Shown here piece after piece: positions 1 to 64,000 of a stretch of 64,000 nucleotides of DNA. The notes below the pieces were generated by a model, which did not search any database, was not told the origin of the DNA, and saw only the letters and a list, made by a program, of their open reading frames with translations. The DNA comes from Letharia columbiana (taxonomy: Eukaryota; Ascomycota; Lecanoromycetes; Lecanorales; Parmeliaceae): NCBI RefSeq assembly GCF_014066305.1, contig NW_023501037.1, positions 620,001 to 684,000 on the forward strand, in the 5' to 3' direction. The position numbers and the translations under genes are program-made. The stretch's first letter is position 1. Every line of letters begins with the position of its first letter.

Positions 1-1708
1 CGTCGCTTCGCAGAATGGTGTTATCACGATCTTCGATACAGCCTTGATTCACGATGATATGGATGCTGAGGAAGCGGTAATCGATGTACTCAGGTCTTCT
101 CGACCTTCAATGTCCCCTATCCACACAGGGGCTGTCCGATCAATGAGCTTCTCCCCAGGCCCATGGGATCTCTTAGCCTGGTAAATTGCGTTTTTCTAGC
201 AATGTTTCAGTATCCTAATACATTTTCAGTTGCAAGACTTGTTCAGGGCTGCATTACTCCACGGACCTTCTTCACGACATGAAATCGATCCTACAAGAGA
301 TATGCTAACTTCGAAATGATGTAGGGTAAGCACAATTCTGAAGGAGTTTTCTTCGATCTTGTACCGCAATCTCAGTCACAAGGCGTGGCGGGGGGTCGAG
401 AGTTGATCAATATTCCCACTTTCTTCCCCAATTCGACTAACGAGCCAGACTCTACGTTGATAGTGAAAGCTAATATTAAATAAACACAGTCCGAAGATCA
501 AGGCCATGTATGCGTGGTAGATTTGCGCAACGCATTCCAATCGAGGCAAACTATCGACCTACACACCGACTCCCCAGGTCTCATTAGAGCGGAAATAGAA
601 GAGTACGACACTACATCAGAGCAGCGGCAACTAGAGATCGAACGCAGGTTTGTGGAAAGGCACAGGGAGGCCTTGGAAGCACAAGATCAGCTCGCTGCTG
701 TAATACGTACGGCGAACAACGTGGAGCTTGGCGCTGAGCGAAGAAGAATTGAACGTGACGCTGCAGCAGCACAAGCATCGCGTGAGCGGCAATTGATTGA
801 CTCCATTGGCCTGCGACGTCTACAAGAAAGTAATTCCGTTTCTTCTGGCAACCTTCCAACCGCTCCTATTAGAGTGAACTACAACCCATCGTCTACCGGA
901 CGGACAGAATCTCGTGAATGGAGTGGCATCCCCTCTCCTTCATCTAATCCTCAAACTCGTTCATCAGCGAGCATCCATGATTTCATACGCCAACGGGAGA
1001 GAACTCGCTTGAATGACCGCTCATATCAACCGCGCCGCCGCAGTTCAGTCGTCATGTCCAACTCGAACTCGAGTTCTAATACCTCATCACCTCACACTTC
1101 GAGCCTTACACCTGATACGGCCACTCCAACCCTCTCTGCTTCCCCTTCGCGCCTTTCTGCTAGCACAAGCGACGCAATCGCCACCAATACCCCCTTCAAT
1201 CCCACGGATCCTTGGCAAACCATCACTGATGCGATGTCGTCTGCCGACATCCCGCCTGATACACTGCGCAGCCTGCAATCAAGAAATCTGGAACGTCGTG
1301 TGCAAGCTACAGCGGTACAGCAAGCTACCCTTGACCGTCCAAACGAGCTCATGATGGTCGAACATGCAGATGCGTTGGAGGCACGCGGTAATCGTGCCAG
1401 AGATAATGTGCGATCGTTGAGGCAGATGAGAGCAGCCCACAGCAGAGCTGACGTCGTGTATGATGAGATCGATCGGGAGTTGCTGTTGAGAAGGTATCAG
1501 AGAAGTCCTAGGCGGGAAGCGGGCCTCATCACCATGGGGATCGGATGGAGCGAAGACGGCCGCAATTTGTAATTCCCGCTTTATTTCTTCTCAAATGGGG
1601 GCTCTATTGACTGTGCACCTTAGGTTTGTCGCGACCGAGGAGGGAATCTTGGAGTACAACGTCAACATCGAAGGGAGGAAAACGTTCCCTGGTGCCTCAT
1701 TCTTGTGA
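1..1708 (+). CDS. DUF2415/WD40-like conserved protein, 5' end missing
   Basis: The gene enters the window already open (frame begins at base 2). Exons read as <1..180, a single base at 325, 490..1568 and 1624..1708. The first exon encodes WD-repeat-like residues (GVITIFDTA, then a SFSPGPWDLLAW block that resembles the DUF2415 region of fungal WD40 proteins). The next exon starts with SEDQGHVCVVDLRN, a typical WD strand. The middle is low-complexity and charged (about residues 130-270, Ser/Thr/Pro/Arg-rich). The last exon closes with GWSEDGRNLFVATEEG, another beta-propeller-like strand, and stops at 1708. The last intron (1569..1623) is clear: the open frame runs into a stop at 1572, but splicing gives a good conserved-looking C-terminus. 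The junction between 180 and 490 is abnormal: one intron cannot keep the frame, but two introns with a one-base exon (G, 325) do. Function is unknown; the family assignment is from memory of the motif. Confidence 0.75.
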
Positions 1709-1924
1709 CTCTAATGGTAGGACTTGACCTTTCATGTTAATCGTACATGCGTTTTTGGCATGGATTTTAGCAATAGCCTCGCTTGGCCGCGCAAATGCGT
1801 AACTGTAGCATGGCGTTGAAAGCGAATGACGACCTAGACTTAGATGTATGTTCCTAGGAAATCCACTAGGATCTACATGAACAGCACATTGGCCGCATTT
1901 CCCGATGCTGCAAAATCGTCGTCC

Positions 1925-3637
1925 CTAGGCCTTCACAATCCAGCCCGAGTGCACAAAGAAATCGAAAAGCTTTACGCATTTCGAAGAATCAATCTGTTCT
2001 CACACCATCAGTCATAAGCATCTTGAGCCAAAGCCAAATGACTTCAAAAACTCGACGTACCTTACACAGCTCCCTAACTGTCTTCCTCTTTAACGCACCT
2101 CCATTCTTCATGGCTTCCCGCAAGACCGTTTCTTTAATGACTAAATATGGCTTTGGCATCAATCGCACGACGGAACACAGCTCTGCTTCCTCATTGGTTA
2201 ACAGATGCAGGTCCGTCGCATTTTCGCTGGTTAATTTTAGGGGGGCGGTGCCATTCAATGGCGGTACAGAATAGCGAGTTTTCTTTTCATGCTGTGGAGG
2301 AGGAATATTGGCCGTATTTGATGTGCCATTCGTGAGGGGCCCTTTCGGATGGACGCCATTTGTTGTAGCTGTTGTCGATGGAGGTGGCACAGGGTTTGGA
2401 GGTATCGGCTTCAGGCGCTCGGGCAGTTCCGGCGCCGTAAGTTCAAGGGTTACAGCAGCCTTGACGTTCGATTCTTTTTCACTCTTCTTCTCCGGACGCA
2501 CGCCTGCTTGGCGGTCGAACGCTCCTGTAGGAGCTGGACGTGCAGCGCGCGCTTGTTTCTCTTGCTCATACTTTTCACCCGTTTTGAGGTCGCCAATGCG
2601 CATTTGGCGCCAATCCTGTAGCTGGGCGATAGCTTGACGGAGGTTATGTTCGAACTCGAGGTGCGATGTGAAAGCCTCGAAGTCGGCGTGATTCATTATT
2701 CGCGCAAAAGGCTTGGCTTTGTTAGCAAGCGTTATTTCTTCTTTTGTCTTCTTTTTGTCAAGCGCGACGCTCTTCTTGTATTCCAACAAATTGTGTTCGA
2801 ATATCACCTTTTTCCGGTCGGCTCGCGAAGTCAGACGTGCATTGTATATGTCCATTACTACCATTTTCAATTCCATTTCTGGCTCGACTTCGCCGTTCCG
2901 CGGGTTCAGGCCGTCACCGGGATCAAATTGCATATGCTGAACTGCTTCTTCGGCTTCGTTGGCAAATTCCGTCTCGAACTCGAGGCGGCCAGGCATGTAC
3001 CCAGCGACTTCGTGGCATGCTGGGACGCTTGCCGTAGGTTTCTGCTTAGGTGTCGCTGGTGGGGCTGATCTGGCTTCCTCTCTTCGTTCTTCTATCCGCC
3101 GCTTCTTGCGTGCTTGGAACATCTCCCGCGGTACCTCCTCTGACAAATGCTTATCGCCGGGATCCGCATTCTCTGGTAATGGAAATTTTGAACTATCGAC
3201 ATAGGTCTTGATATAGTGGTCGCGGACTTCGTCCTTTGTCCGATAGCCCCCAATGTGGTCGGCTATATCAGCCCAGGAGCCAAGTCCGTATACCTCTGCT
3301 CCTTCCAAGAGGCAAAGCTCTTCATCCGCTCCCCAGTCTTTGTCGTAGATTGGGATTGAATGCTGTTCGATCACCAGGAATTCATGGGTCGCAGGATCAT
3401 GATCGCGTGACTTCGATCCATCCTTGAAGCATTGCACACATAAATCGTAGTCGGTGCAGACGTGGCAGCGTATGCGAACCTAAAATGAACTTAGTGTTGT
3501 GGCGCTAAGGCTGAGGCACAAAGATCAGAAGAGGAAAAGCCTACAGTGGCAGTGATATCGGCGGAGCATATATCACAGATATACTTGAGTCCACCCTCGG
3601 TCCCACGCGATATGGTCTTCTTCCTTATCACCCCCAT
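1925..3637 (-). CDS. ada2: Transcriptional adaptor Ada2 (SAGA/ADA coactivator)
   Basis: Three exons on the minus strand: 3545..3637, 2061..3479, 1925..1993; about 526 residues, close to the usual fungal Ada2 length. The N-terminus MGVIRKK leads into a ZZ zinc finger (CDIC at about residue 21, then CHVC and YDLCVQCF) split by intron 1. A SANT/Myb domain follows (about residues 78-125), then a long charged middle. The C-terminal SWIRM domain has its last helix in exon 3 ([10 protein letters not shown]). Without the last splice the frame reads an unrelated tail, so the 67-bp intron 1994..2060 is certain. In the family, Ada2 binds Gcn5 and stimulates histone H3 acetylation within SAGA in the nucleus. 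It is divergent from the Sch9 kinase gene with an 828-bp shared upstream region. Confidence 0.96.
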
Positions 3638-4465
3638 CGCGCACTTCCGGGAATTTGTCCTGCTTTGATACTACTATACACACACTGTCAGACAAAGCCA
3701 CGCTGTGCACGCGCCGGCGTTTCTTACATCAAGTCCAATCATGAGCCTGAAGTTAATCAAATGGTTACTTGTGTATGAAAGCAGTCCGCTAAGAATGCTT
3801 TAGACGGGAGAGTTCTCTTCTTGGTATCGGTACGCTCGATCTCGGAATCCGTACCGCTTCAGTTGTCACTTTCGGTGGTAGCGGCCCTGATTGCTAAGCT
3901 CTAAGCCGCTGGGTGCATTCGAGCACAATGTCTTGGATTGAGGATCTGCAGGCAGGAATAGTCATTTGGTGGTATTCTGGAAGATTTTAGAGAGATTGAA
4001 AGAAGAGGTTGATAGACTTTGAACAGCCTGCGATGTTCATCTTATCTACAAGTATGCTGCATCTCTAGAGCATGCATTGAGGTTGAAAGACGGCATGAGC
4101 CGCCACTAGCCTTGAGCGGACCAGCGTTTACGTAGAGTAGGTAATCTTAAGCGAGCCTCCGCAATGTTTTGGAGAGCGTTTGTAACTTGTACCCTCGTAC
4201 CCTTTACTCTCTTGAACAATACCCTTGAACACTTGCTCACCATGGCCCAGAGCAGGGTTGAATGCCTTCATCGTTGATACCCCGCACCCTCTTTACCTGT
4301 CTTGCCATCTTTTAACTGTGGTGGTTCGCTTATCTACTAAAGAGACCGTGACGGCCTTTCTCCCCAACTAGCAACGATACGACCCTTCGCCATCCTACCG
4401 CTCCACCGCTATCATCTCAACCCCTCTTCCTCTAGCCCGCAACAAAGACTTCCCAAACCAACAGC
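3638..4465. promoter_or_regulatory. Shared upstream region of ada2 and sch9
   Basis: An 828-bp stretch between two divergent start codons, with no credible coding frame. It must hold both promoters and 5' leaders. The sch9-proximal 150 bp is pyrimidine-rich (CCTCTTCCTCT-like runs), as is common for fungal leaders. I see no recognisable operator. Confidence 0.55.
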
Positions 4466-6639
4466 ATGTCTTGGAACCTGACTAAGAGTGAGGTTTGTCG
4501 TACCATTCTACCAGCCAAGACTGACTTCCCGTAGAATTCAAGGAGACCCACCTGGGTCCTCTGAAGAATTCCCTTGGAGGCCGGTCGACCTCTACTTCGA
4601 CAATCAAAGCAGACTCAGTCGAGCCCATGGAAGAGAAGCTGAGTACCAGCAGCAGCAATGATCTTGGTAAATGTTACGTTCTTCATGTTTTTACCAGTGC
4701 TCACTGTCGCTAGCTGCGTCTGAAGCTATGATTTCTCCACCTCAAGCGCCACTTAAACCTGGTATCCTTGTTGTAACTCTTCATGAAGGCAAAGACTTCT
4801 CACTGCCTCCTCATTACCAACAACAGTACAATCCACAATATCAGAACTCGGCATCAAATGGCTTCTCCGTGGCTGGATCGATGCGTGGCGATTCTTCAAT
4901 GTCACGTACTCCTGGTGGAATAGCTGGATCCTACGCTCAAAATGCTCGTCCCGCCTCGGGCGGAGGTATCAACGCCGCCCCTACCATTCATGGTCGCTAC
5001 TCCTCGCGGTACCTTCCGTACGCCCTCCTCGATTTTGACAAGGTCCAAGTTTTTGTGGATGCTGTATCTGGAAGTCCACAGAATCCATATTGGCCTGGCG
5101 AAAATACCTCCTACAAATTTGATGTCTCTCGTGCTACAGAATTAACGGCGCAAATATACCTTCGAAACCCTAACGCAAGAACGGGCGCAGGGAGGAGCGA
5201 AGATATTTTCTTGGGCATAGTTCGTGTCAATCCACGGTTCGAGGAGGTCAAGCAATACGTAGAGGATCCCAAAGCTAGTAAGAAAGATCGGGAGCGAGGA
5301 ATGGCTGCATTCACTCAGCAGGAGCGACAAATGGGACAAGTGGGTAGTGAATGGCTGGATGTTGCTTTCGGAACGGGGTCGCTGAAGATTGGTGTTGTAT
5401 TCGTCGAGAATCGGCATAGAACTTTGACGATCGAAGACTTTGAGCTCTTGAAGGTCGTTGGGAAGGGTAGCTTTGGCAAAGTGATGCAAGTCCGGTACGT
5501 GCAAACAATGCTTAAAGTGAGCTCGAAGGAATTTGCGCTAATACAGCAATAGGAAAAATGATACCCATCGAATCTATGCTCTCAAAACGATCCGCAAGGC
5601 CCACATTATCTCCAGATCCGAGGTTGCGCACACGCTTGCTGAGCGGTCAGTCTTGGCCCAGATTAACAATCCGTTCATTGTTCCCCTCAAGTTTTCATTC
5701 CAATCCCCTGAAAAGCTCTACCTTGTGTTGGCCTTCGTCAATGGTGGTGAGCTTTTCCATCACCTGCAGCGCGAGCAGCGCTTCGATGTCAATAGAGCAA
5801 GGTTCTATACCGCTGAACTCCTTTGCGCCTTGGAATGTCTACACGGTTTCAACGTTGTCTACCGGGATCTTAAACCAGAAAATATTCTCCTCGACTATTC
5901 TGGACACATCGCTTTATGCGATTTCGGACTATGCAAGATGGACATGAAGGACGAGGATCGAACGAACAGTAGATTTCCAGTACCCAAACATCCGCAAGAA
6001 CATATTGCTAATTCGCGTGGCAGCTTTCTGCGGTACTCCTGAGTACCTTGCGCCAGAACTACTCCTCGGTCAAGGTTACGACAAATCGGTGGATTGGTGG
6101 ACCCTGGGTGTGCTCCTCTATGAAATGTTGACAGGCCTACCTCCATACTACGATGAGAACACCAACGAGATGTATCGAAAGATACTATCGGAACCTCTTC
6201 ACTTCCCAGGACCGGAGATTGTGCCGTTGCCGGCAAAGGACCTTTTGATGCAGCTTCTCGATCGTAGGCCAGAGCAAAGGCTTGGGGCCAAGGGCCCGTC
6301 TGAGATCAAAGCTCACCCATTCTTCAATGCTATCGATTGGAGGAAGTTATTGCAGCGAAGATACGATCCTACGTTCAAGCCCAATGTGGTAGGTGCCCCA
6401 TTGCCCTTGCTCGTCTTGGCCAAAAAAACTGATTATCATAGACCGATGCGCTTGACACGGCGAACTTTGACCGGGAATTCACCCAAGAGGCGCCCACCGA
6501 CTCTTACGTCGAGGGACCGATACTCTCGCAAACCATGCAACAGCAATTCACAGGCTGGTCCTACAATCGTCCTGTCGCTGGTCTCGGAGATGCTGGTGGC
6601 AGTGTAAAGGATCCATCGTTTGGGAGCGTTACCGGCTGA
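4466..6639 (+). CDS. sch9: AGC-family protein kinase Sch9/SchA (TORC1 effector, S6K-like)
   Basis: Six exons: 4466..4487, 4535..4666, 4714..5494, 5553..5968, 6024..6388, 6442..6639; 637 residues. The start MSWNLTK followed by KETHLGPLK is the typical Sch9 N-terminus. A C2 domain spans about residues 60-270 (PGILVVTLHEGKDF, then YLPYALLDFDKVQVFVDAV). The kinase domain starts near residue 293: glycine loop GKGSFGKV, catalytic loop YRDLKPEN, DFG as CDFGLCK, activation loop FCGTPEYLAPE, and VDWWTLGVLLYEML. The AGC tail ends in the hydrophobic motif FTGWSYNR, the site that TORC1 phosphorylates in the yeast homologue. The family couples nutrient signals to ribosome production, growth and stress responses. 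No catalytic residue is missing. Confidence 0.97.
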
Positions 6640-7430
6640 GAGGGTATAGAAAGGAATGAAAAGGAGAGACAAGCATGAAAGCATCTGATCAGGCGTAGAA
6701 GAGAGCGTGTCCTTCCAGAAGCTGGGCTTACTTGATAAAGGGGCATGTGATAGGCAGAGACCCACACACATACTCAACCATTGTCGCCGAGCAAAGCAAT
6801 GCGAACAAAAAATCCAAATGTACCGTGCCAAGCCACCATGCATCATCCCTGAGGGTGGCACTACGACTAGGTGACCGTTGGGTAGAGCGTAGCATGCTAA
6901 AAGTGAGCAGTGTAGTATTGTCCTCGCTGTGCATTTTGCCAAGTACTTTAGGTGAGCTAATTCTGCTGGAAATCTTGGTTGAACGAATAGGAATTACACG
7001 ACCGCTGGATTGACCCAAACAACTCGGCCTACAGCCTTAATTCAGGCGGTCAATATCGAAATATATGCAAAAACGTGCAAGCCAACGTCTTTCGTCTTTC
7101 ACGCCTTTGATCATAAAATTAACTTCTTGGTGGCTGAGGAATTATGCAGAAATGGCTGTCTAGGTACTCAAAAGTTGGGTCACTCTAAATTCACCGAGGC
7201 TACCAATAGGTCAAGCTTGCTAATTACCCTACTTAAGGTGGGAGCTTTTAGTGATGGTGGGGCACTTCTTTCTCAATTTTGGGCAACTCATTTCCAGCTT
7301 CACAAGAAAAACACTCGCCTCTATATCCTCCACCACTTCATAATTGCTTCGATCTCTTCATAAGGACTAGCCCCCATCCTCTCTATCTACCAGACGCGTT
7401 CACAAACCTCATTCCGACAGTACCGCGGCA
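6640..7430. other. Intergenic region between sch9 and pgi1
   Basis: 791 bp holding the sch9 3' end and the pgi1 promoter. No ORF here resembles a protein. The 100 bp before pgi1 is C/T-rich, as expected for a strongly expressed fungal gene leader. Nothing else seen. Confidence 0.5.
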
Positions 7431-9194
<1,764 letters not shown>

Positions 9195-9537
9195 AAGGTT
9201 GTTGCGAGCGTGCCTGAACAAGAAACCATCAAAGGGAAACGGAAAAACGTGCATAGCTGGCTCACGAACATAAAAAAGTAGATGAGATCTCAATAAAATT
9301 GCTATGAATATGATGTTCTGTGAGCGTCTGTCCGGCCTCCTCGAATGACCGTATGATTCTTGGGGGGTGGTGGGGGCCTTTGGAGCCGGCTAGGGTCCCT
9401 CGGGTCGATCGACCCGCCAAAACATGCACCCCGTAGACCCAGGAACGAACAACAGTTCGGTGCAGTATGAGTGCGCCAATACTTCTTTTCCGCTTCTCCT
9501 TGAAATGAGTCGGTAAAAAGTCCAGCTCGCCTTTGGT
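9195..9537. other. Intergenic region downstream of pgi1
   Basis: 343 bp between two genes on the same strand. It has a G-rich run near 9360 and a short perfect palindrome, GGTCGATCGACC (9404-9415). No coding signal. Confidence 0.4.
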
Positions 9538-10664
9538 ATGGCGGTCCTTAGCTCTCGCAGCACATGGCTAGTCTGCTCTACCCTTCTGTCCTTTTTCTCT
9601 TCTCTTCCGAAGGCTGGCAGCCCAGCCAAAGCTGAACAAAAGGCCAGCTATGCGCCTGGGGATGCAATACCTGTTAGCTGTTTAAACAGGACGGTGTGAG
9701 TATTCTATCCTCCGGTTCAAGAGCGGCACGATTTTACATGGAAGGCAAAGAAACACTGGGACGAATGGCTAACTGTTGTGTCTTGTGCGCAGTGACACTG
9801 GAGAACATGTAAGCAAGCAGAGACCGTCGACATTCAAGCCTCGCCTGGCCATGCCTGCTCGGAGTACTATCCAAGCACTGACTTTGTCAGATCACAGATG
9901 ATCAGGGCCAGCTTCAGTATATTTCTTTCATGACGTGCAATGAGACGGGGCGACCTCTCGAGCTTTACTTTGGCGTTGAGAAAGGCATGCCAGTGTCTTA
10001 TTTCGAGTGTGCACATCTTTTGCTGACTATCTCAGACATTAATTGCACCCTCGAGTCCATTGACGATCCCCTCTTCCACCTCCTCGAATTCTACATCCAC
10101 AATGATGCCCCTTTGACCTGTCGCATTCCCACCCATCCCCTGACCTCCACCCAAATATCTTCACCCTCAACCACTTCTCCCACAACAGACGACTTCATAC
10201 CTCTCATATTTGCTCTCTCCGGCGCTCTTCAGCTTTCACACCTACACATATCGCCAAAATTGAACGTGCTGCTGCACACGAGCCCTGAATTAGCGACTCA
10301 GGATGCAGATTTATTAGCCGCGACGGCATACTCTTCGCCTTCACTGTCCTCCGCATCTACGAGGATAGTGATTGGCGATCCGCTTGCCCTCCAACTTTCA
10401 GTGCATTGGTACACTAGTCCAACTCTACCGCCATCAACAACGGGGAAAGCTGGTCTAGGAGGCCATGTACATCTTAGCACGGTGGTGTATTGTCTTTTAA
10501 GCGGGGGTGTGGGCGTGGCGGCGAGTTTGGCTTATTTCAGAGGGGTGGAGTTGCCGAGAAGGATCAAAAGGTATGGAAAGGACAGAACAGGAGGGGAGAG
10601 GGGTGGTGGCTACGCATTTCCTGGATCTGGAATGAACGGTTATGGGACGGGGAAGAGGGATTGA
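9538..10664 (+). CDS. Secreted/ER type I membrane protein of unknown function
   Basis: Exons: 9538..9695, a 16-base microexon 9793..9808, and 9891..10664 (possibly split again, see below). The N-terminus has a signal-peptide-like hydrophobic stretch (about residues 10-22). Next come a luminal domain with several Cys (VSCLNRTVDTGEH, FMTCNETGRP, INCTLES, PLTCRIP) and one C-terminal membrane segment (HLSTVVYCLLSGGVGVAASLAY) followed by a basic tail RRIKRY. N-glycosylation sequons are present (LNRT, CNET, INCT). A 51-bp in-frame stretch 9985..10035 starts with GC, has a GCTGAC branch motif and ends in CAG, so it may be a GC-AG intron; removing it gives VEKDINCTLE instead of a 17-residue insertion. 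I recognise the layout as widespread in Pezizomycotina but cannot name a function. Confidence 0.75.
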
Positions 10665-11544
10665 TTGCTAATAGAAAAAGTAGTCCGCCGTTTCGTGGGC
10701 TTTTGTGAGTGTATATACCCCTGCCCTTGTTTCTAGTCAGAATCTGTGCACCAAAAGATTCAAAGCACATCCCCTCTGTACCTCCATTCATTGGCTCGCT
10801 TCAGATACGAGTTTCGGCGGTGCATATTGGAGTGATGAACCCTTCATGTGGCTCATCAGCACTATTCCATTCCTGGCGGCTTGTACAATCCAGGGATAAT
10901 AGCCGAGTTACTCTGAGATTTACTTGCGTCGCGAAATGAAGGGCTGAAAAGCTTGCAAATCCAGAAATCGGTCATTTGGAGACCGCTCAGTCTGCGAAAG
11001 AATGCTATCATGTTCTAGTGAGCCTTGCACTCCACAGGCCAGGTTTTCTTCGAAGCTGTATCTGACATTCTGCCTTCTTGGGAGCAAGGTGACTTTGAAA
11101 GAGAAGTGAGTGAGACTATCGTTGAAAGATGGCTCCTTATGCTTCCCACACAGCCTTCCAATTTCAACAACCAACATCCTGCCGAGGGTCCTCGCTGCCT
11201 GATATGTGTCAACAACAACTTATGAAAGTAGGTCACATAGCTAGCTGTTCATTGGGGGGCTTCAAATCTCATGTTTCTCGTCAAACGCTTCTTTTCTTCT
11301 GCATCTCCGCATACAGGGACAGACTTTGCGATCAAGGCAATCACTGCTTTTAGCCGAACAATATAATCCAATCCGCTCCGGTCGGTTCGGTGTCAGCACG
11401 CGGATGAAGAAGAAGAACAAGGCTACAGGTCACGTGAGGCCATCAGCAGATGCACGTTTTGGCGACGGAGGCCTGCCCGTGGTATCAAGCAAGTATCGAT
11501 GGTTGCCGATCTTTCTTCTTGTTTGACAACACATCGCAAGAGCT
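10665..11544. other. Convergent intergenic region
   Basis: 880 bp between the 3' ends of two genes. ORFs here are short, overlap on both strands and show no family motif. Nothing else seen. Confidence 0.4.
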
Positions 11545-12733
11545 TCATCTCCTTCTTGCGAGCAACAGGCCGCTTCCCCACTCAACCTCAACCTCCTTCT
11601 CCATCCAGGCCTCGTCTTTCTGCCAGTCCGGTTCCGCAGACCTCATCTTGTCAAACATCTCGTCTACAACATCTCCTTCACCACCATCACGACGCTTCTT
11701 GGCCTGGAACTTCTCCTGCCAAGCACTGTACGCGCTCCATGTTCTAATGTAGTTCATACACTCTTCAAGCGCCATTCGCCTACTCAAGAACATGGTGCCT
11801 TCGCCAGTCTTTGGTCCACTCGTTCCGGGTTCGTACTCAACCCGGCGTACATCTTCAAACTCGTTTACCGGCGGTTCGATGTCCCGAAGTTTGTTTTCTA
11901 CCTTTGATCTGCCCGGTTGTGACCAGTATGGACCGAGCGATCGCTCATCGTTGCTATAAGCATACTCATTCAGGATTTTGGTCGCCTTCGGATAATCTAC
12001 AAAAACGTGATCTTTGTATCCCCAGAATGCTAGGGCTTTGGCAGTCAGTAATGCCTATTGGAGGAGGTATATCGAGCCTTGAAATAGGTATCGAGAGTAA
12101 ATACTCCCGAGACATGTTCTCAAGACTCAAGATTTGCTCCAAAAGGGGAAATATGGGCTCCGAAAATACGTACTACCACTCTTTCGTAATATTCTCCCCA
12201 TCTCAGGAAATAAGACCTTGGTATCGAACCAATGCGCCGCTTGGCCTGCCACAACGAGATCGACGCTTTCGCTTTTGAGGAATTTCAAGCTCTCCGCAGA
12301 CGAATTCTGAAAGGTGACATTCGGATAAAGTTCGTGCGGCGTCGAAGAAAGCGCTTGCTCGATCATCCCGTCCGATGGGTCAGTCCCAACAACCTGGGAA
12401 AATGTTTGGGAGAGGTAGCGAGCAACGACACCATGCCCACAGCCAAGGTCTATACAAGTTTCCCTGGGACTATGATGGTACGCCAAGACGGTATTGTAGA
12501 CTTGATGATTTCGGAGTCAGCATTACTCTTTCGGGAGGAATGCTGAATCGCGAGATTAAGAGACATAAGACTGCGTGATTGGGCGAAGTTGCCTCGGAAC
12601 TATCACGTACGGGATGGTGGGTAAGAAGGACGGTACACGGCATAGGAAGCGTGTGAGAAAGTAGATTTTCTACTGGGAAGTCAGCAGCTAGTAACGATGA
12701 GGGGAGTAGAGTTACGAACGCAAATTGCGCCAT
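11545..12733 (-). CDS. Class I SAM-dependent methyltransferase (trans-aconitate methyltransferase/Crg1-like)
   Basis: Four exons on the minus strand: 12720..12733, 12611..12672, 12174..12500, 11545..12035; 297 residues. The start exon is only 14 nt (MAQFA, codon split). The reading then gives KSTFSHASYAVYRPSYPP, the usual N-terminal block of this family. SAM-binding motif I is CIDLGCGHGVVARYL; the acidic residue ending strand 2 lies in VVGTDPSDGMIEQA; motif IV is VDLVVAGQAAHWFD. After intron 3 the frame resumes as SGTLAFWGYKDHVFVDYP, a family hallmark. Yeast relatives (Tmt1, Crg1) methylate trans-aconitate or small toxic compounds such as cantharidin. The substrate here is not predictable. 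It is divergent from the CoA-binding gene with only 160 bp between start codons. Confidence 0.86.
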
Positions 12734-12893
12734 GTTTACGTGGGAATGCAGTATTTCTGAAAACAGCTGATAACGATGTGATCATTTCGTGGCCTTTGAT
12801 ACCCGCTTGTAGCCGAGCGCCGCACTTTGGATCTACTGGACTTCTACAGAGGTACTCGATCCAAATCTCGCCGTCCTCGTTGCAGATTTGATC

Positions 12894-13473
12894 ATGGAGG
12901 CAGCAGCAAAAAGCTTTCTCTCGTCTAGCTATTTTGCCGTGGCAGGTCGGTCTATTGCCATCAGAAAAGATCGCAGTTTGACCCTCCTGGTGTAGGTGCA
13001 AGCCAATCTCCTCATAAATTCGGCTACCAGGGTATATTTCCCTTTCATCTGCTTTCTCCCACTTATACCAACGTTGCATCCCAGTATTGAAGTGGTACCA
13101 CGCCCGCGATTTACCCGTTCAACCCATTACTCCCTCACGTCCGAGTATAACCGTGTTGTCCACAACGTACTCCACGATCCCGTCGCCTTTAGCCCTGCCA
13201 TATCCAGTAGAAACCTCGCTTAGCATCATCACGCAGCCATCGGTCACTCTCCAAGTACTCCGAGAAGCAAAAGATGCCGGGGTGTCCTCGGTCTGGCTTC
13301 AACCGGGAAGTTTCGACGATGAGGGACTGGAGTATGCTAGGAGGGAATTCAAAGCCGGGGTTGGTGGGGATGGGGGGGTGGGTGGTGAAGGGTGGTGTGT
13401 GCTTGTGGACGGGGACCGGCTTTTACAGGCCGTGAGTGAAGAGAAGACGACGGAAGCTTTAGGGACCAAGTAA
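12894..13473 (+). CDS. CoA-binding (Rossmann) domain protein
   Basis: Three exons: 12894..12945, 12996..13031, 13085..13473; 158 residues. The splices restore FAVAGASQSPHKFGYQVLKWYHARDL, the nucleotide-binding N-terminus of the CoA_binding_2 family. Later family landmarks are LREAKDAGVSSVWLQPGS and the C-terminal EGWCVLVDGDRLL. A Gly-rich insertion (GVGGDGGVGGEG) sits just before the last strand. Members are small cytosolic proteins, some bind CoA, and the physiological role is generally unknown. The gene shares a 160-bp promoter region with the divergent methyltransferase gene, so the two may be co-expressed (inference). Confidence 0.85.
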
Positions 13474-13912
13474 AGAAGATGGATTTTACTTGAATATATG
13501 TTGAGCCAATCTCCCAATGTCTCAGGGCAATGTAGGTCGGGCGCCCTGCCAGAAAAAGCGGAAGTCTGCAGCGGTAAGACTCCTTCGAGTTTGAACAAGA
13601 TCAGCACTATCGACAAGCGTTATGATCCATGTGAAAATCTGTGTATACTGAGCCTGCGCATCAGGTGTTAAGTTCACTTGGCCGTATACCCACAAATGTG
13701 TAAACTTACGAGAGGCTAACACCCCAAGACTGTCACCCATTGTGTGACAGCCTGCCTGACTCGTCTACGTTTTCACCGTCTAAAGGCTTGTGAATTGTGA
13801 CCTCGTTTAGGATTACTCAATGGATATCAAAGGGAATGTGAGATCCAATCCCAACCCTTCTATGGAGAGCACACCAAACGCCGGCTCCTATGCAAGTCAT
13901 CCCACACCAATA
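13474..13912. other. Convergent intergenic region
   Basis: 439 bp. A 72-codon minus-strand frame (13522-13740) has no motif and no splice context that I trust. Otherwise empty. Confidence 0.4.
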
Positions 13913-15649
13913 TCAATCACTCTTACCGCTCCGCGGAGACTCCCCAAAACCCCTTCCCCTTGGCGGAAAGTGTTCTCGCAGCATGAGCTCTTGCTCCGCA
14001 GACCATGCCCCAACCCCTGACCCAGCGTTGGCATTCCTGATTGTACTTCGCCTATCCTCGTCCTCGGCGTGGTTGTCATCTCCAACCTCGAACGCATCTT
14101 CACTTAATTCAATCAGATCACCTACACCAGATCTTCCCCCAGGAGTCGGCGGCTGAACGGAATTGGCTGCTTTGGTCGCGAGCTTACGCATCCAGCCTTC
14201 AATGGCCCCGCCCACGTTCTCAATGCCACCATTACCGCGTGAAGAATCCGAGTTGACAGACTCAAAAGATTTACGAGGAGCCAGGTTGGGCAAATGCGCA
14301 GCAAACAACTTGTTGAGTCCATCCTGCGCTGGGCCCGGGCTGCGCACGTCCCTACCCATCGTGCCAACCCCACCAGGACCTTGTAGTTGATGATTTAAGT
14401 AGGAGCCGGAGGATGATCTCGACTTGGAGTTCTGCCCTCGTGGTGGACCAGATTGATAGCTTCCTCGAGGCAGATCAAGTGATGCCGGTGGCGTTTCCAC
14501 GTCTGAGAATGTCATGGATTTCCGCCTGCTGCGGGGAAAGTATCCAAGTGTTTTATGTGACAAGCGAGCAATTTCGACGGCGTCCGGGAAGCCATCAATC
14601 ATGACCCATGAGTCATGCTTCCAGGGGGCTTCTTCAGGGTTCGAGAGCGAGATTGAGATTGAGGGAGACGTGGGGATGCTGGATAGAGGTGTCTCCTTTT
14701 CCTTCGGGCTATCGTGTAGATCGCCCCAAGGGGATTGAAACGCCGTGGGCGTAGGCATTGTCTCTTCAGTGTAGCCGTCTCCTAGACGTTCCGAAGATTG
14801 ACCAAGCTCTGGTAATTTTCGTCCCTTTACCCCACAGGCATCGACGGGTAGAACGACCGTCTTCCGGACCTGGATACTGTCGTTGGGCCACAGTCGGTTT
14901 GCCTTCCGGAAGATGTTTGGCTGGCAACTATATTTAATCATGACTCCCGCAAGCGTGTCTTCTGGCTTCACTTTGTGTAGATAGACCAAGGCATCCCTAC
15001 CATCCTGCTCTCCCGGAGGCGCTGAAGTGTGATTCCTCTCATCCGAGTCCCTTCTCTTATAACGACCCGAGACATCTGGTGTAATATGGCCATTGGCCAC
15101 CAACAACGTCTCACGTTTCCTTGCTTGCACAAGCACCCTTCGCTTCTCTCGAGTTCCTAGACCAACCTGTCTTTCTCCACCAGATGGCCCCCATTGAGCA
15201 GGTGGGGCACTGGTATTGCGGCCGTGGGTGGCTTCTATCGGACGTCGCCTACGCTGTGGCGAGCGGCCTGGACTTGACGCTCTAAAGCTATCACGGCCTA
15301 TGAGATTGGACGCAAACCCTTGTAGAGAGGACCATGAGCTTTCCCAGAGACCTGTAGCGAAAGTCGATGGGTTCGACTGAGATCCTAGAATGCCGGGTGT
15401 TCCAAGGAAGCGGCTGGTACTGCGAGATCTCTGGGCGTCTCTGTCTGCTTGTGCTGGCTGGGAGGGATCTATTGGGGATTCCGCTCTCGAGGAGAAGGAC
15501 GAGGTAGCGGGGCCGTCAAGCCATCTAGAAGTTGTTGCTGGAAGGGGAGGTGTCTCATTGTCTTCATGCGCTTGCCGACGGGTACGAGGACGTAGAGTGG
15601 TGGAGATGCTGACTGAAGCCGTAGCTGACGACGGTCTATTGATGTTCAT
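13913..15649 (-). CDS. Intracellular LysM-domain protein
   Basis: Single-exon gene of 578 residues on the minus strand with an ATG start. There is no signal peptide, so this is not a secreted LysM effector. The N-terminal third is Ser/Arg/Pro-rich. A single LysM module lies at about residues 222-275 (HKVKPEDTLAGVMIKY, then PNIFRKANRLWPNDSI and a TVVLPVDAC end), the arrangement of eukaryotic LYSMD-type proteins. The C-terminal half is disordered with a few conserved-looking islands (WVMIDGFPDAVEIARL, WMRKLATKA). Family function is poorly known. Codon use resembles its neighbours. Confidence 0.8.
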   Translation of the reverse strand: MNINRPSSATASVSISTTLRPRTRRQAHEDNETPPLPATTSRWLDGPATSSFSSRAESPIDPSQPAQADRDAQRSRSTSRFLGTPGILGSQSNPSTFATGLWESSWSSLQGFASNLIGRDSFRASSPGRSPQRRRRPIEATHGRNTSAPPAQWGPSGGERQVGLGTREKRRVLVQARKRETLLVANGHITPDVSGRYKRRDSDERNHTSAPPGEQDGRDALVYLHKVKPEDTLAGVMIKYSCQPNIFRKANRLWPNDSIQVRKTVVLPVDACGVKGRKLPELGQSSERLGDGYTEETMPTPTAFQSPWGDLHDSPKEKETPLSSIPTSPSISISLSNPEEAPWKHDSWVMIDGFPDAVEIARLSHKTLGYFPRSRRKSMTFSDVETPPASLDLPRGSYQSGPPRGQNSKSRSSSGSYLNHQLQGPGGVGTMGRDVRSPGPAQDGLNKLFAAHLPNLAPRKSFESVNSDSSRGNGGIENVGGAIEGWMRKLATKAANSVQPPTPGGRSGVGDLIELSEDAFEVGDDNHAEDEDRRSTIRNANAGSGVGAWSAEQELMLREHFPPRGRGFGESPRSGKSD

Positions 15650-16212
15650 CGCCGCGGGGGCCAGCTTTGGCGTTCAATCAGCATTGACATTTGGCTGTGG
15701 AGAACTTACTCCAGCCAAACGGTGATAGAAGGGTGCTTTGACATTGGAGTGGTTGTGTGGAATTCCTCTCTTTATACTTCAATCAAGATCCCTACGAATA
15801 TACGTAGGGTGTTCAAAACTACAGTTCCTGAATGCCTCGAGAACAACTTACAATGGAGGATCAGCCCTATGTGCCTTGGAAAGCATACTTTCCCACTAGC
15901 AAATGTGAAACCGTACGTCCAAAAGATAAAACGCGAGTTCAGCCGAGGTCTACTTATACATCAAAGCAGATTACAGAGTACCAGTTGAGTGGTTCATCCT
16001 CTTAGGATTTGGATACCTACCTTATGTATTGAGTCAGGCCGACAGAAAATACCGCTTTGCATTCATGCATCTAAAGATGGCCCTCATTGAGCCAAACGCT
16101 TTGATAAAAATCCTAGGATTACATGCCATTCAATCCGCTCAGGTCACCCCCATTCATGCCAAAGAACTGAAACCTGTGAATTTACTTGTTGTCAGTAAAT
16201 ACGCTTCCAACA
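15650..16212. other. Intergenic region upstream of the LysM gene
   Basis: 563 bp between two minus-strand genes. It contains the LysM-gene promoter and the 3' end of the next gene. No coding signal or clear motif. Confidence 0.4.
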
Positions 16213-19200
16213 CTATTCCTTTGGAAGAATGACCCACCAGTCTTCCACATTCAAAGCCGTTGGAACAACTGGGCCTTGGCCCCGGCTACTGTTGCTCCAG
16301 CTGTCCTCTGGGCTGTCGCCTGGGAATTGTCCTTGCCAGGCAGGAGCTTGCTGTTGTATCCCTGGCATTTGGGGCATACCTGCTACGTCTTGCATGTTTC
16401 GTGAAGAAGTTTGTTGCTGGCTTTGCATGGATGGTTGCAGCATGCCAGACGACTGCATCTGTGACATTTGAAGCTGAGGATCGAGATTCTGCTGACTCGG
16501 GAATGGTGGCATTGCAATGTTGGTGCTTTCGGGGAAGAGCTGGTCCGGCTGGAAGTTCTCCCAAAGATTTTGAGAGATATGAGGCGACTCGCGAGTCACT
16601 AGATAAAGATCCGGGGGTGTTGCGGGAATGGAATAGGAAGGGTTGAAGGGGGTTGGCGGACGTGTATTACTGCGAGAACTCCCCATGAATGCATCGTTTG
16701 ATTGACGAACATTGAGGGAACCCATTGGTGCGGAACTTGGCTGTCCCAAGTCCCTCGATGGTGTCACCGCTGGAGTCTGAGGTCGAGATCGCTCGTAGGA
16801 TACTTGAGGAGCTGGGGGTCCATTGGCGAATCCCAACTCCATGTCGTCGTACTTACGCTTTTGCTGTTGGTCTTCCTTCTCGGAGGGTGGGCGATTCTCA
16901 ATCCTTGGCTTCTTGTGTCTCTTGCCTGCTGCCTTTTGCAGCCTGTCTTCGAGCACTTTGTTGCCAAGTATGGATTCAAATAAGGTGTGGACCATTTTAG
17001 CTACCAGCCAAACTTTCGATACTTCCTTGAGAGCATTCATGCATATTTGCAGCCGTTCTTGCGTGGCTGCTACGACGGAGGGCACCGACGAGCGCATCTG
17101 ATAGACGTGCATAATGAGGGCCGAGAACAAGCTGTACACACTGCAGGAGAGCGTGAGTCAAAGCTTTAAGCTGCCAGGCTTTGGGATTGGACTTACACGA
17201 AAGCCGGAGTAAATCTTAGTTCATCTGACTCTTGTAAATGTTCGATGATAGAGGTGATCATTCCTGCAGCCTGAAAAGCAATGTTTCTTGAGGGATAAGC
17301 AGCGTCAGTAGGATAGCCATTCATCTGTCCGTTGCTTTCTGATGTCGCAGGGGGCATATGCGCCCTGTGTAAGAGGCAAAGCGTCGTACTGGGAACTGTC
17401 AGAGTGACTTATCCAGTGATCATAACCGCTCACTGCTTACTAGTAATTTGCGTGGAGTAGTGCCGACCAAAAGTTGTGCCTTGGTTTCTCCCAGTACACT
17501 TCTTTTGGGCAATTCTGGAGCCAATCTGCAAGAGCCATGTCGCTGTGAGTAAGATCAATGGCGTTCTGCCGCCGAGCTTTGGACGCTACCGAGTACTGTT
17601 GAGATAATACCAAGCCCATGATTTCGGTCAAACGGACATATTGGAGGAAAAATTGGACATGAACTGGATTCGGTGGATACTTTGCCGGCTGGTCTACCTC
17701 ATCCTCGATGAAGTCGTCTTCAGAAACCATCTCAACGTCAGAATCATCCGTATTGATATGGACTGGACGACCGAGGGCCACGGCTACTGATCTGTCGCGC
17801 GTGAATAACGTCCACCATATGCGTTTCCACAGTCTTTTGTCGGGTCTGCTGAGCTGAGACCCCTCAACGCTGCGGGACTGTAAGTATCAAATCAAAGTGC
17901 TACTCCGGAACACCCACCTTCGATGCATGCCTGACCCTTGGGCAACAACAGTGGCTACTCTGGTCCAGTAGAAAACGTTTTTGGTCACATCTTCATGACC
18001 ACAATGTCAGCCAGTTTACCGCATTCGTCCCCAGCGTCATCGTACCTTCAGGACCTTCCCAGTACCATCCCATCAACACCAAGGCTTGTACTATTGTGAT
18101 TCGATCGTCCTCATAATTGGCGTCGTATAATGCTTTTGCACGCTTGTAGAACGTCATTGCGGCGGGGGTGGTCGACCCATTTGCATCCGTTAATTGAGGA
18201 TTGGTACACACTCTTGAACCAGCAAGCAACATAGCCTGTAACAAGAGAAGGGAAGGCGGGTTCTTGGTGTCTCGATAGCGGGTCATGAATCGACTCCGAT
18301 TGATGACAGGCACAACTGGGGCGACCCATTTGAAAAATGATTCAACAAGCTCATCACAGAGAACGCGAGGAGGGAGCAAAAATGCTCCTCGCTGATGCAA
18401 TATGTTTACTTCAAGTTCGTCCATGTCTGTCAACTGAGATCGCGATCCTTTGACCGTATCTGGCAAAGGGTAATGCACAACATCTGTTGTCCCGTGCCTG
18501 TCATGTACAAGCAGAGACAAATTCGAGGACTCTCCCAGATATGCGACCCTTCCAGCTTCTTTGATTGGAGCTCTTGCAAACTTAGGCTTCATGAAATGTG
18601 CGAAGTGTAGGTTCTGGGCCCCCTGTTGAACGACTTGAGCGTCGGACAGGGAGGTGACTGGCATGCCATCGTGTGCACTGTAGTCGGAGTCGCGTGGTTT
18701 GTCAAAATCGTAGCCAGCAAGATTATCTGGCTTTGGGGATTGCGCCTGAACAGACTCTGCAGGATCACTAGAAAAGGAGCCACGGTCAGCACGCCATTGT
18801 CCTCTTCGATGTTAGTGAACCGAGCTGTTCACCAGCGCCCAGCACGAGGGCATGAAACCCGTACCAGCTCTGGCTCCACTTGGGTTCAACCCCTTCTTGG
18901 ACGTCGCAGTTGAGGGAATCTACCTGTCTGAATCTCTCGATTTGCCAATAGTCTTTTTTCGTTTGGGCGCTGGGATCTTGCACTCGATGGAGAAGGCAAC
19001 GCAGTTCGTGCCTGTTGGCTAGTCAGTATCCATGGCATGGGAGGCTGGATTTTCGAAGACAGCTTACAAGGAACTCCCAATGAAGCTGCGTCACACCTGA
19101 CTTTCCGCGCATGGCATGTTTCACAGGCTCGGGATGCTCGCTGCCTCCTGAAGCTGGGATGTGTAGGGATCTGATCGTTCGGTGCCGGCGCACCGTTGGG

Positions 19201-19233
19201 AGCGCCAGGCGCACTCATTCTTTCACTATCCAT
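16213..19233 (-). CDS. farB: Zn2Cys6 transcription factor, CTF1-beta/FarB type (fatty-acid and cutin utilisation)
   Basis: Seven minus-strand exons: 19068..19233, 18924..19011, 18046..18767, 17918..17990, 17441..17869, 17197..17388, 16213..17140; 865 residues. The zinc cluster is formed across intron 1, with Cys at 37, 40, 47, 56, 59 and 66 (CETCHARKVRCDAASLG, then VPCTNCVAFSIEC), followed by a basic KRKK linker. The fungal-specific TF domain is recognisable from VSGSRVCTNPQL-like helices to GSGMHRSVEGSQLS, and HMPPATSESNGQMNGYP. The C-terminus is Gln/Pro/Ser-rich and probably activating. The exon order and zinc-cluster spacing match cutinase transcription factor 1-beta/FarB proteins, which in other fungi bind CCTCGG and induce short-chain fatty-acid beta-oxidation genes. 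fox2, a likely target class, lies 5 kb away with a CCGAGG site. Confidence 0.88.
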
Positions 19234-19771
19234 ATCGTTGAACAGCCCTGCATCGCTCCCTTCTCAATTTTGCACTTCCCGATTGCTGTCCTCCTGGCTC
19301 AGTCGTGGACGAGTTCGGCAAGCTCGGTGGTGGGTAGGACAACCGTCACTACTAACCTGTCGCTTATGGGATCCTTGTACTCTACCTGATAAGGCCTGGG
19401 CTTTGTGAGACAGAAGCTGTAAGAGTCCAAGAGAACCTTCGCCAGCAGAGATTTAACAGGTTATTTATGTGTTGCAGCCGAATTTGCTGGGTACCACTTA
19501 CCCCATACTCCAATTACTATCCACTAAAGCCCATTCATTGCGGGGGCGATGAACCGTTCTCGCCATTCTAGTTTCTATAGTTTTCCAGCATTGACCACAC
19601 AGCAAGCAGGAGACATTACAGCAATCATGCATGCTGCGACACGCCAATCACTAGAAGCAGTCTGAATATGAACCTATTTGATATCTGAAGTGCAGGTAAC
19701 CAGCCACTACGTCCTCCGATGCATGTCTTCATTTGTATTAATTTCGATTGGCTCCTCTACTCCACCTTGGA
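19234..19771. other. Promoter region of the FarB-like gene
   Basis: 538 bp between two minus-strand genes. It must hold the promoter of the regulator gene. No coding frame. I found no CCTCGG/CCGAGG autoregulatory site in it. Confidence 0.4.
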
Positions 19772-21494
19772 TCATTGGTCACGTGCAGCAGCGCCATATG
19801 ACTTCCCTCGTCTTTCCATCAAGCTGTACTGCCTGACGACTTTGGCCAAAATCTCACAATTTCGCCTAGAATCAAAGACCTGTGCATGGTCCAAATCGTC
19901 AAACCACAAAATATCCAATCCTTTTCCTTTCCACTCCCGATGCTTCCACTCCTCTTTCTTCGGTTCGCCATTGCCATCTTGTGCTAGGTAGCGTCCCACA
20001 GCCTCGGTATCGACAATGAGATCCCGCGATGCAAGAGACACGGTCACCTGTCGTCCATCCATGTCATGCTTCCATAAGATATTCTCAGCCCAGAAAAATC
20101 GCCTAGATGTTATCATTAGAACTTTAATACATGTAACTTATCAACAGGTTCACCTACCTGCCTAAGGTATGAGCAACCCCCATGTCCATGCTGGCGAAAT
20201 CTTAAAGGTGGTCAGCTAAATGGTGGCAATCTGCGGATTTCAGCTCACAATATAGCTGGTGTTCGTTTGCTCGTAGCGGTTTCCGGGCCGTGAAGTTGTA
20301 AGCCACGTCCGGGAGGTGCAAAAGGATTGAGACTGGATCGATGAGTAAAACTGGCCCGAACAACTGGGAGGTTTCGGAGTAGTGCAGAAGGTGAGAGGAG
20401 ATGACACTACCATAGGAGTGGGATGCGAGTATGCATTCGTGCCAACCATGGTGCCGAAGAATCTGCTGAATCTCAAAACACATCTGGTCCTTTTCTAGGG
20501 CTGCACCAGTGATGCGGAAGGATACACTCATAATCTCAATCGCAATGATCCCAATATCGCCATCTTCGTCGCGCCCATTAGACGATTTGTTGATTTGACT
20601 TAGAAAGTTGACATAAGGATAAAGGCCTATACCGATTCCGTGTATGAACAAAATGGGTAGTCTCGCCTTCGATGTGTGGGGTCGATGCCAGTATGTAAGT
20701 GTTTTTGCGGGGGTTTTCTGTTCGCTAAGCAACCCGAATGGACGCAACGGGAACACGTCGAAGAATTGACTGAAAGGAAGACTATGAAAGTGAAAAGAGT
20801 TCCAGATAAGGGAAGAAAAGGTGATTGTATCGACAAAGAAGACACACTGAAATCAATCATCAGTACCATCCGTGTGATGTGCCGCTGTGACTTACAAAGT
20901 ACCAGAGCAGGGACCTGTGTAGGCTCTGAAATCGATCGACGGTCACCCGCAACGAGACTGCGTTTCCCCGCCCTGGCTCCAGTCTTCTTCCCAGACATAG
21001 CTCTGTCTCGTCCGCGTATTCCTCCAGCTCGTCGTCATCTTCCGGACCATGATCCTTCTTGTTGAGAAAAGCCCAGCAGAAGAGTTCTGTATCTTTGAGT
21101 ACTGTAAAGACGGCCGGAGGATTTGAGATTCACCTTTCACGTTTTCACGTTTGATCTCTGATGCCGGGGCTCCCCTCATCCAGCCCGAGAGATATTTTTC
21201 AGGGTCTTCCACGGTGTCCAGGCAGAGTTTGAAAAGCTCTCGCCGCTGCTCCCGGGGCAATAGCTCTGGATGAGTGGCTGCTCTTTGAAGCACGATAGTT
21301 CTGGGTACATAGATCAAGGCGAAGAAGGCTGTTTCCGCAATAGCCCATATCTCAAGCACTAGTGGAACGCGATACGTCGAAGGGCGTAAAAGCAGAACGG
21401 CCATGCAGTAGACAGCGCTTAACGGAGCAATGTAGTGAAGGAAAAAGATACAAGCCCGAATGAAGGCATAGCTTGCAGGCGAATTGTTGATCAT
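19772..21494 (-). CDS. Membrane-anchored alpha/beta-hydrolase fold protein
   Basis: Five minus-strand exons: 21134..21494, 20896..21092, 20249..20846, 20158..20200, 19772..20102; 509 residues. I chose the ATG at 21494 (MINNSPASYAFIRACIFF) because the frame upstream has only a TTG. Two hydrophobic segments near the N-terminus (about residues 8-35 and 42-65) suggest membrane anchoring. The hydrolase core starts at about residue 250: oxyanion region FIHGIGIGLYPY, nucleophile elbow ASHSYGS (Ser about 330), a candidate acid in ASRDLIVD and a candidate His in FDDLDHAQVF. The elbow is S-H-S-Y-G and not the usual G-x-S-x-G. The 43-nt exon 4 is needed to join YFASMDMGVAHTLGR to RFFW. Substrate unknown. 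Confidence 0.82.
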
Positions 21495-21836
21495 CGCGTT
21501 TACTTGGTCATTCTTGGTGAAGTGACTACAGAGTATCTTTGTCAACGACAGGTCAGCGGCCAATATACCCTTGGATAATTTTCATTTGCTTTTCGGGGTG
21601 TTGAGCCAGATTTTGAGCAAAGCAATGGGAAAGGGTTTGTACCTTACTCAGAGACCCTGCATATGTAAGGCTGGGCTTGGTTCCCACTAAGGATCCCCAA
21701 CGAAGCGAGGCTTGATTGATTTCTCTCGTCTCACGCCCTCGACATCATAGGTAGAGGTCTGTGCAGGACCCTTGTTATCTTATGCGATTGGGGTATACGC
21801 TATCACAATCTTTGCGTACCTGGGAGAAGGCGCAAA
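21495..21836. promoter_or_regulatory. Divergent promoter region, hydrolase / HIT gene
   Basis: 342 bp between divergent start codons. An open frame continues upstream of the hydrolase ATG to a TTG at 21563 but has no ATG. No clear elements. Confidence 0.4.
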
Positions 21837-22424
21837 ATGTCTGCGACAGCCACTAAGCCAGCAATCTACTTCGGCAATTTTGTGGTCACAGCACAGGTTC
21901 ATCACAAAGAGCTCCAATCCCTCCAAAGCTCTCTCTGACCTGGCTCCAAGGTCTTTCATCTTACACCGCATTCATTCGCTTTGGTTAACTTGAAGCCTCT
22001 GCTCCCTGGCCATGTTCTCGTGTCTCCTAGGCGGGTCACTCCTAGGCTTTCTGACCTCACTCATACCGAGGTGACGGATCTATTCCTTACCGTCCAACGA
22101 GTTGGCCGCATGATCCAACGGGTCTACAATGGAACAAGCCTAAACATAGCCATGCAAGATGGCGCCGATGCCGGCCAGAGCGTACCACATGTCCATACAC
22201 ACATCATACCTCGAGTAAAGGCGGACTTAGACGATAGGGGAGGTTCTGATGCGATACACAATATGCTGGAAGGTGACGAAGGTAACGTGGGAAAGCATCT
22301 GCGGGAATGGTCTGAGGATAGGCCACGATTCCCTAAAGTCGACGATGATGCCAGGAAGCCAAGGAGTAAGGAGGACATGGCTAAGGAAGCTCAGAGACTT
22401 GCGCAAGAGATGGAAAAAGAATGA
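21837..22424 (+). CDS. hnt2: HIT-family hydrolase, bis(5'-adenosyl)-triphosphatase (Fhit/Hnt2-like)
   Basis: Two exons: 21837..21896 and 21951..22424; 177 residues. Exon 1 gives MSATATKPAIYFGNFVVTAQ. The 54-bp intron starts with an atypical donor, GTTCAT. Exon 2 resumes with VFHLTPHSFALVNLKP and LLPGHVLVSPRR, the characteristic Fhit-type N-terminal half. The catalytic histidine triad is HVHTHIIPR. The enzyme class cleaves diadenosine polyphosphates such as Ap3A in the cytosol or nucleus. The tail is acidic/basic and helical (KEDMAKEAQRLAQEMEKE). It is convergent with the Tda10-like gene, with 200 bp between the stop codons. Confidence 0.92.
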
Positions 22425-22624
22425 GGTGACGAGGATTTTAAGCTGTGATAAAAGATACGTACAGGTGTGGCTCCAGCGTATTGGAAGACCCGCAGGTACG
22501 TGCGGAAGAGTTCGTTCCCAAGATCGGAGGACATAATCTCGCAAAGCGTTTATTTCACAATCTCACAACTTCTCTCACTCTTCTGTCCCTCCCTATGACA
22601 AGCCTCAATTGTCTGCCTTTCCCT

Positions 22625-23744
22625 TCATCGAAGGCGCCTGCTCTCAACCTTGTCGTAAAGAGCTCGTATGCCGGGTAATCTGTTATGGTCAGTAGCAGCT
22701 GGGATTGGCGCAGGATTTAGCATACAGCCGTTCACAAAGTCGACCACTTGCTCGTCTGTCATTCCCGAACCTTTCTTCTCGCGAAGCTTTCTCTCGCTTT
22801 GAGACCTCCAATCATAGACGAAAATTGGATCTTCAGCATCAAGATGGATCAATGCATCCAGCTGGTCGGTCAGCTGATCATACCTCCGCAAAGCCTCATT
22901 CACAAAGTCTACATCCTCTAATCTGTTCCATCCAAGGCGTCCAACGTAATGTCCTTTCTCTCGTTCTCTTACAGCACCTTCCCAGTCTTGTACCAAGTTG
23001 TCTCTTGGCAAAGCTCGGAAGCCTACGCACCAGCCTTCGAAGAGTACCACTTCCGTCTTATGTGTTTTATCTCGATTTACTTCTGGCCACTCCTCTTTGG
23101 GAACTCTATCCCCTTGTCCACTATATGCACTCTTGTCATAGCTGGGAATTTTGGTGACTTTACCGTGTTGAAGGTCCGAAAACAAATAAAGAGCCAGAGG
23201 AAGATCATGAGTAGATGGTTGCCCGCGATGTTGGATCAGCGGGTTGGAAGGATGAGAAGCAGCAAGCTCAGATTGCTGCTCGTGCGTCAAGTAAAGATCA
23301 TCGATGGAAAGGACTATTGTCGAATAAGAATGTGGGGGTTGGCGGAGCTTTTCGGCAAGTGTAGAAACCTACAGGAGAACAGGAAAATTAGACATGCAGT
23401 GGAAATGGAAATCAGGAACGTGAGATATAACATTGACAACTCAATCAGAGCCAAAGATGGACACAGAGAGCCTAAGGAGCTAAAAGCGTGGTTCCATCGA
23501 AAGCCTCGATGAATGGATGAGTGAGAGCAATTGATTTTTGGATTCGAAGCATCATCAATATTTACATTGTATGTTGATGGCCAGCTACACTTACCAAAGT
23601 AGTCTTCCCTGAACCCTGAGGGCCGTTAACGCCAATGAATATGGGCGATCGAGGAATATCATCGGTCACAGACGACTTTTCGCTCATGTGATTAAGGATA
23701 AAGGGAACACAGTGATCTGACTTGTCATCTACAACCCCGGACAT
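22625..23744 (-). CDS. tda10: P-loop kinase, Tda10/D-glycerate 3-kinase-like
   Basis: Two minus-strand exons: 23595..23744 and 22625..23368; 297 residues with the ATG at 23744 (MSGVVDDKSDHCVPFI). An in-frame ATG at 23915 would add 57 residues containing a hydrophobic stretch; I judge it less likely. Walker A is GVNGPQGSGKTTL, interrupted directly afterwards by an unusually long 226-bp intron, and resuming as VSTLAEKL. The second signature is TIVLSIDDLYLTH (Walker B-like, SIDD-Y), then FEGWCVGF and the DWR/ER motifs of the uridine-kinase-like ATPase group. In yeast, Tda10 is a putative ATP-binding kinase whose physiological substrate is not settled. Cytosolic by absence of any targeting signal. 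Confidence 0.86.
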
Positions 23745-23973
23745 GTTGATGCATTGACTGGTGATAATCTTCCGAGGAGCTTCCAAGTCAGGCAAGGTGC
23801 CAAAAAGAAGAGTGGAAGTGGAAGAGATATCTTGCATTTCCTTCAGATATAGAACAAACAGTACCAGTATCAGCGAGAGAATTTGTAAGTCAGATGATGC
23901 TCTTGTCGACGACATATGTGTCCGGATAGTTGCCCAAAATCCATGTGAAAATACATACTCGTGGATTCCAGAA

Positions 23974-24149
23974 GTGAGTTATTTGATAGAGCGAGGACCC
24001 AATAGATATTTCCACTAGCGGCATGTCGCTTGATTTTTGCCCAATAATCCAGGTGTGAGTTCTTTGATAGAGCGAGGACACCAATAAGTCTTCCACTTAG
24101 CCGAATATCGGTTAATCTATTGGTGTCCTCAATCTATCAAAGAACTCAC
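23974..24149. repeat. Foldback (inverted-repeat) element with an extra direct half-copy
   Basis: Two 32-bp arms, 24055..24086 and 24118..24149, are reverse complements at 30 of 32 positions, around a 31-bp spacer. A third, more diverged copy of the left arm (GTGAGTTATTTGATAGAGCG...) lies upstream in direct orientation from 23974. The arms begin GTGAGTTCTTTGATAGAG. There is no transposase, so this resembles a small MITE/foldback insertion in the divergent tda10-fox2 promoter region. If transcribed it would form a strong hairpin. Confidence 0.75.
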
Positions 24150-24237
24150 TCTGGTAGTACGGAGTACCTAACTTTTATAAGAAGCCTTTTTTAGTCCACC
24201 ACATTAGTCTTCCGAAAGGTGGGGCCTTAACTCCGTG

Positions 24238-24243
24238 CCGAGG
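24238..24243 (-). promoter_or_regulatory. CCGAGG (reverse of CCTCGG), candidate Far/CTF1 box of fox2
   Basis: The hexamer CCGAGG sits 93 bp upstream of the fox2 ATG. CCTCGG is the established core for FarA/FarB/CTF1-type regulators, and one such regulator is encoded nearby. A hexamer occurs by chance about once per 2 kb on two strands, so this is suggestive only. Confidence 0.5.
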
Positions 24244-24335
24244 CATACGAGTAGCAGGTACTCTTTTGTGTCCTGTCCGCTCTCGTTTCCTTCCTCCATA
24301 AAACATAAAACACTGCCTCAATACAGGTAATCACC

Positions 24336-27300
24336 ATGTCAGAACTGAGGTTTGATGGGCAGACAGTCGTCGTGAGTGGCGCCGGAGGCGGATTGGGGAA
24401 AGCATACGCTGTATTCTTTGGGGCACGAGGCGCCAATGTTGTCGTCAATGATCTTGGAGGGTCGTTCAAGGGGTGCGTAAAATCCAGAGACTCACCTTTC
24501 GATGCCAACACCCGGGTTCAAAAACATCATGTGTCGTGATCAGAATGCTTTTCTTGTCCCTCAAAACTACCTCATGAATGTCCTTCCCCAGAAGAAGCAA
24601 TGCTGACTCAGAAGCCTGAACAGGGAGGGACAGTCTTCCAAGGTATATACTCCTTCCTGATGCCTGCGAACCGAGTAGCCGATTTGACTCAAACCCACAG
24701 GCAGCAGATATGGTCGTCAACGAGATCCGAGCAGCTGGCGGTAAAGCTGTAGCTAATTATGACAGCGTCGAGAACGGCGAGAAGATCATTGAGACAGCGA
24801 TCAAAGAGTTTGGCAGGATAGACATTCTCTTGAACAATGCCGGCATTCTACGAGATGTCAGCTTTAAGAATATGTCTGATGACGACTGGGATCTCATCAT
24901 CAAGGTTCATGTAAAGGGCGCGTACAAAGTAGGTTTCGTCTTTCAAATCGTTTCTGATTGACAGCTAAAGCTACTTGTCCCAGTGTGCCAGAGCTGCGTG
25001 GCCACATTTCCGGAAGCAGAAGTATGGCCGGGTTATCAACACAGCGTCTGCTGCAGGCCTGTTCGGAAGCTTCGGTCAATGCAACTACTCCGCCGCCAAA
25101 CTCTCTCAAGTCGGTTTCACCGAGACGCTCGCAAAGGAGGGTTATAAGTACAACATAATATGCAATGTCATAGCACCCATAGCCGCCAGCAGGATGACAC
25201 AGACTGTGATGCCACCAGATATCTTGGAAAACCTCAAGCCAGATTGGGTCATACCACTCGTTGCTGTGCTTGTGCATCCTTCGAACAAGCACGAGACAGG
25301 ATCGATCTTCGAGGTGGGAGGAGGACATATTGCAAAATTGCGATGGGAGCGAGCAAAAGGTGCTCTGCTGAAGACTGGCCCAAGCCTTACCCCAGGAGCA
25401 ATCCTGAGACAGTGGAAGAATGTCAATGATTTCTCGGAGCCAAGCTATCCAAGCGGCGTTGCAGATTTCATGAGTCTGCTCGAAGAAGCGCAAAAGCTTG
25501 GAGAAAATGAGCCAGGCGAGCATATCGACTACACAGGAAAGGTCGCGGTCGTGACAGGTGGGGGAGCTGGGTGAGTTGCCCTATTGATTGCTACGTGGTG
25601 GTGCTGATGGTCGTAGACTTGGTCGCTCGTACTGCCTCCTTTTCGCGAAATTAGGCGCCTCCGTGGTGGTCAACGACCTTGTCAATCCTGGTGACGTGGT
25701 TCAAGAGATTCAAAAGAACGGCGGAAAAGCCGTGGGTAATAAAGCCTCTGCTGAGGACGGAGACGCTGTTATAAAAGCTGCAATGGATGCATACGGACGA
25801 ATCGACATCCTCGTCAACAATGCCGGGATTCTGAGAGACAAAGCTTTTGCTAATATGGAAGACAAGATGTGGGATCAAGTTATTGCTGTCCACCTTCGAG
25901 GGACCTACAAAACCACCAAGGCCGCATGGCCATATTTCTTGAAGCAGAAATATGGACGAATAGTCAATACCACGAGCACAAGTGGTATCTATGGGAATTT
26001 CGGTCAAGCTAATTATGCTGCAGCAGTACGTTTCCCATATGAAGATCTCGAACAGATACTAAATTTGCCTAGAAACTTGGTATACTTGGTCTCTCACGTG
26101 CGCTTGCACGTGAGGGTGCAAAGTACAATATCAATGTCAATACAATTGCGCCGAACGCCGGTACGAATATGACAAGAAGCATAATGCCTGAAGAGATGGT
26201 CCAAGCATTTAAACCTGAACAGGTAGCACCACTTGTTGTCGCGTTGTGTTCCGATCAGGTCCCGAAGCCTCCAACAGGAGGCCTATTCGAAGTAGGCAGC
26301 GGCTGGCATGCGCGGACGAGATGGCAAAGAAGCGGCGGGCACGGCTTTCCAGTCGATGTAAAGCTTACTCCTGAGGCCGTAGTGAAGGCGTGGTCGGATA
26401 TTGTCAACTTCGACGACGGAAGGGCAGATCATCCGGAGGATGGCCAAGACGGATTGAAGAGCATAATCAACAACATGCAAAACAGGAGTAGCGATGTCAA
26501 CAAACCAAGAGAGGCAAACACTGACACTCTGGACAAGATCGAGAAAGCGAAAAAATTGCACTCCGAGGGAACCAAATATAAGTATGATGACAAGGATATC
26601 ATCTTGTATAACCTTGGGATTGGCGCCAAGAGGACCGAACTTCCCTTCGTGTATGAGAACTCGGATTTCTTTCAGGCACTTCCTACCTTCGGTGTGGTTC
26701 CCTACTTCGGCGCTGAGATACCTTGGAGTATGAATGAGGTTCTCCCCAACTTCTCACCCATGATGCTTCTCCACGGCGAACAATACCTTGAGATTCGCAA
26801 ATTCCCCATACCAACCGCTGCGACACTGGTCAGCTATCCCAAACTTGTCGAAGTAATTGACAAGGGCAAGTCCGCCATCATGGTATCCGGGACAACCACG
26901 AAGGACGTCGCTACTGGAGAAGATATTTTCTACAACGAATCATCCGCCGTCATCCGAGGCAGCGGGAGCTTTGGAGGTCCCAGCAAAGGAGCAGACCGAG
27001 GTGCGTCGACCGCAGTGTATCAGCCTCCAAAAAGGCAACCTGATGCTGTTGTTGAGGAGGCGACGACCGAAGAGCAAGCTGCTCTCTACCGTTTAAACGG
27101 TGATAGGAATCCTCTGCACATCGACCCAGATTTCTCGAAGATGGGCGGCTTCAAGACTCCCATCTTGCACGGCCTGTGCTTCTTCGGTATCAGCGGCAAG
27201 CACGTTTATCAGTCATACGGTCCATTCAAGAACATCAAGGTCAGGTTTGCAGGGACGGTGCTCCCAGGTCAGAAGCTAAGGACCGAGATGTGGAAGGAGG

Positions 27301-27404
27301 GCGGGAAGGTAATATTTCAGACCAAGGTAGTGGAGACGGGTAAGTTGTGCATTGCTGGAGCTGGGGCGGAACTGTTGGGAACTGGGAAAACAACGAAGCT
27401 GTGA
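24336..27404 (+). CDS. fox2: Peroxisomal multifunctional beta-oxidation protein Fox2 (enoyl-CoA hydratase 2 / 3-hydroxyacyl-CoA dehydrogenase)
   Basis: Six exons: 24336..24472, a 19-nt exon 24624..24642, 24701..24928, 24984..25570, 25617..26025, 26073..27404; 903 residues, the usual fungal length. Two tandem short-chain dehydrogenase domains are evident: [11 protein letters not shown] ... [11 protein letters not shown] ... YSAAK (domain A, about residues 1-300) and TGGGAGLGRSY ... [11 protein letters not shown] ... YAAAK (domain B, about 315-600), each with the cofactor loop and Tyr-x-x-x-Lys catalytic pair. The C-terminal MaoC-like hydratase 2 domain carries [15 protein letters not shown] and [12 protein letters not shown]. 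It catalyses the second and third steps of peroxisomal fatty-acid oxidation. The protein ends in TKL, a non-canonical PTS1. It is probably under the control of Far/CTF1 regulators. Confidence 0.97.
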
Positions 27405-27672
27405 TACAAACGTTGGAGCGTCCAAGGGCGTTTCTCAGTCAAAGATAGCAGCTATATGTAGCTAGTTTGAAGAATTTCCTTAAGAGGCCTTGTAATCAGA
27501 CGTGATACGGTACCCGAACTCCAGGACCGACACCACGATCTGGTAGGAAGGCTAAAACGCAACGCGCTAAGTGCAGCTCACAGCTCGTACATTAGCTCCG
27601 AGTCCCCATACCACAACCGACGACCGCATCTACCACCTCCTCACTCGCAACTCACGAACTCCGATAGTTACC

Positions 27673-28094
27673 ATGGCAAACGGGTCAGTCCTTTGTCCAT
27701 TCCTAATATCAAGCGCATCCCTTTGCTAACCCGACTTCCTCTGGTAGCGCTAGCATCATCATCGGCCTCGTTTTTGTTGTCGTGGCGTCGCTACTCGCCT
27801 ATTTCTTCTCACCCAAAGGCGAAAACCAGACGTGAGTCCCTTGGAGTCTCCTGGACTGATGGACCGAGGCCGGCATGACTGACGATTGGGATCCTGCAAC
27901 AGTGTCTGGCGCAGTTCTCTCATCCTAAGCTTCGCAAGCTGCTACATAATGTGGGGTACGTCGACCTTTCCTCAACCTGGCTTTCGGCCTGATTCAGAGC
28001 TGAATTTGGTCTCGTAGCAATAACATTCCTTGCACAATGGCATCCACTCATCAACCCTGAAAACGCGGAGCTGAGACCGGAGCACGCTCCTTGA
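27673..28094 (+). CDS. vma9: V-type proton ATPase subunit e (Vma9), four tiny exons
   Basis: Exons 27673..27683, 27748..27831, 27903..27955 and 28018..28094 encode 74 residues (yeast Vma9 has 73). The product starts MANGASIIIGLVFVVVASLL, has a second membrane helix (SLILSFASCYIMWAITFLAQ), and ends HPLINPENAELRPEHAP. This is the two-helix V0 subunit e of the vacuolar proton pump. All three introns have GT-AG ends and keep the frame. The gene is too fragmented to be seen by simple ORF calling. It lies 270 bp downstream of fox2 on the same strand. Confidence 0.93.
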
Positions 28095-28930
28095 GGGCTG
28101 CGGGGAATCTTTTTATATTTGCTGGCATGGTTGTCAAGGCACGACGTGTCTGGGAATTCTTGTTGTTTATACGGCTACGGTGACGGAATGGCAGTAACAT
28201 CGACGTTGGCGGGTACTACATTGCGTGTTCGAAGGGGCGCGCTGACGCTTCCTGGAGAGGTAGCTACCCCGGAGGCGATTACTACAGGAGCCGTCAAAAG
28301 GGCACTTTTGTCATATACCGACTTCCCCAAAGCAGTTTCCATGCTCATGTACCCGCCGCTGCAAAGGATATCGTTCTTGTACGGTCCCTCGGAATATACT
28401 TCCAGCTGACATTGAGAAGCAAGGACTTGGCGAGACCAAGTCGATAGGTGCGCCAGCCTTTCATTGGGCATTTTCAATTGCCGTCTGTTCTATGGCTGCT
28501 TTCGGAAAGAATCCGGCGCAATCATCTTGTCAGTTCTTTAAGCTTTTATTGATGGCTGCTACAGTGATCGAGAATCCAAGAAGATGTATTGAACTTCTTG
28601 AAAAAGGAGCAGTCCTGTCCAAGTATTGAAAGCGTTGGCTTGAAAGCTGTTGGTCGTAGTTTTATTGGCTAACTATACAGACACACATACGCACACAAAA
28701 GCCACCGTAGCGGCGTGCCGCCAAACATGCCAATTATCACGCCTTGTGCATGCAGTCCTGGTCACATTAGGAAAGTACATAATCATTGAAAATGATTTTA
28801 GACCCTCAAGCATCACGAGTTCATTACATGACCTGGAAAACTATACAAAGGTAGTGTGAGTGACGACACCATCCTCCAATAGCTATAATGCTGGGCACGT
28901 CGAATGGGGAGCTGGAAAATCCCCAAATGC
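28095..28930. other. Convergent intergenic region
   Basis: 836 bp between the vma9 and RING-gene 3' ends. A 100-codon minus-strand frame (28175-28477) has no family features. A short CA-rich tract lies near 28,680. Nothing else seen. Confidence 0.4.
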
Positions 28931-31776
28931 TCATGATGCCGAAGAGAGCCTCGGCGAGGATGAAGTTGGGCGTCCCTGCTGAGGCGCCTTTTGCTCATCA
29001 ACCCCTTGTCCTCTGCAAAGAGGGCAAGAATTACGCCCAGTAGTGAGCCACTACAACCAAGACATATCAGCGTCGACCTAACAGAGTTTTAGGAGTAGTA
29101 CAACGACATACCACATCGATACATTCACGATGAAACAGGTGAGAGCATTTCTTCAGCTGCCGCACTTGCTCTTCGGCTTGGTACTCTTCGAGGCAGACCA
29201 AGCAGCGCTCACTGGAGCCTATTCGAATCTGGCTCATACCCCGGGTAGCTTCTGCAACAAGTGTATCTGCAGACCGCTTGATACAAAATAATCCTGATGC
29301 TGAAGCAACATCCTCACGACTGGCGACGGGAGGCTTGGCGGGACCCAAAAGGGAGGATAACAGTAACATGTCTTCGTATGTGGGATTCTAGAGATGTCAG
29401 ACAGCAGCAATGACTGATCAAACCCTTCGGAGTATTAGGGAAAATGTAGCATACATCTGTGAAAAGGCTTGGAGTGGTCAATGCAGGATGATCTTCGGAA
29501 AGGTTTGTGCCAACGACGTATATCAACCAGCTTCGACTTCCTGGGGCTGGAGTATCGCCAGTGTCGACCTCGTCCGGTTCTACCATTCCGTTTCGTCTAG
29601 CGGCACCAGCTCCAAGATTCCGGTGACGCGCAAATTCCGAATCGCTCCTTCGCCGGTGCTGCACACGAGTCGCTTGGTCTTCGGGGTCAGATGATCCCGC
29701 TTCTCGCAAATGCTGTACTGCTAGGTCTCGGTTGGGCATCGGTGGCTGCTGTATTGCTGATGCGGATGACGGTCGACGACTGGGCGTCGTAGCTGCAGAA
29801 GAGTACGCAGACAGGCCAGGATCTGCGGGAGTAGACGGTGGAGGATGGGGCCCTGGAGGGGATTCAGAGGGTGTAGGAGGGTTAGCTGAGCTGGGATTCG
29901 GATATATATCTGTAGAACCCTGTCTACTTGGGCTCAAGGTACGCTGGTGTCGTTGGCTATCATAATTAGCTGGAAATGTGTTAAGTCCTCCAATAGAAGC
30001 ACGTCGACGATGTGGGAACCTCGATCTGCCATTAGCATGCCTAAGTAAGCCGCCAGCTCCATGCCTATGGGCGTTGGTTGGAGCCAAGGGTGAGAAATTG
30101 AGCAGGGAGTCCAAATTAGATTCTCCAGTGGCTGTATCTTCGAGACCGATGTTTTCCGACGGAACTGAGCGGACTCCAACTACGACCAGCGTTACGGTCC
30201 TTCCTTCGCGATCGACAGAAGCGTTTTCATCCGCTGCTGAATGACTGTTGGCTCTTGTTCGCCCACCCGTCCTCTCAGCATTTGACGTAGCATTTGCGGC
30301 TATCGTAGTCGAAGTTTGACTAACGAATCGAAAGACCCGTAAAAAATTCAGAGGAGGTAATGTACCTAGAGGGCGTGTGGAATCTTGGCTGCCGTCATGA
30401 GTACGTGTTTCTCCAGTCAGACTCGTCGCATTTTGAAGCGTCCGAAAGAGATTGTTGAGACTCCCGTCCAAATCATCAGGGCCAATTGCCTGGATGTCTG
30501 GGACAGGCTGTTCAGACGTTCCGGAAAGCTGGGCGGCAATTGCAGTGGCAGCTAAGTGTAGAATCCGAGGCAAAGGGCCATCGTTGTCACGCCTGATCAG
30601 CCGACTTGATCGGCCTCGGAGCATACTGGGCATCCTGCGACCTTCGCGTCTTCCGCCAGGCCCACGTTCCGTCCAACGTTCCGTCCAACTAGCCGGCTCA
30701 ACCCTAGAGACAGTACGCTCAGGAGACTCGGACAGGGTAGCGACACCTGAAACTCTTTGTTCCCTGTTACTAGAAGGTGATGTTTCAGGTCTGGGGCTAT
30801 TCATGCCAATGCTTGGATCGGCGACATCAAGTGGTGGAAGCGGGGAATTAGGATCATGGGTCGGTGTTAGTCTCAAGGGACGTTGAGGCGGTAGTTGACG
30901 ACCATGATCCGGACTTGGCGCGTTTGTTGTAGGAAGCAAAGCTTCAAATGGAGTCGAGATAGATCGACGGACTCTCGATAGGCGAGCGCTACGAGAGATT
31001 GAGAAGAATCTTGATGGAGGGCTACCAGGCGCCGTAGAAAGTGTCCTTGATGGAAGTACTTCGCGAAGCGGAGACTGCGTAAAGCCAGAAGGGGGCAGTG
31101 ACCCATCGGGGCTGAGAGGAAAGGGACGAGAAATTGGTGCAAGCTCTCTCGGCCGCCTTGGCCTTGAACCAGTGGAAGGTCTCGGAGTCAAGGAGCCAAA
31201 TAATGACAGGCGATGAGTGGGGTGATCTCTTGCGTCGTTCGTAGTATTTGAGGGATCAGTATTCGACAATCTCCGTCTCAGGAAACGACCCTCTCCCTGG
31301 CCGTCACCTGGAATTTCGCTTGCAGCATAGCGTGGCATAATCATTGAGCTTAACCTGGCCATTCGGCTCGTTCGTCTTGGCATTGGAGACGCGGTAATGT
31401 GCGTGATTGGAGTACTCTGCATACCCAGGTCCCCCATGTCAGCCAGGGGCCGCTGCTCGTGCTGCTCATAGAATATCTCATCTCGGGTTAAGATGTCTCT
31501 GCTGTTCCCTGCTCCTCCTCTTAAGGCCGGTATTGATTGGGCGGATATCTGCCGGCTGAACGTTGCGATGGGCCGCGAGGACTGAGAGTCTTGTACCTGA
31601 GAGGGCGTTGTGGATGTTCCTTGGATCGGCTGATCGGTGGTTCGCGGACCAGAAGACCATAGTCTCGGAGATGGCCCATCTCTGGTTTCTCTATCCTGGA
31701 CGATTTGAGAGAAGCGTCGAGAATTGCGGTGGAGGAAGTCTTCCCGATCACGTTGAGTCGAAGCACTTTGACCCAT
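28931..31776 (-). CDS. RING-H2 E3 ubiquitin ligase, probably N-myristoylated
   Basis: Three minus-strand exons: 29455..31776, 29112..29387, 28931..29050; 905 residues from the ATG at 31776. The open frame extends 93 codons further up, but MGQSASTQ is the better start: Gly2 with Ser6 fits the N-myristoylation consensus. About 700 residues are Ser/Pro/Arg-rich and disordered. Before the RING is a conserved block (SWLIYVVGTNLSEDHPALTT, then NPTYEDMLLLSSLLGPAKPP). The RING-H2 finger is CLVCLEEYQAEEQVRQLKKC, SHLFHREC and WLTTGRNSCPLC, with all eight ligands present only when both introns are removed. It probably transfers ubiquitin at a membrane. Substrates unknown. Confidence 0.9.
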
Positions 31777-32694
31777 GGCGGGCGGAATCAGCTTTCGAGT
31801 CGGGAAAGACAATAGTGCATGAGGCTTGAGGAGTTGGGTTACTTCATAGCAAATGCCACGAGAAGGAGCCAGCGGAGTAGTTGTAAGACAGAAGGGTCGG
31901 AAAGGCTTCAGGATTGGATTCAAACGGTTCTTGCGTTGCGTGGTGACAAGTATGAGCCATATGTCTTTGACTGTAGAGTGACTATAGAGTGTTTGCGAAG
32001 ACAGGGTGTAGAAGTGAAATAAAAGTGAATGCTGGATGAGGATGGCTCGAGCCACGAGATAGAAAGAAAGTTTGGAAGTCAGCGGGCGGTGTAATGGGGG
32101 ACAGCAGAGTGAGTGAGGTGCTTCCTGGGATCGCGCTCCATGTCGAATACACTTGCGAAGTATTCAATGATGAAAGACGGTCAGTCACTGTTTATAGTAT
32201 GTCTACAGAGTGATATATCATATACTCTATGTCTAATTTTACTAAGGTGACCCTGCTGCTGCTGATGCTGCCGATGCTGCTGCTGCATAAGGGTAAGTAC
32301 CATATGATCCTTGTTCGTTTTGGCTTGGCCGCTGCTAGGTCGCAGCAGTCTAGCCTTCTTTCACTCCCACATCCCGTACTCAGCACATTATGGATTTCTG
32401 CTTATATATGATGATGCTTTTCTATGAGGCGTCTTTAAATTCCTCATCATGGTCATGCTCTAGTATTGTCCACGAACATGATGCGACTCAATTTCAGATG
32501 CTTGTTGAACATGCCATCTCCTGTTCCAAGGTTTCAAAATCGCTGACCCTACCACAATCTGAACCCTCTAAAGATAACCACATACTGAATTTGAGAGGAC
32601 CAAAGGACGAACCAGCAGATGAAAGATGGTACTCTTCGAATAGATTGATGCTATGATCCATCTTCGTCCATCACACTCTAGCTAAGAAACAGCG
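31777..32694. promoter_or_regulatory. Divergent upstream region, RING gene / rrn11
   Basis: 918 bp between divergent starts. Position 32,258-32,290 has an imperfect CTG-type trinucleotide run (CTGCTGCTGATGCTG). No coding signal I trust. Confidence 0.4.
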
Positions 32695-34047
32695 ATGTCT
32701 TCTATCCTGTACTTCTCGCCTGCTTTTAAGCCCAGCTTGTCACTTTCAGATCTTCCGTCTTCTCCCCGCGAATTGTCCAAGAAGCGGAAAAGGGACCTTG
32801 AGCCTTTGGACGGTGATGGTGGTGACGGTGGTGACGAGGGACTGGAAGCAGATTCCGCTGCTAACGGAACAAGCCTGCCCTCCGGATACTCCAACGCTTC
32901 TGTCACTATATCATCAGCAGCCCTAGATGTGGACACATCGCCTAGCGACAAGACACTCCACTCTCAGCCTTCCAGTCACACTGATCGTCAAGGACTACAC
33001 GCAAGTAGTTTTCCTCAATCTTTCCCACATCACATCGCAGGGACTGCGCCTTCGATGTCTAAAGGACGGATCAGCGATGAGCTCGCCACACTCAAGCCCC
33101 CATTATATGTTACCACGGGAAGTGTGCCTACTGCCGCAGCAGAGAGAGTTCCTAGCAGCACGGGGTCACGACAGCATCATCTTAACACCATTACGGCAAT
33201 CCTGCACAGGTGTCTTTCGGAAGGCGACTATATACGCGCAAGCAGAGCGTGGGCGATGCTTCTCCGAGCTGAACAGAACGGTCGTTCTATGGATCTCAGG
33301 ACGCATGATCGTTGGGGTGTGGGGGCAGAGATCCTCATGCACCGTGAGTCGCAAATGACGCAGAAGACCCTAGACCACAACGTAATTGATTTTTCGAGTT
33401 TCACGTCCGAATTCAGTGTCAAAACCGAAAATTTTGAGAAGGCCAAAGAGTATTATGAGAGGGTTGTACTTCAGTATCCCTATCGTAAAGCATTTCCCAA
33501 CGCCATAGGGTCTCTAAACTTCTCCATAGCCATGTTCAGTCTCTGGATATACACGATCCAAGAGCGGAGTTCAATAGCGCTCATGGCTGTTGGCGGCTCC
33601 GACCAAGGTATGGACGAGACCGATGCAGAAGCCAATGACGACGTTCAAAGGTCATCCGCATCAGATATGGAGCCTGATCGCTACCGAATGCGTGAGCAAG
33701 TCAGGAGAGACACCCTGCAAAGTGCTCACGAGATCGCTACCCGACTTGATGGGTTGCTCGTATCTCCGCCCTATTCCGACAGTGCTAGGTTCTGGAAGCT
33801 TTGTGTTCAAATGTATTTGTGGATCGCGAATCTTTCAGTTGCTACCATCTCTTCAAACTACGGCTCAAGTAGCAACGGGGATGATGAAAACCTGACTGTG
33901 GGAAGTTCATCCCGGTTGAGAAATGTCAGCTGGGGTACTCCCTCGAACGAGGAACATAGAGCTGGACAAGCGCGACAGAAAGCCCTTGCAAGGGCAGAAG
34001 AGGCATTCCAGAGGCTCAAAATTTATGGTGAAAGTTCGTCAGAGTAG
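32695..34047 (+). CDS. rrn11: RNA polymerase I core-factor subunit, Rrn11-like
   Basis: Single exon, 450 residues, ATG preceded by a purine at -3. The N-terminal 150 residues are acidic and disordered (KKRKRDLEP, then a Gly/Asp run). The conserved part starts LNTITAILHRCLSEGDYIRA and SRAWAMLLRAEQNGRSMDLR, which I recognise as the TPR-like core of the Pol I initiation factor family (Rrn11). It is followed by EKAKEYYERVVLQYPYRKAFP, a second helical repeat, and a C-terminal helix AGQARQKALARAEEAFQRLK. In yeast, Rrn11 forms Core Factor with Rrn6 and Rrn7 and recruits Pol I to rDNA promoters in the nucleolus. Confidence 0.82.
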   Translation: MSSILYFSPAFKPSLSLSDLPSSPRELSKKRKRDLEPLDGDGGDGGDEGLEADSAANGTSLPSGYSNASVTISSAALDVDTSPSDKTLHSQPSSHTDRQGLHASSFPQSFPHHIAGTAPSMSKGRISDELATLKPPLYVTTGSVPTAAAERVPSSTGSRQHHLNTITAILHRCLSEGDYIRASRAWAMLLRAEQNGRSMDLRTHDRWGVGAEILMHRESQMTQKTLDHNVIDFSSFTSEFSVKTENFEKAKEYYERVVLQYPYRKAFPNAIGSLNFSIAMFSLWIYTIQERSSIALMAVGGSDQGMDETDAEANDDVQRSSASDMEPDRYRMREQVRRDTLQSAHEIATRLDGLLVSPPYSDSARFWKLCVQMYLWIANLSVATISSNYGSSSNGDDENLTVGSSSRLRNVSWGTPSNEEHRAGQARQKALARAEEAFQRLKIYGESSSE

Positions 34048-35438
34048 CATGACCTCTATCGAGCGAAAACAACCTTGTGGCGGGCTCACCGTTGGCACAA
34101 TGGTTAGGAGGTGGGTACGTCGCCTCATCCGTTACGATGCTCTAATCTTCACATAAAATGGTCAAAGGTCTACTGCTTGTTGCTGCTGGAAGCCAGAGGC
34201 TGTCATCGGTAGGTCAACGTCCCATAGATGTGACAATGTCGGATGGTGCATCAAAGGCCAGAGAAGTCTCCAAGATCTGCAACATGTGGCGACGGTTCGT
34301 CGTATTTGCGCTAGCAGACCCCCTTCAACTTTGTGCCCTCGTGCCAATGCGAGGTATCTATTCATAAGATGTGGTTTGACGGGTCAGAAATCGGATCAGT
34401 CCTACAATTCATGGTGTCCTCTTGCGACCCCCTCACACCAATCTTCTATCAGCTCGTTGCTAGCCTCTTAGATACTTGTTTGCTCCTGGATGGTGCCATC
34501 GCTCTTGCAGATGAAGTTTGAGCCGGAAGGCCCGGGAAGCAGGCATGGTGGCTAGGGTGTACAAGAGAGAAATCAAGATGCAGAGCATTTGGTCGCAACG
34601 TCTTGCCCACCGGGTTTGTCCCGTCCCAGCCAGCATAAGGATCAGCATGAGTGAGCAATGCGGGTCTTACCGGGGTTCAGACCTGGCCAGGAATACAGAA
34701 GCATGCCGAGATGAAGATATCTTGGATACAAGGGTGGCAAATTCCGGCGGGAGAAACCTTGAAAGATGAGTTCGATTTAGACTAAGAAGCAGTGCCTGAT
34801 CGGCATGAATCCACGTGAGCTTGACAGTTGGGGCGCCGCTTGGTGCCTTCAGATTCCCATCGGGGAGAGATGATCGACCCAACGGTATCTATGTTTGTCA
34901 GATCGGTAGTAAGGATGATGCACTTGCCGCCGAAGGGAAACAAGAGGTACTAGATAGATAATAATCGGAGTATACTAAATCATAGAGAGGTGGTACCTTT
35001 TTTTTAGGGAGAAAATACAAGGGTTGTTTTAATGTGCGGCGTAGCTTCCGTTTAGGCAGTAGCGATATAGTTACTTTATGACTTTAATGAGTACTGAGTA
35101 AGGTAGGTAGGGAGGTAGGGTACCTTAGGCACAAGAATCATGATTTTATGACAGGGTATCGCCACGGCGTACCTACTAGACTGCTAGGATGTTTTCAAAG
35201 TCCAGGAAGTTTTATAGTGTGTTGAATAAAATAGAATAGAAAAAAAGAAAGAAAAAAAAGTAACACTTTTACACCTCGACCGCCGACGGTTGAACCCTTG
35301 ATCATTTTAGATTATTATTGGGCGGATTCATGGGTAAGGTAGATCTGGCGCTGGCGACAGAAAGAAAGAGAGAGAAAATCGCACTTGCACACACACTTGC
35401 TTAAGTACACTTGCTTTAGTTGTTTAAAAGCCGAAGCG

Positions 35439-35460
35439 CATTATTATTATTATTATTATT
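35439..35460. repeat. ATT trinucleotide microsatellite
   Basis: About seven ATT units in a row in the presumed promoter of the Zn2Cys6 gene. Likely length-variable. Confidence 0.85.
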
Positions 35461-35682
35461 GCTGACCTCCGGTCTCTTTTCCAGGGTTTACGATGATCTT
35501 GTGATAAAAATAATAGATAGATTACAGCTGCGAGCGGTGATCATGAGCACAGGAATAACCAAAGGAGGCTCACACGACGATCATCAAAGGTTATTGAATT
35601 GAGGTCCAAAGAGAGAAAGCCAGAGGTGGGTGCAGCAATCAACCAGTAGTCCTCGTACTGTGCCAATAATATCAATATACCT

Positions 35683-35775
35683 TCCTTTCTTTCCCTCCAA
35701 CTACATCCCTTCCTTTCTTTCTTTCTGTCCTTCCTTCTTTCCTTCTTTCTTTTTCTCTCTCTACCCTCTTCCAGT
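35683..35775. promoter_or_regulatory. Polypyrimidine (CCTT/CTTT) tract
   Basis: About 90 bp almost purely C and T on the plus strand (CCTTCCTTTC, CTTTCTTTCTG and similar units), ending about 190 bp before the regulator ATG. Such CT tracts often mark the transcription start of fungal genes; it is also a slippage-prone repeat. Confidence 0.6.
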
Positions 35776-35961
35776 ACGCCTTAATCGGGTCTTTACATCG
35801 TCGAGTTTTGCAGCGCATAGTCCATCGTTTTGTTGCTGTTATTACGCCTTTTGTTCCCTGTCTGATAGCACGAATTCACATTGAAGTATTCAAAAGGGCC
35901 ACAGCATTCTCCGGTTATACCAAAGCGATCCGGTTTCAAGACTGCCGATTTCGCTCCTGTC

Positions 35962-38457
35962 ATGAGCGGTTTTTATCCTTCCAGGCTCCAAGAAACATCG
36001 AATGCAAATACGAATAGCCTAGACCTATCCTCTCCGTCCATCGGCACCAATGATCTAACAGACGTTCACTCTGCCAATGCTGGTCGTTGGCACAACTCAG
36101 CAGAGACCCAACCAATGGAAGAATCGAAGCCTGCCCCGAGAAGGCGTCGACCGTCAGGTGACGATCATGTCAAGCATCGAAGAACAAGGAATGGCTGCTA
36201 TACTTGTCGAGGCCGAAGGGTGAAGGTAAGGTATTCACCTCGGACAAGCCGAAGCCCAGGGTCGCTAACACTTTCCGTCGCTTAGTGTGATGAGATACAT
36301 CCTGTGTGCGAGCGTCGGTCTCACCCTTCGTACTCCAGTACCGAGAGAGGTGCTAACGTTAAGCTTCCTATAGGGTGTAAGAAGGGCTCAAGGGAATGCA
36401 CCTATCCTGAACCTCGCTCAACTCCAAAGCCCTCCAGCGGCTCCAAACGTGACCAGGCGCCTACAGCCGCTGACGACAGCAGATCATCGTCCGATGACCA
36501 TGACTCTTCAAAAGAGTCTACTCCGATCGAACGGCGCAGGAAGAAACCCGAACTTGAGAAGTCCGGCGCTTCACGTCTCAAGGCATCCCAATCCAAGCAA
36601 GCCTCATCTCAATCTCAAATATCAAGCCTAGTTGAGCAACCCCGACAATCTGTGGAGCAAGTCAAACACGAGAGCAGCTTGTCGCCATCAACAGAGGCCT
36701 CGAGCGCTCCGGTATCCGCTGGGTGGTTCGAAAATCCAGAGAAGTCCTCGTCTGTATCGACGGACTTTTCTCAAGAAGACAGAGCTTGGTCACACCTGTC
36801 TCAGGACCTACAATTCTACTTAGAATATCACACGACACGTTTGAATTACCATCATTACTTTTTCAAGCACGACGCCAATCACTTCCTGCACAACATTCTC
36901 GTTAAGCATGCATTACAGTATGACCCTCTACTATATGCCGTCGTTGGTTTTGCGGCTTTTCAGTTGACCGTAACACGCCCGAATGGTAAAATCCAAGATT
37001 TCCTGGGTTACTATAACAAATCGGTTTCGTTGCTACGGAAATCGCTGGTCGAAAATCAGAAACACACAGAGGCCACCATGTTGACGATCTTACAACTTGC
37101 TACCTTTGAGGTGCGTTGGACCTTTTGTCGTCCCGAGTAGAGCTGACAACCTGCAAAGGATTACCTAGGCGACTGGGTCAGCTTACTTGGCCATCAAAAA
37201 GCTGCCTATGGGATGCTTCTGGAACTATACTCATCTCACTCGATTATGGAGACGGAAGTGCGCAGGAAGATTCTAGCTTGGTACTCAAGATTTGACGTGA
37301 TGGGAGGGCTAATGTCTGGTTACCAGACCATTTTGGGCCGAGAATGGTTTGTTGCCACAGTAAATTACTATCGCCAGCAGTCTTTGAGTTATCCAAACAG
37401 CATAGACTACAAGATTGAAGCAACCATTGCCAAGCACCGACTCTTGGCAGTCGACCTGGCTTTGCTCTTCGCCCAATTACCTCGGGGTGCCATCACTATC
37501 GAGACCTTCGAGAGAGAGAGCGATAAGTTTGCTGAGCAGATCAGGACCTGGAAGGAGAACCTGGACCCAATTTTTCGAGACCCGAGCTATCTTGTCGAAT
37601 CTTTCGAAGGAAAAGCACGAGCTCCAGAGGACATTGTCGATCCTTACCTGCCCGGAGGCCTTTACAAAGGCGCACTGTTTTCATTCAACTTTATGCTTAT
37701 CGACTGGCATGCCATTAACTTGATGCACGGGTACAAGACAGCTTCGATGCTTAAGCGACCACTCCCACTAGAGCTTTCCAGAATAGCCTTGGATATATGC
37801 AGATTGTTTGAAGCTATTGAATGTTGGCCCGATAGCCCGCCCGGGTCTGTGCTGAAAGCGCAAGGTAGTCTTGGCCTTGCAATATTAGTCATTCCGAAAG
37901 ATGAAAAACATATTATGTGGTGTCGGCGGAAGTTGGCCAAAGTAGAAAGCTTGGGGTAAGTTCTTTTGCCTTGCCTTTCCGATCTCGCCCTCAATGAGAT
38001 GGTACATTGAGCATGAGCTGACTTTGCACATAGCCATATATACCCATCTACACTTCGCCACCAAATGGCTGAACTATGGGGTATACCCGAGGTCAGTGAA
38101 TGGTGGTTACCGGACGAGAAACAATGTCCACCGGTGGTGCGCAGTATTCGTTCGTTTATGGAAAATCGTCTTCCGCAAGGCAAAGACGAATCACGGAGCG
38201 AAGACCAGCGGAACATCAAGGGTATTTTTTCTCAACTCAGCCTCCACGAGAGTCCCAAAGCCGGCCTGGGACAGGCGAGTGGGTTTGGGACACCGCCTTT
38301 CCTCGACTCAACAAATCCTTCTGCTGAGGATCTTGCATCTCAAAGCCTGGCTGGTCATGCAGCAGATCCGGATGTAGATCAAGACATGGGTTCGGACAAT
38401 TCTATGCTCGATCAGAGCCGCGAGAGCTTCTACAACATGGGGTATAACAGGGACTAA
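35962..38457 (+). CDS. Zn2Cys6 binuclear-cluster transcription factor
   Basis: Five exons: 35962..36225, 36286..36313, 36374..37110, 37159..37955, 38034..38457; 749 residues. The zinc cluster is assembled from three exons: NGCYTCRGRRVK, CDEIHPVCE and RCKKGSRECTYPEP (Cys 79, 82, 89, 96, 99, 106). The second intron (36314..36373) is 60 bp and leaves the frame open if unspliced, but then the fifth Cys is displaced by 20 residues, so splicing is required. A long Ser/Lys-rich linker follows. The rest is the fungal-specific TF_2-type helical domain (HLSQDLQFYLEYHTTRLNYH, FDVMGGLMSGYQTILG, GALFSFNFMLIDWHAINLMHG). Nuclear; target genes not predictable. Confidence 0.9.
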
Positions 38458-39036
38458 ATTCTAAAAAAACGAGCATTCGCGTGGGTGTATTCACTGTGCA
38501 TTGGTATGAATCGATGGTTAGAATTCTTTTGTGAAGCTGGACTTTATGTATATGAGCTCCTTGATGGACGTAGATTTCTCGCCAGTGGTATTGACGAGAT
38601 AGTTGATGGGACATTTCGCAAAGCAGTCGGAGCGAGAAATGCATAGAATCATCGTCGCCGACTATACTCGCTCTGATTTGGAGATATTAATCGACATGAT
38701 TCGTCCACTATCAAGATCGCGTCACGTTACGCCACCAAACATGTGTGGAACGCGCCTCGATTTGCCTCAGAGTGCTAAGCTCGCTAAGCTTCTCTAAGTT
38801 AGCTTCCGCTTATCAGGGCCCTTCGGGCTAGCACCTTCTGCTTACTTTCGCGAGGTCAGCGAGCTAACCCAAAGAGACTTAGCTGGGTGTCGCTAATCCG
38901 AAGGGGCTTAGAGATCTTGGCACGTCTGAGGCACTGAGGCAACGCCGCGGTATAGAAAACCGCCAGCCTTACGTAATACGTGCACAAAGCTACGAGTAGA
39001 GAAGGAACTCCTAAACTGCGTCGCGCGACTTCTGTC
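38458..39036. other. Intergenic region upstream of hrq1
   Basis: 579 bp containing the hrq1 promoter and the MITE-like element listed separately. The remainder shows no coding signal. Confidence 0.45.
38765..38931. mobile_element. MITE-like element with about 30-bp terminal inverted repeats
   Basis: The left end CCTCAGAGTGCTAAGCTC and the reverse complement of the right end CCTCAGACGTGCCAAGATC match at roughly 24 of 30 positions when read on into CTAAGC. The 167-bp element has no coding capacity and lies about 105 bp upstream of the hrq1 ATG. It is called from symmetry alone; I know no family for it. Confidence 0.55.
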
Positions 39037-42000
39037 ATGGCAAAACTTCAAGCTGCCACCGTCTCGAATCAACTTGTCCGCAAGCAAAAGCGAAAGGCGC
39101 CTTCTGATGTTGCAGAAGCTGAACCCCTTGATGCTCTGCCTTCAATTCCTACATCAACAGTCGCAACCAAAACACATGATGGAGGCAAGAAACCTAGGCG
39201 AGCGTCCAAGGATACAAATGCTGGCAAGGGAAAGCTTCCTCTATTGCGCCTGGATTCTTCGACAGTGGTCGAGACCTCTATCCTCTGGCCTGACGAGCTG
39301 ACCAAGCTCGCTCAGGCGCACCGCGCCCTGAACCTTGTCTACACTTTCTGTTGCACCCGCAAGCACTTGGCCACCACATTTGAGACCATCAAAACGGCAG
39401 TAGAAGGTCACATAAAGCGAGAATTATTGATCACGGATGTTGCCCGGATCAAGGCCCTTGTGCCTCGAGCTATCAACTTTGCCTACGTGGATGAATCCAG
39501 CTTGCAAGTCGCAGTGCTTGGAGAGGAGGATGGAATCAAGGGTGGTAGGGCAAAGGAACTTCGGCAACTCGAGCTTTCCAAAGAGGGAGCGTCTGAACGG
39601 GATGCATATGATAAACAGAAGGAGCTCCTGTTGTTCGAGTTCATTGATGGAGATTTGAAGCGACAAGTGACAAACTCGAAGACAGGGGAGCCCACTAAGC
39701 CTTTCCGGAAACTTCGAGAGGAAGACTTGAAAATGCCGGTGTATAGCCAGAAACAGATGATGAAGTTGATAGAGAAAAGGAACACCAAGTTCACGTCCGC
39801 TATCAATGCTTTTCTCAATCAATGTGCTGCCGATGATGTTAACCCTATAGCGACATTGAAAGAAAGAGAGAAGGAGTACATTCCTAGACCATCTGATAAC
39901 ATGGGAGACTCTCCAGCACCGGCACTAGCGAAGCCTCCACTAAGGATTCCCACGGAGCGTGACACCGTTGCGAAGATCATTGCAGATATAAAAGCAATGG
40001 AATGGTATACGGGGCAGATTGTGCCGGAAGGCCATCGCGTCTTTGACCCTCAGCAGCCCATTTTCGGTGACCTGAACTTCCAATTGTCGCAGAATTTGGT
40101 CAATGCATTGTACAACACTCGGGGCATCACCCAGCTCTATTCTCATCAAGCGGAGGCGATAAACAACCTGTATGAAGGTTTCAATGTCATAGTATCCACG
40201 TCAACAAGCTCTGGGAAATCTCTAATCTATCAGATTCCCATGTTACACGAGCTAGAACAGGATCCTAACGCTCGAGGCATGTACATATTCCCTACCAAAG
40301 CACTTGCCCAAGACCAGAGGAGGAGCATGAAGGAACTACTTCGTTTCATGCCGGGGCTGGAGAACTTAGTTGTTGATACTTTCGATGGGGATACCCCTAT
40401 GGCTGATCGACACCTCATTCGCGATGAAGGCCGAATTATCTTTACGAACCCAGATATGCTGCACATCACCGTCCTTCCCCAGGAAGATAAGTGGCGAACT
40501 TTCTTACAAAACCTCCGATTTGTAGTGGTCGACGAGCTTCACGTCTACAACGGACTTTTCGGCTCGCACGTAGCTTTCATTATGCGAAGGTTGCGAAGAA
40601 TTTGTGCGGCCGTGGGAAACCGTCACGTGAAATTCGTGTCGTGCTCTGCTACTGTTGCAAATCCAGAAGAGCACATGAGAACAATATTTGGCGTGGGGAA
40701 CATCAAACTCACAGATTTCGACGGGTCACCGTCTGGTAGGAAGGAGTTCCTGTGTTGGAACACTCCGTTCAAGGATCCCAAAGATCCCTCTTCGGGTAGA
40801 GGAGATGCTATGGCTGAAACGGCAAGGCTTTTTTGCCAGCTCATCTTACGTGGGATCAGAGTGATTGCCTTCTGCCGAGTTAGAAAACAGTGTGAGGTTC
40901 TCATCACTGCAGTACGAAACGAAGCCACAAATCTGGAAAGGCCCGACGTCGCCGCTCGAATCATGGGGTATCGCGGAGGTTATGCACCGCAAGACAGACG
41001 GAAGATCGAGAAAGAAATGTTTGACGGGAAATTAATGGGCATTGTGGCGACCAATGCTTTGGAACTCGGGGTTGATATTGGATCACTGGATGCCGTGATC
41101 ACGGTTGGTTTCCCATACACTATCGCCAATCTACGACAACAGAGTGGTCGAGCTGGACGAAGGAATAAGGATTCCCTGTCCGTTCTGGTTGGCGACTGCT
41201 TTCCCACCGACCAATATTATATGGAAAATCCTGATGAGATTTTTACGAAACCTAATTGCGAGTTGCAGGTAGACCTGCAAAACATGCTTGTGCTGGAAGG
41301 TCATATACAATGCGCAGCTTTCGAAATGCCAATCCGCCGGGACGAAGACAAACTGTACTTTGGCAAGCAATTACCAGAAATAGCAGAGGAACGAATGGTA
41401 AAAGATCCTTTAGGTTTCTATCACTGCAACGAACGCTTTCGACCTCAACCCTCGAAATGCGTTGCCATACGCGATACAGAGGACGGCCATTTTGCAGTGA
41501 TTGACATCACCAATGGCCGTAATATCGTTCTTGAGGAGGTCGAGCCATCTCGAGCCTTTTTCACAATTTATGAAGGAGGTATCTTCCTGCACCAAGGCTA
41601 TACATATCTCGTGAAAGAGTTCTCTCCAGAACAAAAGTACGCCAAAGTCAGTCTCGTGAAGGTCGACTGGACCACTCAACAGCGTGACTACACCGACGTC
41701 GACCCAATCGAAACTGAGGCAATCCGTCGTATTCCAAACTCGCTTTCCCGCGCTTTCTATGGCGCCATCAAGATCCGCGCCCTTGTATTCGGCTTTTTCA
41801 AGATCGACAAGAACCGACGCATTCTTGACGCGGTCCAAGTGGACAATCCGCCTATTGATATATTCAGCAAGGTACAGCTGCCTCTCCTCGCTTGCAAAGT
41901 TGATGCAAGTTATACTAAGTCCTCTCAGGGTATGTGGCTAGACGTGCCTAAGTCTGCTCTGAACCTGTTGAACAGCCGGCGACTCAATGTTGCTGGTGCT

Positions 42001-42673
42001 ATCCATGCAGCAGAGCATGCAATCCTCAGCTTGATGCCACAATTCGTAATCAGCATGCCAGGAGACGTACGGACTGAATGGTATGTACTTTCAAAGTGAT
42101 CTGTTCCTTAATGATATCGAAGTGTGACTCGCAAAGCATGCTGACTCCGAGTCCAGCAAAAATGCGCTGAAAGAATTCGCAACGAAAGAGACCTCTCGAA
42201 AGCGTCCTGCGCGACTGACATTCTATGACGCCAAGGGGGGTTCTGCAGGCTCTGGCATCTCGACAAAGGCCTTTGAGTTTATCGATCTTTTGTTAGTACG
42301 AGCATGCGATCGGGTAGTGGCTTGCCATTGCCAAGAAGGATGTTTAGAATGTTGTTGTAGCGAGATTTGCAAAGAGCAGAACATGGTAATGAGTAAAGCT
42401 GGTAGCGAGGTCATCTTGAAGTGCCTCTTAGGCAAAGAAGGAGACATCAATGTCGATGCTTTGCCGTGGGGCCCAGATGAGAATACACCGGCGGGTATCG
42501 AGACCGTCGTCGCTGCTGAGACGATCAGACCAGCCCGCGGTAAAATCTTAGAGGAGGTTCTGATCAAAAGAATTTCTGGTGGTGTGCAGCGGGTCGTCCT
42601 TGACCACGTTGGGGACGGGAGGGAGGATGGGAACCAAGAAGTGATTGAAATTAAGGAAGAATCAATTGAGTGA
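39037..42673 (+). CDS. hrq1: RecQ4-like DEAH DNA helicase Hrq1
   Basis: Two exons: 39037..42080 and 42157..42673; 1186 residues. The frame extends to a GTG at 38980, but the ATG at 39037 is preferred. The N-terminus is basic. The superfamily-2 core is complete: Q region, Walker A STSTSSGKS (about residue 390), DEAH-box variant VVDELHVY (about 497), motif III SCSATVANP, then GYRGGYAPQDRRKIE, ATNALELGVDIG and QSGRAGRR in the second RecA lobe. The C-terminal part is the Hrq1 metal-binding region with Cys across the intron junction (TECKNALKEF) and ACHCQEGCLECCCSEIC. In yeast, Hrq1 is a 3'-5' helicase acting in interstrand-crosslink repair and telomere maintenance. Confidence 0.95.
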
Positions 42674-43479
42674 CTGCTCGATGCATTTCTCGAGCCATTG
42701 TACATAGGTCTCACTTTATTGGGCAAAGTGTGAAAGGTAGCTCTACTTTGCTTTGTTATTGTTAAAGCGTCCTTTCACTCATGGATACCGTGCTGACAGG
42801 CTATCCTGGTAAGGAGGAATGCGAGGACTCTTGTCAAGTCCAACTTCTAGGCATCTCTCTTGCGATAATATTTCACGTGTCAAACCACCTTCCCACAATC
42901 GTCTGACTATTTCACGACATGTAGCAGAGGACACCAAGCTCGGGAGCTGCTACGAAGGCAAAAATTTGTATGACAATGCTCAAAGAGGCCCACTACTCTT
43001 GTTCGTATAACCTTTGCTCATATACATATATTCAGCGTGTCAGCTCGGCGATAGTAGACTATCCAGATAGAGACAGCTTGAGCTGCCTTATCATCAGCCG
43101 TTATAGTCACAAATGACCTCTACCTCTAATCGTCCTGCAGACAGACATTTGGCGCAGTTCAGCTTGTTGAGTCAATCGAGAATGGTCGGATCTGGTGCTT
43201 TTCCAGCAGAATCATCTACAAGCATGAAGATGTTCAAGTATCAAGGATATTGTCGTTCACAAAAAATACTGTATTGCTCAATGCTTCGACCTTACATGAG
43301 ATGCTATTTGAGCACTCGACTAGATACCAAGGCTATTCTGATGGACTCCAATGCATCAGTAGATATCTTGAATCAGGAAACATCTAGTCTAGCTGGATCT
43401 GTAAAAGTTCCATATTGGCTTCCCTCCAATGTTCAGGGGTCCACTGGTGAATAGCATGCTACTTCCACTCCCAAACCTC
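42674..43479. other. Convergent intergenic region
   Basis: 806 bp between the hrq1 and yrb2-like stop codons. A 113-codon plus-strand frame (43113-43454) is low-complexity without motif. Nothing else seen. Confidence 0.4.
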
Positions 43480-45651
43480 TCATTCCAGACCTTTCTGCAA
43501 CCTTTGCACCTCATGGTACAAAGTTTTGCTGTCCGTCACATCGCCCAACTGCGACAAGTTAGCTTTGACCGCTCGGTGACCCGTGCCGTTTCTTTACCTT
43601 TACCATATGAGCCACGGGCTTGGCATTCTCGATCACCGCAAACAGGAAAGATTTTCCTGATGGCTCGTTGCCCCTGCTATCGCCAATCTGCATCTGTTTG
43701 AACACGGGAACGTTGAGTAGGACCCTGTATGTTTGGTGGGCCCTCATTATGAAACGCCCTGTCTTTCGGTTTGAAGAAGCGTCCTCTGGAGATGCTGCGG
43801 CGATATTGAGCTTGAAAGTCCCCTTGCCGCTTTCCTTCCAAGCATTGTCCCTAAACGAGTAAAGACTAGCTCGCGAAGAAAAGATCGAATCTTCGCCACC
43901 CTCTCCGGTTTCAACTATTCTCAGTCAGCTTTGCCGTCTTTGTGACGGTGAATCGTGCCTACCATCTTGGTGTTGGAACCGTCCATCTGCCTCCTCTGTC
44001 TCTTCGTCTTTCTTTTTCTCTGCCGATACTTCACCATCACTTTCACTGTTTTCATCTTCGTCTCCATCATGCTTTGGGGAACCGATGGGCTTGATAGCAC
44101 CATTGCTAGCACCCAATTTTGCATTTCCAGTGGGAGCGGCAAAGCTAGTTAGTCTATTCCCTCCACTGAATGGTCCACCGAATGCACTGCCAAAGATTGA
44201 ACCACCAAAAACGCCAATCTTGCTCGACCCCGATGTGCCGAACGGTAATTGGTCCGTTGTACCAAAACCGGTAGAAGAGCTGTTAACGAAAGCACCAAAC
44301 CCACCGTTGGCAGCTGATTCCGTCTCCTGGGCTTCCTTTTTGTCCGTCTTGGTCTTTCCTGGAATGAAGACTCCTGCGGAAGCAAAAGGACTAGCGGTAG
44401 CGGCAGTCGATGAGCCACCTAATGTGCCAAATGGTGATGTTGACGAGCCTGCGAGCGCAGCAAAGCCCGAGGATGCGAAGGCGTCATCAGACGTCTGAGA
44501 CACCTGATCCGTAGTCTTATTTGCGAATGTCGAAATTTCTGCAGAGGAGTTACTCTTGGCAGAAGCCATAGAGGGAGAGAATGTAGATGCGTTATCAAAT
44601 GCACTTCTAAAGGGTCGCTGAACCGGTGTTAGCATTCAAGAGCTCTTCACGGACCAACAGTGAGACCTACCTCCTGTCTCTCCATCCCAACATGTGCATC
44701 ACCCAGGCTCCTCCCCTCTTGCACCATTACAGGCTCCTTTTCAGCTACCCCAGAACCTTCTGGCGTTGCTGGGCTTCGATGCTTCACGACGGAACCTTCG
44801 TCTCTTTCAGGCTCATCAGATATCCTATGAGCTCTCGCTTCTTCCGTTGCAGGTATCTTCTGTTCTCTATCTGCCTCAGTGTCGAACTGGTCCCTACTTC
44901 GCTTTTTTCGTGGACTGGATGCCGGATCTCGCATCTCTTGGTCAGCGGACTCCTTTTCTGCTTCTGTTACACCTTCTTGTTGTACTGTATCAGAAACATG
45001 TCGTGTAGAGTCGTTGATATCCTGGGGTTGTTTGTTCTGCTCCATCTCCACTTGCGACAGAGTCTCAGTCGCTGGCGATATAATACCTACTGCATTCTTG
45101 GGTCCATTGATACAAGCCTCACTTGTTTTAACGCCATTTGCAGCGTCTTCCGACTCCTCTCGCACAGGAGTTCCTACTAGTAGTGGTCGGCTATTTTCCT
45201 TGGGAAGCTCGCGGACGCGAACATCTCTGGACCGCTTCCTCAGATGACCATTAGCATTGGGCTTTGTTATGTGCTCTCGTGCTGCCTCATTTCCTTCTGC
45301 ATCGGGCGTATCTAGGTCATCAAACGATCGCTTTTTCACCGGCCTCCCTCGAGGTTCCACACCTTTCTTGCTTGATTCTTTCACCGGCGATGAGTCTCTG
45401 TGCATATGATCTGGTAGGGAGTGCTCTTCGTTTGCTGTGAGTACTCTTTCCTGCCTTCCTACAATATGACTTGACATGGATGCAAGGGAGGTCTTCTTCA
45501 GCTTTTCTCGTACCGGTTTCTCACTGTTGTCATTGTCGCTGATAGAATCTGTAGTAGGCCTTAAGGATGTAGAGGGGCTCATTGAGACATCTCGTGGCAA
45601 TGTGGAGACAGTGTTGGGGGTAGTCTGTTGCCGCTGGTTTGTCTGCGTCAT
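43480..45651 (-). CDS. yrb2: Ran-binding-domain nuclear transport protein, Yrb2/Hba1-like
   Basis: Four minus-strand exons: 44671..45651, 43963..44617, 43598..43914, 43480..43548; 673 residues. The N-terminal half is charged and disordered, with many Lys/Arg clusters that could be nuclear localisation signals (KKRSFDDLD, RKKRSRDQFD). A Phe-Gly region follows (FGTLGG, GGFGAFV, FGTTDQLPFG, GVFGGSIFGSAFGGPFSGG), the nucleoporin-like part. The C-terminal RanBP1 domain starts with GEGGEDSIFSSRASLYSF and continues KESGKGTFKLNI, RFIMRAHQTYRVLLN and FLFAVIENAKPVAHMVK. Yrb2/Hba1 binds Ran-GTP and the exportin Crm1 and supports nuclear protein export. The last exon is 69 nt. Confidence 0.87.
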
Positions 45652-46480
45652 AGTGATGGTAGTAATTGAACGTTGATCCTTTGAAGAAGCAAATCTCCCG
45701 ATATCCCTCCGGAACGCTTGTAGCCGGTTTCTCGAGGGTCTGAGGATGCAGCTATGGAGGGGCTATGCAGCTAGCCGTGGTCATATCGTACGGGTGATAT
45801 CTCGCAGAAGCAGCAAGCGAAGCCTGGCGAAGTGGTGAAGCTCTTGTAGCATGCAAAGCGGGTCTCTGAAGCAATACTATTTTTCGGGGGAGTCGAGAGA
45901 CTCAGTGGAATAAAGCAAGATAAGGTTTTTGGTGCTGGAAGGTATGAGGTTGAGGGGCTCTACCGGAGCACCAGGTTGTCTGCCGGACAGTGCGATGAAA
46001 GATGAAGGGATGCTGAAAGTGTTCAAAGTGATTTGTTAGAAGGAATTTGGTATGCGAAAGAGACTTTGGGTGGAAGAAGGAGGAGGAGTGGTGTATGCTG
46101 CTTTGTCTAGAAGACTGGCGTAGCTTTAAGTCTCGTAGATAGATTGACGAATTGTATCCGGCACATTTGACTCGGACTCCGGAGTGGACAAAGGATGCCC
46201 CGCCCTTTGACGCGCTTTGGATTCGTGCTCAATCCTTTCCAATCTCACCAATTTTTGACAATTTACTAAAATTAAAGCAAAGCACTTTACGCATTCTACA
46301 ATCTATGTGTGGCATTACGCCTCCGGGGTACAATCCGAAAACAATCACCGTTGTGCTTACCTCTTCGTATGAGAGTCACGTATTTAAAGGTACTGTAAAT
46401 CTTGTCATTTGGCTACTTGAACATTCCGGCAACAGCAATTTGCCATGAGTGGGTAGCATTTCTATATTATTATTGCCATA
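45652..46480. other. Intergenic region between two minus-strand genes
   Basis: 829 bp holding the yrb2 promoter and the yip4 3' end. A 98-codon plus-strand frame (46152-46448) has no recognised features. Otherwise empty. Confidence 0.4.
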
Positions 46481-47548
46481 TCAACTGATAAAGCACAAGC
46501 ACCCTAGCCCAACATAGAACACGAACAGGGGGTATACTGCAATTCCCACCCGATTCTTCACCACTCCCGAGCCCCCAAGAATGCTGACACCAGCAGCTAA
46601 TGACCACGCGATAAGCACGATATACACAGGAACGCGTGCTATACTTGGGAGATGGAGAGCACTCAGCATCGCCGCAATGACCAGTGGAAAGAGCGTGTAG
46701 CCGATGATGCATATCGATTGGAAGAAAGAGCTAGCGAGCCGTGTTAGGAAACTTCGCAGTCGGTAACTTCGAAGAACACGTACATGTTTCCTCCTAAAAG
46801 TTTGATTTGCGTAGTTACCACAGCCTCACCAATCCAGACCAGCGCGAAAACCCCAGAGAAGACAGTTGTTTTCTGTTTACTTGATGCGGTCATCGACAGC
46901 AGCAAGCTCAGAAGCAGGCAAAAGATCAACGGGCCCCTGTATGCCCGGTTAGGACGGTTTGCCCAACTAGGTGCCAGAATATTCCTGAGAATCAGGGTTT
47001 ACCAAAGATCCCAGTCCCTTAAGCCTTCAGACATGCCACCTTGGAGTACCACATCTGCGTCTGGCCACCTTCCAGCAACACCCCTGAAGCCTCCTGCAAG
47101 GCTGTCTCCCTCACCCCTTTCTGCGCCTCCGATGCCTCCACCTCTCTGTAGCATTCCTCCTAGCAGATACTTAGGCCAAAGAACCTGTCTCATTTTTTCC
47201 CATACAGCCAGCAGGTCCCGGGACAATGTTTCCCATACAGACTCATCAATGGTGTTTGTAGGTACGCGCCTATCCTCGCCTGGAATCGATGAGTTGAGGT
47301 ATGATTGGGATAGAGGATTGCGGGAGGACGATGATAGGATGTTGCCCGTCAATGGCGCTCGATCAGAGTTCGACTGCAGAGGATCCTCAAGATCGTTAAT
47401 GTTCGCTGCTAGTATATACGTCAGTATGTGGAGCAGTAATTGGTAGGCCGAAACTACCATCGTCTGGATCTATGAGATCCTGCTCGATCTCGGTGTGGTC
47501 GTAGTTCTCATAGGCATTGCCCGACGATGCACTTGCCATCATGGCCAT
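46481..47548 (-). CDS. yip4: Yip1-domain Golgi/ER membrane protein (Yip4/YIPF6-like)
   Basis: Four minus-strand exons: 47458..47548, 47003..47408, 46784..46936, 46481..46730; 299 residues from the first ATG (MAMMASASS). The soluble N-terminus ends in DESVWETLSRDLLAVWEKM and the Gly-rich loop GGMLQRGGGIGGAE. The Yip1 domain begins with GLRDWDLWGPLIFCLLLSLL across intron 2. It contains five hydrophobic segments, including SKQKTTVFSGVFALVWIG and ISFFQSICIIGYTLFPLV. LWGPL and GYCLFPL-type motifs mark the YIPF6/Yip4 branch. These proteins interact with Rab/Ypt GTPases in Golgi membranes. Two AG acceptors three bases apart (47409/47406) make exon 2 start by one codon uncertain. Confidence 0.85.
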
Positions 47549-48341
47549 CGGCAAAAAAATATCGCAGCTGCGACCATATAGTTGGTTCCCTAAAGCTTGT
47601 GTCAGATTCAACGCTTGCTTGCGGATGAAAGGGCGGAGTCCTGGAGAAGAGCTCGGTGTCATCAAAAGAACGTTGAGGTACGGAGGTCGGCACGCAAAGT
47701 CCTGAACAGCGCTAGTAGCAGCCCTAACCCTAATTTCGGAAGGCGACTCAGTACCTCAGTGTGGGACCCTTTAACTTTGGGGAGTTCTATTGGGCCTAAT
47801 AGGTAGGGGCAACAAGGCATCGTCCAGGCAGCCTTTCTATCCGAGATCTTGGCGTTCAAAACTTTTCGTACAGCTAAAGTAGGTTCTTTGCTAGATTCAG
47901 ACGCTAGTGTAATTACATCAGCCGTATATCCTCTTTTGGTATTCATTGACCACATCTCTTTCTCTTCTCCCTCAACCTTCATTTCAACACAAGTATGACG
48001 GTGCCTCTTCTCTTTGTTGACAAGTAGCAGAGTACAGACATTCACAAGCGTCATTCTGCTACCACAACTCCATACAACAGTAAGCAAGAGTCCATCTCCC
48101 CACAGATTCAAGGCTTCTTGGCAAATACACCCCACACAGTTTCCTCCTTCTCGACTTTCGACTTCGAAGGAACCAAATGGTTAGGTAACATCACTTCAAC
48201 TGTGCTGTCTTTCAGCTTTCTCCTTGTTCCATAAACTTCGAAGATCTTCGAAGGTTTTCCCTGCCCGCAATTCTTCGGCTTTCCTTGACTCCGGATTTCG
48301 CCCTCGAACACCGCTGTGTAGCCAGTCTCCTCATCGTCAGT
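47549..48341. promoter_or_regulatory. Divergent upstream region, yip4 / ECM11-domain gene
   Basis: 793 bp between divergent starts. Minus-strand frames of 157 and 98 codons (47662-48135 and 48108-48404) cover much of it and even overlap the ECM11-gene start, but show no motif; I treat them as chance. Confidence 0.4.
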
Positions 48342-49937
48342 ATGCCGGGAGTACAGAGCTTTGTTGCTCAGCGCCAGCAAGGTCAGCCAAATCCAAGTCG
48401 CCAATTATTGGGGGCACAGCACCGAGTTCCGGTCCCAACAACAAAGCTAGAAAATATTAAACAAAAGCCACCATTCCAGAGGCCGAACCCTAATCTGCCG
48501 GCCAATCCTCCTGTGGCAGGTTCCATCACTATTCTGTCCAGGCAGCAAGCTGCCGAGGCGTCTGCTGTCCAGGATGGTTTCGATACCGACGCCGAAGGTT
48601 TCGACGACACGGCGACCATGAAAGTTGGGGGCAGCAGTCGAGGCCACCAAGGTGGAGGAGATGATCGCGACCAGATTTCTAGTCGGTATGGTACAGACGT
48701 ACCCAATGAATATCTTTCCGGGGCTCAAGTATCTTTTCGACGTGGGCAGGAGCAACCACATCAAGTCCAGGGGTCCAGGCGACTGGACGCCGAGGGCTCC
48801 GGGGAGGACGGTGAAGCGAATGTCGGAGAGAGTGCAGACGAAGAGGAGGACGAAGAATCAGAAAAGGAGGAGTCGGTGCGTGATGGAATCTTGCAAGACC
48901 TTAATAGTTCAGGGTTTTACCAGTACCTTCAGGGAGAGTCATCTCACACGACTGAAGTAGCTTTCCAACCAGTCGTGGCTACTCCGGTGGTACATAGTGA
49001 ATTAGCGTTAAAGGAGATTGTTCAGCGCCATCAAAAGCCAGCGAACCCGTTCACGTCCAGGGGGGATAGCGTAAATGGTGGCGCTGCAGATCCCGGTGTG
49101 AACCTCCAACGTGCGAATCGCCAAGCTCGTGAGAGGGCCATGAAACAGACTTCAGCGGTGCCGGTCCAGAAAGTCCAAGGTACGTCTTTAGAGCAGCCTT
49201 CGATCTCAGCTCAGCACCGTAGAGCGTCAGATCATTATGAACCAGGCTAACAGCCATCAGTTACCTCCCGTCAGGCTCTGCAGCCTATGTCGCGGGCTCG
49301 ACTTAGATTGGGCCAAGACACTGTGGCTACAAGTGTACAGCCACAGGCCACTGAAGAAAGACCCTTATCAGTGCAAACCGGATCTAGCGACCTTAGCGAC
49401 GACGACTCTGCTGTCGACTGGGACCCGAACGTCAACAGGGGACAAGACATGGAACCTACGGCATCGATTGATGGCCCACAGACACGGAAACGCGCCAGAG
49501 ACCTTGATTATAGCCCGGACCAAATATCGAGCATGACCTTCAACCAGCTGACCAATGAACCTTTCAATCTCGCTTCCGATACAGCTCGGGTGTCCATTCC
49601 GCAAGAACTCTCAAATGGTACTCTAGCCGCGAAGGTGGATTACATCTTGGAAAAATTGAAAGATGATGACACCAAACTCGTCCATCGGAGAGCATTTTTC
49701 TCGTCCCTGTCGATTGAGCAGTACGAGGAATGTGCGAATCTTATAATTCAAAGATTCGGTGATGTCATGTCAAAGTTCACAGACGCCAGGCAGCAGAGAC
49801 GACGAGCGGCGAAGGACTTTGAGGAAGAAGTTGCGAAGCGAGAAGCGTGCGTAAGAGGCAAGACTACGGTTGTGGATAAAGATCTAGACAGATTGAAGCG
49901 AGGTGGGGAGGAAGTTGTGAGGGGTGCAGCTTTGTGA
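48342..49937 (+). CDS. ECM11-domain protein (meiotic chromosome-axis/synapsis type)
   Basis: Two exons: 48342..49179 and 49261..49937; 504 residues. The start MPGVQSFVAQRQQG is the first ATG in frame. Most of the protein is disordered, acidic and Ser/Gln-rich (EEEDEESEKEE). The C-terminal 130 residues match the Ecm11 C-terminal domain as I know it from filamentous fungi: KVDYILEKLKDDDTKLVHRR, FFSSLSIEQYEECANLIIQR, then a coiled coil of AKDFEEEVAKREACVRGK and DKDLDRLKRGGEEVVRG. In yeast, Ecm11 is SUMOylated and builds the central element of the synaptonemal complex with Gmc2. Function here is inferred from the domain only. Confidence 0.75.
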
Positions 49938-50266
49938 ATTGCAGCGGTAGCACGCGAGTTGTGCACCCACTGCATTCAATTGCTTTGACATTCGATGGAT
50001 GTTCTCTTGGTTTCGAGGCTCAGAATCGGCGAATTTTCTTTTCGGCATATGTGCAATATGCCCCAATACGCTTTTCGTTGCTCTGATAGCCTTAGCAATG
50101 AGAGGAATCTCTGATCGCCTATTGCTCTGGCGGTGTTCACCAAAGCACAAAGTCATACACATAGTATCTTTCTGTCCCAAGTGATATCGTTTCGACCAGA
50201 TCCCCTTGCACCTGCAAAGGATGGGTCGCCGGCCGTCCGACTCATCATGGACCTCTACTGCATCCC
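49938..50266. other. Convergent intergenic region
   Basis: 329 bp between two stop codons. Nothing recognisable. Confidence 0.4.
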
Positions 50267-52506
50267 TCAGCAGTCAATCACCTTTTTGACCCACCAGTCT
50301 ATGAGCTTTTGCATTGTCCAATCTGTGTCTAGCCATATCGCTCTCCGTGCATCCTCCTGACCACCTCCGATACCTACGACTCCCGTCATGCCCTCCTTTT
50401 CCCTCCACTCTTTCTCGGCTAACGCACCTGCCCTTTTTACCAATTTGTCGTCGTCCTCGTTTATGTAGAGATCGCACTTATCACATTCTCTGCAAACACC
50501 TCCTGCGGGTCTGAAATGCTGGCAGAAATGTCTGTACCCCTCATCGCCGTGCCCATGTCCCAATCCTTGGCGGCATATGTAGCACATTGCATAGCCACAA
50601 ACGCACGTCAACTTATTGCAGCCGCTGTCTTTAATGAAGCCAAGCCCGCAGTGTGGGCATGTCCTTTTCAGAGCCGCAGTACGAGCCGCCTCGATCGTTG
50701 TGCGGAGCGAGAGCGCCGCCGACTCGTGACAGACATGCGGATCGTGCCATATCTTGAAGCAGGTCAGACAGGAGGGAAGCGCGCAGAGAGGAGATCGACA
50801 TTGAAAGCGCGCAGAGAGGTGAAGAGACCGAGAAAGGCGACCCAGCGATGTTGAGAACATGCTTGTGATAGTCGGCAGCTCCCGAAACAGCGAAAGACGA
50901 GATACAAGTGTGTAAAGGGGTAGTAAAGGAAGGAAGACGAGCATCAGAAGAATGAGGAATACAGTTGCTTCGAGATGGACGGTGTTGAGCCTGTATCGAA
51001 CAGTGGATGGAGGGAAATAGAGTTCATCGACCTCCGCGTAAGCGCAGAAAGGACAGTGGACAAGAGCGAGACGAGCTTTCGAGAGGCTTTCTTTAGCCAG
51101 GCGTGTTTCGAGCATACTCAAAGCCTCCTTACCACCTTTTGACTGTAGGATTGCTCGACGAGTAGCGCTGTGCGAGATGCAACCATCGCAGCTCTCGTCT
51201 GACATTAGGGCTAGACAGTTAAGCTGACCACGCGTATTATCAATGTTGCGTCCCCAGCTTTGGCCAAAGAGCGCTTCACTGATAGCGTTCTTGATGCACC
51301 GGAAACAGATGACATGCGCACTCGTAGTACAAGTCGCCAATTGCTCAAAAGTTATGTCCGAGAAGCAACATTGACACTCATACATAGCGTCGGCATCCAT
51401 GGCCTCTGCCTCATTCAGAGTCATTGCAATCTCCCAGTCTTTTTCTTCCCGCTCGCTCTTTGCCTTTTGCAAGAATGGGAGTAGAACGCTTTGATTAAGC
51501 TCCGCGTCTAGCTCCGCGTCTCCTGTCTCTTTCAGGACCGGTACGGACCTCGATCCACCACCCTCTTGGTCCTTTAGCCAAATCATCATGTGGTGACCTT
51601 CGTTTGTAGACTTGGATGACTTCAGCCACTTAGACAAAAATACGTTGAAGCTGTTTCGCCAGCTTTTGGATGCGACATCTTGAAGGGTAAGTCTGGCACG
51701 AGTGTAGCAGAAGTTCTCTTCCGCCAACACTCCTTCGATTTTACTCCTACTAAGAGCCTTGAACTCTTCATATAATGTAGTCCGTACGGCCCACTTGTAG
51801 CTCGCTCGTCTGAAACGGTCCTCGGCGGTCACTGGCAGCTGATCGTCCTTTGATTTTGCCGTTTCTTTAACAGCTTTCCGCCATCGACCTTTCACCCATT
51901 CGTCTTGATGCTTCAGGAGCTGTTCAGCTACAACATGCAAACCGCTTTCTCCATCGAAAGTCTGTAGCATCTCGCGGAAAACCTCAGGGTGGATTCGGGG
52001 AAAGATGGTTGCAAGAACGGTCAATGAACCGTTCAACCCTGCAAGGCGCTGCTCGTCGTCATCCTCTGTTGCCTTCTTCTGACCATTCTCGCGCGCCGGT
52101 AGAGCGACGCGACTGGTCATGTGCTCTTTGAATGAAGTCGGAGAAGCAATGATCGCGAGGGGGTTCGTCAATCTGAATGCGGGGCAGTTGGCTATCCATG
52201 TATGGTTTGCAGGCGATTCCCTGAATGATGTTTCTGCAAAGTCAGATACTGGCTGGCGGTAACAGCCCGCTCGTCTTACTTCAAGTAGCCTGGTCAGAGT
52301 GCCAAGACTGCTCCTATCGAAATTAGGTACGGTAGCATGTTGCAGCCCCGACTTATCAGCAATGGTGAGCTTGACAAGATAATCCTTGGTACAAGATTGT
52401 AAAAAAAAAAGTGTTCCATCTTCGGTACCAAGATCTCGATCAAAAAGTCTGGAGCTGTAAAATTATAAGCCGTAGAACGAGATATGTGTGGGGAGGGTAT
52501 ACCCAT
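50267..52506 (-). CDS. RBR (RING-IBR-RING) E3 ubiquitin ligase with a membrane segment, RNF216-like
   Basis: The main exon is 50267..52384. Its frame is open above the first internal ATG (52120), and an upstream exon 52429..52506 (MGIPSPHISRS ... FLIEIL) joins in frame across a 44-bp GT-AG intron, giving about 731 residues; if this is wrong, the start is 52120. A CUE-like helix (LTVLATIFPRIHPEVFREML) precedes the catalytic part. RING1 is CQCCFSDITFEQLATC with CFRC; the IBR has HCPFCAYAEVDELYFP. A hydrophobic stretch (TVFLILLMLVFLPLLPLYTL) is inserted inside the IBR region. RING2 is CPHCGLGFIKDSGCNKLTC, with the active-site Cys in SGCNKL, then CYICRQ and FCQHF. Such enzymes form a ubiquitin thioester before transfer. 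Substrates unknown. Confidence 0.82.
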
Positions 52507-52749
52507 CAAGCATTCGGAAGCAACACAGACTGATATCTTGCCAGGGGTGAGAGTTGAAAGAAGATTTTCTACGACAAAGTTGGAGAGATAAATGTAACCT
52601 ACAACTTCGCTACCAGGTTTCCCTGCTGAATGCGCTTCTTCGAATATTTATTGTGTGTTGTAGCAGCCAGCGGTAGCTCAATCTTCAACCTGGGGAAGAC
52701 AACCAATAATTGTGCTTTCATATCTGACAATAGTATAATTTTTTTTCAC

Positions 52750-53005
52750 GGCTCAGTGGTCTAGTGAGTAACCCACACCTTCATTTAGTCCGTTGGTTCC
52801 CCGCAGCTTTGCGACAGAATCTCTCTTAGTACCTTTTCGATTGACATAATACCGAATTCCAGGTCGTATGATTGCCGCTTCGGGATGTATCCAAAATGTC
52901 ATAGATGTTTGATATGTGGCAGGTCCCGGGGTAATTATTTAACATTCGATCTGTACTCATTGACATTGTTTCTAATCGAACATAGTTCAAATCCCGGCTG
53001 AGCCC
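52750..53005 (+). tRNA. tRNA-Pro(CGG) interrupted at three positions
   Basis: Removing 52767..52865 (99 nt; or the 3-nt-shifted GT-AG version 52764..52862), 52885..52914 (30 nt) and 52931..52985 (55 nt) leaves a standard 72-nt tRNA. The acceptor stem is GGCTCAG/CTGAGCC (7/7 pairs) with discriminator C. The D-arm is GTCTAGTGGTATGAT, the anticodon stem GCCGC/GTGGC (4 Watson-Crick pairs and one G-T), the loop TTCGGGT with anticodon CGG, variable GGTC, and the T-arm CCGGG-TTCAAAT-CCCGG (5/5). The middle insertion is at the canonical 37/38 site. The first is in the D-loop and the third exactly between positions 53 and 54. The sequence closely follows eukaryotic tRNA-Pro. A-box-like TGGTCTAGTG and B-box-like AGTTCAAATCC remain contiguous, and a T5 terminator follows. 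It could be a pseudogene, but every stem is intact. Confidence 0.85.
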
Positions 53006-53008
53006 GCG

Positions 53009-53013
53009 TTTTT
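53009..53013 (+). terminator. RNA polymerase III terminator (T5)
   Basis: TTTTT three bases after the discriminator of the tRNA-Pro, as expected for a functional Pol III gene. Confidence 0.8.
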
Positions 53014-53164
53014 GTTCCCCTCCCCTTTTTCCTTTCCTTTTTCTTTTCCTTTTCCTTGACTCACTTTCTCCCGTCTTCCAATGCAGGTTCATGCTTTCTT
53101 ACCTTGATTTTAATGAAGAACTCATAGATTCGGTTTGAATCTTCCATTGGCGCTTTGTTTGCTT

Positions 53165-53243
53165 TGTTACGAGCGTACCCTTGACACACCACTCAGCCCT
53201 ATGGCCTAGTGCCTTGGCGGAGGCATTCCCTACCTTAGCGAGT
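53165..53243 (+). mobile_element. Truncated LTR-like end (element B) at the isochore edge
   Basis: The first 41 bp (TGTTACGAGCGTACCCTTGA and on) are identical to 58657..58697, and similarity continues with small changes to about 53243 (CCTTGGCGGAGGCAT, CCCTACC). TG at the start fits an LTR terminus. After 53250 the sequence turns AT-rich and similarity ends. It lies 152 bp downstream of the tRNA terminator. Confidence 0.7.
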
Positions 53244-53396
53244 TGCCCCGGTAGAATTTTACGATATATATACGATATATATACGATAAATTTTTTAAGA
53301 CGTACTAAGTAGCCACCTCCGCCTTTAAATAATAAAGATTTTAAAATAAATTATATTATAAATAATTATAAACTTTAAAACGTATTAGTCTTAGTC

Positions 53397-53588
53397 TATT
53401 ACGATTTTAATAATCTTACGATCTTACTTACTTGTATTATAATCTAATTAAACTTAGCGTATTAAGATCTTTTAACCTTTCTATCTTACTATAAAGGCTT
53501 ATATTTATAATAATTCTATATAGAATAGTATTCTCTTTATACTATAATATAGAGTTATTATATATACTATTAAGTCTCTAATATAATA
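53397..53588 (+). repeat. 5' LTR of element A
   Basis: About 190 bp matching 61380..61568 with mainly C/T and G/A differences. Its first bases read TATTACGA where the 3' copy reads TGTCACGG, exactly what RIP would do. The right border is approximate. Confidence 0.8.
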
Positions 53589-56439
53589 CTATCTATCTTT
53601 CTTCTAAAGTAATAGCGATTTATTTATTAATTATACTAAATATATTATTAAGAAGTTAGTAGTTATAGCTAAAGAAGCTTACTACTTAAAAGATTATTTA
53701 AAAAAAAATCTTTTACTTATATAAAGACTAATTTAATTAGATTAAATAAGAATTTAAAGAAAATAAATATCTTTAATATATTAAAAGGAATAGACTCTAG
53801 ACTAAATCTCTTTTATATTCTTACTAATTTAATATTAGCTATATACTTCTTAACTTTAAATTTAGATAATATTTAAAGTTAAATTATTATAAGTAAGTTA
53901 TAGATATATTATCGTTTAGAAGAACTCGAGAACTTTAATAAAAAGATTTTAAATATTAGTAAAGCTAGATTATTCATATAATATAAGAGAAAGCATTTTA
54001 TCTTTAAAAGATATATTATTAAATTTAATTTAAGTTATATTAAAGTATAACTTATAAATATTATTAAAAAAGAGTTAATTATAATCTTTATCTTTATTAT
54101 TAACTTATAGAATTTTATAAAAAGCGCTATCGAAACTTTTAATACTTAATATAATAAATTAAAGATATTAATAGAAAGCTTTCGAATTACTAATTATAAT
54201 ATTAAGGTGCTTTAATAATAAAATAAAGAACTCGATTATAATATTACTTAAATTAAGATAAAGATATTAATAATTAATATCTAACTAAGTAATAATAATA
54301 ATTAATTATTTTATAAGCGAGAAACTAATAATAAATTTTAAGATTTACGTGATAGATATCGTATTAATACTATAGAACTTATTAAAGAAAATAAAAAACT
54401 TAAGTAAGACTTAAGATATAAAGAGTAATAGCTAAAGAAGTAATAATCTCTTATATTAGCTATTTTAAAAAACTTCGATAAAAAGAATATAGAGGTTATA
54501 TCTTATTAGCTAAGTATTTCTATTAATAGTATTTATCGAAATTTATATTATACCTCTATTATAAATTATATAGAGAATATAGAATTAAATAAATAATACC
54601 TCGACGTCTCGAATTTCTATAATATTAATAATCGAGATAAATAGAATAGCTAATATTAATATCTTAAAGCGAAGTTTAGATAAAGCGCTATAATCTTTCT
54701 TATTAAACTTAAGAAAATCGATTATATATAAGATTATTATAAGTCTATTATATATAACGTTATTAAAATAAGAATAAACGAAGATATCTTAGATTTATAT
54801 TAAATCGTCTAAGAAATAATTAATAAATTAAATAATATATTCGAAATATATAATAAGATTACTAAATCGAATACTAAGATATTTAATTCTAAATTTAATA
54901 TAAGAGTAATAGATAAGAAGAAATCGTTTAAGAACTTCTACGCACGATTCTCTATAGCTATTACTTCCTTAAAATTTACTAAAATTTATAAGATATTTAA
55001 TCTAAAACGATTAATCTCTATACGTCTAAGATATCGAATTTTAGAATAACCTTTTAATACTTTTCGAGAATTAGTTATTTTTCTATAAGTAATAAATATA
55101 AACTTACGAGTTATTAATAATATATTAGATTTAAAGAGTAAGAAAGAAATTAATAAAACTAATAATAATTATAAAAACTTTACTTTCTCGAATAATTAGC
55201 GTAATACTTTATTTACTAAAAGAAATAATAATATTACTATCGAAAATTCTTATATATAAGAATATAAGTATTTTAAATTATTAGTAAATAGAATTCGAAA
55301 AGAAGATAGATATTTTAAGTATTTAAAGATTAAATATTATTTTAGCGATAATAGTACTTTATATAAGAATATAAACTTATTAATAAAAGAATAAGTTAAT
55401 ATAATTCTAAAAGCCGTCGGCGTTAAGAAGAATATCTCTATTAAATTATTATAAGAATTAAAAAACTAAATATCTCTAGTTAAGTTGTTATTAAGGATTT
55501 AAAAGCCTTATATATAAAGATTAAAGAGTTAGAAATAGAAAGAATACTCGCTTTCGTCTCTCTATTCGCGTATACTATTATTATCGAAACCTCTTTATAA
55601 AATAGACGCTAATTAGACTTTTATAGAAAAATTATTATATTAATAGAATAAGTTAAGATTAATTATCTCTTAAATACTAAAGTTTTAATATTAAGTTTTA
55701 TAAATATATCTTTTATTAAAGTAAATAAACTATTTAAGATAATACTAATATAATTTTATAAATTATAATTAATTAATAATAAATCTATCTTTATACTCGA
55801 TATTATATATATAACTTTAATAAAACTCGCCTTAAAAGATTATATAGAAGAATTTTAATACTTAATTATCTTATTAGAACGATTTAATATTATTCTAGAT
55901 ATACTATAATTAGAATAATATAACTCTTATATATTCTTTAAATCTAAAATTATTATATTTAATTTAGATTATTATATATTTAACTATTTATTATATAATA
56001 AACTCGTTATTATTTAGAGTAATAATAAGTTTTTAAAAAAGAATTTAAATTATATAGTAAAGATTATATTTAAAGAAAAGAATATAATAAAGATCTTCGC
56101 TTATATCTTTATTAAGATAATTAAAAAATTAGAGAATTAAATTATTATTATATAGTCTTAAAACTTCGAATAACTTTCTAATTTTATTAATAAAGAAGTA
56201 AAGTTTATTATTAACGTCGCCGCTATTATAGCGAAAGATTACGAGAAATTCTTTTATAAATTAAAAAAGAAATTATTAACTACGAAATAGCTATAAAAAT
56301 AAGTTCTTATAGTATATTACGAATAACTAGATATTTAAAATCCTATTAAAGCTAATAAACTTTCCTCTTATCGCTTTATTAATTACGAAATAGATCTTAA
56401 GAAAGAAGTTATTCTACTATCGAAAAGGGTTTATAAGCT

Positions 56440-57080
56440 CTTTAGAGACTAGATATTAGTTATAAAGAAATATATCGATAAAATATTAGAAAAAGGCTAT
56501 ATTAGATCGAGTACTTCTCTCTACGTAGTACTTATTCTAATTATAAAAAAACTCGATAAGAAATTTAGATTATATATAAACTATAAAGTCTTTAATATAC
56601 TTATTATCTTTAATCGAAATACTCTCTTATTAATTAAAAAGACTCTCGCTAAATTATATACGACGAGAATATATAGTAAATTTGATATTATAACCGCTTT
56701 TAACGAAATTAGAGTAAAAAAAAGTTATAAAGAAAAAATCGTATTTCTTATTTAATATCGTCTATTTAAATATATAATAATATCTTTTGAGTTATATAAT
56801 ATCTCTATTACTTTTTAAATATTTATTAATAATACCTTACGCGAATATTTAAATATATTCTATATTATCTATTTAGACGATATTCTTATCTATAATAATA
56901 TTAAAAATAAATATATTTAGTATATAGAAAAGATATTAAAAAAACTTCGATAAGTTAATCTCTATCTTAATATTAATAAATACGACTTTTATATTATTAG
57001 AGTTAAATATCTAAAATTAATTATTATTACGAAAGAAGTAGAAATAAATATAAAGAAAATTAAGGCTATTACTTAATAAA
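56440..57080 (+). pseudogene. Reverse-transcriptase remnant of element A
   Basis: In one frame with stop codons one reads GYIRSSTS near 56,494, a KFDIITAFNEIR-like catalytic block near 56,678, and the active-site motif YLDDILIY at 56870..56893. Spacing is as in Ty3/Gypsy RTs. Multiple TAA codons replace former Gln codons. Not functional. Confidence 0.85.
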
Positions 57081-58259
57081 AGAAATTTAGATATATTAAA
57101 AATATATAAGTATTTCTAAAATTCGTTAATTTCTATTAAAAGTTTATTACGAGGTACTCTAAAATTACTATATCTCTAATAAATTTTATTTATACTTAAT
57201 AGAAGAAAGACTTTATCTATTTATAAGCTTAAGAATATCTTAAATAACTCGCTTTCGAAATATTTAAGAAAGCTTTTACTACTATCTCTATACTTATATA
57301 TTTTAATTTAAATAAAAAGACTTAATTAGAAATAAACGCGTTTAATTTTATAGTTATTATTATTCTATTATAAGAAGATAAAGATAAAATACTTAAATCT
57401 ATAATATTTCTTTTTAAGAAGATATCTTCTATAGAGTGTAATTATAATATTTATAATAAGGAATTTATAGTTATAATATAGGCTTTTAAGAAATAATATT
57501 CTAAGTTAATTAATACTCTTATCGAGAATTCTATTAAAGTTATTTTAGATTATAAAAACTTATAATACTTTATATTATTTAAATAACTTAACTTCCGCTA
57601 AATAAGATAAATAGAGTTTCTATTTAAATTTAACTTTCGTATTATCTATCGCTTAGAGAAATAAAGTATTAAATCTAATAATCTTATTTAATAAGTAGAA
57701 GATTTATTTAAAAATAAGGATAACGATTATATCTATTATTAATATCGTATAATTCTTAAAGATAATAATCTTAACGAAGATATTAAGAATATTATATATC
57801 TAGTTATTATACTTCTAGATAATATAAAAGAAAGTATTATCTCTCTAATTATAATATTATATAAATTTAATAAATAAGATAATATTAATAATAAGAAGTC
57901 TAATAAAGAATTATTATTAGAGGCCTCGATAAAGACTTCTTAAGAGGAGTCCTTAGAAGAATCGAGAGAAGTCTTTACTACTAATACTTCTAAGTTATTA
58001 TATTAAATAAAAAACGCTTATAATTATAATAATATTATTTAAAAAATTATATAATTAAAGATATCTAGATAGAGAAAGCTATTATTTAAAATAATTAAAA
58101 ATAATCTTAAGCTAAAATTAAGTAATTATTATCTTTACGATAAGTTATTATATATTAATAATAGATTATATATATCGAATATTTTCGAATTACGAATTAA
58201 AATTATTAGAGATATTTATAACTCTTTATTTAAAGATTACGTTAATAGATTATTAATCT

Positions 58260-58656
58260 ATAATAAAGTAAATAGACTTTACTATTAATTAAGAATAACG
58301 GATTTTATTACCCGCTATATTAAGAGCTATTATATCTATAAAAGATCTAAGACTTATAAAGAGAATAAGTAAGATTTACTTAAATCTCTTTCTATTCTTA
58401 AATAATATTAATAAGATATTTCTATTAACTTTATTATATTATTATCTATTTATCTTAGATATAAATACCTTTATTAATATATTATAATAGTTATAAATAA
58501 ACTTAATAAAAAGAAGAAATTCGGTTTTTTTAAACTTTCTAAAAGTAGAGATAGTAGTTTAGATCTTTATCGAATTCATATAGCGAGAGAAAGAATATTT
58601 ATTCACTATTATTTTCAATCGAGATATCTAATTTATAATATATTTCTAGAGAAAAC
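58260..58656 (+). pseudogene. Integrase remnant, first part (broken by an insertion)
   Basis: Reads as the zinc-finger end (SYYICKRSK near 58,329) and the start of the catalytic core (DISINFI near 58,414; the first Asp of DD35E). The frame is interrupted at 58657 by unrelated sequence. Confidence 0.75.
58411..58656 (+). repeat. Direct duplication, copy 1
   Basis: About 246 bp of integrase sequence repeated as 60010..60267 on the other side of the inserted segment. Differences are mostly transitions; the copies diverge strongly only near 58,612/60,206, where copy 2 carries a patch resembling the insert. Confidence 0.85.
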
Positions 58657-60000
58657 TGTTACGAGCGTACCCTTGACACACCACTCAGCCCTATGGCTAG
58701 CGGGCCTTGGCGGAGGCATCCCCTACCATATCATGCCTCCTTCCCACATACATAGTTCGGTAGCCTTATTATCCTATCTACCTCACCCATACTGGTATCA
58801 CACCTATGCTGGTCCTGACATTATAATAAGGCTCCTTCGTACACCCGGCGAAGAGAAACACATACGGGCCAATCAACGCACACTCACGCCTATTCGGATT
58901 AGCAGACGAATGATTAATAAATAAACGCGCTGGCAAAGGCTTTATCAAGATACTAAGTTGAGATATCAAGATATCAAGTTAAGATATCAAGATACGAACT
59001 TAAGGTATCGTATCCCTAAGTAAGCCCACCATATAGGTAACTTAATTCCAAAGAGCCTAATAAAACAGCGGAACGGCCTCGTGACAGTGACGAGGGATAA
59101 ATAAGTACTAGATCATTCGTACTGCAGGCGAATCAGAAAGAAACTGACGGAAAATAATACCCCCTTACACCATAGTGAGCCTGCTATAATGACGACGGGA
59201 ACAAACCCGGTAATACGATTACGATTCGACCTCTTTACTAAGCATATCGACAATATACACAATAAGCCTGCTACAATGGCAGCAAACGTACAATCTCTTC
59301 ACTGAGCACGTCGACAACATATATAGTGAGCCTGCTATTAAATGGCATTCAACACATTCGATTCTTCCCAGCCTCCTACCTCCCTACCAGACCCTACAAA
59401 TCGACGAGTGCATGAGTTTACGGAAGTGGTTTATATTAGTTAGGTTATTAGCTGCTGAGTACTCGCTATGATAGCTTAGGACGGGTATATAGAACTGGTA
59501 GCTTAGGACGGGTAGGCCTACGGGGTACTAGCAGTCGAAGCGGGTACATGGGATTGGCAGTCGAAGCGGTAAGCTTACAAGGCGGATAGATGTAATGGAT
59601 AGCACTACGAAGCAAGATAACTACGAGTTAAGGCAAAGGAGATGGAATAAAACGGAGGATAGATTTTTAATGACAAGAGCATGGGAGACATAGGGTAAAT
59701 CTATAGTGAAGCTCCCAGCCAGGCTGCCAACAGGTGTTGAAGGATAACATATGCATACGTTGGATTTTCTTTAATTCTATCGAAGGACTATAGCAAGAAG
59801 GACTATAGCAAGAAGACTAGGTAAGAAAAGGAACTCGGAGAATCTTGCTGGTACGCAGGTAAGATATAGTTATATCTCCAGGATCTCTACAGAACAATGT
59901 GGGTATCCGCATGGATGGCACAGTCAAGACCAGCATGCGATCCGATGTTTTCGACTACTACCACTACACCTCGGCAAATCGTCTCCGATCGAGGCCTGCA
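58657..60000 (+). mobile_element. Non-RIPped LTR-like segment (element B copy) inside element A
   Basis: About 1.34 kb of ordinary base composition in an AT-rich block. It starts TGTTACGAGCG, identical to the fragment at 53165. There is no protein-coding frame of note. Internal repeats include three AGCCTGCTA-type units (59178, 59265, 59330), a GATATCAAG series (58,940-59,000), doubled TAGCTTAGGACGGGTA and GCAGTCGAAGCGG units (59,472-59,570) and doubled GGACTATAGCAAGAAG (59,784-59,816). This repeat-rich non-coding make-up fits an LTR or solo LTR. The right end is not defined by a clear CA terminus. Confidence 0.65.
59172..59347 (+). repeat. Degenerate tandem array inside the element B copy
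   Basis: Units of about 65-88 bp each starting near (G/A)AGCCTGCTA and containing CTCTT(T/C)ACT(A/G)AGCA. Differences between units are chiefly C/T and G/A, suggesting mild RIP. Confidence 0.65.
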
Positions 60001-60009
60001 TAATACTAT

Positions 60010-60267
60010 ATAAGATATTTCTATTAACTTTATTATATTATTACCTATTTATCTCAGATATAAATATCTTTATTAATATATTATAATAGTTATAACATAA
60101 ACTTAATAAAAAGAAGAAATTCGGTTTTTTTAAACTTTCTAAAAGTAGAGATAGTAGTTTAGATCCTTTATCGAATTCATATAGCGAGAGAAAGAATATT
60201 TATCCTTACTATCCTATTTACCTCACCCATCGAGATATTTAATTTATAATATATTTCTAGAGAAGAC
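60010..60267 (+). repeat. Direct duplication, copy 2
   Basis: Second copy of the 246-bp integrase stretch (copy 1 at 58411..58656). It continues into the rest of the integrase, so this copy is the one contiguous with downstream element A sequence. It contains a 27-nt patch near 60,206-60,232 (CCTTACTATCC, TTTACCTCACCCAT) matching the insert at 58,764-58,790 at 25 of 27 positions. Confidence 0.85.
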
Positions 60268-60960
60268 TATATAAAAGAATTAAAATTAAACTTAAGCTCT
60301 TTACTACGTTTTATCTTAAAATTAATAAATAAATAAAGAACGCTAACGCTATTCTAAAGTAATATCTTAAAATTTATATTAATTATAATTAAGATAATTA
60401 AGTAAATCTATTATTAATAATAGAGTTTAAAATTAATTTCGATAAGAATACCTTATTAAGCGTATTATTATTCCTTCTTATTAAAGAATATATTCCTCGC
60501 TCGAGAATAGAATTCTTAACTTTTTAAAATTAATTCGCTAATTAAAAAGTAAAGAGAAATATTAAATTAATTAATAGATTTATCGAGAAGATAAATATTA
60601 TAAGAAATTATTTAAGAAGTTAGCTTAAATAATTATAAGCTTTATAGAAAGAATAAGCTAACTATTATCGGCTTTTAGTATTAGAATTTAGAGTCGAAGA
60701 TATAATTATACTTAATAGAAGAAATATTAAAATTATACGCCTTAGTAAATTACTAAATTATAAAAATTTCGAATTATTTAAAATTATTAAAGCTTTAAAT
60801 AATTTCGCTTATAAGTTAGAACTCTTAATTTTTATAAATAATATTTACTCTATCTTTTATTTATAATTATTATATCTCGATAATAATAACCCACTATTAG
60901 AATAGATTAAGTCTCCACTACCGCCTATTAATATTAACGAGAAAGATAAAATCTATAATA
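60268..60960 (+). pseudogene. Integrase remnant, second part
   Basis: Near 60,305 the frame reads FYLKINK-stop-IKNANAIL, the RIP product of the conserved integrase FYPETDGQTENANAIL region: Glu to Lys, Thr to Ile, Asp to Asn and Gly to Lys, with Gln to stop. This gives a direct record of both C-to-T and G-to-A RIP. Confidence 0.8.
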
Positions 60961-61363
60961 TTAAAGAAATAGTTTAATCTAAGTTAGATAAATAAAAGAA
61001 TAATCCCTTAACTAGTAAGAGGGGATATCTTATATATAAAATTAGATATAGAGGCCTCGAGATCGAGGAAAATCTATTCTAGTAATTATTTACGGATATA
61101 GTAGAATATTCGAATCTAATAGTAGACTTTTACTATTATTACCCCGAGGCCGTTAATTCTCATTTATTATTTAAAAGACTTTTAGAATAGTCTTTATTAT
61201 TAGCGCTATTAATCTATAATAGCTATATTAACTTATAAAAAAACCTTAATACTATAATAAAATATTAAGTTAATATATTTAAGAATATTACTTTATATAC
61301 GCCTAGGTATACTTTTTATAAGATCGATATCTGCTATATAATAGTCGTCGTCGGAGCTTTAAA

Positions 61364-61376
61364 TTAAAGAGAGAGG
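61364..61376 (+). promoter_or_regulatory. Polypurine tract of element A
   Basis: A purine run (TTAAAGAGAGAGG) directly before the 3' LTR start TGTCACGG, the position of the plus-strand primer in LTR retroelements. Confidence 0.6.
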
Positions 61377-61379
61377 TAA

Positions 61380-61568
61380 TGTCACGGTTTTAATAATCTT
61401 ACGATTTTACTTATTTGTATTATAGCCTAATTAAGCTTAGCGTATTAAGGCCTTTTAATCTTTCTATCTTACTATAAAGCTTATACTTATAATAATCCTA
61501 TATAAATAGTATTCTCTTTATACTATAATATAGAGTTATTATATATATTATTAAGTCTCTAATATAAT
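61380..61568 (+). repeat. 3' LTR of element A
   Basis: Starts TGTCACGGTTTTAATAATC and matches the 5' LTR over about 189 bp. Less RIP-mutated than the 5' copy at its first bases. The end is approximate. Confidence 0.8.
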
Positions 61569-62401
61569 CTAATTATACTTAAGATATAAGACGGAAATTA
61601 TAAAATTATAACGTTATAGAAATTATAATAATATTATATATTTAAAAAATTAGATCTTATATTTCTATTATAATAGTATCTATTAAATCTTAAAATTGTA
61701 ATATTATTAACGCTATATTAAAATTATACTTTAGAGAGATTAAATTCTATACTTCTATCGTAGTAATATCTATTAAATTTAACTATCGTAGTATTATTAA
61801 TATTATATTAGAATTATAACTTTATAGAGTTATATTTTATAAATTACTATATTAAAATTATAAGATTATTAGATATATATAAAAAACTTAAAATCTATTA
61901 AAAGTTTTTAAGAAATTATAAATTCTCGCGAGTTATAAATTTACGATAATATATTCTATTTAAGTTAACTTTATCTTATTAATTTATCTTTATTTATATT
62001 ATTCTATAAATACTATATATTTTATAAGATTATTAATAACTCTTACTTACTTCGTCTTTAATTTTCTCTATTATTATTTTATTATAATCGTAGTTTATAC
62101 CTTATAGGGGCCGATAGTACGAAAGACGATATATCTATAGATAGTGTATATAGCGTAGATAACTAGTTTTTAATATTGATTATCTCCACTATTCAATTAT
62201 AATAAACATTTCCTCGACTAGTTAATAGACCGTTTTAGATAATATATATCTCTACGATTAGAGAGTCGAATTAGTTATTTTTATAAACCTTCTATTAAGA
62301 TAAATAATTCGTCTCGAATAACTCTTCGTTTTATTTGACTTTATAATTTATATAACTCTATATCCGATTAATAGTTATCGACCTATTATATATTACTTAA
62401 A

Positions 62402-62476
62402 AATCTATTAAAGATTTATTAAAGATCTATTAGAAATCTATTAAATATCTATTAAAGATCTATTAAAGATCTTTTA
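62402..62476. repeat. Short tandem repeat, TCTATTAAAGA-like unit
   Basis: About six 11-12 bp units with single-base changes within the RIPped region. Confidence 0.75.
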
Positions 62477-63225
62477 ATTCTATCTCTATAGATATCGAAT
62501 TATTTTAATTAAGTACTACTTTTATTTTATATAATAAACTAGATCTAATTAATACTAATTTATATACGTATCTTATATATTAATAATTACTATTATTTAT
62601 AAAATATATTATATAAATAAAAGTAGTTACCCTCTTTACATCCCTCTAATCTTATCTATTTTATTCTCTTATCTATCTTATAATATTTATTTAATCTTTA
62701 ACTATTATAAGTTAATTAGTAATCTTTTATTAGTAAAATATTTATAGAGTAATATACTAAGATTAAAAAGCGATATATATTTAATAATATTTATATACTT
62801 CTTATATCTACTAGATTAAGTAATTAATAATATTAAAGTATATATAATAAAAGCGTAGATAAATTATATATTTTAATTATACTATATTATCTATATTAAA
62901 TAAAATTTTATTTATAATTTAATCGCGTTATAATTAGTATATCTCTTCTATTTATAATATTAACTTATTATATATTAGAAGACTCTTTAAACTTTAAATA
63001 TAAGCGCGCTAAGAATAAAGAAATAAAAAGAAATATATAATAGAAATATAGTATTATTAGATAGGCGATATATTAAAGAGAAAGCTAATATAGAAAATAA
63101 TTTATTAACTTAATTCTCGCTAATAATATAAAAAAATATACTTACTTTTTAATAATAGAAAAGAGAAAAAAAATTAATCTATTTATAATATAAGATTAGC
63201 TATTTAGATTATTATATTATATAAA

Positions 63226-63321
63226 TATTTTTAATATATCTATAAATTAGACTTATAAGTTATTTAATATTATATAGATATTTTTAATATATTTATAAAT
63301 TAGACTTATAAGTTATCTAAT
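63226..63321. repeat. Tandem duplication, 53-bp unit
   Basis: Two copies in direct tandem, each containing TATTTTTAATATAT and TTAGACTTATAAGTTAT, with a few differences. Confidence 0.75.
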
Positions 63322-64000
63322 TTATAGAATTATAAAAATTATTTATATCCTCTATATCCCCGTTATAATTAACTTATTATTATTATATAATTTAGAATAA
63401 AAGATATTTATATATAAGTCTATTAACGTATTAATGCTTATTACTATAAATATAAATTATAATAATTAATTATCTTTAGTAATTATTAATTTAAAAGAAA
63501 TATTAATTTAGATATAATAATAAATAATATAAAAGCTAAAAGTGTAAAAACGCTAAATAATTATTAATAAAATATAAAAATATTATTATATAAAAGAGCG
63601 CTATTAGCGAATATAAAGAGAGTATAAGAGACTAAGAATAAAAGAGATATCTTAGAAATAATTTAGAAATAACTTATTATACGTTAGAGATATCTTATAG
63701 CTACTTATTATATTTATTTATATAATTAGATTACAAATTAGCTATATCTAATTATTATTATTATAATATAAAAGAATTTAAAAAAAAGATAGTTTATCCC
63801 TCTAATACTTTCTATTTTAATTTATATTAAAATTATTATATAGCTATTATATAAAGACGTTAATATTATAATAGCTAGCTTTTTAAAAAAAGAAATATCT
63901 TAGAAAGTCGTATTAGTACGCTTTTTATATATTCTTATAAATCTAATATTTTAAGTTTACTTTTTCGCTAGATTAGTTAATTTATAGTAAATAAAATATA

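Follow-up and report, generated by a model that had tools for sequence, protein, structure and literature searches.

How can a tRNA be made from a gene that is interrupted three times, and twice so at ectopic positions? This question is raised by the tRNA-Pro(CGG) gene on the plus strand of the window, by which we mean the whole stretch of 64,000 nt that was analysed. Exon 1 (52750..52763) covers tRNA positions 1-14 and forms the 7-bp acceptor stem with exon 4. It is followed by an ectopic intron of spliceosomal type with a length of 99 nt, which is located in the D-loop between positions 14 and 15 (intron 1, 52764..52862; GTGAGT...TTGAC...TTCCAG). Exon 2 (52863..52884) comprises the rest of the D-loop down to position 37, including the anticodon CGG, and is separated from exon 3 (52915..52930, positions 38-53) by a 30-nt intron at the canonical 37/38 site (52885..52914), which is expected to be processed by the tRNA splicing endonuclease. 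The second ectopic intron of spliceosomal type has a length of 55 nt and lies at site 53/54 (intron 3, 52931..52985; GTAATT...CTAAT...CATAG), directly upstream of exon 4 (52986..53005), which extends from the T-loop to the discriminator position 73. Joining of the four exons (14, 22, 16 and 20 nt) results in 72 nt. A T5 run downstream of the gene (53009..53013) is a likely Pol III terminator, and the sequence TATAAT upstream of it (52734..52739) could be a TATA-like Pol III element.

The original prediction, a tRNA-Pro(CGG) gene in four pieces with insertions of 99, 30 and 55 nt, was borne out by ARAGORN, which called tRNA-Pro(CGG) when the exons were fully joined and found no tRNA in the unspliced locus. 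Removal of only the two ectopic inserts gave the same tRNA ends, with the anticodon misread as Met(CAT), and a scan of the window with ARAGORN and Rfam found no tRNA. The coordinates also agree with the proposed normal position of the 30-nt insert and with the ectopic position of the other two, and a T5 terminator indeed follows the gene. The joined product has the cloverleaf stems, the CGG anticodon and the T-loop motif TTCRA. It had been described as fully paired; this holds for the acceptor stem, the anticodon stem (with one G-U) and the T stem, but the D-stem contains a T13.T22 non-pair and a G-U.

The borders of the 55-nt insert are well defined by the tRNA structure, since among 6955 possible removals the best tRNA score is shared by two only, the GT-AG placement and its one-base shift. 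The placement of the 99-nt insert is not fixed in this way: the best score lies 1.0 above that of GT-AG, whose own score is equalled or exceeded in 55 of 13929 placements, two of these 55 being GT/GC-AG. A branch-like A is found 18 nt (TTGAC) and 10 nt (CTAAT) from the ends of introns 1 and 3, respectively; intron 1 thus has TTGAC instead of a CTRAY site, and the donor of intron 3, GTAATT, departs from GTRNGT. With GT-AG ends at intron 1 the D-loop of the joined tRNA reads AGTCGTA, i.e. G18 is absent and a C is present at position 18. Shifting the junction by 3 nt gives AGTGGTA, but then GT-AG is lost.

The last result leads to the question whether this particular copy is in good order. Since GT-AG joining removes G18, the Pro(CGG) copy may be weak, and since tRNA-Pro(TGG) (locus L096, with a 37/38 intron only) may read CCG, Pro(CGG) could be dispensable and decaying. 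It is thus conceivable, in our opinion unlikely but deserving attention, that ectopic introns of spliceosomal type are functional in most of the genes described below while the Pro(CGG) gene of the window is a decayed member of the set, whose D-loop intron no longer yields a good tRNA. In line with this, its template score of 28.6 is the lowest of 15 distinct genes (the others range from 29.26 to 32.1) and its 99-nt intron is an outlier in length. On the other hand, its acceptor, anticodon and T stems and its T-loop are intact, the intron at 53/54 is a clean GT-AG intron with CTAAT, and the TATA-like stretch and the T5 run are in place. Pro(CGG) may therefore be a weaker member, though the whole intron set is robust. 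Simple decay, which had been doubted from the beginning, is not the best reading of this gene.

Because the ectopic inserts of tRNA-Pro(CGG) bear spliceosomal marks, the other tRNA genes of the genome were examined for the same. The assembly comprises 52.2 Mb in 161 contigs; the nearest named relatives of a conserved protein encoded in the window are from Imshaugia (69% identity), Stereocaulon and Lecanora, which we take to be lichen-forming fungi. The tRNA genes were gathered by an Rfam scan and by B-box and T-arm patterns, followed by full reading of each. In the Rfam scan of the genome 63 of 1723 candidates were scored, and genes with short 37/38 introns were missed. The T-arm pattern was evaluated among the first 100 of its 194 matches, and two other patterns among the first 100 of 209 and of 220; the later contigs are thus covered by other patterns only. 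Forty T-arm places with a pairable T-stem were picked for reading. The contigs C94 and C110 contain tRNA hits at high density; they were considered mitochondrial and excluded. The resulting catalogue is non-exhaustive and biased to uninterrupted T arms, and many of its genes come from patterns demanding a downstream T4. As a matter of judgement, several loci were left out before counting because they represent A+T-rich relics or repeats or do not clearly have the structure of a nuclear tRNA: L040, L047 (two hits), L051 (three Rfam hits), L054, L055, L056, L120, L140, L093/L163, L107/L164 and L089/L111. Judged by eye to be chance matches or repeats were the B-box loci L009-L038 except L025 and L031, the loci L122-L161 except L122, L140 and L147, and also L094, L095, L099-L102, L110, L112, L113, L117-L119 and L121.

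In total, 30 loci were accepted as nuclear tRNA genes. Ectopic inserts, 21 distinct ones in total, are present in 16 of them, corresponding to 15 distinct genes; thus, the inserts are widespread in the genome, beyond what the original prediction had foreseen. In addition to Pro(CGG) (the window gene, L025), the interrupted genes are Thr(AGT) (L044), Thr(CGT) (L090), Ser(CGA) (L097 and its near-copy L098), Ser(GCT) (L105), Ser(AGA) (L053), Trp(CCA) (L057), Tyr(GTA) (L147), Leu(AAG) (L031), Arg(TCT) (L058), Arg(CCT) (L104), Gln(CTG) (L108), Lys(TTT) (L109), Lys(CTT) (L106) and Ala(TGC) (L122/L162). The recurrence of inserts in 14 other distinct genes, together with the placement result for Pro, means that the Pro pattern is more than chance. 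Lys(CTT) (G000:C33:162400-162836) harbours four GT-AG introns of 53, 52, 53 and 58 nt, i.e. 216 nt in a tRNA of 73 nt. Ala(TGC), on the minus strand of G000:C5, has one ectopic intron in its anticodon loop and another in the 3' strand of the acceptor stem; in consequence of the latter intron its last exon consists of CCA only, a T7 run is located approximately 17 nt beyond, and the acceptor stem contains one T.T mismatch after joining. According to the template fit, all but three of the 15 distinct interrupted genes carry an insert of 7-30 nt at 37/38. The 14 loci with no ectopic insert, which have either no insert at all or one only at or near 37/38, are L008, L039, L041, L042, L043, L045, L046 (anticodon uncertain), L048, L049, L050, L052, L091, L092 and L096. 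Nuclear genes for Asn, Asp, Cys, Phe, Val and initiator Met were not recognised in this incomplete and biased catalogue, and our guess is that interruption may be the cause. In one pattern scan of viral contigs for the Ser T-stem intron nothing was found.

When all inserts were removed in silico, each of the 15 loci tested (14 distinct genes, Ser(AGA) not included) was assigned its expected anticodon by ARAGORN. Removal of the ectopic inserts alone led to 13 expected anticodons out of 15, Pro and Leu being misread, and with the unspliced loci the expected anticodon was obtained in only three of 15 cases, while seven gave no call and five a wrong anticodon. Spliceosomal introns in tRNA genes would help to explain such misses by a standard tRNA finder. 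Ser(AGA) was checked by its template score, 29.7. The paralogous Ser(TGA) gene (L049) served as a control: its T-stem is unbroken and reads GCGCAGGTTCGAACCCTGC, whereas in Ser(CGA) GCGCAG is followed by a 55-nt GT-AG insert and then by GTTCAAATCCTGC, which corresponds to a split T-stem.

These data bear on a second alternative, namely that the interrupted copies are unexpressed relics and that intact genes located elsewhere do the work. The missing G18 of Pro(CGG) at GT-AG ends and the existence of Pro(TGG) with its 37/38 intron only would be compatible with it, and since the catalogue is incomplete, intact copies are possible for any anticodon. A relic beside an intact Pro(CGG) gene was looked for in part, by scanning for the uninterrupted Pro T-arm with up to three mismatches, and the only match was tRNA-Pro(TGG). 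However, after removal of the inserts each of the 15 genes shows a good match to the tRNA template (scores 28.6-32.1), which decay would not preserve. Further, intact genes for Trp, Lys, Gln and Tyr are absent from the 22 Rfam places outside C94 and C110 (from the same 63 scored candidates, with genes carrying short 37/38 introns missed), and the only U6 gene found is also split. We consider this alternative very improbable.

What kind of introns are the ectopic inserts? Their ends were at first set by eye and then tested by the tRNA-structure score alone, whereby all removals of 40-120 nt were compared and the other introns of the same gene were held fixed. As set by eye, 20 of the 21 introns have GT-AG ends and one has GC-AG ends (the second intron of Gln(CTG), donor GCAAGT). 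In the structure-only placement GT-AG was tied-best in 13 of 21 cases, and the next pair, GG-TA, which arises by a one-base shift, in six; within one point of the best score, GT-AG was found in 19 and the next pair in 11 of the 21. For seven of the 21 introns the GT/GC-AG placement was not tied-best by structure. A wider test with 20 introns and placements of 20-150 nt gave GT-AG or GC-AG as tied-best in 14 cases, the exceptions being the first Pro intron, the first Ala intron and the introns of Thr(CGT), Ser(GCT), Arg(CCT) and Tyr. Seven introns in the 20-intron test had at most four tied-best placements, and GT-AG was among these for five of them (the second ectopic intron of Pro, the first and third of Lys, the first of Gln and the second of Ala), but not for Thr(CGT) and the first Ala intron.

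In addition to their ends, the inserts share length and internal motifs. With the exception of the 99-nt Pro intron, all have a length of 49-58 nt (20 of 21). Seventeen of the 21 introns contain the motif CTRAY with its A located 8-40 nt from the intron end, compared with a mean of 3.46 and a maximum of 11 in 1000 shuffles, and 20 of the 21 contain the relaxed motif YTRAY (shuffle mean 7.64, maximum 15). At ten of the 17 CTRAY sites, the A is 11 nt from the intron end. Among 20 donors (Ser(AGA) not included), a purine at +3 and a G at +5 occur in 17 each and a T at +6 in 15. There are weaker members: the Arg(TCT) intron has no YTRAY, and the Arg(CCT) intron has the weak donor GTCGGT.

Other sources of the inserts were also considered. 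Between 50000 and 56000 no Rfam intron match to group I or group II introns was obtained at E values up to 5; the inserts are far shorter than the known introns of these groups. A common mobile source such as introner-like repeats is not supported, since BLAST among the 21 introns revealed matches of 8-21 nt only, with a best E value of 0.018, but decayed copies of such a source may be present. The reading of the 99-nt Pro insert as a twin intron was by eye not convincing.

The third alternative, that the ectopic introns are of the archaeal and red-algal kind, in which the tRNA splicing endonuclease recognises a bulge-helix-bulge with two 3-nt bulges flanking a 4-bp helix, could draw on the endonuclease-type 30-nt insert at 37/38 and on the several introns at odd positions in Cyanidioschyzon merolae (available text of PMC3978253 and PMC4090602), but it is hardly tenable, as a 4-bp central helix in register exists in only one of 21 inserts when all tied-best placements are considered (shuffle mean 2.6; at least one in 190 of 200 shuffles) and in none of 20 at the GT/GC-AG ends, and as neither GT...CTRAY...AG nor lengths that hardly deviate from about 53 nt would be expected of endonuclease introns. 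The parallel to archaea and a red alga, which had been drawn when the gene was first noticed, thus holds for the presence of multiple introns in one tRNA gene but not for their class: here the signals are spliceosomal and bulge-helix-bulge structures are not in excess.

If the ectopic inserts are spliceosomal introns, similar ones could be present in other genes of this organism. Indeed, the sole U6 gene found (L103, on G000:C17; 47 of 3742 candidates were scored) contains two, and its Rfam score is 41.2 bits at a cut-off of 44. The first U6 intron (L103:1476-1528, 53 nt, GT-AG) lies inside the ACAGAGA box and the second one (L103:1568-1624, 57 nt, GT-AG) follows GACACGCT. With the U6 gene split in this way, once within the catalytic ACAGAGA box, the production of U6 would itself depend on the spliceosome. 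Introns of the same design as in the tRNA genes were also detected in protein-coding genes. The actin mRNA contains an intron of 53 nt (GTAAGT...GGCTGATACAGGCTAG), next to two longer ones (75 and 121 nt) and a putative further intron represented by a 128-nt stretch; in an actin-related gene there is a candidate 53-nt intron (GTACGT...CACTGACTTTATGCAG), for which a 64-nt alternative exists. Altogether seven gaps between exons of actin-family genes were considered, and after filtering introns were proposed in two of them (53 or 64 nt, and 82 or 89 nt) and in none of the other five. The mRNA introns have the same motifs as the tRNA introns, in a sample too small for comparing length distributions.

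The transcription signals were inspected, too. A T5 or longer run is located downstream of 12 of 14 genes; Leu(AAG) has none in the 35 nt shown, and the Ser(CGA) stretch is short. As a T4 was demanded by the patterns that had led to several of these genes, the downstream T5 is not independent evidence. There are no T5 runs inside the 15 gene bodies, while 2.4 are expected from intron shuffles, with none in 7% of the trials. The absence of T5 from the introns fits transcription by Pol III, but is only suggestive; a Pol III origin is what one assumes for a tRNA by default, and it was weakly tested here. By eye, A+T-rich or TATA-like stretches are present 5' of many other interrupted tRNA genes. 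In both Lys(CTT) and Gln(CTG) an intron is located at site 10/11 and the A box is not continuous; therefore such upstream stretches may drive their transcription.

Based on the anatomy of the Pro(CGG) gene, the recurrence of the inserts in 15 genes, their splice-site and branch motifs, their likeness to some mRNA introns and the lack of a bulge-helix-bulge excess, we propose that spliceosomal introns were inserted into the tRNA genes and the U6 gene of this lichen-forming ascomycete. Very probably, tRNA-Pro(CGG) is a Pol III tRNA gene with one 37/38 intron and two U2-type introns that would be removed by the spliceosome, and thus a member of an invaded set. Pol III would transcribe the nuclear precursor, the spliceosome would remove the U2-type introns from the D-loop and from site 53/54, and the tRNA endonuclease together with a ligase would remove the 37/38 intron, presumably but not necessarily in this order. 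The product may be functional. The data suggest that the mRNA-splicing machinery would also be needed for tRNA production. With somewhat less confidence, but still as the probable case, we extend this to a large part of the nuclear tRNAs, among them those for Trp, Lys, Gln and Tyr, which would be made only after removal of one to four U2-type introns by the spliceosome. Thereby tRNA supply, U6 and mRNA splicing would be coupled in one loop, and two splicing machines would act on the same tRNA.

Related phenomena are known from other systems. According to the available parts of PMC8527467, which cites Bhattacharya et al. 2000, spliceosomal introns exist in the nuclear rDNA of lichen fungi and are removed by the machinery of the mycobiont. 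They resemble the introns described here in being U2-type, in residing in a non-coding RNA gene outside Pol II, and in occurring in lichen fungi; unlike there, where the host is rRNA, the hosts here are tRNA and U6, which are normally transcribed by Pol III, with a last exon of down to 3 nt. Small structured RNAs as hosts are also known from fungi: the accessible text of PMC5832005 (2017), which also cites Canzler 2016, describes introns in U6 snRNA and U3 snoRNA genes and states that, up to then, frequent interruption by an intron was known for no small structured RNA other than these two; tRNAs are not listed in that statement. The U6 gene of the present genome, with two introns, is in line with this. 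Several odd-position introns per tRNA gene are shared with archaea and Cyanidioschyzon merolae (PMC3978253 and PMC4090602, in the text available), but there they have a bulge-helix-bulge and are cut by the tRNA endonuclease, whereas here the helix is not enriched and the signals are spliceosomal. In the Guillardia theta nucleomorph (Kawach 2005, as cited in the available part of PMC3978253), ectopic eukaryotic tRNA introns exist, many of them without a defined bulge-helix-bulge; these are not called spliceosomal in that description.

The nuclear tRNA introns described in PMC3978253 and PMC4090602 (available text) are removed by protein endonuclease and ligase. Our literature search yielded no report of spliceosomal tRNA introns; most subscription papers and preprints lay outside it and earlier reports are possible. 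Such introns are not reported in the available parts of PMC8527467, PMC4090602, PMC5832005, PMC11386357, PMC3978253 and PMC6652019. The kind of intron is already known, and its home in tRNA genes and a spliceosome-dependent route to tRNA would be new. If true, a second removal route for tRNA introns exists, and Pol III transcripts besides U6 can be substrates of the spliceosome. Since the inserts are finely mapped in short and well-understood RNAs, spliceosomal intron gain becomes directly testable. Last but not least, it was proposed that the rDNA introns of lichens compete for splicing factors and thereby slow growth (PMC8527467, available part), and introns in tRNA and U6 genes bear on this proposal.

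Several additional observations were made. From 54001 to 64000, beginning approximately 1 kb downstream of the tRNA gene, the window has a GC content of 16-19% in four of five 2-kb bins and of 36% in the fifth; these A+T-rich blocks presumably resemble those created by repeat-induced mutation (RIP). The 13-mer AGGTTCGATTCCT accounts for nearly half of the T-arm matches listed (the first 100 of 194), and the loci L077 and L079 contain a repeat with GGTTCGATTCCTAATGGCGCTGGTACAATGGTGT or a close variant of it, a B-box-like motif and T-runs. This repeat, to which the AGGTTCGATTCCT places may belong, could be a short one related to tRNA. Another B-box-like motif that recurs in the genome, GGTTCGACCCCGTCATGTACGGGGCGAAAAACATTTT including variants, was found at no fewer than eight places (G000:C1:1787221, C3:1438778, C9:133648, C14:309788, C19:185385, C77:67246, C82:12030 and C83:4002). 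By eye, L089 (G000:C1:334680-335180) and L111 (G000:C3:1430680-1431109) are near-identical and contain a T-arm-like motif and T-runs. Finally, L163 (G000:C7) and L164 (G000:C34) harbour tRNA-like 3' halves, one of them Leu-like, with 5' exons not placed; perhaps they are further multi-intron genes.
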